The notes under the pieces were generated by a model. That model saw only the letters and a list, made by a program, of their open reading frames with translations. It was not told the DNA's origin and made no database searches. The position numbers and the translations under genes are program-made. Positions 1 to 54,258 of a stretch of 54,258 nucleotides of DNA are shown in pieces (positions within the stretch are counted from its first letter, which is position 1; every line of letters starts with the position of its first letter). Source of the stretch: Gammaproteobacteria bacterium. GTDB taxonomy: Bacteria > Pseudomonadota > Gammaproteobacteria > Enterobacterales > GCA-2746155. The DNA is taken from NCBI GenBank assembly GCA_030589945.1, contig JAUUZN010000006.1, positions 1-54,258 of the forward strand. The letters are read 5' to 3'.

Positions 1-429
1 CCAAATTCACGAAGACATATTGTTTCAGCATGGAATGTTGCCGAAGTTGAAAATATGGCTCTACCGCCCTGCCATCTACTCTTTCAGTTTTATGTTGCTG
101 ATGGCAAACTTTCTTGTCAGTTATATCAACGCAGCTGTGATGTATTTCTAGGCGTACCTTTTAATATTGCAAGTTATGCCTTACTCACTCACATGATGGC
201 CCAGCAATGTGATTTAAAGGTGGGTGATTTTGTTTGGACCGGTGGCGATGTACACCTCTACTCTAATCATATAGAACAAACCAAACTACAATTGTCGAGA
301 GAGACACTATCATTACCCACTTTGAAAATTAATCGCAAACCTGAAAGCTTATTTGACTATCAGTTTGACGATTTTGAGATTGTTGGTTATGAATCTCATG
401 CGCACATTAAAGCGCCTGTGGCAGTTTAA
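1..429 (+). CDS. thyA: Thymidylate synthase, C-terminal part (5' end outside window)
   Basis: The 3' half of thymidylate synthase, which makes dTMP from dUMP and methylene-tetrahydrofolate in the cytosol. The frame is already open at base 1, so roughly the first 120 residues lie outside the window. The visible 142 residues contain the Arg-Arg pair at codons 4-5 that contacts the dUMP phosphate across the dimer, the catalytic cysteine in PPCH (codon 24), the QLYQRSCD loop, and a C-terminus ending APVAV, nearly the same as E. coli ThyA. folA starts 11 bases downstream, so the two folate-cycle genes are probably co-transcribed. An internal ATG at base 55 is not the start, because conserved sequence continues upstream of it. 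Confidence 0.97.
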
Positions 430-440
430 GAGAATACGTC

Positions 441-926
441 ATGCCGAGAATTAATTTGATAGCCGCGATGGCCAACAATCGAACCATTGGTCTAGATAAT
501 AAAATGCCATGGCATTTGCCGGCAGATTTAAAACATTTCAAAGCGACTACGCTTAAACATCCCGTTCTTATGGGAAGAAAAACCTATCAATCTATTGGTA
601 AGGCTCTGCCCGGCCGACGCAATATTGTCATCACTAGGGATAAGAGTTTTCAATTAGAAGATGCTGAAGTATTTCATGATCTCGACAAGGCCATCTCAGC
701 CTGTCATGAGGCTGATGAAATCATGATCATCGGTGGTGCAAATATTTATCAGCAATTGATCAAAAAAGCTGACAGACTGTTTCTAACCTTTATTGATTTG
801 GATGTAAAAGGTGATACCTATTTTCCGGACTGGTCAGATTTTGGCTTTAAAGAGATCAGTAGAGAGGACCACAGTGCAGATGAAAAAAATCCCTACAAAT
901 ATTCCTTCATCACTTTAGAGTGCTAA
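441..926 (+). CDS. folA: Dihydrofolate reductase
   Basis: Reduces dihydrofolate to tetrahydrofolate with NADPH, regenerating the cofactor oxidised by ThyA encoded just upstream. At 161 residues it matches the usual chromosomal FolA length (E. coli 159). Visible family motifs are the N-terminal LIAAMA strand, WHLPADLKHFK with the catalytic acid Asp29 (E. coli Asp27), the NADPH-binding MGRKTYQSIG and PGRRN segments, and IIGGANIY near residue 97. The stop codon overlaps by 4 bases the stop of the convergent protease gene on the other strand, leaving no room for a separate terminator. Confidence 0.97.
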   Translation: MPRINLIAAMANNRTIGLDNKMPWHLPADLKHFKATTLKHPVLMGRKTYQSIGKALPGRRNIVITRDKSFQLEDAEVFHDLDKAISACHEADEIMIIGGANIYQQLIKKADRLFLTFIDLDVKGDTYFPDWSDFGFKEISREDHSADEKNPYKYSFITLEC

Positions 927-3763
927 AGCTCTTTTCTGGACCACCCTTGATCTGACAGGCTTATTTCAGCTAACGGCCAGAAGGTATTGTTAAGTTTGAG
1001 TGTTATCAACTTATTTTTCTTTTTCATATCAATAACCTTTAGCCGAACAGAATCGCGGTCTTTTTTATTCTCAACGGCTCTAATAAAACTGTCCAGATTG
1101 GGAGTCGCCTGATCGTCCACATGAGTAATCAGAAGCCCTTTAATCTTAAAGCGCTGTGCTGGTGAGCCTCGCTTTAGGCTAGACACATAAACCCCGGGCT
1201 CTGTTATTCCGATTTGAGTCTTTAGTGCTCTATGTGGGTCTTGAATGGATGCTCCAGCCCAAAGAATGAGTCGTTCAGTTCCCATGCCACTCAATGTGAC
1301 AGTATCTATGGTTAATTCTAGAATTTCGGATTCTCTAGCAATTGTGAGGTTAACGGTGGGTTTTTGAATGGCATTTTCCACATCTCTAAATTTCGTTAAG
1401 ATCTCACCATCAATGGCCAATAATAAATCGCCAGATAAAAGTAGTGCCTCGGCAGGGCTACCTTTCCAAGTATTTTTAACGGACAGAAGTTGATGATTGT
1501 CAGGATTTTTTGCAGCGATTTTTTGCAGCCACTGTTCAGGTATACCCAAGCGTCTAGCTGAAACAAATGGGATTAAACTCCATTCCACTTCCAGTGATTG
1601 AAGCGTTCCTTTACCAGAATTATAGAGGCTGATTAAGTCTGAAACCTGCTGGGCAGGAACAGCCCAGAAGTTTTTCTTAGTGGCTCTTACTGACGCACGA
1701 TAGGATAAAATCATGGCAACAACCTCAGCATCGTCATTGAGGAAAACGCCACTGGAAAGCTTGTAGGTTGAATCTGTGGTGATCACCATCAAATTTGCAT
1801 CTTGAAATTTAGGTACTCTGCTTTTGCTAATTTTTAGAGGTGAGTAGCTTGAGATTGTTCGTTTTTGTTCGAGAATTTTGTAGTCATAATTGGTACCGAC
1901 AACATGTACTTCATCACCGAACACTGGTGCAACGCTTGACAGTTTAGCGCTCTGAACATTGGTTGTACCCAGAAGCGAAGGATCATATTTTAATAAAGCA
2001 AGATTGTGCAGTGGATGGATAAAGGCGACCTCAGCGGCCACTCTTACTGAGCCTGCAAAGGTGAGTTTAATTTCGCCCAATGATGCAGGAACGGTGGATC
2101 GGTCAACCACGATTAATCCTTTTTCTGCATCAATGATTAATCCTGAACCCGAGTTTCTGCTTGTTCCACCATCCACCTTGTAAGGGGTGGTGAATTGGAC
2201 CCAAACCAGAGATGGCGCAATTGATGTTGCAAGGTCAGTTTGTTGTGTTGGGTGTTCTGCGTTTTGAACTTCTGCAGCTTCCTTTGGCGGGGCTAGCTTG
2301 ATGGCATGGCAAACCCAACCAGCGTCTTCTACGTCATCGATTTTAAGTGAATGGTCACAAACCTTAGCCGAGTGCCATTGACGATCATTTTTAACGATGG
2401 ATAGAGAATCATTTTGTGGGTCGTATCGCGAAAAAAAACGAACGGGAAACTCTTTTCCTTCAGGGATCGATTCGAGGGCAGCTATGGCGTCGTCTAAATT
2501 AGTAATGTCTATTTTATTGATACTGCTAATGATAGAGCCCGTTGAAACTCCGGCATTAGAGAACATATAACCACTTGCAGCCAGCACGACTCCCTTTAAT
2601 GGACGGTTCATATGACGAACTTGCTGGTAACTGAGGTTATGTAATACCGCCTGCCCGATTTCAAGATAGCGGGTTGGGGTAATATCTGTGAGTGAACTCA
2701 CTTCGACATTGCCAATGATTAATTTTCCACCACGTATAACTTCTAATTGGATATTCTGAGCGACATGACTATCAAGATATGATTCGAGTGGTATAAATTG
2801 GTTGATCAGTTGACCATCTACTCGATAGAGAATATCTCCCGGTTCTAATAGTTGTGCTGTTGGGCCTTGAGAAATCAGGTCGGCAACAATGAGGGCTCCC
2901 AATGAATCTGGAAATTCTTCACGAAAAACATTCTCTTCATTATCTTTGAGGCCTAGACGTTTAAGTTCAGCAAAAGAGCGGTGGACGAATGTTGTTTGTA
3001 GAGAACCTCTAATGATGGTTTCATTGTTTTGGATTTTTTTAAGCGCATGCTCGACCCGATCAAGAGGAAAAAACATGTTGGTATTTGCACGAAAAGAACC
3101 ACCCGCCTGAAGTGCCAGAACCTGACCCTGTTCATTGATGACAGGGGAGCCGGAAGAGCCACCCGAAGCGCCACTCGCCGCTTGAATATAGAAGGTATTA
3201 AAATCATTGAACTGATGCGCGCCATATTTGGGAGCCTCGCGATTGAGTCTAGCGAGAGTGCCATCGAGGATCGATAGTTTCTCGCCGGCATCATTGCCAA
3301 TCACTCTAATTTCAACACCCACCGTAGCAAGTTCAGGATGCAAGACCAGTGACTTGACTGTCAGGTGTTTAAGAGCTGTTGGATCATAGCGGAAGAAACC
3401 AAAGTCATGTACCGGGTCTCGATAGATGGGCGTTAATTCAAGCTCTTCTTGATTCATAAATACGGCAGTGGCAGTGACTGGACCCGCCTGTACAATATGA
3501 CGATTCGTTAGCAGAATACCGCGCTTTGCATCAACCACAAATCCAGTTCCTTGGGACGAAAGGGGGGACGATGTTTCAAAGGCTCGGGGAACTTCAATGT
3601 GAATGGATACAATAGATGCCGTAACAGTATCGATGGTTTTTTTCCAGCGATCAGATTCTGCTGCAGCTGAATTTATACAAATTATTGGAGTCAATATTAA
3701 AAAGAACATCGTTCTCAATTTATTAAATTGAAAAATGAAATTAAATTTTAATGCTGTCGTCAT
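923..3763 (-). CDS. Large periplasmic serine protease with two trypsin-like and several PDZ domains (Nma111/Deg7-like)
   Basis: A 946-residue exported HtrA/Deg-family protein. An N-terminal hydrophobic signal (about residues 19-35; an alternative start at Met19 would give a more ordinary signal peptide) precedes a trypsin-like domain with a complete triad: His89 in TNRHI, Asp120 in VHDFG and Ser204 in GGSSGSP. PDZ-like regions follow (about 255-470). A second trypsin-like fold begins near residue 510, but His is replaced by Ser (Ser556 in VVDRSTVP) and Asp by Asn (PLHNLALLKYDP), so it should be inactive. Further PDZ domains occupy the C-terminus. This protease-PDZ-degenerate protease-PDZ order is that of eukaryotic Nma111/Pro-Deg and plant Deg7, not of DegP/DegS. 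Function is inferred as envelope protein quality control. The convergent folA gene overlaps its stop. Confidence 0.85.
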   Translation of the reverse strand: MTTALKFNFIFQFNKLRTMFFLILTPIICINSAAAESDRWKKTIDTVTASIVSIHIEVPRAFETSSPLSSQGTGFVVDAKRGILLTNRHIVQAGPVTATAVFMNQEELELTPIYRDPVHDFGFFRYDPTALKHLTVKSLVLHPELATVGVEIRVIGNDAGEKLSILDGTLARLNREAPKYGAHQFNDFNTFYIQAASGASGGSSGSPVINEQGQVLALQAGGSFRANTNMFFPLDRVEHALKKIQNNETIIRGSLQTTFVHRSFAELKRLGLKDNEENVFREEFPDSLGALIVADLISQGPTAQLLEPGDILYRVDGQLINQFIPLESYLDSHVAQNIQLEVIRGGKLIIGNVEVSSLTDITPTRYLEIGQAVLHNLSYQQVRHMNRPLKGVVLAASGYMFSNAGVSTGSIISSINKIDITNLDDAIAALESIPEGKEFPVRFFSRYDPQNDSLSIVKNDRQWHSAKVCDHSLKIDDVEDAGWVCHAIKLAPPKEAAEVQNAEHPTQQTDLATSIAPSLVWVQFTTPYKVDGGTSRNSGSGLIIDAEKGLIVVDRSTVPASLGEIKLTFAGSVRVAAEVAFIHPLHNLALLKYDPSLLGTTNVQSAKLSSVAPVFGDEVHVVGTNYDYKILEQKRTISSYSPLKISKSRVPKFQDANLMVITTDSTYKLSSGVFLNDDAEVVAMILSYRASVRATKKNFWAVPAQQVSDLISLYNSGKGTLQSLEVEWSLIPFVSARRLGIPEQWLQKIAAKNPDNHQLLSVKNTWKGSPAEALLLSGDLLLAIDGEILTKFRDVENAIQKPTVNLTIARESEILELTIDTVTLSGMGTERLILWAGASIQDPHRALKTQIGITEPGVYVSSLKRGSPAQRFKIKGLLITHVDDQATPNLDSFIRAVENKKDRDSVRLKVIDMKKKNKLITLKLNNTFWPLAEISLSDQGWSRKEL

Positions 3764-4031
3764 AAATGGTTATGCCTTTTGCAGAGACTCTAATTTTTAC
3801 TTCTTTAGTTAATGTACCATGAAGCGGGCTATATATAGAGTTTTTATGGGTAATGCCGAAGAAAATACCCGCTACTAACTATCAAGGGTGATTTTGACAT
3901 AGTGCTCATTGATGTCATAATGCTTGAAACAAATAGCAGAGAACGTTCGCAATCAGCTGCTGTCCATGACCAATTTTCAAGCATCGGGCAAAGAAGTCTT
4001 GTCCTTTGCGACAACATAAGAGCTGGAATAT

Positions 4032-4820
4032 ATGGAACTATTATATCGTCGCTTGTCTGTTTTTACTGGGTTACCCCTTTCATTTCTTGTCTGGGCAATC
4101 ATGCTAAATTCGACCACGATTTTGGCTGAACCAAGAATTCAAATTGTCACTGAAAATACCTATCCTTGGACCTATTATGATGAAAGTAACGGGAAACTAA
4201 AGGGATTTAGCACCGAATTAATTACTGCGATTATGAAAGAAGCAAACTTGAATTTTGAGATAACGGTATTGCCCTGGCCTAGGGCATTCAGAAGAGTTAA
4301 AAATGATAAAAACACCCTTATTTATTCAATGGGTAGAACTGCTGAACGTGAAAATCAATTTATATGGATCGGTAAAATATTTAATATTAATAACAGTGTT
4401 TATGGCTTGAAAAAAGATAATAAAAAAATCATTAAAGATATTTCAGAATTAAAAAATTGTATCACTGGTGTCGTTCGTAATGACATATTCAATCAATATT
4501 TTGAAGACCATGGTTTTCAACATGTCATCCAACTAGAGAGCTACGAGCAAATATTGCAGCTACTAAAAAGAGGGCGCATTCAATGTTATGGGTCAAGTAA
4601 AATTGGAGCAGACTATTTTTTTGAACGTAACAACATCGATACAAATAGCGTTGTTCCAATTTTTACGATTGATGACTTAAATACCGATATTTATTTTGCT
4701 GCTAACATTGATACTAACGCAGGCATCATCAAAAAAATTAAAGAGAGTTTTCTCCGTATTAAAGAAAATGGAACCTATTTAAAAATTATGCAGCCCATGT
4801 TTGATGGGCAAAAGAATTGA
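4032..4820 (+). CDS. Periplasmic solute-binding protein, family 3 (orphan)
   Basis: A 262-residue secreted protein of the bacterial extracellular solute-binding family 3 (amino-acid-type Venus flytrap). A long signal peptide ends near ILA/EPRI (residues 1-33). The first lobe has the typical start VTENTYPWTYYDESNGKLKG, followed by LPWPRAF and YSMGRTAERE, common in orphan members. Two cysteines (in LKNCI and IQCYG) could form a disulfide. No ABC permease or ATPase gene is adjacent: the neighbours are the divergent protease and the convergent apaH. Its transport role is therefore unproven; many such orphans in marine gammaproteobacteria have unknown ligands. The start ATG was chosen because the signal peptide follows it. 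Confidence 0.85.
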   Translation: MELLYRRLSVFTGLPLSFLVWAIMLNSTTILAEPRIQIVTENTYPWTYYDESNGKLKGFSTELITAIMKEANLNFEITVLPWPRAFRRVKNDKNTLIYSMGRTAERENQFIWIGKIFNINNSVYGLKKDNKKIIKDISELKNCITGVVRNDIFNQYFEDHGFQHVIQLESYEQILQLLKRGRIQCYGSSKIGADYFFERNNIDTNSVVPIFTIDDLNTDIYFAANIDTNAGIIKKIKESFLRIKENGTYLKIMQPMFDGQKN

Positions 4821-4860
4821 GACTTAGTTTAGTCTAACCTATTGTTTTCAAAATTTAAGA

Positions 4861-5673
4861 TTACTTCGCCTGATATCCAGGAACACTAAACCACTGCTTA
4901 TCTTCAAGACGCCAAGCCGATAATTTATTCCCCCAAACACAACCTGTATCGAGACTGATGATGCCCGGCTTGGGTTCGCCGCCAAGAAGTGCCGCCCAAT
5001 GACCATGGAGAATAGTTCCTCGATGATCAATTCTATTATTGACGTTAAACCAGGGGATCAATTCATCTGGTGCATCTTCAATGGGCTTTTTACAAAGCAT
5101 ATCCAGAGCCATATCATCGGTGCAAAAACGCATTCGAGTGAATGTGTTGGTGATAAATCGCAGTCGATCCATTCCAGTCAAGGTGGTTGAAAATTTATCA
5201 GGTTGATTGCCATACATCTGTAGCAAAAATTCAGAGTATTGGTCACTCGCTAATACCTGCTCAACTTCTTCAGCGTAAGCGACCACCTCATTACGATCCC
5301 AAAGTGGATAGACACCAGCATGAGTCATTAAAAAATCACCTTCAACATGGACCAAGGGTTGATGCCGTAGCCACAGAAGCAACTTTGTACGATCTACGGC
5401 TTCTAATACATCATCGAAAGTATCTTTAGAATTTTGTTTTGATGGATGTTCTGATACAGCAAGGAGATGAAGATCATGATTGCCAAGGACAACCTCGACA
5501 GATTTTCGTAAACTATAGATTAGTTGTAATGTGCCGAGAGAATCTGGACCACGGTTAACAAGATCTCCCGCAAACCATAACGTATCGACTGTTGGGTCAA
5601 AATGGATGACTTCAAGAAGATGTTCTAATTGATCCTTGCAGCCTTGGACGTCACCAATAGCATAGGTAGGCAT
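4861..5673 (-). CDS. apaH: Symmetrical bis(5'-nucleosyl)-tetraphosphatase
   Basis: Hydrolyses Ap4A symmetrically to two ADP and can remove Np4 caps from RNA in enterobacteria. It is a 270-residue calcineurin-like metallophosphatase (E. coli ApaH 280) with the metal-binding motifs GDVQGC (Asp8), GDLVNRG (Asp37) and GNHD (Asn65-His66), then MTHAG and the late ILHGHWA histidine motif. It is the second gene of an apaG-apaH pair with an 8-base gap. The usual upstream neighbours pdxA and ksgA of the enterobacterial arrangement are absent here. Confidence 0.95.
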   Translation of the reverse strand: MPTYAIGDVQGCKDQLEHLLEVIHFDPTVDTLWFAGDLVNRGPDSLGTLQLIYSLRKSVEVVLGNHDLHLLAVSEHPSKQNSKDTFDDVLEAVDRTKLLLWLRHQPLVHVEGDFLMTHAGVYPLWDRNEVVAYAEEVEQVLASDQYSEFLLQMYGNQPDKFSTTLTGMDRLRFITNTFTRMRFCTDDMALDMLCKKPIEDAPDELIPWFNVNNRIDHRGTILHGHWAALLGGEPKPGIISLDTGCVWGNKLSAWRLEDKQWFSVPGYQAK

Positions 5674-5681
5674 GGCAAGAA

Positions 5682-6110
5682 TTAATGCAAACGGTCAGGC
5701 TGGGCTAGGGTAAATACTGGAATAGGTGCATCAAATTCAATGCCGTCTTTACCGCACATGGTGTAACTGCCTTGCATACAGCCCATAAATTCATTGAGTA
5801 CTGTGCCAGAGGTGTATTTAAATTCAGTTCCAGGTTCAATCCAGGGCTGTTCACCAACGACACCTGCGCCTCTCACTTCGAGGGTCTCACCGTTAGCATC
5901 AGTGATGATCCAGTGGCGCCGCAGTAACTGTGCACTCGCCGTTCCGCGATTAATAATGCGAATGGTATAAGAAAATACAAACTGGTTTGCACTTGGATTC
6001 GATTGCTCATCAAGGTATTCAGTGGACACGGAAATCTCAAAATCATGAGATTGCACGTAATCATCCGAACTTATCGTTTTAACTGGAATTTCTTGAGGAA
6101 TCGTTTTCAT
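5682..6110 (-). CDS. apaG: ApaG protein (DUF525)
   Basis: ApaG is a small immunoglobulin-like beta-sandwich protein (Co2+/Mg2+ efflux-associated by name) of uncertain biochemical role, normally next to apaH as here. The 142-residue protein carries the family core: FVFSYTIRIINRG, LLRRHWIITDANG, VRGAGVVGEQPWIEPG and the MQGSYTM segment near the C-terminus. It is about 17 residues longer at the N-terminus than E. coli ApaG (125 aa). No better internal start with a clear ribosome site is evident. Transcription is divergent from the ydfG-like gene across a 137-base gap. Confidence 0.95.
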   Translation of the reverse strand: MKTIPQEIPVKTISSDDYVQSHDFEISVSTEYLDEQSNPSANQFVFSYTIRIINRGTASAQLLRRHWIITDANGETLEVRGAGVVGEQPWIEPGTEFKYTSGTVLNEFMGCMQGSYTMCGKDGIEFDAPIPVFTLAQPDRLH

Positions 6111-6247
6111 ACCTCCATTCTGACAACTTCTGACACGAGTAACAAGATCCTTGATGATTAAATCGTCCTTTTTAAGTTACAATTCATCTCAAATGACTCA
6201 ATCATTGGTATTTATCAGCCAATGAGAACAACATTGAAGGATAGAAC

Positions 6248-7000
6248 GTGGACAATATAGCTTTAATTACCGGTGCAAGCTCAGGATTTGGAGAAGCAAC
6301 CGCGCGAAAATTGGTGAGCAAAGGCTGGCAATTAGTCTTGGTGGCACGAAGAATTGAGAGACTTAAAAGTTTGCAAAATGAATTGGGTGATCTGGTTCTC
6401 GATTGTATTGAGCTCGATGTTTGTGATCGTGATGCAGTAAAACTAGCTCTTTCACCTTGGAATGGAAAAATCACCCTGTTGGTGAATAATGCAGGCCTTG
6501 CTGTGGGTCTCGACCCTGCTTGGGACGCTGATCTTGATGATTGGGACAGAATGGTCGATACCAATATTAAAGGTCTTACCTATGTCACTCGTGCAGTCCT
6601 GTCAGGTATGGTTGAAAACAAAAGAGGCCATGTTATTAATCTGGGGTCGATTGCAGGAAGTTATAATTATCCCGGTGGTAATTGCTATGGTGCGACAAAG
6701 GCCTTTGTAGAGCGATTTTCAACGAACTTACGTGCCGATCTCCATGGTAGTAAGGTTCGCGTGACTAACATTGAGCCGGGCTTTTCATACACCGAGTTTT
6801 CTAAAGTTAGGTTTAAAGGTGATGATGAAAAAGCCGAAGCTCTTTATGATAATGCCACGCCATTGAGTGCAGAGGATATTGCTGAATCCATTGTCTGGTG
6901 TGCAAGTCTTCCAGAGCATGTCAATATCAATCGATTGGAAATCATGCCTACCTGTCAGTCATTTGGCGCACTACCCATCTCAAGGGATGCTGGAGCATAA
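6248..7000 (+). CDS. ydfG: NADP-dependent short-chain dehydrogenase, YdfG type
   Basis: A classical SDR oxidoreductase closely resembling E. coli YdfG, which oxidises L-allo-threonine, L-serine and 3-hydroxy acids with NADP. The 250-residue protein shows the cofactor motif TGASSGFG (residues 8-15), the NNAG strand (80-83), and the catalytic Ser134-Tyr147-Lys151 triad in NLGSIAG and CYGATKAF. The YdfG-specific stretches NIEPGF, VRFKGDD and HVNINRLEIMP are also present. Translation starts at GTG (6248), preceded by GAAGGA at a good distance; no nearby ATG fits. The channel gene starts 1 base after the stop, so the two are probably translationally linked. Confidence 0.92.
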   Translation: MDNIALITGASSGFGEATARKLVSKGWQLVLVARRIERLKSLQNELGDLVLDCIELDVCDRDAVKLALSPWNGKITLLVNNAGLAVGLDPAWDADLDDWDRMVDTNIKGLTYVTRAVLSGMVENKRGHVINLGSIAGSYNYPGGNCYGATKAFVERFSTNLRADLHGSKVRVTNIEPGFSYTEFSKVRFKGDDEKAEALYDNATPLSAEDIAESIVWCASLPEHVNINRLEIMPTCQSFGALPISRDAGA

Positions 7001-7001
7001 A

Positions 7002-7427
7002 ATGATTTACCAAATTTTTGTCATATCATCCGTCGTCGCTTTGGCAGTGGTTATCCATTATGAAGCGCTGAATTTATTGTCAAAAGTACTGCCAAACCTT
7101 GAATCAACTCATCGAGTCAGGGTTTTAATCGGAGTCTTTGGTGGAATGATTGCTCATGCAATTGAGGTCTGGCTGTTTGCCATAAGTTACTACTTCATGC
7201 ACCGCTCAGATTATTGGGGACATCTGAGTGGAAATTATGACGGCTCGCTTATGGATTCGGTTTATTTTTCCTTCACAACCTATACGACTTTAGGATTTGG
7301 CGATATTACGCCCTTCGGACACCTTCGACATCTGGTGGGAATAGAGGCACTCACAGGACTGGTATTAATTACCTGGTCGGCCTCATTTTTATTCATTGAA
7401 ATGCAGAGACTTTGGAATCGCCCCTAA
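7002..7427 (+). CDS. Small potassium-channel-like membrane protein (Ion_trans_2)
   Basis: A 141-residue inner-membrane protein with a pore loop matching two-transmembrane K+ channels: SFTTYTTLGFGDI, containing the selectivity filter TLGFGD. Hydrophobic helices lie at about residues 1-26, 42-68 and 111-132, with the pore loop between the last two. It has no regulatory RCK or cyclic-nucleotide domain. The ATG at 7002 is chosen because GGAG sits six bases upstream inside the end of ydfG; the frame stays open upstream to 6867 but overlaps ydfG. The one-base spacing to the SDR gene suggests one transcript, though no functional link is known to me. Confidence 0.8.
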   Translation: MIYQIFVISSVVALAVVIHYEALNLLSKVLPNLESTHRVRVLIGVFGGMIAHAIEVWLFAISYYFMHRSDYWGHLSGNYDGSLMDSVYFSFTTYTTLGFGDITPFGHLRHLVGIEALTGLVLITWSASFLFIEMQRLWNRP

Positions 7428-7455
7428 TTTGAGCTTCTTAGCTAATAAGAGCCAG

Positions 7456-9711
<2,256 letters not shown>

Positions 9712-9788
9712 CTAAGCCTTGTTAATTACATTTAAAAAATAATTGATTGATAGGCTTATTATATCAGTGAGCTTCAAAATAGGAATAG

Positions 9789-9854
9789 ATGAGAGCTACA
9801 AATCGTGATACAAATGAAATTAAATATGGATGGGCAATGGATGATCACTATTGA
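9789..9854 (+). CDS. Candidate 21-codon leader ORF upstream of the AGCS symporter
   Basis: A short frame, MRATNRDTNE..., with AGGA five to eight bases before its ATG, ends 38 bases before the TTG start of the symporter gene. Its stop lies inside the second of two TGATCAC repeats. It may be a leader peptide or chance; I see no amino-acid run typical of attenuators and no terminator hairpin after it. Confidence 0.2.
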   Translation: MRATNRDTNEIKYGWAMDDHY

Positions 9855-9858
9855 TCAC
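9842..9858. repeat. TGATCAC direct repeat, 10-bp period, upstream of AGCS gene
   Basis: TGATCAC occurs at 9842-9848 and 9852-9858, exactly ten bases (one helical turn) apart; each copy contains the palindrome TGATCA. It lies 35-50 bases before the symporter start, a plausible place for a regulator to bind. No known operator is recognised. Confidence 0.35.
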
Positions 9859-9892
9859 AGTAGTTAGTTGGCTGGCTTAACGAGGAAAGACA

Positions 9893-11293
9893 TTGAGTGA
9901 ATTAGTTGATTATTTAAACGGAATTTTATGGAATAGCGTACTGATATATTTGCTGTTGGGCGTAGGGGTTTGGTTCAGCATTCGATTAAATCTACTGCAA
10001 TTCAGATATTTCAGGCATATGTTTTCGCTGTTAAAAAGCAGCGGTAAAGAAGATCCCTCGGGTATTTCATCGTTCCAAGCATTAATGACCAGTCTAGCAG
10101 CCCGGGTGGGTACCGGTAATTTGGCAGGTGTTGCAATTGCCATATCATTAGGTGGTCCAGGCGCGATTTTTTGGATGTGGGTTATTGCCCTGGTGGGGAT
10201 GGCAACAGGATTTGCCGAAAGTCTTCTCGGTCAACTCTACAAGGTCCGAGATAACAATGGCGAGTTTCGAGGGGGACCCGCCTATTACATCAAAATGGGA
10301 CTCAATCAGCCTTGGTTAGCGTTTTCTTTTTCATTACTCATCTTTATTGGCTTTGGATTCGTTTTTAGTTCCGTTCAGGCCAATACCATGGCAGAGGCGC
10401 TGAACAACGCCTACCAAATAGAATCGAGTTACTCAGGAGTAGTCATTATTATTGGTGCCGCCATCATCATCACCGGTGGCGTGAGGATGATTGCTCGAGT
10501 TTCGAGTATTCTAGTACCTTTTATGGGCGTCTCATATTTACTGCTAGCATTTTATATTTGTGCAATTAATTTTGAGCAGATACCGGCAACACTTATGCTC
10601 ATTATTAATTCGGCATTTGGATTGCAGGAGGCGGGTAGTGGAGCCGTAGGAGCAGCCATTATTAACGGTATAAAGCGGGGTCTCTATTCCAATGAGGCGG
10701 GTTCGGGTACGGTACCCCATGCTGCGGCCTGCGCATCTCCCACGCCGAATCATCCAGCAGTGCAGGGATATGTTCAAATGTTGGGTGTATTCATTGACAC
10801 CATTGTTATTTGTACCGCCACAGCAATGATTATTTTATTAGCGAAAGGTTCTCTGTCGTCTGATTTGACCGGAATTCGACTCACACAGTTTGCAATGTCA
10901 GAACATGTTGGGCAGTGGGGAATTCATTTTGTATCGGTGGCCATCTGTCTCTTTTCATTCACCTCCATTATTGCTAATTACGTTTATGCCGAAAATAATT
11001 TACATCTTTTCAAATTAGACTCAAAGGCAGGACGCAGGGTTTTCACCATTATCTTTCTCAGTGCAACGTTCTGGGGAACCACAGCGGCTTTACCTCAGGT
11101 ATGGGCGCTTGCCGATCTTTCTTTGGGATTGATGGCGGTAATTAATGTTGTGGTTATTATACTTTTGACACCGACCATCATTGCCGTGACAAAAGATTAT
11201 AATCAGCAACGGAAAGATAGTGCTTCCATTAGCTTTAATGGTAAGAAGGATTTACCTATTCAGGGCAATCTGAGCAGAGACATTTGGAGTTAG
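9893..11293 (+). CDS. Sodium:alanine/glycine symporter (AGCS family)
   Basis: A 466-residue inner-membrane transporter that couples Na+ entry to uptake of small neutral amino acids such as alanine or glycine. It has about ten hydrophobic helices and the family signatures SFQALMTSLAARVGTGNLAG (about residues 60-80), FRGGPAYYI and KRGLYSNEAGSGTVPHAAA. Translation starts at TTG (9893), six bases after a strong GAGGA site; no ATG fits better. It is transcribed divergently from icd and ends before a strong hairpin at 11333-11370. The substrate cannot be fixed from sequence. I looked for a glycine riboswitch in 9682-9892 and did not see one. Confidence 0.92.
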   Translation: MSELVDYLNGILWNSVLIYLLLGVGVWFSIRLNLLQFRYFRHMFSLLKSSGKEDPSGISSFQALMTSLAARVGTGNLAGVAIAISLGGPGAIFWMWVIALVGMATGFAESLLGQLYKVRDNNGEFRGGPAYYIKMGLNQPWLAFSFSLLIFIGFGFVFSSVQANTMAEALNNAYQIESSYSGVVIIIGAAIIITGGVRMIARVSSILVPFMGVSYLLLAFYICAINFEQIPATLMLIINSAFGLQEAGSGAVGAAIINGIKRGLYSNEAGSGTVPHAAACASPTPNHPAVQGYVQMLGVFIDTIVICTATAMIILLAKGSLSSDLTGIRLTQFAMSEHVGQWGIHFVSVAICLFSFTSIIANYVYAENNLHLFKLDSKAGRRVFTIIFLSATFWGTTAALPQVWALADLSLGLMAVINVVVIILLTPTIIAVTKDYNQQRKDSASISFNGKKDLPIQGNLSRDIWS

Positions 11294-11332
11294 CATTGGT
11301 GATAAACACTAAAGAGTACGTAATGATGGGTC

Positions 11333-11370
11333 AAAAAAAAGGCCAGTAGCAACAATGCTACTGGCCTTTA
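11333..11370. terminator. Bidirectional rho-independent terminator between AGCS and TonB-receptor genes
   Basis: A perfect 11-bp stem (GGCCAGTAGCA at 11341-11351 and TGCTACTGGCC at 11356-11366) with an ACAA loop. On the minus strand it is followed by eight T residues (A8 at 11333-11340), ideal for ending the receptor transcript. On the plus strand only TTTA follows, so it should work less well for the symporter. Confidence 0.92.
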
Positions 11371-11388
11371 ATACTCTACTGCTAGTGA

Positions 11389-14300
11389 TTAAAAACGAGC
11401 TTCAACTCCTAGGCGTATGTAGCGAGGCGCCTGCCAAGAATAGGCTGCTCCATACCATTGGTTTTCAGTACCTTCTGAACTTTCATAATGCTCATTAAAC
11501 GATGTTTCGCTTTGGGCATTCAGTACATTAAATACATCAAGTGTCGCTTTCATATCAACACCACCTAGATCGAAAAAGTAGTTTGCTGATAAATCAAGCT
11601 TGAAGGTCCAGGGTGTACGTCCCGCAGAACCTCTAGGATGGAAAGAGTACTGCTTGTCATCATTCGGACAAGCATCTTCTGAATCATCAACTCCACAACC
11701 CTGATACACATAGTAGAAATCACCCCAACCACCGAACAGATTCGGATCATCACTTGGATGTCCTTGACCAAAGATGTTCTTAGGTCGACCACTGGACAGA
11801 ACAGCATTCATTCCCACACTAAAGTTTTCGGTTACATCATAAGAACCGAAGAACTTTAATACGTGTCTGCGATCATTAGCCTGATAGCCTTCAGCGCCAT
11901 CCATTAGTGCAGCAAAATCCCAATCTTGCGTCAAACCTGCATCGGCCTGACCAATATCAGATTTTACACCACCTTCGAAGTTACCTTCACTTTTTGAAAT
12001 GGTGTAGATTAAGTTCCAACGTAAATCTTCAGATCGGTAGTTAATGGACGTCTGTAAAGCAGTGTAATCATTTTTCGCTTTAGGAAGACCAATTTCCGCA
12101 ATCGTATGTGTACGTCTTGAACCTGGGTCAGCAACACCATCAACAGCGCCCCAACTACTACCAGGTTCCCATTCAGCGCCATCCCAATACAAACCATCTT
12201 TCCACCAGGTAGAGGCTTCACCAGGGTTTAGCATTACGCAATGTGGATAAGAAAATCGACCACAATAATCATCAAGTGCTGTGAGTATTGTGCGATACGT
12301 TCCTCTTACGGCAACTGTTAAGTCATCACTAACAGAATATTCAAAACCCAGAATAAACTCTTCTTTTGAAAAGGGATCGGCCTCTTCAGCCTGAAACACT
12401 TCTTGATCGGGAGCTTCAGCTACTCCGCTGACTGACGTTGATGATGCAAGATTACCCGTTATTGGAGAAATACCCGTTGGGTTGCCTGTTGCTGCATCAA
12501 TACCTGTGAATGAATAATAGGCTGTTGTATCACTAATACCTGAACCTACGCGGTAAATAGTGTTGTTAGCAACTGGTAAGTAATAATGACCCCAAGTACC
12601 GTATAATTTGGATTTTCCATCGCCATTGACATCCCAACTGAAACCAATTCTAGGAGCAACATCGGTTTTAAAGGATAGAAGAGTCTTACCGCCGACCGCG
12701 AATGAATCAAACTCATCAACACGTAAACCAGCAGTTAATAATAGGTCATCATTAACTTGCCATTGGTCTTCAATGTAATAGGCACTTAAGTCTGAATGGA
12801 ATTGGCCGCCACCGATAAAGATTCTGTCGGCAACATAGTCTTGTGCAGACCCTGTTTCATTGATGTAGTCGATGCCATCGGTTGATAAATTACTACTGAC
12901 ACCCAAGGTATCGTAAGTCCAAGAATGATCGCCAGCCATTCTGTCAATCTGGTTAGTCGATGTACGTTTTTGATAATCATAACCAAATGAGATGATGTGA
13001 TCGCCTAAAAAGTATTCCACATCAAAACGGGTCTGTTCATTGGAATCAAAATTTGTACCAATTCGACCACCGGATCCACAGGCAATGGCTTGTGCAGTTG
13101 GATTTTCTCGGTTATCAACAACCTGAGGGCAATCAACATTGGCAATATTGGTGGTGTATTCAGTTTCAATTTTGCCAGTCATTATAGTAATGGTTAAATC
13201 GTCTGAAAGATGACCTGTATAGGTAAGGCTTGATGCTTCACCACCACGCTCGCGAATAGATTGGTCAATTAAATCTCCCACTTCACCTGTTGAAGGATCT
13301 GCAGCATAAATGTCTTCTAAGCCGGTATTGTTATTTGAGTAAGCAAAATAACTTAGCCGATGATCATCATTGATGTCCCAATCAATTTTGGTTCCCCAAA
13401 ACATATTATCACTGCCACTAGAGTTACGTTCACGAAACTCTGTAATGCCCGCAGCCTCATCTTGATTGCCAACATAGTTATCATAAGTACGCTCAGAATC
13501 TCGTGGGTTAACAATGGCATAAATAAACAAGGAATCTTCGATAATAGGACCCGCTGCTGTAAAGGTGTATTCAGTTAAGCTATCGGTATAATTTCTTCGG
13601 TCTCTAAAGATATTACCTGTGCCACCCTGTCCACGAGAAACTTGACCATCTTCTCTTAAGCCATCGGGTTCAATTGCAACTGCAGCCGAGAAGTCCCATT
13701 CGTTGGTACCGCTTTTAGTTGTTGCATTGATAACACCACCGGTTGCTCTACCGTACATGGCACCATAGCCACCAGTTTTAACTTGAAACTCTTTGTAAAA
13801 TTCAAAAGGTACCGTTCCACAACCGAGTCCTTGTCGAGTATTGGTTACTTCAAGTCCGTTAATATAACAGGAGTTTTCAGAGATTGACGAACCACCAAAA
13901 GAGGTGAATGCCATACCTGAACCAGAAAACTTAGTGTCACCAGCAATAGTACCAGGAGCGAGTAACGCTACAGATTGGATGTTTCTGGCAATGGGCATGG
14001 AATCTAATTCTTCTTCACCAATGGTTAAGCCTGAGTCCATTGTTGTTACATCAACACCCGATAGTCTTGATGAGATGATTGTGACGACTTCATCGTTTGA
14101 GCTTGCTAAATCAAAGACAGCTTTTGTATTGGCCCCTAACTTTACTCTAAAGGTATCTTTGGCGATGACATTTCCACTTCGCATAACCGATACATCATAG
14201 GTACCAGACGGTAGCTTACTGAACTGAAATGAACCAGAGCCATCAACACTAATTTCTCGTTTTGAGCCTGTCGCTGTGTTTACAGCAATGACTGTAATTC

Positions 14301-14442
14301 CCGACATGCTTGATGCTTCGATTGAACCGATAATTCTTGATGTCGTATTATCAGCTGCATATAACGGACCGCTATATAGAGCAGATAGAATGGCCCCACA
14401 AAGGACCGTCCTTTTTAAAATTGTTCCATTTATTTTTTTCAT
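11389..14442 (-). CDS. TonB-dependent outer-membrane receptor, Oar-like, with carboxypeptidase-regulatory-like domain
   Basis: A 1017-residue outer-membrane receptor powered by TonB. From the ATG at 14442 it has a signal peptide (ending near GPLYA), a carboxypeptidase-regulatory-like beta-sandwich (about residues 35-115), a plug domain with SISENSCYINGLEVTN and GGYGAMYGRATGGVINATTK, and a long beta-barrel ending YIRLGVEARF with the terminal Phe expected for Bam insertion. Such Oar-like receptors are common in marine gammaproteobacteria; the ligand cannot be predicted. A GTG four codons upstream (14454) extends the frame, but GGGTGA overlapping those codons is the better ribosome site for the ATG. 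A strong terminator follows at 11333-11370, and a promoter and palindrome precede it. Confidence 0.93.
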   Translation of the reverse strand: MKKINGTILKRTVLCGAILSALYSGPLYAADNTTSRIIGSIEASSMSGITVIAVNTATGSKREISVDGSGSFQFSKLPSGTYDVSVMRSGNVIAKDTFRVKLGANTKAVFDLASSNDEVVTIISSRLSGVDVTTMDSGLTIGEEELDSMPIARNIQSVALLAPGTIAGDTKFSGSGMAFTSFGGSSISENSCYINGLEVTNTRQGLGCGTVPFEFYKEFQVKTGGYGAMYGRATGGVINATTKSGTNEWDFSAAVAIEPDGLREDGQVSRGQGGTGNIFRDRRNYTDSLTEYTFTAAGPIIEDSLFIYAIVNPRDSERTYDNYVGNQDEAAGITEFRERNSSGSDNMFWGTKIDWDINDDHRLSYFAYSNNNTGLEDIYAADPSTGEVGDLIDQSIRERGGEASSLTYTGHLSDDLTITIMTGKIETEYTTNIANVDCPQVVDNRENPTAQAIACGSGGRIGTNFDSNEQTRFDVEYFLGDHIISFGYDYQKRTSTNQIDRMAGDHSWTYDTLGVSSNLSTDGIDYINETGSAQDYVADRIFIGGGQFHSDLSAYYIEDQWQVNDDLLLTAGLRVDEFDSFAVGGKTLLSFKTDVAPRIGFSWDVNGDGKSKLYGTWGHYYLPVANNTIYRVGSGISDTTAYYSFTGIDAATGNPTGISPITGNLASSTSVSGVAEAPDQEVFQAEEADPFSKEEFILGFEYSVSDDLTVAVRGTYRTILTALDDYCGRFSYPHCVMLNPGEASTWWKDGLYWDGAEWEPGSSWGAVDGVADPGSRRTHTIAEIGLPKAKNDYTALQTSINYRSEDLRWNLIYTISKSEGNFEGGVKSDIGQADAGLTQDWDFAALMDGAEGYQANDRRHVLKFFGSYDVTENFSVGMNAVLSSGRPKNIFGQGHPSDDPNLFGGWGDFYYVYQGCGVDDSEDACPNDDKQYSFHPRGSAGRTPWTFKLDLSANYFFDLGGVDMKATLDVFNVLNAQSETSFNEHYESSEGTENQWYGAAYSWQAPRYIRLGVEARF

Positions 14443-14484
14443 AATTTCACCCACTTTTTTGTTTTTACATTGTTATATTCTTGT

Positions 14485-14513
14485 TAATTAAATTTGCAGA
14501 AAAATGTTATCAA
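14485..14513 (-). promoter_or_regulatory. Probable promoter of the TonB-receptor gene
   Basis: On the minus strand TTGATA (14513-14508) and TAATTA (14490-14485) are separated by 17 bases, a fair sigma-70 match. Transcription would start near 14478, giving a 36-base leader before the ATG at 14442 with GGGTGA in it. Chance matches are common in such A+T-rich DNA. Confidence 0.45.
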
Positions 14514-14533
14514 ATTTAAGTTGAAGTAATGTT

Positions 14534-14549
14534 GAATAAATATTTATTC
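14534..14549. promoter_or_regulatory. Perfect 16-bp palindrome, candidate operator
   Basis: GAATAAATATTTATTC reads the same on both strands. It lies about 20 bases upstream of the proposed -35 box of the receptor gene, where an activator could bind. The two adjacent winged-helix regulators are obvious candidates, but this is inference; the composition is A+T only except at the ends. Confidence 0.4.
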
Positions 14550-14650
14550 TTTATTGAAAAAAAATTGGGCTTTGTTACCAAATGTAAAAACTGGAATAAT
14601 TAGAAATAAGTTCACAATAAAGATTAAAGTAAAATTCAACTTCTATTCAA

Positions 14651-14791
14651 TTGCGACCAGTTTTTAATTGGTGCCTAATACTCAGGTAGCGAAAAATAAT
14701 TCATATGAAGTACTCAATTTATGATTATATTTTTATTGTTACACCTGGTTGTTTACCCTCACTTTGAAAATTCAATGTGAGGGTTTTTTTT
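14651..14791 (+). ncRNA. Candidate intergenic small RNA ending at the orphan terminator
   Basis: TTGCGA (14651-14656) and TAATAC form a weak promoter-like pair with a long 19-base spacer, upstream of the strong terminator at 14756-14791. A transcript of about 110 bases is possible. The support is the orphan terminator; the promoter is weak and no RNA family is recognised. Confidence 0.3.
14756..14791 (+). terminator. Rho-independent terminator on the plus strand without an upstream gene
   Basis: CCCTCACTTTGAA pairs with TTCAATGTGAGGG (one T-T mismatch, 12 of 13 pairs) and is followed directly by T8. Orientation is plus, but all coding genes from 11389 to 21596 are on minus. It may end a small RNA starting near 14682, or be left from a lost gene. 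Confidence 0.75.
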
Positions 14792-14846
14792 GAGTTGATT
14801 TTGGTTTGCTTATGGGGTGACTAGCGAAAAAGTGTGTTGTTAAACA

Positions 14847-15197
14847 CTATAAGGATTGTTTGACATTACCTTCTTGAAGAACATAACCACGCTTTGGAAT
14901 TGTGGTGATTGTTGCATCAATATTATATTGCTTAAAAACCTTTCTAAGATGACAAATTGAATGAGTTGTTCCCTGCTCACCAGTCAGATAATTACCATCC
15001 CAGATTTTGTCTATTAAATCACTTCTTGATATGAGTATAGATTTGTTTTCAACTAGGCAAAGTAGAACTCTCCATAACTTATCGCGTAAACGTAGGTAGC
15101 GTCCCTCAATAAGAATGGCTTGAAATTCAAGATCCAAGGGATATTGACAAATATAGAAGATGGAGCCCTGAGTTGGTTGTTGGTTATGCTCGGACAT
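14847..15197 (-). CDS. Stand-alone winged-helix DNA-binding regulator (OmpR/CadC-type Trans_reg_C domain)
   Basis: A 116-residue protein made almost only of an OmpR/PhoB-type winged-helix domain (about residues 28-110): RLRDKLWRVLLCLVENK, LIDKIWDGNY and the recognition-helix and wing segment HLRKVFKQ...TITTIPKRGYVL. It has no receiver domain, no transmembrane helix and no sensor, so it lacks the usual input of OmpR or CadC proteins. It is the downstream of two tandem paralogues: I count about 42 identities over 78 aligned positions with the protein at 15479-15880. Its closeness to the TonB-receptor gene suggests, but does not show, control of that gene. Confidence 0.85.
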   Translation of the reverse strand: MSEHNQQPTQGSIFYICQYPLDLEFQAILIEGRYLRLRDKLWRVLLCLVENKSILISRSDLIDKIWDGNYLTGEQGTTHSICHLRKVFKQYNIDATITTIPKRGYVLQEGNVKQSL

Positions 15198-15478
15198 ATT
15201 ACTGGTAAGTCCACTTTTAATACTTTATTTTGTATCTCCATTAAAGCCTAGATCTGAAAATAAAAACAAGTAAAGTGGATATAAAATGTTAAATATAATG
15301 TAACCAAATTATTCACTGTTAATATTCTGAAATATTAAACAAAAACAATTACATAGGAGTGGTTATAAATTAATAAAAAATCAACAAAAAATAAATATAA
15401 ATTCAATGTTTTTAAAGTTATCTATGATGAAATCTTTTGAATAAGACTCGGAAATCAAGTAAATAACGGAAATAAAAA

Positions 15479-15880
15479 TTAATGGGCTAAAGTTAAATCT
15501 GGAATATCTGAGCTTGTTGAGTCCAAATAAATTATCTGCTCGCCACAAGAAAAGAGATATCCCTGTTTTGATAATGTCGTTATGGACGCATCAATCTTAT
15601 TCTGTTTTAGTAATGCTCTTAAATGATAAATAGTATGAGTAACTGCCTGAGTCCCCGTGTAATAATTACCATCCCAGCATTGATCAATGAGTTGATCGCG
15701 ACTTACTAGCATATCTTGATTATTTGCTAGGCAATAGAGAACAGAAAAAAGCTTGTCTCTAAGTCTTATGACTTTATTCTGAGTTGATAATGTTTGAAAC
15801 ATAGGAATAAGTTCACAATTAGAAAAGGAAAGGTTTTTCTGACTGGCGCTTGTATTGTAAGGTCTTGGACTTCCATTCAT
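15479..15880 (-). CDS. Second stand-alone winged-helix regulator, paralogue of the gene at 14847
   Basis: A 133-residue protein with the same single Trans_reg_C winged-helix domain (about residues 35-112): VIRLRDKLFSVLYCLANNQ, LIDQCWDGNYYTG, THTIYHLRALL and ITTLSKQGYLF. It adds an N-terminal tail of about 34 residues and a short acidic C-terminal tail. Like its neighbour it lacks receiver and membrane segments. The two probably arose by tandem duplication and then diverged to roughly half identity. The ATG at 15880 has no clear Shine-Dalgarno sequence. The flanking gaps (15198-15478, 15881-16070) are very A+T-rich and hold no recognisable gene. Confidence 0.82.
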   Translation of the reverse strand: MNGSPRPYNTSASQKNLSFSNCELIPMFQTLSTQNKVIRLRDKLFSVLYCLANNQDMLVSRDQLIDQCWDGNYYTGTQAVTHTIYHLRALLKQNKIDASITTLSKQGYLFSCGEQIIYLDSTSSDIPDLTLAH

Positions 15881-16070
15881 TTTGAATACTCTATTGATAC
15901 AATACTTTTTATATAAAATATCTTAAGGAAATAGTTAATCCATATTGTTACACTATCTGCTTGAAAAAAGTTGTATAAGATGTATCTCTTCGTTTCAAAA
16001 TGTTAATGGATTTACAGATTGATAAGAGACAAAATGTTAAGAGTTATGAATTATTATTATTTTCAAATGT

Positions 16071-16670
16071 CTAGGTGTTAAGTTGTTTTTTCCAGTTCAT
16101 GTATTTTTCATCAGCGATTTCAAGCATTGACAGATCTTCAGTGGTGTCTCCATAGGCATAGATACGATTGTAATCATCTAGATTATATTGCTCAATAATT
16201 CGTCGAGACTTTTCATCTTTGCAACAGTCATCAAGAACTGTTGCGCCTGTAAACTTTCCGTTGTTGCGTTCGAGTTCATTGCAGATTAATTCAATTTTTA
16301 GTGTCTTACACCAGGGCCTTAAATAGATATCAAGAGAGGCGGAAACAACAACGATTATATCACCCTGAGATTGATGCCAAAGAATTCTTTCGAGTGCATT
16401 TGTCCGAACACTTTTAGGAATAACAGTCTGTGCATAATGATGTGCAATATCATCTATTTGATCACAATCTCGACCCCAAAATGCCATGTATCTAGATAGC
16501 GTCCTCAAGCTGCTAGCGGGAAAAAAACCCGCTTTGTACAATAGAAACAAAGGCGTTATAAAGACATGGCCAAGAATGAACCGAGGTTTTGTGGCGGTAA
16601 TATTAATAAATTTTGAGTACATATCCTCATGGGTTATGGTTCCATCAAAATCAAAGAGAGCAAGATTCAG
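16071..16670 (-). CDS. HAD-superfamily subfamily IB phosphatase, apparently starting at CTG
   Basis: A 199-residue SerB-like HAD hydrolase (subfamily IB) that should remove phosphate from a small metabolite. Motif I, LFDFDGTIT with nucleophile Asp7, lies upstream of the first ATG (16622). The frame is open from a TGA at about 16693 and contains no ATG, GTG or TTG before motif I. A strong GAGGAA stands seven bases before CTG at 16670, so CTG is the most likely start, giving MNLALFDFDGT. Motif II is VVSAS, motif III uses Lys in CCKDEKSRR, and motif IV is YGDTTEDLSM. Starting at the ATG would delete the catalytic aspartate. Substrate unknown. It is the last gene of a minus-strand run from nhaA. 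Confidence 0.85.
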   Translation of the reverse strand: MNLALFDFDGTITHEDMYSKFINITATKPRFILGHVFITPLFLLYKAGFFPASSLRTLSRYMAFWGRDCDQIDDIAHHYAQTVIPKSVRTNALERILWHQSQGDIIVVVSASLDIYLRPWCKTLKIELICNELERNNGKFTGATVLDDCCKDEKSRRIIEQYNLDDYNRIYAYGDTTEDLSMLEIADEKYMNWKKQLNT

Positions 16671-16787
16671 TGTAATTTCCTCGGATGATATTCGTCATTA
16701 AGAATTAGCTTGTCTGAATTATACCGAGAATTAGCGATTAAGACTCATTTTAATCAATCATGAATAGCAATCTTTCTTCTGTCGACT

Positions 16788-17279
16788 TCAAAAAGATTTG
16801 GGTTTTAGATTCGCTTTTAAATAGAGTGGGTGTGCAGGTTCATTGGAAGCATTTAATTTTAAGTAATGTAAATTTGTTAGCATTTCTTTAACGTATTTTG
16901 ACCGGTGGAGATAAATGCCATCATTCCCCCAAGCAGCTACAACAAGATCAGAGTTTTTGTAAAGACGTTTTAGCCAATAGTTATTTCTGTTGCCTATGGG
17001 ATCCAATGCCCTGAACATATCACTTGGTTTTGTTGCACGAAATGCGAATAGGTTTGCCATGTTCAGAGCACCATACCCCCATGATTTAGCAAAATTAATA
17101 CATCTTGTGAGAGTAGGATCATCATCTGTAGCGTCTGCAGTGGAGGGGTTTAAGCCAATGAACATTACAGTGGGTTTAGATTCGTCCCACTTACGCCAAA
17201 GAGCGTATCGATACTTTGAGCAATCTGATATTTTTGCACCCTTTTTCATTCTAGAGGATTCATCTAAGTGAACTTTCAT
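16788..17279 (-). CDS. DUF1643 family protein
   Basis: A 163-residue cytosolic protein of the DUF1643 family, recognised by KYRYALWRKWD, VMFIGLNPSTADATDDDPTLTRC-type residues near 37-58, GYGALNMANLFAFRAT and VVAAWG. Biochemical function is unknown; the fold is thought to resemble uracil-DNA-glycosylase-like proteins, which is of interest because a DNA glycosylase gene (tag) lies 7 bases upstream. Met11 is an alternative start, since neither Met has a clear ribosome site; close coupling to tag could explain translation without one. Confidence 0.85.
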   Translation of the reverse strand: MKVHLDESSRMKKGAKISDCSKYRYALWRKWDESKPTVMFIGLNPSTADATDDDPTLTRCINFAKSWGYGALNMANLFAFRATKPSDMFRALDPIGNRNNYWLKRLYKNSDLVVAAWGNDGIYLHRSKYVKEMLTNLHYLKLNASNEPAHPLYLKANLKPKSF

Positions 17280-17286
17280 TTAAAAA

Positions 17287-17928
17287 CTAAATGGGAGGCT
17301 TAAAATTTGATCGTAGAGCATCAACAACATTTCGAGAGTGACAACCGTCAATATGGTCATTGACCAGACCCATGGCTTGCATGAATGCGTAAGCGGTGGT
17401 TGGACCAAAAAATTTCCAGCCTCTCTTTTTTAAGTCTTTACTCAGAGCGAGGGAGGTTTGAGTAATACTCGGAATGACGTGATTGTAGTCACCTTTGCCT
17501 ACGTGTGGTTCATGTATTTTTGGTTCCCATTGCCAGATATAGGTCGCGAGACTTCCGAATTCATCCACCAACTCTATAGCTCGACTGGCATTATTAATTG
17601 TGGCTTCAATTTTTCCCCGGTGGCGAACGATTCCAGCATTTTGTAATAACTGCTCAACATTACTTTCGTCAAATTTTGAAATCTTATTAAAATCAAAATT
17701 TAAGAATGCTTGCCTAAAGTTTTCCCTTTTTCTTAGAATGGTTAGCCATGAAAGTCCCGATTGAAACCCTTCAAGACATATTTTTTCGAAAAGTTGATAA
17801 TCATTGTTCGCCGGACGACCCCATTCTTCGTCGTGATATCGACTATAGTCTTCATGGTCGCTTCCCCACCAACAACGAGTTATGCCATCTGCGGCAGTGT
17901 GAAGATATTTTTTCTCTGATTCTGACAT
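17287..17928 (-). CDS. tag: DNA-3-methyladenine glycosylase I
   Basis: Removes 3-methyladenine from alkylated DNA as the first step of base-excision repair. The 213-residue protein carries the zinc snap of Tag: Cys19 and His32 at the N-terminus (RCWWG, YHDEEWG) with His192 and Cys196 near the C-terminus (DHIDGC). The active-site Glu53 is in ICLEGFQSGLSW. About 15 extra residues precede the usual start (E. coli Tag 187 aa). It sits between phzF-like and DUF1643 genes, with only 7 bases to the latter, so the two are probably one transcript. Confidence 0.96.
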   Translation of the reverse strand: MSESEKKYLHTAADGITRCWWGSDHEDYSRYHDEEWGRPANNDYQLFEKICLEGFQSGLSWLTILRKRENFRQAFLNFDFNKISKFDESNVEQLLQNAGIVRHRGKIEATINNASRAIELVDEFGSLATYIWQWEPKIHEPHVGKGDYNHVIPSITQTSLALSKDLKKRGWKFFGPTTAYAFMQAMGLVNDHIDGCHSRNVVDALRSNFKPPI

Positions 17929-17980
17929 CTGTGTTCTCGCTTTGGAAAAAAACCATTAATGATTTTGTTTTAAACTGAGG

Positions 17981-18796
17981 TTAAATTGTAATGGTACCTA
18001 TCATGTAGGTTATAGCCTCACCGGATATAATGACTCTTTCATCTTCGTTTTTACAATGCAGAGTTCCTAGTCTTGCTGACAATTGTAGAGCAGTTAGCTC
18101 TTGTTTGTTGAGTTTTTCAGCCCAGTAAGGAATGAGAGAACAATGCGCAGAGCCGGTTACAGGATCTTCAGTAATACTCGATTGTGGTGTAAAAAAACGC
18201 GACACAAAATCGACGCTATTACCCGGTGCGGTGACAACGACACCGCCGGGATCAAGGTTAATTTGATCGAATAAACTTAAGTTTGGTTTCAAAGTTTTTA
18301 TTTGTTGTTCATTGTCGAAGACAAACACATAATCACGAGACTTTAAGATCTCTGTTGGCTTAATATCAAAGGCATCAATTAGATTTTGAGGGGGTGTTGC
18401 TAAAATGGGTTTACGAGATGGAAAGTTAAGGTGAATAAACCGTTCATCGATAGTGACAGAAAGAGGCCCGCTTTTAGACTCAAAATTAATGACAGAAGAT
18501 GAATAGCCCAAGTGCCTTGTGATGACATGAGCTGTCGCAAGAGTTGCATGCCCACAGAGATCCATCTCAAATTCTGGTGTGAACCACCGGATCTCAAAAT
18601 CATTGTTTAGGGAATTATTGTTTACAGAATCATTAATGATAGGAATAAAAAATGCAGTTTCTGCTACAGCATTTTCCATGGCGATATTCTGCATGACGTG
18701 GTCATCAAGCCATTTATCTAGTGGGCAGATTGCCGCCGAATTACCTCCAAATACTTGGTTGGTAAAGGCGTCAATGTGGTAGAAGTCTAGATCCAT
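17981..18796 (-). CDS. PhzF family isomerase/epimerase-like protein
   Basis: A 271-residue member of the PhzF family (diaminopimelate-epimerase fold), related to trans-2,3-dihydro-3-hydroxyanthranilate isomerase. Visible motifs are FTNQVFGGNSAAIC, the catalytic glutamate Glu46 in AVAETAFF, IRWFTP, DLCGHATLA and EDPVTGSAHC near the C-terminus. No phenazine genes are nearby, so the true substrate is unknown. AAGGA lies seven bases before the ATG. It follows the CDGSH-FMN gene by 40 bases and precedes tag by 52. Confidence 0.9.
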   Translation of the reverse strand: MDLDFYHIDAFTNQVFGGNSAAICPLDKWLDDHVMQNIAMENAVAETAFFIPIINDSVNNNSLNNDFEIRWFTPEFEMDLCGHATLATAHVITRHLGYSSSVINFESKSGPLSVTIDERFIHLNFPSRKPILATPPQNLIDAFDIKPTEILKSRDYVFVFDNEQQIKTLKPNLSLFDQINLDPGGVVVTAPGNSVDFVSRFFTPQSSITEDPVTGSAHCSLIPYWAEKLNKQELTALQLSARLGTLHCKNEDERVIISGEAITYMIGTITI

Positions 18797-18836
18797 TCAA
18801 CATTCCTTAATAAAGCTCTACCCAAGTCTATTGGCA

Positions 18837-20378
18837 TTAGGGTTTAGTATAACCGGAATAAAGTACTCCAGATAACCGCGCCATCTCTCGGTGCCAAGTT
18901 GCCAGATCATTTTGATTAAACTTGCTTAAATGATCATGTCCGCAGGCCCGAGCTAAAACTTGCATAAGTTCTACACTTGCATCAAAAAAATTGTGTAACT
19001 GCTTCGCTGACTGCTCAACGTTAAGGCGTTTTCTTAGTCCAGGGTTTTGAGTAGCAATTCCTGTTGGACAATTATTAGTGTTACACATTCTTGCGGCGAC
19101 ACAACCTATGGCTTGCATAGCACTGTTAGAAACGGCTACGGCATCAGCACCAAGTGCCATAGCCTTAACAAAATCGCTGGGTACTCTTAAGCCTCCCGTG
19201 ATGATCAGAGTGACACGACCACTAGCACCCTGTTGATCGAGATATCGTCGAGCTCGGGCAAGGGCAGGAATCGTTGGAACACTGATGTTATCCCTAAACA
19301 ATTCGGGCGCGGCACCGGTACCACCTCCACGCCCATCCAATATGATGTAATCAGCGCTGGCATCTAATGCAAATTGAATATCCTGCTCAATGTGATTGGC
19401 ACTGAGCTTAAATCCAATAGGGATTCCGCCAGTAATTTCACGCACACGATCGGCAAAATTCTTAAAATCAGAGACTGATGATAGATTTTTAAATGTGGGT
19501 GGTGAAATTGCAGAAATGCCTTCTGCAATGCCTCTCACCTCAGATATTTTGCCTCTGTTTTTATTCCCCGGAAGATGTCCCCCCGTTCCAGTTTTTGCAC
19601 CCTGTCCACCTTTAAAGTGAAAGGCCTGAACATCTTTAAGAAGTTCTTCTTTGTAACCAAACTCAGCACTGGCTAGTTCATAGAAATAACGTGAATTTGC
19701 CAGTCGCTCTTCAGGCAGCATTCCACCTTCACCGGAACAAATGCCTGTTCCAGCGAGTTCTGCACCCATGGCCATAGAGACCTTTGCTTCTTCAGACAGG
19801 GCGCCAAAACTCATATCAGAAACGAACAGTGGAATTCTCAATGTCAGCGGCTTCTTAGATTCGGGACCAATAATAATTTCAGTATCAACACTTCGATCTT
19901 CCATGAGAGGCTTGGTGGCCATTTGTGCGACCATGATCTGTATATCGTCCCAATGGGGGAGTTCATGACGAGGAACACCCATGGATGTCATCGGACCATG
20001 ATGTCCTAACTTCGACAGACCTTCTTTAGCTAATTGATGAATGTAGGCAACCGTTGGTTCTTCAGGTGTGGCTGCTGCAGTGGGCAGTTCAGCAGCGTTT
20101 GTTATTTTACCAGGACCTTCTTTGCCAATCTCTTGAGCAGCAAACTTCTTATGAGTACCATCGCAAAAGGGTAAGTTATTAGAATGTTTACAAGCACATA
20201 AATAGGCATCTCCGGACTCCTCAGCAATAACCTTCAGTGGCTTGAATGTCGAGCCCTTATGAGAACCATCGCAAAAAGGTTGGCTTTTAGATTTACCACA
20301 GGTGCAAAAGTAGTAGTCTTGATCTTTTTCAAAACTTGCCTTTATTGGTTTATTATCTGCAATGATTGGGTTGTCCAT
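18837..20378 (-). CDS. Double-CDGSH iron-sulfur / glutamate-synthase-type FMN domain fusion protein
   Basis: A 513-residue cytosolic redox protein. Two CDGSH [2Fe-2S] motifs are at the N-terminus: Cys25, Cys27, Cys36, His40 and Cys61, Cys63, Cys72, His76. After a linker the rest (about residues 120-500) is the FMN/Fe-S catalytic domain of glutamate synthase: PLFVSDMSFGALS, GEGGMLPEER, GGQGAKTGTGGHLPG, LDGRGGGTGAAP and the 3Fe-4S cysteines in CVAARMCNTNNCP. The glutaminase domain of GltB is absent, so ammonia-dependent glutamate synthesis is not implied. An electron path CDGSH to 3Fe-4S to FMN is plausible; the substrate is unknown. Related fusions exist in databases as glutamate-synthase-related proteins. 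Confidence 0.9.
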   Translation of the reverse strand: MDNPIIADNKPIKASFEKDQDYYFCTCGKSKSQPFCDGSHKGSTFKPLKVIAEESGDAYLCACKHSNNLPFCDGTHKKFAAQEIGKEGPGKITNAAELPTAAATPEEPTVAYIHQLAKEGLSKLGHHGPMTSMGVPRHELPHWDDIQIMVAQMATKPLMEDRSVDTEIIIGPESKKPLTLRIPLFVSDMSFGALSEEAKVSMAMGAELAGTGICSGEGGMLPEERLANSRYFYELASAEFGYKEELLKDVQAFHFKGGQGAKTGTGGHLPGNKNRGKISEVRGIAEGISAISPPTFKNLSSVSDFKNFADRVREITGGIPIGFKLSANHIEQDIQFALDASADYIILDGRGGGTGAAPELFRDNISVPTIPALARARRYLDQQGASGRVTLIITGGLRVPSDFVKAMALGADAVAVSNSAMQAIGCVAARMCNTNNCPTGIATQNPGLRKRLNVEQSAKQLHNFFDASVELMQVLARACGHDHLSKFNQNDLATWHREMARLSGVLYSGYTKP

Positions 20379-20435
20379 TTTATAGTTCCTTTATTAATAT
20401 TATTAGTAAGTAGTGAACCAAGTGTCGAGTTTAAG

Positions 20436-21596
20436 TTAAGGTTTAACTCTCAATAACAGATAACCCAATATCCCTGACACGAATGATGCGATAAGTATCG
20501 CAAGCTTATCGGTGTATTGAAACAGTGAATCATCTTCAAAAGCTAGTGAAGCGATAAAAAGGCTCATAGTAAAGCCGATGCCAGTTAATAGCGATACACC
20601 ATAAAGTTGCAACCAATTGCTGTCCTCAGGTAATTTAGCTAGTTTGAGCTTGATAGCGACAAAACTAAAACCAAATACTCCGAGCTGTTTACCGACAAAC
20701 AAACCTAATAATATACCTAGCGGTACTGGCCCGGACATTTGAGCCATCGATATTTCAGTGATATTGACTCCGGCATTCACAAAAGCAAATAGCGGCAGGA
20801 TAAAAAATGCTACCCAGAAATGTAAGTTATGTTCAATTTCTTTAAGAGGAGAACACTTCTGCTGATTTTCATCGATGGCCTTTAAAGGAATAGTAAAAGC
20901 AAGAGCTACACCTGCAAGAGTGGCGTGGACCCCAGATTTAAGGACACTGATCCAAAGTATTGTACCGACAATGAAATAAGCAGGTTTTTTAGCAACACCA
21001 AAAAAGTTTAAGCCAATAAGGAATATCAATGATCCAAAAGCTACACTGATTGAAAGGGTTGATAATTCAGCGGTATAAAATAAAGCGATAATAACGATTG
21101 CACCTAAATCATCAATAATTGCTAATGTCATCAGGAATATCTTCAGAGACATGGGCACCCGTTTTCCAAGCAATGATAATATTCCAAGAGCAAAAGCAAT
21201 GTCTGTGGCAGTGGTAATTGCCCAACCATTAACGGCGATGGGGTTGTCTTGATTAAAGGCTAGGTAAATTGTTGCAGGAACTACCATCCCACCTACAGCA
21301 GCTATTCCCGGTAAAGCGATTTGACTGAAGGATGATAAGTGCCCTTCTAAGATCTCACGTTTCACTTCTAGACCGATGAGTAAGAAGAAAATAGCCATTA
21401 AACCATCATTGACCCAATGGTAGAGTGACTTGTCTAACTGAAGTGCGCCAACTCGAATTTCAACGGGAATGTGTAAGAATGATTCGTAAAAGGGTGCTAA
21501 AAAAGTGTTGCTGAATAATAGTGCTAATAGCGTAGCGAAAATAAGTAAAATACCGCTGGATGATTCTTTGTTAATAAATTCTTCAATTGCGTTCAT
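20436..21596 (-). CDS. nhaA: Na+/H+ antiporter NhaA
   Basis: Inner-membrane antiporter that expels Na+ in exchange for protons and serves pH and salt homeostasis, in keeping with a saline habitat. The 386-residue protein (E. coli 388) has about 12 hydrophobic helices, the discontinuous-helix motif TATDIAFALG with Asp132, and the ion-binding pair Asp162-Asp163 in LAIIDDLGAI. The C-terminal SLLTGIGFTMSLFI segment is also conserved. GAGAGAG precedes the ATG. It begins a run of six minus-strand genes with short gaps. Confidence 0.96.
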   Translation of the reverse strand: MNAIEEFINKESSSGILLIFATLLALLFSNTFLAPFYESFLHIPVEIRVGALQLDKSLYHWVNDGLMAIFFLLIGLEVKREILEGHLSSFSQIALPGIAAVGGMVVPATIYLAFNQDNPIAVNGWAITTATDIAFALGILSLLGKRVPMSLKIFLMTLAIIDDLGAIVIIALFYTAELSTLSISVAFGSLIFLIGLNFFGVAKKPAYFIVGTILWISVLKSGVHATLAGVALAFTIPLKAIDENQQKCSPLKEIEHNLHFWVAFFILPLFAFVNAGVNITEISMAQMSGPVPLGILLGLFVGKQLGVFGFSFVAIKLKLAKLPEDSNWLQLYGVSLLTGIGFTMSLFIASLAFEDDSLFQYTDKLAILIASFVSGILGYLLLRVKP

Positions 21597-21712
21597 GGCT
21601 CTCTCTATTTAAATTAATTAAATAGTTATATATCACAGATATGAATGAGGTTGTAAGATATCGACACTTAATGAAGATTGTCTATATTACTGCCTATGGA
21701 TAAGGCGTTCAA

Positions 21713-22900
21713 CTAGTGTAGGCTCGTAAATTTATCAATTTTGCTTTGATATAAATTTTCACTGGTGTTTTTGTCAGCATATTTTTTTGCAAGCTTAATG
21801 TATTTTTCGCTCATTTCTAAATTACCTAAATGATAATAACTTTTTGAGAGAGAAAAGTAGAATTGGTGTTGGTACCTGTCTAGCCGAATAGAACGTCGGT
21901 AGTGTTTAATGGCGTCGGCCCACCTTTTTTGTTCATAAGCGGTTTCGCCTAATAAAAAATGATAATAAGGGTTATTTTTCCTTTTCGTTTCTAGAAGAGT
22001 GAGTATTGGCGCGGCCAGTTCTGTACGACCTGTCAAATTATAGATGTTGGCCATGTTTTCAAGTGCGGAAGTATCGTTTGCATCAACAAGCAATGCTTGG
22101 GCATAAGACTCTTCGGCCAGTTCTATTCGACCATTTCTACGATACAGTACACCTAAATTTGTCCATCCTTCACCAAGACTAGGTTCTTCGCTCAGTGCTT
22201 TGCGCAAATAGGCATAAGCTGTCGAATAGTCTTTATTGACCATAGCATCAACAGCCTTATTATTGTAGAACATTGCAAGCACTCGAGGCTTTTCAATAAA
22301 ACGGACAGGATAGTGCGATCGTTGATTTTGGGGGTCGAAGTCCAATTGATAACTTCTTTGTTCATACAAAATCACATTACTGGCTGTTTTAGGGTAAAGA
22401 AGGAGATTAACGTGACCATTGAGAATGTTATTGCCATCTCTGCGTTCCCAGAGTTCTGGTGTTTCTACCTGTTGGAACTGAACACCAAGTCCAGCATATT
22501 GGGCCATGGCGTATGTCATAATCACTAAAGACAAGCAATTTGCCCGACGATTTGAAAAGGTGTCTTTGGCAATGGTATTTGCGCTATTTTCATAAATTAG
22601 AGCTAAATTGGAGTGATCAAAAATACTGTCCGCTAATAATTTAATGCGTTTATCCTGATTGCGTGTTCTGTTTAATGCTCGATCAACAAATTGAGAGGCA
22701 TCATTGCCTATTTCAAAAATTTCGGCTTCGGTTTCGATTATTGTCTTTGTGTAATTTGGAAAAACATCATCGTGAAACACAAGACTTGGAACGATGTGAA
22801 CATTATTGTTCGTTTGACAGCCCGATATAACAAGGAGCGCTATTCCCATTAAAGCACCGACAGATTTATCGCTTATAAATTTCAACATATTGGACATCAT
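21713..22900 (-). CDS. Lipoprotein with transglutaminase-like domain and TPR repeats
   Basis: A 395-residue predicted lipoprotein: the signal sequence ends in VISGC with lipidated Cys28. Residues about 85-190 look like a bacterial transglutaminase-like fold with a possible Cys122-His163-Asp187 triad (RRANCLSLV, NGHVNLLL, YQLDFDP). From about residue 205 to 385 there are four to five tetratricopeptide repeats, for example GWTNLGVLYRRNGRIELAEE and HFLLGETAYEQKRWADAIKH. Papain-fold lipoproteins with TPRs may act on peptides or as scaffolds in the envelope; function here is unknown. No Shine-Dalgarno is obvious at the ATG. It is well separated from the nhaA promoter side. Confidence 0.82.
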   Translation of the reverse strand: MMSNMLKFISDKSVGALMGIALLVISGCQTNNNVHIVPSLVFHDDVFPNYTKTIIETEAEIFEIGNDASQFVDRALNRTRNQDKRIKLLADSIFDHSNLALIYENSANTIAKDTFSNRRANCLSLVIMTYAMAQYAGLGVQFQQVETPELWERRDGNNILNGHVNLLLYPKTASNVILYEQRSYQLDFDPQNQRSHYPVRFIEKPRVLAMFYNNKAVDAMVNKDYSTAYAYLRKALSEEPSLGEGWTNLGVLYRRNGRIELAEESYAQALLVDANDTSALENMANIYNLTGRTELAAPILTLLETKRKNNPYYHFLLGETAYEQKRWADAIKHYRRSIRLDRYQHQFYFSLSKSYYHLGNLEMSEKYIKLAKKYADKNTSENLYQSKIDKFTSLH

Positions 22901-23039
22901 AATTTAACAATAGACCTACTCAGATTGATTCACAAGGTGGTTTGTCTGATTTGCAGGTACTTTTATCGCAAGGCAATTGCATCAAGCATTTTTAATCACC
23001 AAGAAGCACTGATATAATGAATAAAAAGGAGATAGAAAA

Positions 23040-23423
23040 ATGATTCCATGGTGGGCATATTTATATCTAGCAATTCTTGGCTTATTAACATTCGCCGGTC
23101 TTATTGAAGAACTCAAAAAGCCTGGAGGTATTCTCTATGCAGTCGGCACATTCCTCAGTTTTTCAATACTATCAACTTTTATTGTTGCAGTGTTTATCTT
23201 TGAAGTTGCTGCATTTATAGGGTCTTTGAGTATTCTGATGTTAGCTCTTGTTTTATTTTATGATTTCTATCTCTCCGGTCGTAATTTAATGATTGGTTCC
23301 AAACATTTTGGAGAGCCTTTGGATGATGTGAAGTCCAGAATGGATCTAATGACTGCTACACTCATAGTCGTCCCAGGTTATTTGGCCGGCATTTATATTG
23401 TGTACCAAACTCTCACCCAGTAG
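23040..23423 (+). CDS. Small integral membrane protein, unknown function
   Basis: A 127-residue protein with about four hydrophobic helices (residues 5-22, 32-54, 57-77 and 105-124) and a short charged loop, SKHFGEPLDDVKSRMD, before the last one. AAAAGGAG eight bases before the ATG makes translation convincing. I recognise no family. It precedes a GNAT gene by 29 bases and may share its transcript. Confidence 0.75.
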   Translation: MIPWWAYLYLAILGLLTFAGLIEELKKPGGILYAVGTFLSFSILSTFIVAVFIFEVAAFIGSLSILMLALVLFYDFYLSGRNLMIGSKHFGEPLDDVKSRMDLMTATLIVVPGYLAGIYIVYQTLTQ

Positions 23424-23452
23424 TAAAAATTGCTGTTTATAGGCTGTCTAAG

Positions 23453-23974
23453 ATGATCATACTTGAAACTGTAAATTTAATTCTCAGAGTGCCAGAACTT
23501 ACAGATGCAAAAATGCTGTTTGAATTGGTCAATCAGCAAGATTTTAAACATTTTATTGGTGACAAAAAAGTTGCTACTTTGGACGATGCTGAAAAATTAA
23601 TTGCTGACAGTTTCATCAAGCACTATGATAAAAATGGTTTCTGTCTTTTCGTCATTGAACTAAAAAATGAACTAAAAAATGATCTAGAAAAGGCTGGTTT
23701 ATGTGGGCTGGTGAATAGGCCAGAGTTAGATGATATTGATATCGGCTACGCTATGCTCAGCCGCTACCAAGGAAGGGGTATTATTTCAGAAGCTGCACTT
23801 GCCGTTCGAGATTATGCAAAAAATGAGCTGAAATTGTCCCAATTACTAGGAATTACGTCACTGGATAATCATGCTTCAATACATTTGCTCGAAAAAATTG
23901 GACTAACTTTTAAAGAAGAAATATATTTAGGCAAAGAAACATCAAAAATAAAATTATTTTCTATGAAATTATAG
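23453..23974 (+). CDS. GNAT family N-acetyltransferase (RimJ/RimL-like)
   Basis: A 173-residue acetyl-CoA-dependent acetyltransferase of the Acetyltransf_3 type. The N-terminal LETVNLILRVPELTDAKMLF, the central DIGYAMLSRYQGRGIISEA (acetyl-CoA pyrophosphate loop QGRGI) and NHASIHLLEKIGLTF match the family. Substrate unknown; members modify ribosomal protein termini, amino acids or antibiotics. A 12-base tandem duplication inside the gene makes the sequence ELKNELKND around residue 70, in a probable loop. Confidence 0.88.
   Translation: MIILETVNLILRVPELTDAKMLFELVNQQDFKHFIGDKKVATLDDAEKLIADSFIKHYDKNGFCLFVIELKNELKNDLEKAGLCGLVNRPELDDIDIGYAMLSRYQGRGIISEAALAVRDYAKNELKLSQLLGITSLDNHASIHLLEKIGLTFKEEIYLGKETSKIKLFSMKL
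23657..23680 (+). repeat. 12-bp tandem duplication inside the GNAT gene
   Basis: GAACTAAAAAAT occurs twice in perfect tandem (23657-23668, 23669-23680), followed by a degenerate third copy. It encodes ELKN-ELKN-D and keeps the frame. Probably a recent replication-slippage product. Confidence 0.85.
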
Positions 23975-24047
23975 AGTCAATGGATACACTCTATTCATTC
24001 ATTATAAAAAACGTATCAATAACGTATTTAAAGAAGAAGGACAATAT

Positions 24048-24284
24048 ATGACTGAATTTACAACTGAGCAGCTTGAAGAAATTCATGTGTTAGGGCTGTT
24101 TGATCTTAATAATACCCATGAAGGTCTAAAGGCACATCATACGGCACGTGAAGAAACTCTTGCAGCAATAAAGCGGTTGTTCGACAAGGGTATGGTTTCT
24201 CAATCTGATGGCGGTTATTTGACATCTTTAGGCCAAGAGGCTGCTGAGTTTGTTCAAGGATTAAAAACAGTTTTAAGATCATAA
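24048..24284 (+). CDS. TIGR02647-type small conserved protein
   Basis: A 78-residue cytosolic protein matching the small TIGR02647 family of gammaproteobacteria, recognised by EQLEEIHVLGLFDL, THEGLKAHHTA, AIKRLFDKGMVSQSDGGYLT and SLGQEAAEF. It resembles a winged-helix fragment, but its function is unknown. AAGGA stands well before the ATG, and the TfoX_C-DUF1415 gene follows 13 bases after the stop. Confidence 0.85.
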   Translation: MTEFTTEQLEEIHVLGLFDLNNTHEGLKAHHTAREETLAAIKRLFDKGMVSQSDGGYLTSLGQEAAEFVQGLKTVLRS

Positions 24285-24297
24285 TCTTTGAGGATCT

Positions 24298-25161
24298 ATG
24301 TCTCATTCTCAAGATATTTTAGATAATACACCCATAGCGCAACTTAAAAACTTGGCTGAAAAATCAGCCAAATGCCTTACGGATATAGACGTCTATTGTT
24401 TTAGCGATCTTAAACGAATGGGAAGCGTTCAAGCATTTTTGAGAATGGAAACTCAGGGCAGTTTTAAGCCATCACTCAACTTTCTTTATGCTATGGAAGG
24501 TGCATTACAAAATGTTCACTGGAATCATATTGATCATCAACAAAAGTCTCGGTTATTGAACTCTCTTGAAGATGCTAGAACGCATCAGGCGTTGTTTTTA
24601 CCGCTGAGTGAAAATGTAATCATTCAGCAAACAGAATGTTGGATTAACAACTTTATTATTAAATACAATATCTGCCCCTTTGCTGAGCATGTCGTAGTGG
24701 CCAATCTAATTGCTTATCATGTCATCTATGAAGAAGATATTGAAGACTGTTTAATGCTGCTCATCCAACATCTGTCTGATCTTAGAAAAAACGATAAAAT
24801 AGAAACGGCTTTACTCATATTCCCAGCCTCTGTAGAAGATTTTGATCACTACCTAGAGTTTTTGGCTATTGCCAACCAACTCATTGAAGATCAGGATTAT
24901 AGTGATGATTTCCAGCTTGCAAGTTTTCACCCTGACTATTGTTTTGAGGGTGAGGACATGGAAGATCCAGCAAACTTTACTAATAGAGCACCTTGGCCAA
25001 TGTTGCATTTAATTCGTCAATCAAGTATTGAGCATGGTTTGAAGTATTATAAAAATCCCGAACAAATCCCCATTAACAATATAAAATTAACACGAGAGCT
25101 TGGTGCTGATTTTTTAACAAAATTACGAAATCGATGCCTCTCTCTGAATCAACCTAGTTGA
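24298..25161 (+). CDS. TfoX C-terminal domain fused to DUF1415
   Basis: A 287-residue two-domain protein. Residues about 12-90 resemble the C-terminal domain of the competence regulator TfoX (LKNLAEKSAKCLTDIDVYCF, DLKRMGSVQAFLRM, LNFLYAMEGALQNVHW). Residues about 108-285 match DUF1415, with CWINNFIIKYNICPFA, LLIFPASVEDFDHYLEFL, FQLASFHPDYCFEG and NFTNRAPWPMLHLIR. DUF1415 is an uncharacterised family that normally stands alone. The link to TfoX_C, a helix-hairpin-helix-like module, hints at a nucleic-acid or regulatory role but proves nothing. GAGG precedes the ATG. Its 3' end overlaps the convergent GST gene by 13 bases. Confidence 0.85.
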   Translation: MSHSQDILDNTPIAQLKNLAEKSAKCLTDIDVYCFSDLKRMGSVQAFLRMETQGSFKPSLNFLYAMEGALQNVHWNHIDHQQKSRLLNSLEDARTHQALFLPLSENVIIQQTECWINNFIIKYNICPFAEHVVVANLIAYHVIYEEDIEDCLMLLIQHLSDLRKNDKIETALLIFPASVEDFDHYLEFLAIANQLIEDQDYSDDFQLASFHPDYCFEGEDMEDPANFTNRAPWPMLHLIRQSSIEHGLKYYKNPEQIPINNIKLTRELGADFLTKLRNRCLSLNQPS

Positions 25162-25712
25162 GTCTTATCAAACCGTCCTGACTTTTGGAGTGATTGATAT
25201 AGTTGCTCCATTAATGGATGATTATCTTTCCAATCAATCACATTCCTAAAGCTCAACCAATCAATGACACAATACAACCAATCTTCTTGAAACTGAGTTA
25301 ACTCAGTTTTAGAGATTTTAATTTCTAATAAATCTAAGACACCAAAGACGCGTGAAAGAAGTCTCTTGCAGAGCTCATTATTCCAATGTAAATCAATTTT
25401 CCAGATCTTATGTTGAAATAATAAAATACAGGAATCGCATAATTCATCGATAAGTTTGAGTGTAAGTTTGTCATCAATGGATAATGAAATGCCTTTCTTA
25501 CTTAGTAAATACTCACAGATAATTGATGAGTCAAATAGCTGCATATCATCAACGAGTAAAATGGGCACTCTTTTAACTGGTCCGTAGGGTTCTAGAAGTT
25601 TTGAGCTTTCAGGACTCAATGCAACTAGGGTCTCAAATTCATAGTCTTGATCACCAAGGACTAAGCGGACTTTTCTAACAAAGGGTGAGGTAACCGAACC
25701 GATGAGTTTCAT
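25149..25712 (-). CDS. Glutathione S-transferase-like protein (YibF type)
   Basis: A 187-residue GST-fold protein. The thioredoxin-like N-domain has MKLIGSVTSPFVRKVRLVL, the glutathione-binding VKRVPILLVDD (cis-proline) and DSSIICEYL. The C-terminal helical domain is short and carries SFRN near residue 155 as in YibF-like proteins. The likely activity is glutathione-dependent, with unknown substrate. Its end overlaps the DUF1415 fusion gene by 13 bases. Confidence 0.88.
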   Translation of the reverse strand: MKLIGSVTSPFVRKVRLVLGDQDYEFETLVALSPESSKLLEPYGPVKRVPILLVDDMQLFDSSIICEYLLSKKGISLSIDDKLTLKLIDELCDSCILLFQHKIWKIDLHWNNELCKRLLSRVFGVLDLLEIKISKTELTQFQEDWLYCVIDWLSFRNVIDWKDNHPLMEQLYQSLQKSGRFDKTQLG

Positions 25713-25778
25713 GTTTAAAATTCCTATGGAGGTAAATGTACTTAATATTGATTCAATAAAGAATAAATTTATTTGAGG

Positions 25779-26159
25779 TCATTTCTCAAAAAGCTGGAAA
25801 GCTGCCTTTGTAAAAAATCCCCAGCCAATTAGAAATGCTATGCCTCCAAAAGGTGTAACGATACCAACGACAGAGAGGCTACTCAGTGATAAAATATACA
25901 GAGAACCTGAAAATAACAATATGCCAAGGATCATTGACCAACCCGTGATGATTAATGATTTGATCTCAGGTTCAAATTTTAGGAATATAGCGACTAAAAT
26001 GAGTGCCAAAGAATGAAAAAATTGGTATTGCACCCCCGTTTTAAACGTTGATAGCAGTTCAGTGCTAATGTGGTTACTCAGGCCGTGTGCGGCAAAAGCA
26101 CCGAGCGCGACACTAATAAAACAACCGATGGTGCCTGACACCAAAAATAATTTAGCCAT
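25779..26159 (-). CDS. DUF423 family inner-membrane protein (YgdD-like)
   Basis: A 126-residue membrane protein with four hydrophobic helices. Family marks are the N-terminal GALGAFAAHGL-like segment (ALGAFAAHGLS), FKTGVQYQFFHSLAL and the late TPFGGIAFLIGWGFF. Function unknown. AAGGAG is 12 bases before the ATG. It lies 66 bases upstream of the GST-like gene on the same strand. Confidence 0.92.
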   Translation of the reverse strand: MAKLFLVSGTIGCFISVALGAFAAHGLSNHISTELLSTFKTGVQYQFFHSLALILVAIFLKFEPEIKSLIITGWSMILGILLFSGSLYILSLSSLSVVGIVTPFGGIAFLIGWGFFTKAAFQLFEK

Positions 26160-26265
26160 TGAGAGATCATCTCCTTAATTTGTTCTCTGAGATTATAAAG
26201 GAATCTAGCATAGTTTTTAAAATTCATTCGCTGATTCTAGATTGTTTTATAAAAGAGGGAGAAAA

Positions 26266-26319
26266 ATGAACGGTTTTATGTACACCGATTCTGGATGCTG
26301 TAGAATTTACCGGACGTGA
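26266..26319 (+). CDS. Candidate 17-codon leader peptide upstream of the formate dehydrogenase gene run
   Basis: ATG at 26266 is preceded by AGAGGGAG and opens a frame, MNGFMYTDSGCCRIYRT, that ends at TGA 60 bases before the DUF1653 start. The strong ribosome site and the twin cysteines make it worth noting. It could be a regulatory uORF; random occurrence cannot be excluded. Confidence 0.3.
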   Translation: MNGFMYTDSGCCRIYRT

Positions 26320-26379
26320 GTATATTCAAACATAATCTATTCAATAAAAACAATAAAATTGAGAAACTGGAGTTAACGA

Positions 26380-26616
26380 ATGAGTTTAAAGCTCGGGTTC
26401 TATCGTCATTTTAAAGGGGGTCAATACGAGGTGATTGACATCGCAAGACATAGTGAAACCTGTGACTCCTATGTTGTTTACCGCGCCTGTTATGGGGATC
26501 ATGGCCTATGGATAAGGCCTCTTGAAATGTTTGTGGAATCAATCATTAGAGAAGGAAAAACTATGAAACGTTTTGAATTCCAAGGTTCTAATGTCGACGA
26601 TTTAAGTTCAAACTGA
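26380..26616 (+). CDS. DUF1653 family small protein
   Basis: A 78-residue protein of DUF1653, recognised by GFYRHFKGGQYEVIDIARHSE, YVVYRACYGDHGLWIRPLEMF and F. The fold is predicted to be a small beta barrel; function unknown. GGAG precedes the ATG. Fourteen bases separate its stop from the BaiN-like gene, so it is the first member of the run that ends with the GIY-YIG gene at 33530. Confidence 0.92.
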   Translation: MSLKLGFYRHFKGGQYEVIDIARHSETCDSYVVYRACYGDHGLWIRPLEMFVESIIREGKTMKRFEFQGSNVDDLSSN

Positions 26617-26630
26617 AGAATTCAACCATT

Positions 26631-27818
26631 ATGAATGAAGCAATTAAAACAGATTTAGTCATTATCGGAGCGGGTGCAGCGGGTCTTATGTGTGCTATAA
26701 AAGCCGGCGAACGCGGCAGAAAAGTCATGCTCATTGATCACGCAAATAAAGTAGGCAAGAAAATTTTAATGTCGGGTGGAGGTCGCTGTAACTTTACCAA
26801 TCTCTTTGTAGATGATGAAAATTTCATCTCGAAAAATAGCCATTATTTTAAATCAGCATTGAGTCGATTTACCCAGTGGGATTTTATTGCTCTTGTTGAG
26901 AAGCATAAAATACCCTATCACGAAAAATCTCTCGGCCAATTATTTTGTGACAACAAGGCCAGTGATATCGTACAGATGCTTGTTACTGAGGCACAGTCTC
27001 AGGCTGTGGAAATAAGAAAACATTGCTCGGTAACTCAGGTGGATCAAACCGCCACTGGTTTTGTACTTGAAACAAGCATAGGTTCCATTCAGTGTGAATC
27101 ATTGGTGATTGCAACGGGCGGTCTATCGATTCCCACCATGGGTGCATCAGGTTACGGTTATGACATTGCTCGTCAATTTGGACATCAAATTGTAACGACA
27201 AGAGCTGGACTTGTACCCTTAACATTCAGCGAAAAACAGCTGCGGTTATTTGATGGCTTGGCTGGGCTGTCAGCGGAGGTGAATGTTGAATCAAACGGGC
27301 AATCATTTCGAGAGTTTATGTTATTTACACATCGCGGATTAAGTGGTCCCGCCATTTTGCAAATTTCGAGCTACTGGAAAATAGGAGAGGCAGTGACAAT
27401 TAACCTACTGCCAGATCTCGATTTACTGGAGTATCTGAAAGAGGTTCAAAAAACGCGCCCTAAGGTAGGACTAGTAAGAGTATTAAGCGAACATCTAGCG
27501 AAGAATTTAGCGCAACATCTGGTCAATCTTTGGTGCCCTATAAAAAACATGGCTGACTATAGTTATAAAGAACTTGAAGAGATTAGCGAAAAATTTAGTC
27601 AATGGAGGTTCTATCCATCTGGAACAGAAGGATATCGCACCGCAGAGGTAACACTCGGTGGCGTTGATCCTCTTGAGTTGTCATCAAAAACGATGGAGAG
27701 TAAAGTAACCAAAGGTCTTTATTTTATTGGCGAGGTTGTTGATGTGACGGGACATCTGGGTGGTTTTAATTTTCAGTGGGCATGGGCATCTGGTGCAGCT
27801 GCGGGTGAATTTGTATGA
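26631..27818 (+). CDS. FAD-dependent oxidoreductase, BaiN/YhiN (HI0933-like) family
   Basis: A 395-residue flavoprotein of the HI0933/YhiN family. It has the dinucleotide-binding start LVIIGAGAAGLMCAIKAGERG (GxGxxG), the signature VGKKILMSGGGRCNFTN, ATGGLSIPTMGASGYGYDIA, and the C-terminal GEVVDVTGHLGGFNFQWAWA that closes the FAD site. Family members include BaiN of bile-acid reduction, but most are uncharacterised. Its last four bases overlap the fdhD start (ATGA), implying coupled translation. Confidence 0.93.
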   Translation: MNEAIKTDLVIIGAGAAGLMCAIKAGERGRKVMLIDHANKVGKKILMSGGGRCNFTNLFVDDENFISKNSHYFKSALSRFTQWDFIALVEKHKIPYHEKSLGQLFCDNKASDIVQMLVTEAQSQAVEIRKHCSVTQVDQTATGFVLETSIGSIQCESLVIATGGLSIPTMGASGYGYDIARQFGHQIVTTRAGLVPLTFSEKQLRLFDGLAGLSAEVNVESNGQSFREFMLFTHRGLSGPAILQISSYWKIGEAVTINLLPDLDLLEYLKEVQKTRPKVGLVRVLSEHLAKNLAQHLVNLWCPIKNMADYSYKELEEISEKFSQWRFYPSGTEGYRTAEVTLGGVDPLELSSKTMESKVTKGLYFIGEVVDVTGHLGGFNFQWAWASGAAAGEFV

Positions 27819-28801
27819 ATCAGGTATCAACCGCTAAATACAATATTTATCAGAGTAAAAAATGCCTTCCACTAGAAGAGCAACGGTCATTGTCAGCAGG
27901 ACCTAACTCTTTGTCAGAGGTTGAGGACTCTTTATCAGAAGTTGAGGACTCTTTATCAGAAGTTGAGGACTCTTTATTAGAAGTTGAGGACTCTATCATC
28001 ATCGAAGAACCACTGGAAATAGCCATCAAACATCGTCAAGGGGGTGAATATACCACTGATCCTCTCATGGTGACTATGCGAACACCGGGAGATGATGAAG
28101 CGCTAATAAAGGGGATCTTATTTTCCGAAGGTATTATTCAATCCAGTGCAGAGATATTAAACATTGAGTTTACGGGTAGCAACAAAGGCAAATACGGAAT
28201 TGATAATTCGGTCATCGTAACGCTAAATGATGGCCATACTTTAAATCTAAATCAACTATACCGAAATTTTGTGGTTAATTCGGGCTGCGGTGTTTGCGGA
28301 AAGGGGACAATCAACGCACTGGATATTGCCTATGAACCCGTAATCGATAAAGAGTATCCACAAATTGAGCAACGTCTATTTTGTCAGCTGCCAGATCTGA
28401 TCAAAGAACAACAATTATTATTTGCTGAGACTGGTGGTGTGCATGCCAGTGCATTGATCGATTGTGATGGAAACATTATAAAGATAGCCGAGGATGTAGG
28501 AAGACACAACGCATTGGACAAAGTCATAGGTCACACCAAAGAAATTATCGATCCAAAACGACATTTTATTTTTTGTTCTGGGCGTATTAGTTTTGAACTC
28601 GTACAAAAAGTTCTGTTGGCAAACATTGGAATGATTGTTGGCATCGGTGCACCTTCATCGCTGGCCATTGATTTAGCCGAGCGATTTAATGTGAGTGTTT
28701 TTGGATTTATTAAAGAGAATCGTTTTAATGTTTATTCTGGTCATTGGCGTTTGAAAAATGTGTCTAATGAGCCGATTGAAAAGGTGGTTGATCATGTCTA
28801 G
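27815..28801 (+). CDS. fdhD: Formate dehydrogenase accessory sulfurtransferase FdhD
   Basis: FdhD passes sulfur from IscS to the molybdenum/tungsten bis-pterin cofactor of formate dehydrogenase and is needed for its activity. The 328-residue protein has TTDPLMVTMRTPGDDEALIKG, GCGVCGKG with Cys158 and Cys161 (the sulfur-carrying loop), AETGGVHASAL, AEDVGRHNALDKVIG and CSGRISFELVQK. Between residues 32 and 59 it contains four near-identical seven-residue repeats (SLSEVED), absent from ordinary FdhD. It overlaps baiN by 4 bases and the beta subunit gene by 8, placing the maturase directly with its client. Confidence 0.96.
   Translation: MNQVSTAKYNIYQSKKCLPLEEQRSLSAGPNSLSEVEDSLSEVEDSLSEVEDSLLEVEDSIIIEEPLEIAIKHRQGGEYTTDPLMVTMRTPGDDEALIKGILFSEGIIQSSAEILNIEFTGSNKGKYGIDNSVIVTLNDGHTLNLNQLYRNFVVNSGCGVCGKGTINALDIAYEPVIDKEYPQIEQRLFCQLPDLIKEQQLLFAETGGVHASALIDCDGNIIKIAEDVGRHNALDKVIGHTKEIIDPKRHFIFCSGRISFELVQKVLLANIGMIVGIGAPSSLAIDLAERFNVSVFGFIKENRFNVYSGHWRLKNVSNEPIEKVVDHV
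27908..27991 (+). repeat. Four tandem 21-bp repeats in the 5' part of fdhD
   Basis: The unit TCTTTATCAGAAGTTGAGGA+C is repeated at 27908, 27929, 27950 and 27971, with three substitutions among the copies. Copies 2 and 3 are identical. Being 21 bp, gain or loss of units keeps the frame and changes an acidic linker of SLSEVED units. Recent slippage expansion is likely. Confidence 0.95.
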
Positions 28802-30530
28802 AAATATTAGTTTACTGGCTGGTAAAAAGAAAGGCAGTTTACTCACTGAGATTGTAAAGCATAATTTACCTGAATCAGATAAAGAGCTAGCCAGTCGCTA
28901 TAATCTGGGCGCTTCAACAATACCGGGCACCCGTAGCTTTTATGATTTTTTAAAAGATGATCAACCCGAAGCGTATGTGTGTACAGGGACAGCCTGTCTG
29001 TGCAAGGGTGGACAGGAAGAGGTTAAGCAAACACTCTTAAAGCATTTTTCTAAAGTCGGTGAGATGAAATGCCTCGGCCGTTGTTATAATAATCGAGCAT
29101 TTCATCTACGACCACAATTGCCTGAAAAATCCTTAAACAATGAGGGTTCAGCTGAGCAGGGCGTTTTCTCTAAATTGAACGTGAATTCGAACCTGACGAG
29201 TATTGGCATGAACTATTCAGGGGATGATATTGATCAGCTTGATAAAATATTAACGGGTCAGTCACAGCCTGATGAATATACCGCCAAGTCTTACGCAAGT
29301 TGCAGTTTTCTTATTGAAAATGAGTTGATGCCTTCCATCAAAGAATTTAGTGAATCTGTAGAGCAGCTGCTTAAATCTGACTCCAAAAATTTGCTCTCAG
29401 CTCTATTATCTTCAGGATTAAGAGGTCGAGGTGGTGCAGGATTTCCAACAGCAATAAAATGGCAAGGATGTGCGGATCAAAATAAGTCTCAAAAATATGT
29501 AATCTGCAATGCTGATGAGGGAGATCCTGGAGCTTATTCCGATCGATACTTAATGGAACAGCAACCACTCAAATTAATATTTGGAATGCTACTTTGTGCG
29601 CATATTATTGGCTCAGATACGGGGTTTATTTATATTCGTGGCGAATACCCAGAGTCAGTCAGTATGATTAAACAAATCATCAAACAGTTACAAAACGAGA
29701 ATTTATTAGGCAGTGGAATACTTGGCTCTGCATTTAATTTCGAGTTACAGGTTGTGGTCGGTCAAGGTGCCTATATTTGTGGTGAAGAAACAGCACTCAT
29801 AGCGTCCATTGAAGGGAGGAGAGCCGAAGTTGATGTGAGACCACCATTCCCAACAGTTGAGGGTCTTTACAAAAAACCAACCGTGGTTAATAACGTAGAA
29901 ACACTCGTAGCAGCTGCTGCAATATTCAAGGGTGATGCCATTGATTACAAAAATATTGGCAATGGTCGTTCAACAGGTACAAAGTTAATTTGTCTTGATG
30001 GATTATTTAATAATCCCGGTCTTTACGAAGTTGATATGTCGGAATCCCTTACCAGAATCATTGATGATATTGGTGGTGGTTTTACAAAACCCATCAAAGC
30101 CGTTCAGGTGGGAGGCCCGCTGGGTGGTGTAGTACCTGTGGAGATATTGAAGGACTTAACTCTAGACTATGAAGGATTTTCTGATGCTGGTTTTCTCCTC
30201 GGTCACGCAAGTTTTGTCTGTATTCCTGAAGACTTTTCTTCTCTTGAATATGCCAGACATCTTTTTGAGTTCGTTGCTGATGAATCCTGTGGAAAATGTT
30301 TTCCCTGTCGAATTGGTTCGGTGAGAGGCGCTGAGATGTTAGTGAATAGTCAATATGATGCTGAATTACTCAATGACTTATTAGACACACTTGAGCAAGG
30401 TTCCCTCTGTGCTTTGGGTGGTGGTCTACCGCTTGCGATTAATAATTTATTGCAATATTTTCCTGATGAATTTGCAACCACGACGTCAATCATATCTGTA
30501 ACGAAGGTTGATCAAGGAGGTGGCTCGTAA
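28794..30530 (+). CDS. NAD-dependent formate dehydrogenase beta subunit (NuoE-NuoF fusion, FdsB/Fdh1B type)
   Basis: The diaphorase subunit that passes electrons from formate oxidation to NAD. The 578-residue protein fuses a NuoE-like thioredoxin-fold [2Fe-2S] domain (Cys63, Cys68, Cys93, Cys97) to a NuoF-like domain with the FMN/NADH glycine loop GRGGAGFP (211-218), GQGAYICGEETAL, and a C-terminal [4Fe-4S] site (Cys499, Cys502, Cys505, Cys539). This layout is that of two-subunit soluble formate dehydrogenases such as Methylobacterium FDH1, rather than the fdsG-fdsB split. The ATG at 28794 is preferred over 28758: AAGGTGG lies six bases before it. It overlaps fdhD by 8 bases and the alpha gene by 1. 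Confidence 0.93.
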   Translation: MSRNISLLAGKKKGSLLTEIVKHNLPESDKELASRYNLGASTIPGTRSFYDFLKDDQPEAYVCTGTACLCKGGQEEVKQTLLKHFSKVGEMKCLGRCYNNRAFHLRPQLPEKSLNNEGSAEQGVFSKLNVNSNLTSIGMNYSGDDIDQLDKILTGQSQPDEYTAKSYASCSFLIENELMPSIKEFSESVEQLLKSDSKNLLSALLSSGLRGRGGAGFPTAIKWQGCADQNKSQKYVICNADEGDPGAYSDRYLMEQQPLKLIFGMLLCAHIIGSDTGFIYIRGEYPESVSMIKQIIKQLQNENLLGSGILGSAFNFELQVVVGQGAYICGEETALIASIEGRRAEVDVRPPFPTVEGLYKKPTVVNNVETLVAAAAIFKGDAIDYKNIGNGRSTGTKLICLDGLFNNPGLYEVDMSESLTRIIDDIGGGFTKPIKAVQVGGPLGGVVPVEILKDLTLDYEGFSDAGFLLGHASFVCIPEDFSSLEYARHLFEFVADESCGKCFPCRIGSVRGAEMLVNSQYDAELLNDLLDTLEQGSLCALGGGLPLAINNLLQYFPDEFATTTSIISVTKVDQGGGS

Positions 30531-33259
30531 TGTTAGATAAAACCAAGCAGGATAAAAAAGAAGTCTTTATTGATGGAGTTGCGTACCCACTGACATCGGA
30601 ACTGTCCATACTAAAATTTATTAAAAAGAACATCGGACAAAAGGTCGTACCCACTCTTTGTGCTGAGCCTCGAGTTAAGGCTTTTGGGGCCTGTAGGGTT
30701 TGCTCGGTTGATGTAAGGTTAACGTCTGATGGTCCCGCTAAAGCCGTTGCTTCTTGTCACACTCCTATCTCTGCAGGAATGCATATCTCCACAAATTCAA
30801 AATCAATCCAACGACTTCGCCGAAATATATTGGAGTTGGTGATCAGCGATCATCCCCTAGATTGTTTAACCTGTGAGGTAAATGGTGCCTGTGAACTACA
30901 GGACGTTGCTGCAACAGTCGGTTTAAGGGATGTACGTTACGCACCCGGGAAAAATCATTTGTCCCGCGAAAAAGATGCAAGCCACACATACATGCGCATG
31001 GATTTGGCTAAATGTATTCATTGTTCTCGATGCGTGAGAGCCTGCGATGAAATTCAAGGGCAGTTTACGCTAACCATGTCGGGCCGTGGTTTTAATAGTA
31101 AAATCACCGTGGATAATGATGTCGCCTTTGGTGATTCATCATGCGTTTCTTGTGGTGCCTGTGCACAAATTTGTCCGACTTCAGCCATCTCAGACGTGTT
31201 TCAAGCCAAGTCAGTGATTGCCGATAAAAAAGTGCGCACAGTCTGTTCCTATTGTGGCGTTGGTTGTAATTTAGATGTGGCTGTTCAAGATGGTCAGGTG
31301 ATTGCCATTCAAGCCCCCAAAGATGCAGAAGTTAATGCCGGACACACCTGCCTCAAAGGTCGATACGCGTTTAAGTTTTATAATCATCCTGACAGACTTA
31401 CCAGTCCATTGATCAGAAAGAACAATCAGTTAGTCCCCTGTAGTTGGGAAGAGACTTTTCAATTTTTAGCCACTAAACTTGAAAATATTAAAGCCGCTCA
31501 TGGTGCTGATGCTATCGCTGGCATTTCATCGGCACGTTGCACGAATGAAGAGAATTTTTTATTTCAAAAAATGATTCGGGCGAGCATTGGTACCAATAAC
31601 ATCGATTGTTGCGCTCGAGTTTGTCATTCTCCAACGGCTTACGGTATGCAACAAAGTTTTGGTACAGGAGCCGCGACCAATTCAATTAAGGATATTCAAT
31701 TTACCGATGCAATCTTGTTGATTGGCGCGAATCCTACTGCCGCGCATCCTGTAACCGGTGCAAAAATCCGTCAGGCAGCCCTTTCAGGAAAGACACTCAT
31801 TGTACTCGATCCAGTAGAAACTGAGCTTGCCAAACTTGCAGATTATCATTTACCCCTAAGACCAGGAACGAACCTCGCGGTGCTCAATATGATGCAATAT
31901 TTCATCATTAAAGCGGGTCTTGTCGATCAGCAATTTATTGATGAGCGTTGTGAAGGAGCTAAAGAATTTTTAGCACGAATAGATGAATTAGATATTGATG
32001 CCATGGCAGAAGTGTCTGAATTAGACCGAGATCTTGTTGAGAAGGCAGCGATTGCCTATGCACAGGCAAGCAACGCCATGTCATTTCATGGTTTGGGTGT
32101 TACCGAACATTCTCAGGGAAGCAAAACGGTCATGCAAATTGCCAATTTGGCAATGCTTACGGGTAACATTGGACGAGTTGGTGTTGGAGTGAATCCCCTG
32201 CGCGGCCAAAACAATGTACAGGGTGCTGCTGATATGGGCTGTCAGCCCCATCAGGGTGCGGGATATTTGCCGATGGACAATGTGGCCAACCAAGAATATT
32301 ACAGTGATAAATATCAGGTTCAATCACCGACAACTACGGGTAAAAAAATTCCTGAGATGTTTGATGCGGCAATTAGTGGTGAGCTAAAAGCCTTGTGGAT
32401 TGTGGGTGAAGACGTGGTGCAAACCGATCCAAATACCAGTCATGTCCTTAAGAGCTTACAAAACCTTGAATTGCTGGTAGTCCAAGAGATATTCTTTTCA
32501 GAAACCGCCAAACTTGCAGATGTTGTCTTACCCGGTTCATCCTTCCTAGAAAAATCAGGAACCTTCACCAATGGTGAACGTCGTATTCAAAAAGTGAATG
32601 CAGTGGTAGATCCCCTAAAAGGTTGTAAGACAGATGGCCAAATTATTGTGGAGATGATGCGTGCTTTAGGCAGCGAACAGGATGATTATGATGCTGCTGA
32701 AGTATTAAAAGAAATTGCCGATGTTGTACCCTTTTTCAAGGGAGTAACTTGGGATAACTTGGGCACACAAGGGTTACAATGGCCAGTAACTGATGGTGGT
32801 GTCGATACTCAAATCCTCCATGTGACTGAGTTTACCCGTGGTAAAGGTAAGCTACATTATTTTGATTTTCAAGAAACTAAAGAGATCGAGAAATATAAGG
32901 ATGAATATCCATTCATTCTAACGACCGGTCGTGAGTTACAACATTATAATGCCGCAACCATGACACGTAGGACGGCAAATAGTGAAATTTTATCTGCTGA
33001 TATTATTATGATCAATCCTAAGGATGCGCGTGCGAAACAAATTGTCGATGGTGAGCTGGCAACCATTACTTCTAATCGAGGTGAGGTTACATTAAATATT
33101 GAAGTGACCAAGAAGGTAAAACCTGGAGTCTTGCGCACGACCTTCCATTTTCCAGAAGTGTTGGTGAACATGGTGACCAGTGCAGAAACTGATGCAGAAA
33201 CAAAATGTCCTGAGTATAAGGTCGTAGCGGTTGATATTAATCGAGCTATTGATGCTTGA
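30530..33259 (+). CDS. Formate dehydrogenase alpha (catalytic Mo/W) subunit, FdsA/Fdh1A type, Cys form
   Basis: Oxidises formate to CO2 at a bis-pterin Mo or W site in the cytosol. The 909-residue protein carries in order: a [2Fe-2S] ferredoxin domain (Cys44, 55, 58, 76), a His/Cys [4Fe-4S] site (His108, Cys112, 115, 121), two ferredoxin [4Fe-4S] sites (Cys162-172 and Cys205-215), a cofactor-proximal [4Fe-4S] (Cys239, 242, 246, 274) and the molybdopterin domains. The metal ligand is Cys365 followed by His366 in CCARVCHSP; it is TGT, not a selenocysteine TGA. AAGGAGG precedes the start, which shares one base with the beta-subunit stop. Mo versus W cannot be decided from sequence. No fdsD gene is present. 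Confidence 0.95.
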   Translation: MLDKTKQDKKEVFIDGVAYPLTSELSILKFIKKNIGQKVVPTLCAEPRVKAFGACRVCSVDVRLTSDGPAKAVASCHTPISAGMHISTNSKSIQRLRRNILELVISDHPLDCLTCEVNGACELQDVAATVGLRDVRYAPGKNHLSREKDASHTYMRMDLAKCIHCSRCVRACDEIQGQFTLTMSGRGFNSKITVDNDVAFGDSSCVSCGACAQICPTSAISDVFQAKSVIADKKVRTVCSYCGVGCNLDVAVQDGQVIAIQAPKDAEVNAGHTCLKGRYAFKFYNHPDRLTSPLIRKNNQLVPCSWEETFQFLATKLENIKAAHGADAIAGISSARCTNEENFLFQKMIRASIGTNNIDCCARVCHSPTAYGMQQSFGTGAATNSIKDIQFTDAILLIGANPTAAHPVTGAKIRQAALSGKTLIVLDPVETELAKLADYHLPLRPGTNLAVLNMMQYFIIKAGLVDQQFIDERCEGAKEFLARIDELDIDAMAEVSELDRDLVEKAAIAYAQASNAMSFHGLGVTEHSQGSKTVMQIANLAMLTGNIGRVGVGVNPLRGQNNVQGAADMGCQPHQGAGYLPMDNVANQEYYSDKYQVQSPTTTGKKIPEMFDAAISGELKALWIVGEDVVQTDPNTSHVLKSLQNLELLVVQEIFFSETAKLADVVLPGSSFLEKSGTFTNGERRIQKVNAVVDPLKGCKTDGQIIVEMMRALGSEQDDYDAAEVLKEIADVVPFFKGVTWDNLGTQGLQWPVTDGGVDTQILHVTEFTRGKGKLHYFDFQETKEIEKYKDEYPFILTTGRELQHYNAATMTRRTANSEILSADIIMINPKDARAKQIVDGELATITSNRGEVTLNIEVTKKVKPGVLRTTFHFPEVLVNMVTSAETDAETKCPEYKVVAVDINRAIDA

Positions 33260-33530
33260 TAAGAAGGCTGAAGTAATCTGGAGTATTTATCTTATTCGCT
33301 GCAATAATGGCAGTCTTTATACTGGCATAACAACGGATGTAACCCGTCGATTTATTGAACACTCAAGCAGTCCTAAAGGTTCTAAGTATCTTCGAGGTAA
33401 AGAGCCATTGGAACTCGTTTTTCAGCAATCGATTGGTTCGCGATCAGAGGCGAGCATACTTGAATCAGAAGTAAAAAAAATGGTTCGTTCTGACAAAGAA
33501 AAAATACTTAATGGACAAATTAAAATTTAA
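33252..33530 (+). CDS. GIY-YIG nuclease domain protein (UPF0213/YhbQ-like)
   Basis: A 92-residue single-domain GIY-YIG protein: WSIYLIRCNNGSLYTGITTDVTRRFIEHSS carries the two signature strands (IYLI and YTGIT, here split by the CNNGSL loop) and the conserved Arg. Such stand-alone proteins (E. coli YhbQ) have nuclease activity in vitro but an unclear role. The start at ATG 33252 overlaps the formate dehydrogenase stop by 8 bases; an ATG at 33231 would extend it inside the upstream gene. It is the last gene of the run beginning at 26380. Confidence 0.88.
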   Translation: MLDKKAEVIWSIYLIRCNNGSLYTGITTDVTRRFIEHSSSPKGSKYLRGKEPLELVFQQSIGSRSEASILESEVKKMVRSDKEKILNGQIKI

Positions 33531-33563
33531 TTAACAGCAGTTTCAAATTGTCTAATAACTCAC

Positions 33564-34352
33564 TTAACTACCGAGTAATTTTCTTTTTTGCTCGCTAAAC
33601 TCTTCCTCTGTTAGGGCACCGCTATCGAGTAATGCTTTTAGTTTTTCTATCTGATCAAAAACATCCGTTTGTTTAACTTCTTCAGTAATTTTTTCTACGA
33701 CTGATTGAATGGCCTCAGTCTCAACACTAGGGTCTTCCTCAGGTTTAGAACCGCCAAATAAACGTCCAATAAACTTGAATACGCCCTTAACTGCGCCCCA
33801 AATTTTAGGTAACAACCAAATGACAAATAAAATGAATACCAGTAAAAATATCAAAAACAATGTTGGGTTACTTAAAGCCGTCCATAATCCACCGATCACA
33901 ACCACATCTTCTGTGATGGATGCAGCCCAGTTGGAAAACGGTTCTGGTGAGGTATTTATCAGTACTCTACTACCGGCTTTAGTGGCGTGGGTTGTTGCTG
34001 CAAGTCCGCCACCCATAATGGCTGTAGCAATTTCCATGGCGGGTCCCACATCACCAACGGCACCTGCTGCGAGCATGGCTCCTGCTGGAATACGAATAAA
34101 GGTATGCAGTCCATCCCAGGTTGTATCAAGCCCAGGGATTTTATCGACCACAAACTCAGCTGCATACATCAATAACGCCGAGCCAATAACCAGTGGGTTT
34201 TCTAGGACCTGTAAGTCTGTAGGTAGTTCAAGTCCGCCCATGGTTGAGCTTAGTCCTAAGACTGCGAGTGTTGCATAAAGATTGATGCCACTTGCCCAAG
34301 ATGCACCCATAGTTAGAGCGATAATACTTACAATTTGTTCGTACGATTCCAT
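33564..34352 (-). CDS. DUF4126 membrane protein with C-terminal SHOCT domain
   Basis: A 262-residue protein. Residues about 1-165 match DUF4126, a glycine- and alanine-rich membrane domain (GASWASGINLYATLAVLGL, DKIPGLDTTWDGLHTFIRIP, TKAGSRVLINTSPEP). A strong transmembrane helix follows (FLIFLLVFILFVIWLLP, about 175-195), then an acidic linker and a C-terminal SHOCT motif (QIEKLKALLDSGALTEEEF), a short oligomerisation module. ATG at 34352 with GGAG six bases before is better than the in-frame TTG at 34364. Function unknown. Confidence 0.85.
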   Translation of the reverse strand: MESYEQIVSIIALTMGASWASGINLYATLAVLGLSSTMGGLELPTDLQVLENPLVIGSALLMYAAEFVVDKIPGLDTTWDGLHTFIRIPAGAMLAAGAVGDVGPAMEIATAIMGGGLAATTHATKAGSRVLINTSPEPFSNWAASITEDVVVIGGLWTALSNPTLFLIFLLVFILFVIWLLPKIWGAVKGVFKFIGRLFGGSKPEEDPSVETEAIQSVVEKITEEVKQTDVFDQIEKLKALLDSGALTEEEFSEQKRKLLGS

Positions 34353-34427
34353 CACAATCTCCAATCAGTGGAATATAAATAATTTAAATATTTTAATAGA
34401 GACAGATTTATTAAGCATAAATAAAGA

Positions 34428-34445
34428 AGCTGGCCTAAGCCAGCT
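34428..34445 (-). terminator. Hairpin after the OmpA-like gene, possible terminator
   Basis: AGCTGGC (34428-34434) pairs perfectly with GCCAGCT (34439-34445) around a four-base loop. On the minus strand it lies 30 bases after the OmpA-like stop and is followed by a T-rich run (TCTTTATTTA), weaker than a canonical U tract. Confidence 0.5.
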
Positions 34446-34475
34446 CCAGTAATACACCATCAAAATAGAGGAAAC

Positions 34476-35564
34476 CTATTTCCACTGCTTCTGGCTGACT
34501 TCCTGTTTAATGAGAGCGACTACACGTCTGTTCACCGAACGACCCTTGGCAGAACCGTTATCTGCGATAGGCTTTTCTTCACCATGTCCCACTGACTCAA
34601 TACGAGAAGCGTGGATACCAAACTCTTCCATTAATACCTTTGCAACACTGTCAGCACGACGACTCGATAATGCTTGGTTATGAGCGGCTTTACCTTGGCT
34701 GTCGGTATGTCCTTCAATGATGACAGCAGTTCCAGGATAGCTAATCATAAATGTTGCAACTCGTTTTATTTCTGAGAAATACAATGTTTTAACAACAGCC
34801 TGATCACTATCAAAATGAATCTGTAAATTGACCGAAACCTCTTTCATGAGTTCCTTTTGACATCCAGTATTATCCACAAGTGCCTTGGCAGGAGTATTTG
34901 GACATTGGTCATCGGCGTCAAAGACACCATCCATATCTGAGTCTATAGGCTGGCTTACGACAGCCTGAACAGTACAGCCGGTATGATCAACAGTGTCACC
35001 AGCAGGTGTTCTTGGACAGGCGTCTACGTTATCTAATACGCCATCAGAATCACTATCAGCAATTTTTGGAGCGGTATATGCTTTTCCACCAAAACGATAT
35101 CCTAGCATTGCGATAGCAGAATAATCACTTTCGCTGGTGTGTATGTTACCTTCTAGGCGCCAAAAGAAATTGTTAGAAAAATTACCCTTGATACCTAGGC
35201 CGATAACAACTTGGTTCTCACCGGAGAAAACATCATTTGCATCCACACCTGCAGATAAATATGTTGTTATTTTATCACCGATACCAATGTTATACAGACC
35301 GCGTACAGCCGTCCAATCGACGTCGATATCTTGATTTCCTGAAAGTAAGTTTGTATCAGGATTGCCACGTATAATTTCAGCTGACCATCGATCATCAAAG
35401 CGATAACCCAGACTGAAAACAGTCATTGAAGCATCATCCAGATTGCTATCTCCATAGAAATAACCACCAAATCCTAATCCTAGTTCTAATCCTTGATCCT
35501 GATCGTCTGCGTTAGTGGTAGAAATTATTAAGCTACATATGAGCAGTGCAAGAAGTTGTTTCAT
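34476..35564 (-). CDS. OmpA-family outer-membrane protein with thrombospondin type-3-like repeats
   Basis: A 362-residue envelope protein. A signal peptide (ending near STTNA) is followed by an eight-stranded-barrel-like N-domain (about 25-165) with alternating hydrophobic strands. Two Asp-rich calcium-binding type-3 repeats follow, DSDSDGVLDNVDACPRTPAG and DSDMDGVFDADDQCPNTPA. The C-terminal OmpA domain (about 245-355) contains the peptidoglycan-binding TAVIIEGHTDSQG, NQALSSRRADSV and GRSVNRRV. It should anchor the outer membrane to the cell wall. Transcription is divergent from the hybrid kinase gene. Confidence 0.92.
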   Translation of the reverse strand: MKQLLALLICSLIISTTNADDQDQGLELGLGFGGYFYGDSNLDDASMTVFSLGYRFDDRWSAEIIRGNPDTNLLSGNQDIDVDWTAVRGLYNIGIGDKITTYLSAGVDANDVFSGENQVVIGLGIKGNFSNNFFWRLEGNIHTSESDYSAIAMLGYRFGGKAYTAPKIADSDSDGVLDNVDACPRTPAGDTVDHTGCTVQAVVSQPIDSDMDGVFDADDQCPNTPAKALVDNTGCQKELMKEVSVNLQIHFDSDQAVVKTLYFSEIKRVATFMISYPGTAVIIEGHTDSQGKAAHNQALSSRRADSVAKVLMEEFGIHASRIESVGHGEEKPIADNGSAKGRSVNRRVVALIKQEVSQKQWK

Positions 35565-35716
35565 GATAAGTTTCCATCTGAGTTTTAGGGAATTTTTGTT
35601 CTACCATTATTGAGAGTTGCTAGTGCTAGAATCTCAGGTTGAACTTAGCATATCTTGCTGCAGATAAACATGATAGAACATACTATTTTTAACGAAAATA
35701 GACTAAGCTTTACAAG

Positions 35717-38536
35717 ATGAACATTAGATTGGTAATTCTTGTAGTATTTTTCATATTGTCTCTTGGTGGCGTCACCAATGCAGCAAATAATGCATCAATT
35801 CCTGCGGATGATAAAACTGATTCTCCAAGAGAAGCGATTACAGTCGTCACAGTCAACAACAACCCTCCCTTTAGTTTTAAACTTCCCAATGGTGAATTAG
35901 CCGGTCTGTATGTCGAGTTCTGGGAATTATGGTCCAAGACTAATGATATACCCGTTAACATCATTATTGCTTCCTTAGAAGATGGCTTGGAGATGGTTAA
36001 AAATAAGCAAGCAATCCATGCAGGACTATTCAGTAATGACGAACGGAAGCAGTGGTTAGATTTTGCCCTACCCATACACAGCGTGAAGACGGGTATTCTT
36101 TATAATCAAAATATTAAAAGTTCCACTAAACTACATCACACCAATGGCTTAATTGTGGCAACTCAACGTGGGAGTTTTCAAGAAAAATTTCTAAAGGTTA
36201 ATTTTCCAGAGCTAAAATTAGTACTCTATGATGGTCTTGATGTTGGATTAATACAGCTACTAAATGGTGAGGTGCAGGCCGTTGTATCGGAAGTGCCCAA
36301 TATACAGGCACAACTGGCAAGGCAAAGTCTTAGTGGTGTCTTTGTTCTCTCAGAAGAGGAACTTACTTCTAATCTGGTATTCCCTATTTTAGCCAAAGGC
36401 CAAAATAAGCTTTTGCAAACCATTAATCAAGGCATTGAAAAGCTTCAAGTAGAAGAGCTCATTGCCATCGAGAAAAAATGGTTACCTTCCCTCAAACCCT
36501 TCTTTGCTGAATTTTCTGACTTTAAATCACTGACAATTGCTGAACAAAAATGGCTTCAAGAAAACCCAAGTTTTTCAATAGGTGCTGATTCTGCCTGGTA
36601 TCCATACGAATATACCGATTCTGAGGATGTATTGAGCGGTATTTCGTCTGACTACCTTGAACATATTATAAACACTGTAGGAATTAAGTTAGATTTTCAT
36701 TCCCAATTAACGTGGAATCAAGCTTACGAACAGTTTTTAACGGGTAAAATTGATATTCTATCCGCAATTGTAAAAACACCTGAGCGTGAGAAGTATATCA
36801 ATTTCACGGCACCATATTTCGTTGCTTCTACGGTTATAGTTACTCAAAAGGATTCCTTTTTTGTTGATTCCATGGCGAATTTAGAACAGAAAAAAGTGGG
36901 TCTCATTGAAGGTTACGCTCTCTCTGATTTAGTCTCTGAGGACTATCCACTTATTAACATTATTTCGGTTTCTTCTGTTGCTGATGGAATTGAACGGCTT
37001 AGTTTGGGTGAAATTGACGCCTTCATTAACACTATAAGTGTTATCAATTCAGAGATAGACAAGCAAAAAATAAATAATTTAAAGATTGCGGCTTTTTCAC
37101 CCTATAAGTTTGAAATCTCGATGGCTGTTCGAAAAGGTTTGGAACCATTGGTCCCTATCCTTAATAAAGCGTTTTCAAATATGAGCGAGAAGCAACGATC
37201 AATAATCGCTAATAATTGGCTTTCAACACATGTGCAGGATGGTATAAATATAACGACCATCCTAATATGGGTTTTACCGATTGTTTCATTGCTTTTACTC
37301 ATTATTTTTACCATTATTTATATTAACCAAAGACTGAAGAATGAAATTACGATTCGAAAACAATCAGAATTAGAGCAGCGCTCTCTTGAATCTCAACTCC
37401 ATCAATCTCAAAAAATGGAGGCTCTGGGAAATTTAACAAGTGGCATTGCACATGATTTTAACAATATGTTGGGTGTCATCCTTGGATATTCAGAATTGCT
37501 CAAGTTAAAACCCATCGACCCAGTCAAACTTGATGATTATGTCGATCATATTGAACAGGCAGGAAAGCGTGGAGCGAAGTTAACCAAAAAATTAATGTCC
37601 TACACACGCAAGCAAGATCTCGAGGCTTCACAGTTAGATATTAATGAATTGATTTTAGGCCAACAAGACATGCTCCAAAAAACCTTAACAGTTAGAATAA
37701 AGCTAAACTTTGAACTCGCTGATGATATTTGGTCAATATGGTTAGACCAAAGCGATTTAGTTGATACCATCCTTAATATGAGCATCAATGCGATGCATGC
37801 CATGGAAGGAAGTAAGGAAAAATCACAGCTTACTATTCGCACTCAGAACAAAACATTAAACAGCTTGGACGCTAAAACATTTGGGTTTGAAAAAGGGGAG
37901 TACGTTGAACTCAGTATTATGGATACAGGTTGTGGAATGGATGAAAATACAATCAGTAATATCTTTGATCCATTCTTTTCAACTAAGGGAGAAAAGGGTA
38001 CAGGTTTGGGCCTATCACAAGTTTTCGGATTTGTTAATCGCTCTGGTGGTTTTATTAGGGTTAACTCGTTACTTGGTGAGGGCTGTAGGTTTGATCTCTA
38101 TTTCCCTCGGTACAATCTTGAATATTCATCCGTTGAACAGGTTGATAATGGCGATATAAAGCCATCAACGGGTTGTGAATTAATTCTTGTTGTAGATGAT
38201 GAAGAGCCTCTGAGGCAGCTAGCAACAGAACTATTATCATCAAATGGCTATCAGGTTTTCAGCTGTGAGAGTGCTAAGGAAGCGTTATCCATTTTAGCCG
38301 AACATAAAATTGACTTGATGCTCACAGATATAATAATGCCCAACATGGATGGTTATCAATTATCAGTAGTTGTTCAGGAGAAATACCCCGCAGTTAAAAT
38401 CCAACTAGTGAGTGGTTTTGCTGATGAGAAAAACAAATCATTATTGACCAAAGACGTGCATGAGAATCTTCTTAATAAACCTTACAATTCTAAGTTATTA
38501 CTCAGAGTAGTCAGACAACTTTTAGACAGTGATTAA
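35717..38536 (+). CDS. Hybrid sensor histidine kinase with two periplasmic binding (VFT) domains and a receiver domain
   Basis: A 939-residue membrane sensor. After a signal peptide (1-22) come two solute-binding family-3 domains (about 40-265 and 280-505), a transmembrane helix (about 514-537), a short coiled linker, a histidine-kinase core with His579 in GIAHDFNNML and ATP-lid motifs NMSINAMHAM, MDTGCGMD and GTGLGLSQV, and a C-terminal receiver with Asp871 in MLTDIIMPNMDGY. The tandem Venus-flytrap sensor resembles BvgS, but the HDFNN kinase core is of another subgroup and the PAS and HPt domains of BvgS are missing. No response regulator is adjacent, so output is unknown. Confidence 0.93.
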   Translation: MNIRLVILVVFFILSLGGVTNAANNASIPADDKTDSPREAITVVTVNNNPPFSFKLPNGELAGLYVEFWELWSKTNDIPVNIIIASLEDGLEMVKNKQAIHAGLFSNDERKQWLDFALPIHSVKTGILYNQNIKSSTKLHHTNGLIVATQRGSFQEKFLKVNFPELKLVLYDGLDVGLIQLLNGEVQAVVSEVPNIQAQLARQSLSGVFVLSEEELTSNLVFPILAKGQNKLLQTINQGIEKLQVEELIAIEKKWLPSLKPFFAEFSDFKSLTIAEQKWLQENPSFSIGADSAWYPYEYTDSEDVLSGISSDYLEHIINTVGIKLDFHSQLTWNQAYEQFLTGKIDILSAIVKTPEREKYINFTAPYFVASTVIVTQKDSFFVDSMANLEQKKVGLIEGYALSDLVSEDYPLINIISVSSVADGIERLSLGEIDAFINTISVINSEIDKQKINNLKIAAFSPYKFEISMAVRKGLEPLVPILNKAFSNMSEKQRSIIANNWLSTHVQDGINITTILIWVLPIVSLLLLIIFTIIYINQRLKNEITIRKQSELEQRSLESQLHQSQKMEALGNLTSGIAHDFNNMLGVILGYSELLKLKPIDPVKLDDYVDHIEQAGKRGAKLTKKLMSYTRKQDLEASQLDINELILGQQDMLQKTLTVRIKLNFELADDIWSIWLDQSDLVDTILNMSINAMHAMEGSKEKSQLTIRTQNKTLNSLDAKTFGFEKGEYVELSIMDTGCGMDENTISNIFDPFFSTKGEKGTGLGLSQVFGFVNRSGGFIRVNSLLGEGCRFDLYFPRYNLEYSSVEQVDNGDIKPSTGCELILVVDDEEPLRQLATELLSSNGYQVFSCESAKEALSILAEHKIDLMLTDIIMPNMDGYQLSVVVQEKYPAVKIQLVSGFADEKNKSLLTKDVHENLLNKPYNSKLLLRVVRQLLDSD

Positions 38537-38544
38537 GTAGGTAT

Positions 38545-39207
38545 TCACAGCTCTAATACAGTTGTTAACCATTGCCCTATGTCGCGGACCTGTTGTGGGC
38601 AAACAGAATGTTCCATTGGATACGTTTTCATATTCACATTGTAGTTGCTTTGTTTCAGTGTTTCGTCAGTGATGTGTGCTAAGGAAATTGGCACCATAGG
38701 ATCACTGAGACCATGATGTAATTCTACGGGTATCTGTTTATTTTGATCCGATAATTGGATGCTATCCTTCGTCGCAAAATAAGTCGACATGGCTAATAAC
38801 CCGGCAAGTTTTTTAGGATAACTGAGTGCAGTTTCTAATACCACTGCTCCACCTTGGGAAAATCCTGCCAGAACAATTAACTCTGATGGAATCCCGCGAC
38901 TCACCTCATTTTCTATGAATTGTGAGGTGTACATTGCTGATTTTCTGAGTTGTAGTTTGTCAACCTGTCTATCGAGATTCATTTCCAATATGTCAAACCA
39001 GGCGGGCATGCTCATGCCGTTATTAATGGTGACAGGAATTGCTGGTGCGTGTGGAAAGATAAACCGGACCGCGGCATCTGAAGGTAATCTCAATTCCGGT
39101 ACAATGGGTTCAAAGTCGTGACCATTTGCTCCCAGTCCATGGAGCCAAATAACGGATGCTTTTGGATTAAGATTAGTTTCAACTTCAATGTGCGGTAACA
39201 ATTCCAT
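38545..39207 (-). CDS. Alpha/beta-hydrolase, carboxylesterase/lysophospholipase type
   Basis: A 220-residue cytosolic serine hydrolase of the phospholipase/carboxylesterase family (Pseudomonas esterase II, human APT1-like). Markers are VIWLHGLGANGHDFEPIVPEL, RFIFPHAP, MPAWFDI, the nucleophile elbow GFSQGGAV, the acid in HGLSDPMVP and the histidine in MEHSVCP. GGAG is five bases before the ATG. It ends 8 bases from the convergent hybrid-kinase stop. Confidence 0.93.
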   Translation of the reverse strand: MELLPHIEVETNLNPKASVIWLHGLGANGHDFEPIVPELRLPSDAAVRFIFPHAPAIPVTINNGMSMPAWFDILEMNLDRQVDKLQLRKSAMYTSQFIENEVSRGIPSELIVLAGFSQGGAVVLETALSYPKKLAGLLAMSTYFATKDSIQLSDQNKQIPVELHHGLSDPMVPISLAHITDETLKQSNYNVNMKTYPMEHSVCPQQVRDIGQWLTTVLEL

Positions 39208-39254
39208 GCTTTCTCCAGATAGATAAAATTAAATAGTCATTAATTAATCGTGAA

Positions 39255-39587
39255 TTAGTACTTTTTCAGCAAATCGTTGGTTATATCGGTGGCAATGGGT
39301 AGCACTAACTCTTCCCGTTGATAAGCTTTTATCATCAATACAATCCAGAGAACCACTGCAACCAGATTGACTACAGCCCAAATAAACGCAAACAGGAATG
39401 GAATAATTGAGACAACAATACTAGCGAGAGAGAGAGCACCAAAAACGACAATGGATTGCATCGCATGAAACCGAACATACTGATTATCTTTTTCTATGAG
39501 AATGATGATCAGTCCACTTATCCATCCAAATAAGTATGAAAGGGCAGCAGTGATGTTTTCATCCAGTCCTAGTGATTGCTTGCTCAT
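39255..39587 (-). CDS. DUF4870 (Tic20-like) membrane protein
   Basis: A 110-residue small membrane protein of the DUF4870 family, recognised by LGLDENITAALSYLFGWISG, LIEKDNQYVRFHAMQS and a second hydrophobic pair up to LMIKAYQ. Three to four helices. Met at 39587 is the expected family start; the frame continues upstream to 39635 without a better ribosome site. Function unknown. The esterase gene follows after 47 bases on the same strand. Confidence 0.85.
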   Translation of the reverse strand: MSKQSLGLDENITAALSYLFGWISGLIIILIEKDNQYVRFHAMQSIVVFGALSLASIVVSIIPFLFAFIWAVVNLVAVVLWIVLMIKAYQREELVLPIATDITNDLLKKY

Positions 39588-39782
39588 TTGATGAGGATCC
39601 TTATTTTGATATGCATTTTCAAGACAGGAAATCATACCTATAAACCCACTTTAAGTCTATGGATTGTGGACGTTATAGCGAGCAGTCGGGCATTATATAA
39701 TAACATTACAATTATAAAGACATTTATAATGAGTTGATTTTTACTATACTAGAAATATTCGATTTGAAGGTTAACTAAAACC

Positions 39783-40547
39783 ATGTGTATTTTATTTTTA
39801 GCGATTAACGAGCATCCAAATTACCCATTAATTATTTGTGCAAACCGTGATGAGTTTTATAATAGGCCAACCAAGGCGGCTCACTTTTGGCAGCAGCAAA
39901 AGGGCTTGCTTGCTGGTAGAGATCTTAAAGCGGGTGGAACATGGCTTGGAATTAATCAGCAGGGAGAATTCGCCGCACTGACTAATATTAGAACGGGGAT
40001 CCAAGTAGATGATACGAAAAAAACTCGAGGTGAATTGGTCACACAGTTTTTACATCGAGACTCAAAAATTGATCTTCAATGGCTTATTGATAATTCCGAT
40101 CAGTACAATCCTTTCAACCTAATGTATGGCTCGGTAAAGGGGCTGTCCTGTTATAACAGCCAAAGTAAGACTTTGACTCCTCTTAATGATGGATTTCATT
40201 CAGTCTCAAATGGAGCTCTTGATGATATCTGGCCAAAAATGAAACGAGGTCTTGCAATGCTTGAGGAAAAAGTGAGTTTGGGTGGTGAATTAATTCATGA
40301 GAGCTTTCTTGATGTTTTGCAAGACAAAAAAACGGCTAACTCTAAATTACTTCCTAAAACTGGAATTCCTAAGGATTGGGAACAGCTACTCTCTTCAATT
40401 TTTATATCGAGTCCAGAATATGGAACACGTTCAAGTAATATACTCTTTTATAACCGTAGCGGTTCAGTACAATTTGTAGAAGTTCAGTATGATCACGACG
40501 GCGTTATTAATGCAAAGAATAGTTTTGAGGTAGAGATTACTATTTAG
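39783..40547 (+). CDS. NRDE family protein (TANGO2-like)
   Basis: A 254-residue protein of the NRDE/TANGO2 family, named for the Asn-Arg-Asp-Glu motif seen in ICANRDEFYNRPT. The N-terminal Met-Cys, with Cys2 as expected for an Ntn-hydrolase-like nucleophile, and LLAGRDLKAGGTWLGI, EFAALTNIR and the late YGTRSSNIL also match. Bacterial members are uncharacterised, while eukaryotic TANGO2 has been linked to haem or lipid handling. Its stop overlaps the convergent pseudouridine synthase gene by 4 bases. Confidence 0.92.
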   Translation: MCILFLAINEHPNYPLIICANRDEFYNRPTKAAHFWQQQKGLLAGRDLKAGGTWLGINQQGEFAALTNIRTGIQVDDTKKTRGELVTQFLHRDSKIDLQWLIDNSDQYNPFNLMYGSVKGLSCYNSQSKTLTPLNDGFHSVSNGALDDIWPKMKRGLAMLEEKVSLGGELIHESFLDVLQDKKTANSKLLPKTGIPKDWEQLLSSIFISSPEYGTRSSNILFYNRSGSVQFVEVQYDHDGVINAKNSFEVEITI

Positions 40548-41380
40548 GTTTTTTTAAGTTCAAACGCCACATTCTTTGATGTTAAGGGACAGTGAAATTC
40601 TATTTTTACCGCGGTCAGCTTTAAGTCTGGTTGCGGTTCATCATCTAACATCGTTCCATAAAGCCGATCGCCGATTACAGGAAAACCGACGGATGAAAGA
40701 TGTTTACGGATCTGATGTTTACGTCCGGTTTCAATCTTCACTTCAAGTAAAGATTCATCGGTTTTAGCATTATATTCAAGCAATTTTAAATGACTCACCG
40801 CGGGCTTACCATCTATCGCAGTGTTAATGGTAAATCCTTTCTTTGTTTGATGTTCTAATGCTGCAAACCTTCCTGCAACCACAGCATGATAATATTTATG
40901 TATGGCTCTTTTTTCGAAAATTGTTGTAAAAGCTGCAGCCACTTTTTTTCGATGTGCAATGATGATAAGCCCTGAAGTCATTTTGTCGAGTCGGTGAACG
41001 ACCATAGCAATGCGATCATTATTAAAATAGTTTTCAACGTATCGTTTTATTGTTGTATGGTCACTCCATTTAGACCCTTGGCAGAGCATCCCTGCTGGTT
41101 TATTCCAGATTGAATATCCCTCTAAATCAGCGATGAGCCTAGCGTCTAATGGTTCCAGTTCGAGGACTTTAGAGTTGTAATAAAAGTGTAATTCTTGACC
41201 AGACTGTAGCTTTGTTTTCAAACGCCTTAATCGTCGGGTGTTTCCATTGAATGATAACCATAGACAGCCTTTAGCAATGGCTTGTTTTATTTGACCGATT
41301 GAAAAATCTGAGTTGTGGTTAATTATTTCAACAACAGATTGATCAGGATCAGTGACTGGGATGTGTTTTTCAATGATCAT
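40544..41380 (-). CDS. RluA-family rRNA/tRNA pseudouridine synthase
   Basis: Converts a specific uridine in structured RNA to pseudouridine. The 278-residue protein has an S4-like N-terminal region (about 25-70), the catalytic aspartate Asp132 in VVHRLDKMTSGLIII, IHKYYHAVVAGR, and the conserved C-terminal ETGRKHQIRKHLSSVGFPVIGDRLYG. It could be RluA, RluC, RluD or TruC-like; the precise target uridine cannot be assigned. It overlaps the convergent NRDE gene by 4 bases. Confidence 0.93.
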   Translation of the reverse strand: MIIEKHIPVTDPDQSVVEIINHNSDFSIGQIKQAIAKGCLWLSFNGNTRRLRRLKTKLQSGQELHFYYNSKVLELEPLDARLIADLEGYSIWNKPAGMLCQGSKWSDHTTIKRYVENYFNNDRIAMVVHRLDKMTSGLIIIAHRKKVAAAFTTIFEKRAIHKYYHAVVAGRFAALEHQTKKGFTINTAIDGKPAVSHLKLLEYNAKTDESLLEVKIETGRKHQIRKHLSSVGFPVIGDRLYGTMLDDEPQPDLKLTAVKIEFHCPLTSKNVAFELKKT

Positions 41381-41593
41381 AATATTCTTATAATGATAAT
41401 TTATTCTTCTAATGGTAAGAATAATGGAACTTATTGTAATGGTACTAATTATGGAGCTAAGTATGTGCCGCAGACATGGTTAAGATTAATTGCGATTGAT
41501 GAATGCAATTTCATAACTATATCGGTATTATCGATCTAACAGGCGCTCCAAACAAGTAATATTAAAACAACCAAACAGTTAAGACGAAATGAC

Positions 41594-42229
41594 ATGGATA
41601 TCTCAGATACAAGAAAAGAATATACAAGAACGGGTCTCACTCGAAAAGACTTGAATGAAAGTCCATTTTTGCAATTTGAAACATGGTTTAAACAGGCACA
41701 AGCCTCTCAGCATCCCTATGCAAATGCCATGAGTTTAGCGACAGCAGGATCTGATGGTATGCCACAGGTGAGGACTGTTTTATTAAAGCTGTTTGATGAG
41801 CAAGGATTTGTATTTTTCACCAATTATTCCAGTGATAAGGCTAAACAGTTGTCTGAAAATCCTCAGGCGAGTTTGCTTTTTCATTGGTTAGAATTAGAGC
41901 GACAGGTTAGAGTTTCTGGAAAAGTTGAACGTATTTCTGCTGCAGAATCGATGAAGTATTTTGCTTCTAGACCAAGAGGAAGCCAATTAGGGGCCTGGTG
42001 TTCCGATCAAAGCCAGATCATCACCTCGCGATCTCTTTTGGAAGCACAGTGGCAAAAAATGAAGCAAAAGTTTTCCGATGGAGAAATACCATTACCCGAT
42101 TTTTGGGGTGGTTATCGCATCATTCCCACTCGAATTGAATTTTGGCAAGGCCGCTCTAATCGCCTACATGACCGGTTTGAATACAGATGTTTGGATGATG
42201 GGTGGGATATTAATCGCCTGGCACCATAA
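41594..42229 (+). CDS. pdxH: Pyridoxamine 5'-phosphate oxidase
   Basis: FMN enzyme that oxidises pyridoxamine or pyridoxine 5'-phosphate to pyridoxal 5'-phosphate. The 211-residue protein (E. coli PdxH 218) has the FMN and substrate motifs [60 protein letters not shown] and the C-terminal [16 protein letters not shown] ending in LAP. The 212 bases upstream hold no recognised gene. It provides PLP for enzymes such as the dehydratase at 44870. Confidence 0.97.
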
Positions 42230-42239
42230 GTTAGGTACT

Positions 42240-42467
42240 TTAACCCCACTGCTTAATTTTTTTGTCCAGCCACCGTGCCGCCCGAGAGAGACCTCTTTGG
42301 AACTTTCGAATATACTTTCTAACGGTTTCTGGATGTTGTGTGTTGAGCACAACCAGAGCCAAAGGAATGATAATGATTGCCGGACCAGGTAGTAGGATCA
42401 TAAGAATCCCAAAGAGTAATAAAATAGCCCCGAGAATTGAAACTATCAATTTGCGGATCTGCGTCAA
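42240..42467 (-). CDS. PGPGW-type small membrane protein
   Basis: A 75-residue protein with one long helical hairpin (about residues 6-40), the family core LLPGPAIIIIPLALVVL and a basic tail. It resembles the putative transmembrane PGPGW proteins of unknown function. The start is TTG (42467), selected because a perfect AAAGGAG lies eight bases upstream and no ATG is near. It ends 10 bases from the convergent pdxH stop. Confidence 0.8.
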   Translation of the reverse strand: MTQIRKLIVSILGAILLLFGILMILLPGPAIIIIPLALVVLNTQHPETVRKYIRKFQRGLSRAARWLDKKIKQWG

Positions 42468-42705
42468 AATTGTATCTCCTTTAGTTGAAATGGATTGAGC
42501 TGCATTTGGTAATACATCATTGGTTTATTGTATAATTAAGACTGTGCTAATAAATAATGCAATTCTTATTCCAGTCAAATGAAGTTAAGTAAATAAGCAA
42601 TAAAATCAATTGGATATAACGTTTATATTGCCAGAAAAAATTTATTTGATTTGGTGATATTGACTAATATATAGTCCAGATTGGTTATATTAGGAGTATC
42701 ATTTT

Positions 42706-43332
42706 ATGTATCGCCCCAAACACTTTCAAATGCCTGATGACGAAATAGCAGCATTTATCGCCTCCTATCCATTAGCAACCTTGGTAAGCATTGTTAATAG
42801 CTATGACACTATTGATTCTGAAGTCAATTTTGCACCCCTGATCTTTAATGCAGAAAAAAACATACTAGAAGGACATCTAGCCAATAATAACCCCCACCTA
42901 GAAGCCATGAAGGATGTGACATTAATTAAGGCTATTTTTAATGGTGTCGACGCTTACATTTCACCAAACTGGTATCTGGATAAAACTCAGGTACCCACAT
43001 GGAATTTTGAGTCTGTGGTTGTGGAGGGTCATGTCCAGTTAATCGAGTCAGTGCAAGATAAGAGGGCTTTATTGACCCGCGCGTCTGAGTTTCATGAAAC
43101 TTCAATCAGTAGTGATTGGAATATCTCGAAAGTTCCTATGGCAAAACTAGATGCAATGCTTAACGCAATAACAGGGTTTTCCATCAGTATTAAAAGCTGG
43201 CAAGGAAAATCTAAACTAAGTCAGAATAAATCAACCGAGGAATTAAATGCGCTAATAAATGGCTTAAGATCGCAGAAAGGCTCGAGAAGTATAAGCGTTG
43301 CTAAAAAAATGCAGCTTAAGAAGACAGGGTAG
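42706..43332 (+). CDS. PaiB-like FMN-binding protein (negative transcriptional regulator family)
   Basis: A 208-residue PaiB-family protein with an FMN-binding split-barrel fold: MYRPKHFQMPDDEIAAFI, NFAPLIF, EGHLANNNPH, DAYISPNWY, VPTWNFESVVVEGHV and the late MLNAITGFSISI. Bacillus PaiB was described as a regulator of degradative enzymes, but many members probably act as flavin-binding enzymes. AGGAG precedes the ATG. The 3' end overlaps a convergent small membrane protein by 17 bases. Confidence 0.92.
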   Translation: MYRPKHFQMPDDEIAAFIASYPLATLVSIVNSYDTIDSEVNFAPLIFNAEKNILEGHLANNNPHLEAMKDVTLIKAIFNGVDAYISPNWYLDKTQVPTWNFESVVVEGHVQLIESVQDKRALLTRASEFHETSISSDWNISKVPMAKLDAMLNAITGFSISIKSWQGKSKLSQNKSTEELNALINGLRSQKGSRSISVAKKMQLKKTG

Positions 43333-43543
43333 TTTTAGTAAATAGAATTGATTTAAGTCTAATTCTATTTTTTTGTGATAAGCCGTAAGAGACAAGTAAT
43401 CCAGAAATCAAAAGAATAATAAGAGAAAACTTTCCAATTTTAAGTGCTGTAAAAAGTGTAAAGAAGAAAAGAACAGACACAGTGAAAATACCAATAGCAC
43501 CGATGGTTAAGGCAATATCTCGAATTTCTTTTTTAGACTCCAT
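43316..43543 (-). CDS. Small membrane protein, unknown function
   Basis: A 75-residue protein with two hydrophobic helices (about residues 10-34 and 37-54) between charged ends. GAGGGATG-type ribosome site precedes the ATG. No family recognised. It overlaps the PaiB-like gene end by 17 bases on the opposite strand. Confidence 0.6.
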   Translation of the reverse strand: MESKKEIRDIALTIGAIGIFTVSVLFFFTLFTALKIGKFSLIILLISGLLVSYGLSQKNRIRLKSILFTKTTLSS

Positions 43544-43749
43544 ACCATCATCCCTCGTGATTACTATAGCTTGTTGTTTGTGATGTTGTGCAATGAGTGT
43601 GCACTATTCAATATTTTAATGCATTTGAGATTTGTAAATAAACGTTTCTATAATTGGAAATGGATATATTTTATTGTGTGATGAAATGCTAGAGTATAAT
43701 TATTCACACTACACTGATAACGATTTAAATTAACGCGAAGAATTCTATT

Positions 43750-44256
43750 TTGAAAATCAAATTTGCAACGGCTAAAGACGCAGAAGATATATCTACACTG
43801 ATTCTTAGCGTTGCCGCCACTCAATTACGTGATGAGTTTTCTGACGATGGTTGGACTCTTTTTCTAGAGTTGATGTCTGTTAAGACTCAGATAGGATTGA
43901 TAAAGAATAAAAAGTTTTTCTATCTTCTTGCCATTAATTCTAATGATGAAACTGTTGGGGTGCTTGCCATTAAGGAGCGCAGCCATTTGTTTCACTTTTT
44001 CGTTCTTCCTGCCTACCAGGGGCACGGCGTTGGAAAATTGTTATGGTCTGAATATTTGGCCGACATTAGCCAGCCAACATTTAATTATCGCTCGCCTGTA
44101 AAAAAATTTACGGAAATTACCGTCAATTCTTCAGATTTTGGCCTTGAGTTTTATAAATCACTGGGGTTTATCATGAGCAATGGACGTCAGAAGAAAAATG
44201 GTGTCTGTTATACGCCCATGACCTATAGGTTATCCAATTGTGAGGCCAATCAATAA
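43750..44256 (+). CDS. GNAT family N-acetyltransferase
   Basis: A 168-residue acetyltransferase with the GNAT core: IKFATAKDAEDISTLI at the start, HFFVLPAYQGHGVGKLLW (acetyl-CoA loop QGHGVG) and NSSDFGLEFYKSLGFI. Acceptor unknown. The frame begins with TTG at 43750 (preceded by GAAGAA); no ATG fits the conserved N-terminus. It ends 10 bases from the convergent SlyD-like gene. Confidence 0.88.
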   Translation: MKIKFATAKDAEDISTLILSVAATQLRDEFSDDGWTLFLELMSVKTQIGLIKNKKFFYLLAINSNDETVGVLAIKERSHLFHFFVLPAYQGHGVGKLLWSEYLADISQPTFNYRSPVKKFTEITVNSSDFGLEFYKSLGFIMSNGRQKKNGVCYTPMTYRLSNCEANQ

Positions 44257-44266
44257 TCGTAGTTAT

Positions 44267-44749
44267 TTAATGTTCGTGCCCATGGGGTCCATGTACATGA
44301 CCATGTGCCAGTTCATCTGCCGTGGCATCTCGAAGGGAGGTGACTTGTAGACTGAACATTAATTTCTGTCCAGCAAGAGGGTGGTTGGTATCGACCATGA
44401 CCTGATCCTCATTAATTTCCTTAATGGTAACAAGAATGGGGCCATCAGACGTTTCTTCCTGAAGTTGCATGCCCACCTCGATTTCAATGCCGTCGAAAGC
44501 GCTTTTAGGTACAGTGCTTAAACTTTCCGATTCATATTGGCCGTAAGCATCTTCCGGATTAATGGTGACGTCGACCTTATCAAGAACCGTTAATCCTTCA
44601 ACAGCATCTTCTATACCCTGCAGCACATCTTCTGTGCCCTGAATGTAAACCATTGGGCCAGTTTGGGCGGAGCTATCGATGAGTTCACCCTGGTCATTTT
44701 TAAGTTGAAAGTCGAGAGTGACTACAGTATTTTTTGTAATGTTTAACAT
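44267..44749 (-). CDS. FKBP-type peptidyl-prolyl isomerase, SlyD-like
   Basis: A 160-residue folding helper: an FKBP domain interrupted by the IF (chaperone) flap, as in SlyD. Seen are VVTLDFQLKNDQGELIDSS, YIQGTEDVLQGIEDAVEGL, INPEDAYGQYE, NHPLAGQKLMFSLQV and a His-rich C-terminus HGHVHGPHGHEH that may bind nickel or zinc. E. coli SlyD is 196 residues with a longer His/Cys tail; this one has a short cysteine-free tail. Transcription is divergent from the D-amino-acid cluster at 44870. Confidence 0.93.
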   Translation of the reverse strand: MLNITKNTVVTLDFQLKNDQGELIDSSAQTGPMVYIQGTEDVLQGIEDAVEGLTVLDKVDVTINPEDAYGQYESESLSTVPKSAFDGIEIEVGMQLQEETSDGPILVTIKEINEDQVMVDTNHPLAGQKLMFSLQVTSLRDATADELAHGHVHGPHGHEH

Positions 44750-44869
44750 TGTTGTTGCCTTTCTATTCTCTATTGATATAGTGCGATATTATTGTTGATA
44801 TTATGGTGTGATCATATCATTTAAGTTAATAAAAAAATATGCTCCTTTGTTTGCAGGAATGCTTTTAAA

Positions 44870-45841
44870 ATGAATAATAGACCTGATTACCGTGATATTT
44901 GTGAAGCTGCGATGCGACTCAAAGACAAAAGTATCTATACGGCTGTTTTGAGCAGCCCGAAGATCAATGAACAGGTTGGCTCAGAAGTCTTTTTTAAATG
45001 TGAAAATCAACAACACATTGGCGCCTTTAAATTTCGGGGTGCTTACAATGCAATTATTCAATTAAGTGATCTGCAGAAAAAAAATGGAGTCATCGCGTTC
45101 TCATCTGGTAACCATGCACAGGCTGTGGCTCGTGTCTGTCAGATGCTTGATATTAAAGCGACCATTATCATGCCCAACAATGCGCCTGATATAAAAAGGC
45201 GAGGAACTGAGATCTTGGGTGCCAACATTATTGAATATGATCCCTTAACTGAGAATCGTGAGACGATAGCGCAGCAAGTTAATGCAGATAATCGATTGTC
45301 ACTGATCCCACCTTTTAATCACCCCCATATTATTGCCGGTCAAGGTACTGCAGCCTATGAACTTGCCAGTGACGTTAAAAATTTAGATCAACTCCTTGCG
45401 CCCTGTGGTGGTGGTGGATTACTTTCTGGCACGGCCCTCGCGGTGAAAGGATTACAAGAAAATTGTGCCGTCATCGGTGTAGAGCCTGAAATGGCTGATG
45501 ATGCAACTCAGTCTTTTCAACAGGGTAAAATTATAACCATCGACTATCCTGATACAATTGCCGATGGAACCCAAACATTGAGTTTAGGTGAGATAACCTT
45601 TGGGCTCATTCAATCGCATGTTGATGACATGGTCACTGTGAGTGAAGCGATGATTAAAGAAGCTGTACGATTACTGTTCTACAATTTAAAGCAGGTAGTC
45701 GAACCCAGCGGCGCCTTGGGTTTGGCTGCGCTGTTAGAAAGGAAAACACCACCTGCAAACCGAGTAGGTGTTATCATCAGTGGTGGCAATATTGATGGTA
45801 AAATGATGCAAAAAATACTAGCCGAACCATCAATCACTTAA
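44870..45841 (+). CDS. PLP-dependent threonine/serine dehydratase (serine racemase-like)
   Basis: A 323-residue fold-type II PLP enzyme that should deaminate L-serine or L-threonine, or racemise serine, or act on 3-hydroxyaspartate. The PLP lysine is Lys54 in GAFKFRGAYNA, the cofactor-phosphate loop is APCGGGGLLSG, and SSGNHAQAVA and VVEPSGALGLAAL are typical. There is no regulatory ACT domain, unlike biosynthetic IlvA. The dgcN gene starts 28 bases downstream, so it likely belongs to a D-amino-acid catabolic transcript; the substrate cannot be fixed by sequence. Confidence 0.92.
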   Translation: MNNRPDYRDICEAAMRLKDKSIYTAVLSSPKINEQVGSEVFFKCENQQHIGAFKFRGAYNAIIQLSDLQKKNGVIAFSSGNHAQAVARVCQMLDIKATIIMPNNAPDIKRRGTEILGANIIEYDPLTENRETIAQQVNADNRLSLIPPFNHPHIIAGQGTAAYELASDVKNLDQLLAPCGGGGLLSGTALAVKGLQENCAVIGVEPEMADDATQSFQQGKIITIDYPDTIADGTQTLSLGEITFGLIQSHVDDMVTVSEAMIKEAVRLLFYNLKQVVEPSGALGLAALLERKTPPANRVGVIISGGNIDGKMMQKILAEPSIT

Positions 45842-45869
45842 ATTATGTACTTAGAAGGTCTCTAGAACA

Positions 45870-46871
45870 ATGGACATAAAGCCACCCTACTTATTATTCA
45901 TCGGTGACTCAATAGAACCCATGTCAATTAAACTTGCAACCAGTGTTTCCTATTGGAGGCCTGACCTTGCTCTTGCAGAGATGTCATTAGATGGCTGCTC
46001 AGTGACTACATCATTGCCAAAAATGGGAATTAAAGCCGCCAAACAACAGGGTGTAAAAACGTTTGTGCTAGGCCTTGTTAATAGTGGCGGTGCCATCGCA
46101 GAAAATTGGATACCATCTATTCTTGAAGCCATAGAGAATGGGATGGATATTGCAAGCGGTCTCCATCAAAGGCTGGATAGTTTTGAGCAGATTGCCCGTC
46201 ACGCCAAAAAGCATAATGTAAAGCTCATTGATGTACGACACCCAACTCAAACGTTTAATACCGGAACGGGTGAACCACGTTCTGGTAAACGATTATTGAC
46301 CGTGGGAACTGATTGTTCTTCAGGTAAGATGTACAGTGCGCTTGCAGTTCATCACGAGATGAAAAAGAGAAATATGTCCGTGTCATTTAAGGCAACAGGT
46401 CAGTGTGGAATTTTCATTGAGGGAAAAGGTATTGCTATTGATTGCGTGGTTTCTGATTTTATTTCTGGAGCAGTAGAGCAGTTAAGCCCCGAGACCGATC
46501 CGCAACAGTGGGATATTATTGAAGGTCAAGGTTCTCTCTATCATCCTGCATTTGCAGGAGTAAGTATGGGTCTTATCCATGGAGCACAACCCGATGCCTT
46601 AGTGTTATGCCATGTTGAAAATCGACAAACTATGCGCGGACTGAATCATAGAGAGCTTCCTTCAATTGAGCAGGTTATGGAATTAAACTTAATCGCTGCG
46701 CGTTTGACTAATCCGAAGGCAAAATTTATTGGTTTATCCATCAATACGTCCTCAATGACACAATCAGATGCACTTAAATTGTGCCAATCATATGAAGAGC
46801 AGTTTAATTTGCCCGCTGTTGACCCACTGCGAATGGGCGTCGGTAGATTAGTTGATCAGCTTAAAGAATAG
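45870..46871 (+). CDS. dgcN: D-glutamate N-acetyltransferase DgcN (DUF1611)
   Basis: A 333-residue protein of DUF1611, P-loop-containing, recently assigned in marine bacteria as the D-glutamate N-acetyltransferase DgcN. It has LTVGTDCSSGKMYSALAVH (the P-loop-like GTDCSSGK), SVSFKATGQCGIFIEGKGI, EGQGSLYHPAFAGVS and HVENRQTMRGL. The neighbouring dgcA codes for the partner N-acetyl-D-glutamate racemase, which supports the assignment strongly. AGAAGG precedes the ATG, and 39 bases separate it from dgcA. Confidence 0.88.
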   Translation: MDIKPPYLLFIGDSIEPMSIKLATSVSYWRPDLALAEMSLDGCSVTTSLPKMGIKAAKQQGVKTFVLGLVNSGGAIAENWIPSILEAIENGMDIASGLHQRLDSFEQIARHAKKHNVKLIDVRHPTQTFNTGTGEPRSGKRLLTVGTDCSSGKMYSALAVHHEMKKRNMSVSFKATGQCGIFIEGKGIAIDCVVSDFISGAVEQLSPETDPQQWDIIEGQGSLYHPAFAGVSMGLIHGAQPDALVLCHVENRQTMRGLNHRELPSIEQVMELNLIAARLTNPKAKFIGLSINTSSMTQSDALKLCQSYEEQFNLPAVDPLRMGVGRLVDQLKE

Positions 46872-46910
46872 ACATGTTTTTTAAGCAAATGTTTTAAGCA
46901 AAGGATTTGA

Positions 46911-47939
46911 GTGACATTTAAAATGACTGAAAAAATTATTACAGATATAAGCATCAACATTGTTGAAAAATCTTGGCCACTTGCCAATGAGTTTCGAATT
47001 TCTAGAGGGGTTAGAACCTCAACGGAAGTGCTTGAAATTAGCTTAAGCCAAGGATCTTATACGGGACATTCTGAAGCGGTGCCATACCCTCATTACGGTG
47101 AGAGTCTAGAATCGGTTGCTTCTCAAATTCTGTCGATGCAAGAATTACTTAAGACTGGGATCAGTAATCAGCAATTGATTCATGAGATGCCCTCCGGTGC
47201 TGCACGCAATGCTATTGACTGCGCTCTTTGGGATTTACGCGCGAAGATAGACAACTGTGCTGTACATGAAATGCTTCATTTCAAACATTTTTCTGGTGCG
47301 GTTACGGCTCAGACCCTGAGCATTAATACTCCTGAACTGATGGCTGGGGAGGCAGCAAAATTAAAAAATTGTCCACTGATCAAAGTAAAATTGGACGGGC
47401 AACATTCCATTGAAAGAATGACTGCTATCGCATTGGCGGCGCCAGATAGTCACTTTATTATTGACGCAAACGAAGCTTGGGATTTTGAGCAACTAAAGGC
47501 CTATGCTGAACAATTGGCCCAGTTGAATGTTGTGCTCATAGAACAACCACTTCCAGCAGATTCAGATAATGATTTAATTGGATACCAGTGTCCCGTTCCA
47601 ATTTGTGCTGATGAGTCAATTCATACCACAGCAGAAGTAGAAGATGTGGCACTTAAATATCAATTTATTAACATCAAGCTAGATAAATCAGGCGGTTTGA
47701 CTGAAGGTATCAATCTAATGAATTTAGCCCGGCAACACTCCTTAGGCGTAATGGTGGGTTGCATGGTTGGTACCTCTCTGTCGATGGCCCCCGCATCATT
47801 GATTGCAAGTTATGCCGATTTCATTGACTTGGATGGTCCTTCTCTCCTGGCAAAAGATGTAGCACATGGCTTTTCCTTTCTCAACGGCAGGATCAGTGCT
47901 CTAGACTCAAGACTCTGGGGTGGAGCGCGGACTCTCTAA
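46911..47939 (+). CDS. dgcA: N-acetyl-D-glutamate racemase DgcA (enolase superfamily)
   Basis: A 342-residue enolase-superfamily enzyme related to L-Ala-D/L-Glu epimerases; beside dgcN it is best read as DgcA, which racemises N-acetyl-D-glutamate to the L form. The acid-base lysines are in IKVKLD and NIKLDKSGG, and the metal ligands in IIDANEAW, LIEQPL and ICADES. The GTG start (46911) has AAGGA five bases upstream; the ATG at 46923 is too far from it. Dipeptide epimerase activity remains the alternative. Confidence 0.88.
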   Translation: MTFKMTEKIITDISINIVEKSWPLANEFRISRGVRTSTEVLEISLSQGSYTGHSEAVPYPHYGESLESVASQILSMQELLKTGISNQQLIHEMPSGAARNAIDCALWDLRAKIDNCAVHEMLHFKHFSGAVTAQTLSINTPELMAGEAAKLKNCPLIKVKLDGQHSIERMTAIALAAPDSHFIIDANEAWDFEQLKAYAEQLAQLNVVLIEQPLPADSDNDLIGYQCPVPICADESIHTTAEVEDVALKYQFINIKLDKSGGLTEGINLMNLARQHSLGVMVGCMVGTSLSMAPASLIASYADFIDLDGPSLLAKDVAHGFSFLNGRISALDSRLWGGARTL

Positions 47940-47978
47940 TTTCATTCCAAAACTTTAGAAAATGTTAAAAAACAATTT

Positions 47979-48036
47979 GTAAAGTTTACACTGTGAAATT
48001 TTTAGAGTGAAATTATGCAGATATAAAGTTTACACT
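47979..48036. promoter_or_regulatory. Repeated AAAGTTTACACT element upstream of malate synthase G
   Basis: AAAGTTTACACT occurs at 47981-47992 and again at 48025-48036, 44 bases apart (about four helical turns). The first copy is embedded in the inverted repeat GTAAA-G-TTTAC (47979-47989). It lies 100-160 bases before the malate synthase start and has the character of a paired operator. The regulator is unknown. Confidence 0.5.
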
Positions 48037-48140
48037 TCCTTTTGTGCAACAGAATTAAACAAATAACTAAACAAATAATATGAACAAAAAGGAGTCTAAA
48101 TTATTGCAACTAAGATAGACTGGTATTTAAGGTATAAACC

Positions 48141-50357
48141 ATGAACGTGCCACAAGAGAAACATTGCCATATGAATCAAGATTTTTATAACTTTTTAGAG
48201 ACTGAGGTTTTACCTCATAGTTCATTAGACTCTACCAAATTTTGGAATGATTTCAAACAGTTAGTTGCTGATTTGACGCCAATCAATCAGGCTTTGTTGC
48301 AGACAAGAAATACTCTACAAAATCAAATTAATAATTGGCACATTGAACACCGAGAAACTGGCTTTGATCAAAAAAGTTATACTGACTTCCTATATGAAAT
48401 TGGTTATATCACTCCAGAAGTAGCTCCCTTTAACATTGAAACGGCAGATGTAGACCCTGAAATTTCTAAAATTGCCGGTCCACAATTGGTGGTACCCGTT
48501 AACAACGCGAGATTTGCCATTAATGCTGCAAACGCTCGTTGGGGTTCTCTCTATGATGTTCTTTATGGAACCGATGTTATACCGCTAGATGAAGGTCTCA
48601 GGCCTGGCCGAACTCATAATGTAGAACGTGCAAAGCTTGTGTACGCCTATTCAAAAGAATTTCTTGATCAGACGTTTCCTCTAAAAACAGGGTCACATAC
48701 AGATGCTGTTGATTATCATATTGTAGATGGCAAACTGCTGGTGACCTTTCAAGATGGTACCGAGTCAATACTTGTCGAAGAAAATCAGGCCATTGGTTAC
48801 CAAGGTCCGAGTATCTTACCGACTTCAATATTACTCATCCAAAATGAACTACAGGTAGAAATTATTTTTGATGCTGAGGGCGATAACGGCTCTGTTGATC
48901 CTGCTGGTATCAATGACATTCAAATAGAATCTGCAGTGACCACCATCATGGATTTTGAAGATGCCATTGCAGCAGTTGATGCCGAAGATAAAATTTTAGT
49001 TTATAAAAATTGGATGGGTTTGTTACAGGGTACGCTTGAATCAACGTTCACCAAAAATGGTGTGGAGATAAACCGTACAATCAACATTGAGAAAACCTTT
49101 AAGGATCTGCACGGAGACGAATTTAGTATTTCATCGCGCTCTTTGCTCATTGCCCGAAACGTTGGTCATTTAATGGACACGGAGTTGATGCTAGATGCTG
49201 AGGGAAAGTATGCACCTGAGGGTATTATCGACGCAGTCGTCACTGCACTAATTGCCTCTATTAATCTCGATAATGAAAAGGCACAATTAAAAAATAGTCA
49301 ATTTAATAGCATTTATATTGCTAAGCCTAAAATGCACGGTGTGGAAGAGGTCGAGTTTACTTGTTATCTCTTTGAGAGAGTTGAACAGATGTTAAATCTG
49401 GCACCAAACACCATTAAGTTGGGGCTCATGGACGAGGAGCGTCGTACCACTGTTAATTTGAAAGAATGTATACGAGCTGCAAAAGAACGGATTGTCTTTA
49501 TTAACACCGGTTTGTTAGACCGTACTGGAGATGAAATTCATACCAGTATGGAGGCGGGTGCATTTTTGCCTAAAGAGCAACTCATCGAACAGAACTGGGC
49601 TCGGGCCTATGAACAACGAAATGTTGATCTTGGTTTGGCCTGTGGATTTCAAGGACGAGCACAAATTGGCAAAGGCATGTGGGCTCAGCCAGATGAGATG
49701 GCGAAGTTGATGAAGGAAAAAATAAAACATCCCCAATCTGGAGCTAACTGTGCTTTGGTGCCATCACCATCGGCAGCAACTTTACATGCGCTGCATTATC
49801 ATCAGGTAAATGTATTTGATGTTCAGACAGGTTTACAAAACAGAGAGATGGTTAACTTTGATGATCTTTTAGAATTGCCTCTGATGAGAAAAGGACACAG
49901 TCTCTCTCAGCACAATGTTGAGGTTGAGTTGGAAAATAACATTCAGGGTATTTTAGGCTATGTGGTACGTTGGATTGAGATGGGTATTGGTGTTTCAAAA
50001 GTTCTTGATTATCATCATGTGGGTCTCATGGAAGATCGCTCAACCATTCGAATTTCTAGCCAGCATATTAGCAATTGGATTCACCATAATATTTGCTCTA
50101 AACAGCAGGTTGAAAATACTTTAAGATACATGGCATTGGTCGTTGATCGCTTGAACAAGAAGACTAAAGGTTATATTCCCATGGGTCCAAATGTTGAGTC
50201 ATCCTTCGCTTATAAAGCAGCTTATGAATTAATATTCAAAGGTCGAGAGCAACCCAATGGTTATACTGAACCTGTGCTACACCATTATCGCAATGCCTGT
50301 AAAGCGGTCGCTCGCAAGAAAAATAATCTCAACGATGCTTCTTATACAGGCGATTAA
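48141..50357 (+). CDS. glcB: Malate synthase G
   Basis: Condenses glyoxylate with acetyl-CoA to malate in the glyoxylate bypass or glycolate use. At 738 residues it is the G isoform (E. coli GlcB 723). Conserved segments include GPQLVVPVNNARFAINAANA, RWGSLYDVLYGTD, ILVYKNWMGLLQGTLE, KPKMHGVEEV, GLMDEERRT and the catalytic-base region LMEDRST with Asp632 (E. coli Asp631). The ATG at 48141, with AAGG eight bases upstream, is chosen over Met11. Isocitrate lyase is not in the window. The 3' end overlaps a convergent GST-like gene by 29 bases. Confidence 0.97.
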   Translation: MNVPQEKHCHMNQDFYNFLETEVLPHSSLDSTKFWNDFKQLVADLTPINQALLQTRNTLQNQINNWHIEHRETGFDQKSYTDFLYEIGYITPEVAPFNIETADVDPEISKIAGPQLVVPVNNARFAINAANARWGSLYDVLYGTDVIPLDEGLRPGRTHNVERAKLVYAYSKEFLDQTFPLKTGSHTDAVDYHIVDGKLLVTFQDGTESILVEENQAIGYQGPSILPTSILLIQNELQVEIIFDAEGDNGSVDPAGINDIQIESAVTTIMDFEDAIAAVDAEDKILVYKNWMGLLQGTLESTFTKNGVEINRTINIEKTFKDLHGDEFSISSRSLLIARNVGHLMDTELMLDAEGKYAPEGIIDAVVTALIASINLDNEKAQLKNSQFNSIYIAKPKMHGVEEVEFTCYLFERVEQMLNLAPNTIKLGLMDEERRTTVNLKECIRAAKERIVFINTGLLDRTGDEIHTSMEAGAFLPKEQLIEQNWARAYEQRNVDLGLACGFQGRAQIGKGMWAQPDEMAKLMKEKIKHPQSGANCALVPSPSAATLHALHYHQVNVFDVQTGLQNREMVNFDDLLELPLMRKGHSLSQHNVEVELENNIQGILGYVVRWIEMGIGVSKVLDYHHVGLMEDRSTIRISSQHISNWIHHNICSKQQVENTLRYMALVVDRLNKKTKGYIPMGPNVESSFAYKAAYELIFKGREQPNGYTEPVLHHYRNACKAVARKKNNLNDASYTGD

Positions 50358-51054
50358 CCCAAGTAAGATCCCCTGAAACATCATCGATAAAATCAGTGAG
50401 GTCTGAAGGTAATTCTTCTGGCCAATCTAAGCCATACTCTTCTTGCATGGTGATGGGCGCAAGTAATGCCGCAGCGGTTAGATCGGCGCGACTGAATTGG
50501 TCAGCCACTAGATAATTATGTTGTTGATAGTGCTTGGTTAACTTTTCTATGGCTGTGACAAGCTTTTCTTTTGCCTCTTTAGCAGTCTCATCATTAATCT
50601 TCATGAAGTGTCTCATGGCTTTTCTGATTTTAGGAAAGGCAACGGCGAGATATAAATTAGCATACCAGGGACCCTGATGCGCAAAGAAGGGTTTAACAAT
50701 TTCAGGGTGTTCAAGAAGAATATGATAAAGGCAAAGTCGAACGGTTACACCGATTTCTTTCTCAAGATAGGCTTCCCATTCAAGAGCCTGCGCTTTTTCA
50801 ACATCGTCAGTAGGTGTTAGTGCATCATTGGGAAACTGTTCGTCCAGATAACCAATAATTTCAGTTGAACCCTGAACAAATTTTCCAAGGTCATCAATGG
50901 CAGGTACGGAGGAACGAAATCCTAGTTTTTCCATTTGTTTGATGTGTAACCCAGGGACTAAGTTAATCACATCATGATCGATTGATTTGTAATCAAGCGC
51001 CCATCGAATTTTTTCACAAAAATGAGAGATAGGAAATTGGTAGAGTTTAATCAT
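50329..51054 (-). CDS. Glutathione S-transferase-like protein with CxxxxW-type N-domain
   Basis: A 241-residue GST-fold protein. The thioredoxin-like N-domain has LYQFPISHFCEKIRWAL (Cys13 at the active-site position), SSVPAIDD (cis-proline) and QGSTEIIGYLDEQFP; the C-domain (about 90-235) is helical with DQFSRADLTAAALLAP. The cysteine suggests glutathione-dependent thiol exchange rather than classical transferase activity. No Shine-Dalgarno is evident. It is not closely related to the YibF-like GST at 25149. Confidence 0.88.
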   Translation of the reverse strand: MIKLYQFPISHFCEKIRWALDYKSIDHDVINLVPGLHIKQMEKLGFRSSVPAIDDLGKFVQGSTEIIGYLDEQFPNDALTPTDDVEKAQALEWEAYLEKEIGVTVRLCLYHILLEHPEIVKPFFAHQGPWYANLYLAVAFPKIRKAMRHFMKINDETAKEAKEKLVTAIEKLTKHYQQHNYLVADQFSRADLTAAALLAPITMQEEYGLDWPEELPSDLTDFIDDVSGDLTWVNRLYKKHR

Positions 51055-51286
51055 ATTTTATACTTACAAGTGTATTTAAATTTATGTATTGAATAATTTT
51101 GGTTGATATATAGGGCGTTAGAGTAGAGATTCATTCTAAAAATGTCTAGTGATTAGGCTTTGAAAAGAGACCTATACCGCAATTACTTGAGTTAATTTAT
51201 ACCAATCTACCTAATAAGGTAATATACCCCTAACAATCAATTCAGCTATACTGCTTTTCTGCAATTTGTTTCGGAGATTTACAGAT

Positions 51287-52903
51287 TTGAAAAAGTATGA
51301 TGCCATAGTAATAGGTGCCGGACATAACGGGTTAACCAATGCCGCATATCTTGCAAAGGCTGGTCTGAGTGTGTTGGTTTTAGAGCGCAATGGATACATA
51401 GGTGGCGCGACAGTCAGTCGTGAGCTCCATAAAGATTGGACCTATTCTAATTGCTCTTATGTCTGCAGCTTACTTAGACCGGAAATCACCCGTGATCTAG
51501 AGCTTCCAAGACATGGCTTACAGGTTGTCCCTTATGGTGGCGGCGTTACCTTTATGGAAAATGGTGATTATTTGGGCGGTTATGCTGATCCAGGTCGTCA
51601 TTACCGAGAACTGGCACGTCATTCGGTACGCGATGCTAATGCCTACGATCGCTATGCTGCCGATGTGATGAAACAAACACGCTTAATTAGACCATTTCTT
51701 ATGCGTACTCCTCCGGATCCAACCTCTCTAAAATATCGTGATTTGAAAGAGATGTCAGTACTTGCCAATGCCTTTAAAGAAATGGGTGAGCAGGGACTCA
51801 TGGAGACTTTAAGATTCTGGACTAAAAGTGTTGCCGAATATCTCGATGAATATTTTGAAACCGATGTTATAAAAGCTAATCTTGCTGGAACGGGAACCAT
51901 TGGAACTGCACTGGGTGTTTATTCGCCAGGAACGGCCTATGTATTGTTACATCATTATATGGGCGATGTTGACGGTACCGTTGGCGCCTGGGGTTTTGCA
52001 AGAGGCGGAATGGGTGCAATTGCCGATGCATTAGCAAAATCATTTTTGTCCTTTGGAGGCGAAATTCTTTGTGATGCCGATGTGGAACAAATCATCGTTA
52101 AAAATGGCGTTACACAGGGAGTTGCTCTTAAAAATGGTCGCGAGTATATGGCCGATGTTGTGGTCTCAAACCTTGATCCTAAAAGAACGTTCCTCGATAT
52201 CATGTCACCTTCCGATCTGCCGGCTGATGTGGTAACAAAGGCTAAGAATTTTAAAATTAGAGGGTCTTCAGGAAAGCTCAATATTGCCCTAGATGGACTA
52301 CCAACGTTTACCGCGCTGCCTAAAAACAGTCCTCTAATGTACGGTGATATGCATTTTACTGATTCTCTAGAGCGTTTAGAACGTGCCTATGACGATTGGA
52401 AGGACGAAACCTGGTCGAAAGATCCCTATATGGACATGTTGATCCCATCAATGACCGATCCTACTTTAGCACCTCCAGGGAAGCACATGATGGTGGCCTT
52501 CGTGCAATATGCTCCACCAAAAATTGCCGGTCGTGAATGGACCGATGAAGATCGCGATGGTTTTGCGAAATCGGTGATCGATCAAATATCAAATTATAGT
52601 CCTGATTTTAAAGATTTAATCTTACACTGCGAAGTGAGGACACCAAGGGAACTTGAGGCTGAGGTTGGTTTGACTGAAGGTAATATTTTCCAAGGAGAGT
52701 TAACCTTCGATCAACTGTTATTCAATCGCCCTTTTCCTGGGTATGCTCAATATCGTGGCCCAGTGCAAGGGATGTACATGTGTGGCTCAGGAACTCATCC
52801 CGGAGGTGGCGTAATGGCTGCCCCCGGTGCAAATGCTGCACGAGAGATCTTGAAAGACTTACGACTCTCCAATACCGTACCAGGGAGTTATGCCGATGAC
52901 TGA
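51287..52903 (+). CDS. Phytoene-dehydrogenase-like FAD protein (PYROXD2-type), first of a tandem pair
   Basis: A 538-residue flavoprotein of the phytoene desaturase/CrtI-like amine-oxidase superfamily, resembling human PYROXD2. The FAD site is DAIVIGAGHNGLTNAAYLAK, with VLVLERNGYIGGATVSRE behind it, and the C-terminal MYMCGSGTHPGGGVMAAPGA closes it. There is no other carotenoid gene nearby, so carotenoid desaturation is unlikely; the substrate is unknown. The start is probably TTG at 51287, ten bases after GGAG; an in-frame TTG at 51266 would add seven residues. The next gene overlaps its stop by 8 bases. Confidence 0.88.
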   Translation: MKKYDAIVIGAGHNGLTNAAYLAKAGLSVLVLERNGYIGGATVSRELHKDWTYSNCSYVCSLLRPEITRDLELPRHGLQVVPYGGGVTFMENGDYLGGYADPGRHYRELARHSVRDANAYDRYAADVMKQTRLIRPFLMRTPPDPTSLKYRDLKEMSVLANAFKEMGEQGLMETLRFWTKSVAEYLDEYFETDVIKANLAGTGTIGTALGVYSPGTAYVLLHHYMGDVDGTVGAWGFARGGMGAIADALAKSFLSFGGEILCDADVEQIIVKNGVTQGVALKNGREYMADVVVSNLDPKRTFLDIMSPSDLPADVVTKAKNFKIRGSSGKLNIALDGLPTFTALPKNSPLMYGDMHFTDSLERLERAYDDWKDETWSKDPYMDMLIPSMTDPTLAPPGKHMMVAFVQYAPPKIAGREWTDEDRDGFAKSVIDQISNYSPDFKDLILHCEVRTPRELEAEVGLTEGNIFQGELTFDQLLFNRPFPGYAQYRGPVQGMYMCGSGTHPGGGVMAAPGANAAREILKDLRLSNTVPGSYADD

Positions 52904-54258
52904 TACTCATTATGATGTCATTATTGTTGGAGCCGGTCACAACGGTTTAATCTGTGCCTCCTATCTCGCTAAAGCTGGACGTAAGGTCTTGGTGCTTGAA
53001 GCTAATAATCATACGGGTGGAGCCGCGGCGACCCATGAATTTAGTCCGGGCTTTAAGGTTTCATCCTGTGCCCAATGGTTAACGCAGTTAAGTCCAGGCA
53101 TATGCAGTGACCTCTCTTTGAAGAAACACGGTCTTGAGTATGCAGCACAAAACTTAAGTACTATTGCTCTGGATAACAATACTAAACACCTGACCATTAA
53201 AGGTGACAAGGTCAGCGGTCTAGGTCTTTCCGATAAGGACCAGTGGGCCTACAAAACGTTCTATAAACGCATGTTGAAGTTTGCGAAAGTCATGGACATT
53301 GCCTTTAATCAAAGACCCGCGAAACTGGTTGAGAGTGATTTTTCTGACAAATTAAACCTGATGAAATTAGGCTTCAATGTCAAGATGCTCGGCAAAGAAG
53401 ATATGCAGCAACTGCTACGAATAATCCTAATTAATATCTTTGATATCCTCGAAGAAGAATTTGATCATCCACTACTAAAAGCAGCGCTATCAATGGATGC
53501 CGTTCTGGGTTCTCAGATGGGACCGCGCTCGCCCAACACGGTATTCGGATATCTATACCGCCACCTTGGACAATATTATGGATTTATAGGACCTTCATTG
53601 GTAAAGGGTGGAATGGGTGCACTTGGCGACGTGCTTGCTGAGGCGGCGATAAAGTCAGGGGTTGAAATTAGAACCCACAGTGCGGTGAGAAAGATTAATT
53701 TGAACGCGGGAAAAGTAGAATCTGTTGAGCTGAAAAATTCTGATGAAAAACTTTATGCCAGAACCATTGTTTCTAATGTTGATCCAAAGAGAACCATTGA
53801 GAAATTAGTGGGTTATCGAAATGTTGAAACGGGGGTGGTGCGCAATGTTCACAATATCCGCAGTAATGGCTGCGCTGCCAAGTTACATCTAGCACTTACC
53901 GGACTACCTGATTTCAGCGGAGTGGAGCCAACTGAACTAGGAAATCGATTACTGCTTGCACCAACCATGCACCACATTGAGCGAGCTTTTAATCATTCTA
54001 AGTATGGTGAATTTTCCGAGGCGCCAGTTTTAGATATCAGCATTCCAACGGTTCATGACAAAAGTCTTGCCCAAAAGGGTACACATGTTTTGTCGGCGAT
54101 TGTGCAGTTTGCACCCTATAACTTAAAAGAAGGCTGGACAGATAAAAGTAAAAAAACGTTTGAAAATCTATGCATTGATGTCATTGAACAGTACGCGCCA
54201 AACATCAGAGAGCTCATTAAAGATTCTGAACTACTTACCCCAGTTGATATTGAGCAGC
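52896..54258 (+). CDS. Second phytoene-dehydrogenase-like FAD protein (3' end outside window)
   Basis: The frame beginning at ATG 52896 stays open to the end of the window (454 codons). It encodes MTDTHYDVIIVGAGHNGLIC with the same GxGxxG FAD site, AKAGRKVLVLEANNHTGGAA, YGFIGPSLVKGGMGALGDVL and IVSNVDPKRTIEKL, clearly paralogous in layout to the preceding gene. The C-terminal FAD motif lies beyond the window. The 8-base overlap with the first gene implies one transcript and perhaps a heteromeric flavoenzyme. Confidence 0.9.
   Translation, partial: MTDTHYDVIIVGAGHNGLICASYLAKAGRKVLVLEANNHTGGAAATHEFSPGFKVSSCAQWLTQLSPGICSDLSLKKHGLEYAAQNLSTIALDNNTKHLTIKGDKVSGLGLSDKDQWAYKTFYKRMLKFAKVMDIAFNQRPAKLVESDFSDKLNLMKLGFNVKMLGKEDMQQLLRIILINIFDILEEEFDHPLLKAALSMDAVLGSQMGPRSPNTVFGYLYRHLGQYYGFIGPSLVKGGMGALGDVLAEAAIKSGVEIRTHSAVRKINLNAGKVESVELKNSDEKLYARTIVSNVDPKRTIEKLVGYRNVETGVVRNVHNIRSNGCAAKLHLALTGLPDFSGVEPTELGNRLLLAPTMHHIERAFNHSKYGEFSEAPVLDISIPTVHDKSLAQKGTHVLSAIVQFAPYNLKEGWTDKSKKTFENLCIDVIEQYAPNIRELIKDSELLTPVDIEQ

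Follow-up and report, generated by a model that had tools for sequence, protein, structure and literature searches.

The gene at positions 923–3763 of the minus strand of the window (the whole stretch of DNA that was analysed, 54,258 nt) encodes a tandem HtrA protease of the Deg7/Nma111 type, a kind to which the protein belongs by every testable defining feature. We consider it probable that the gene represents a bacterial, exported form of this type in which the dead unit acts as a built-in partner for assembly and substrate, that the form goes back to a single duplication in bacteria and that it is the counterpart of the eukaryotic proteins. An initial annotation had proposed a Deg7/Nma111-type active–inactive tandem in a bacterium, and this was borne out by the order of the domains, by two PDZ_1 matches and by an alignment comprising the window protein and 79 relatives from genome contigs (n=80), in which the first catalytic triad was kept in 80/80 sequences and the second in 0/80.

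Domain organisation of the tandem protease

The ORF begins with an ATG at 3763 and encodes 946 aa, whilst the plus strand at 923–3763 is closed by many stop codons. The protease gene and the end of folA overlap by four bases. A simple scan for a promoter and a terminator gave nothing clearly over chance level.

All domains are given here with their minus-strand coordinates. The first unit comprises an active protease domain, D1 (residues 72–218; 3110–3550; Trypsin_2, 78.2 bits), a PDZ domain (residues 290–353; 2705–2896; PDZ_2 and PDZ_6) and a PDZ_1 domain (residues 360–435; 2459–2686; PF12812, 74.8 bits). The second unit comprises an inactive protease domain, D2 (residues 539–684; 1712–2149; Trypsin_2, 23.6 bits), a PDZ domain (residues 755–810; 1334–1501; PDZ and PDZ_6) and a further PDZ_1 domain (residues 829–903; 1055–1279; PF12812, 42.8 bits). 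The order obtained from Pfam and from mapping on the genome was PD-PDZ-PDZ_1-PDia-PDZ-PDZ_1, with both PF12812 matches above the cut-off. The triad reported for the first half in the initial annotation was found intact, with His89 (3497–3499), Asp120 (3404–3406) and Ser204 (3152–3154) when residues were numbered from the ATG at 3763. The replacements claimed for the second half were likewise present, with Ser556 (2096–2098) at the His position and Asn587 (2003–2005) at the Asp position, and the catalytic serine was not retained.

Yeast Nma111 (Ynm3) is an active–inactive protease pair, and the bacterial protein resembles it both in this pairing and in its PDZ_1 domains. Plant Deg7 has the order PD-PDZ-PDZ-PDia-PDZ-PDZ, and AtDeg7 (At3g03380) is 1097 aa long (PMC3473262). 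The bacterial protein has the same domain order, a dead second protease domain and about 1000 residues, but it is without long insertions and carries an export-type signal, whereas Deg7 has been reported from the plastid stroma, cytosol, nucleus or mitochondrion (PMC4130198). The export-type signal also sets it apart from Nma111, which is nuclear (PMC3434108).

Either half of the tandem has the DegP fold, consisting of a protease domain and two PDZ domains. DegP and DegQ, however, possess one protease unit, and the tandem protein lies on a separate tree branch and falls far under the cut-off of the NCBIfam Do-family model TIGR02037 (118.4 bits compared with 416.2), so that the distinction drawn earlier from the single-domain proteins DegP, DegQ and DegS held. 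Scores for PDZ_1 were 55–85 bits in most tandem proteins, compared with 36 bits or less in single-unit Deg proteins; two tandem proteins (the L202/G202 and L314/G314 types) were lower, at about 43 bits.

Fold and conservation of the second unit

The trypsin-like nature of the second half was confirmed by three comparisons. Trypsin_2 matched D2 over model positions 1–144 at residues 539–684 with an E value of 1.5e-4, a match that falls short of the curated cut-off; the D2 profile was nearest to D1 (E 6.9e-47), followed by DegP and single-unit proteins (about 1e-38); and the structure predicted by AlphaFold2 for residues 506–946 from 15 sequences (mean pLDDT 86.4, pTM 0.83) matched the whole protease-PDZ-PDZ unit of DegP in Foldseek (E 1.7e-23). 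A protease fold was thus predicted within residues 510–700, the region singled out by the initial annotation. As modelled, the second unit is a complete HtrA unit that is catalytically degenerate and has kept its fold.

Across the 80 aligned proteins, the His position of D2 was occupied by Asn in 77 and the Asp position by Asn in 79, whilst in 78 the Ser position held F, V, Y, I or L, mostly followed by D or G. The prevalence of Asn rather than Ser at the His position (77/80) makes it probable that Ser556 arose secondarily. The motif KLSSGV described in the initial annotation is indeed present at residues 668–673, but it is not a conserved catalytic vestige: its SS pair is confined to the window protein and its nearest relative, and we rejected this lineage-specific motif as a catalytic remnant. 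S670 and S671 of the window protein might also be taken to mean that the second unit retains peptidase activity through unusual catalytic residues, an idea to which we give almost no credence, given the hydrophobic residue at the Ser position in nearly all relatives and the Asn that almost always fills the His and Asp positions.

Two conserved motifs, DRNTVP and HPLHN, were particular to D2, and in a broader set of 22 divergent proteins no fewer than 20 retained each of D554, H583, P584, N587 and G672, which indicates that the second domain possesses a conserved sequence of its own. Mean pairwise identity was 32 % in the D2 protease domain, compared with 60 % in D1 and 24 % in the linker. The lower figure for D2, together with the loss of its catalytic residues, is what would be expected if the second unit were a decaying remnant devoid of function. 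We regard this as very improbable, however, in view of the confident predicted fold, the residues conserved among the divergent proteins, the higher conservation of D2 than of the linker and the PDZ domains of the second unit, which are conserved as well as those of the first.

Distribution, proposed duplication history and probable relationship to the eukaryotic proteins

The tandem form had been described as rare in the initial annotation, and in this respect the description did not hold. When 274 genomes of the class Gammaproteobacteria were searched with PF12812 and the frames counted by hand, frames of 930–1030 aa were found in about 18 of the 274 genomes, representing 13 families. When GTDB contigs were scanned with the family alignment, at least 530 bacterial relatives came to light, of which the best 80 matched across nearly their entire length; the titles of these relatives included Woeseiaceae, Steroidobacter, Peristeroidobacter and other Gammaproteobacteria. 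Judged from these sequences, the form is patchy but common in Gammaproteobacteria and is neither rare nor unique to the source genome. Two MAGs titled Rhodospirillaceae (L111 and L161) were also among the tandem relatives, and in a trial tree that included approximate eukaryotic sequences the former neighboured a protein titled Rariloculus (L145). When 398 genomes were sampled evenly across the phylum, the full-length tandem matches listed were confined to the order of the window, and for the class of G639 (probably Alphaproteobacteria; 190 genomes) only single units were among the matches listed. Plasmid records queried with the second half gave no match.

In the tree, the D1 halves formed one clade and the D2 halves another (22/22 each, with supports of 1.0 and 0.99), and the DegP/DegQ/DegS-type proteins formed a branch separate from both. 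Four single-unit Deg proteins (L164, L165, L166 and L173) joined D1 as its sister. Among the proteins compared, these single units were also the nearest to the D1 profile (E 7.9e-55). They differ from the tandem proteins in having one unit, and no PDZ_1 match was found in the three of this set that were scanned. They come from genomes of 1.2–1.7 Mb belonging to another class of the phylum. It is possible that they represent the form that preceded the duplication. The simplest reading of the sequences is that one D1-like unit was duplicated before the sampled tandem proteins diverged and that the second triad was then lost; the long D2 branches make the placement of the root between D1 and D2 insecure.

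Deg7 and the fungal protein have been described as putative orthologues (PMC4130198). The fungal proteins (yeast Omi/HtrA, Nma111) possess the Pfam PDZ1 domain and are reportedly closer to eubacterial proteins than to human HtrA (PMC5982838). No Nma111 or Deg7 entry was found among solved structures queried with the whole protein and with a profile of the second half, and a search of the literature collection available found no paper pairing Nma111 with Gammaproteobacteria or with S235. The eukaryotic sequences used in trial comparisons were approximate, unverified versions, with 1097 residues for AtDeg7, which equals its published length, and 991 for Nma111. True yeast Nma111 is a few residues longer, so this version contains errors. 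The approximate Nma111 aligned with bacterial tandem proteins over its full length at up to 570 bits, which, like the other comparisons with these sequences, serves as a lead only. Asn occupied both the His and the Asp position of the second domain in the approximate Deg7, as in the bacterial proteins, and the Asp position in the approximate Nma111. In trial trees, these approximate Deg7 and Nma111 sequences fell among the bacterial tandem proteins, on a weakly supported backbone.

Common ancestry of the bacterial tandem with eukaryotic Deg7/Nma111 is likely, although not proven. An independent bacterial duplication inside the DegP/DegQ family, with the likeness to Nma111/Deg7 a product of convergence, is by comparison unlikely. 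HtrA units duplicate easily and the eukaryotic sequences compared here were only approximate, but both D1 and D2 fell outside the DegP/DegQ/DegS group, which also speaks against the simple DegP duplication considered in the initial annotation. The Do-family score of 118 against a cut-off of 416, the presence on both units of PDZ_1, a domain published for the fungal proteins (PMC5982838), and the full-length alignment of the approximate Nma111, as a lead, all point in the same direction.

Transfer of the gene from a eukaryote into Gammaproteobacteria, which would make it uninformative on eukaryotic origins, might be considered on the grounds that fungi and plants provided the first descriptions of the architecture. 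There is little to recommend it: the form is spread across 13 sampled gammaproteobacterial families, nearly all members have export-type signals, housekeeping genes recur as neighbours, and single-unit relatives that are the sister of D1 occur in another bacterial class. As a more tentative extension of common ancestry, to which we attach somewhat less than even weight, eukaryotic Nma111 and Deg7 may trace back to a bacterial tandem protease of this exported type, acquired once its second domain was already dead, the unit itself having come from single-unit Deg proteins such as persist in the small genomes of another class of the phylum. If so, a periplasmic protease-chaperone was turned into a nuclear and organellar one. 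As the tandem form is common in Gammaproteobacteria, this class is a natural place to seek the origin of the eukaryotic proteins, and with the bacterial set the origin of the eukaryotic branch can be put to the test.

Export, genomic setting and proposed function

The initial annotation had also regarded the protein as exported, and its N-terminus agreed with this. Residues 1–35 (3659–3763, minus strand) have the sequence KLRT-MFFLILTPIICINSAAA and include a hydrophobic stretch (KD 2.85); followed by ES, this N-terminus (KLRT-MFFLILTPIICINSAAA-ES) resembles a typical Sec signal, with probable cleavage before E36. A hydrophobic stretch precedes the first domain in 78/80 family members. In two of the tandem proteases (L037 and L056), the signal ends in LTSC or LTAC, a lipobox, and these proteins are probably lipoproteins.

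The source genome separately encodes three Deg proteins (460, 355 and 346 aa) that have canonical active-site motifs, and the tandem protein is therefore an addition to them. In relatives, the tandem gene often follows the glycine-cleavage genes gcvT-gcvH-gcvPA-gcvPB, and in 29 of about 96 loci a gene for an M23 cell-wall peptidase (e.g. L046:3549-4550) lies directly downstream on the same strand. Some relatives have lgt-thyA-folA near the tandem gene, and the window retains the thyA-folA link. An artefact of MAG assembly was rejected, since the nearest relative, from another MAG (L036, on the same contig as L084), likewise has folA, apaH and apaG nearby. The gene neighbours, the hydrophobic stretch and the lipoprotein-like N-termini fit an envelope protein, as far as its location can be inferred from them.

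By analogy, the protein is likely to be a periplasmic protease-chaperone in which the dead unit provides a platform for assembly and substrate. The first unit would degrade or refold damaged envelope proteins in the periplasm, and its PDZ domains would select unfolded chain ends, as those of DegP do. In AtDeg7, the inactive domain takes part in trimerisation (PMC3473262), and the dead unit of the bacterial protein may similarly help a trimer to assemble, a role carried over from this plant protein only, whilst contributing two further substrate-binding PDZ domains. Such a trimer would form a permanent two-layer HtrA particle, resembling two stacked HtrA trimers, in which cutting takes place in one layer. 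The tandem would have arisen once in bacteria through duplication of a D1-like unit, the second triad would have been lost before the sampled Gammaproteobacteria diverged, and the product would correspond, on the bacterial side, to the eukaryotic proteins. The large bacterial set, which shares this layout, offers many natural variants from which to learn the role of the dead domain, in organisms simpler than plants.

Three other genes in the window were noted. A lone SBP_bac_3 protein (4032–4820) adjoins the tandem protease, and a hybrid histidine kinase with two SBP_bac_3 sensor domains is encoded at 35717–38536. In a glutamate-synthase-like FMN protein (18837–20378), a single chain carries two CDGSH iron-binding motifs.
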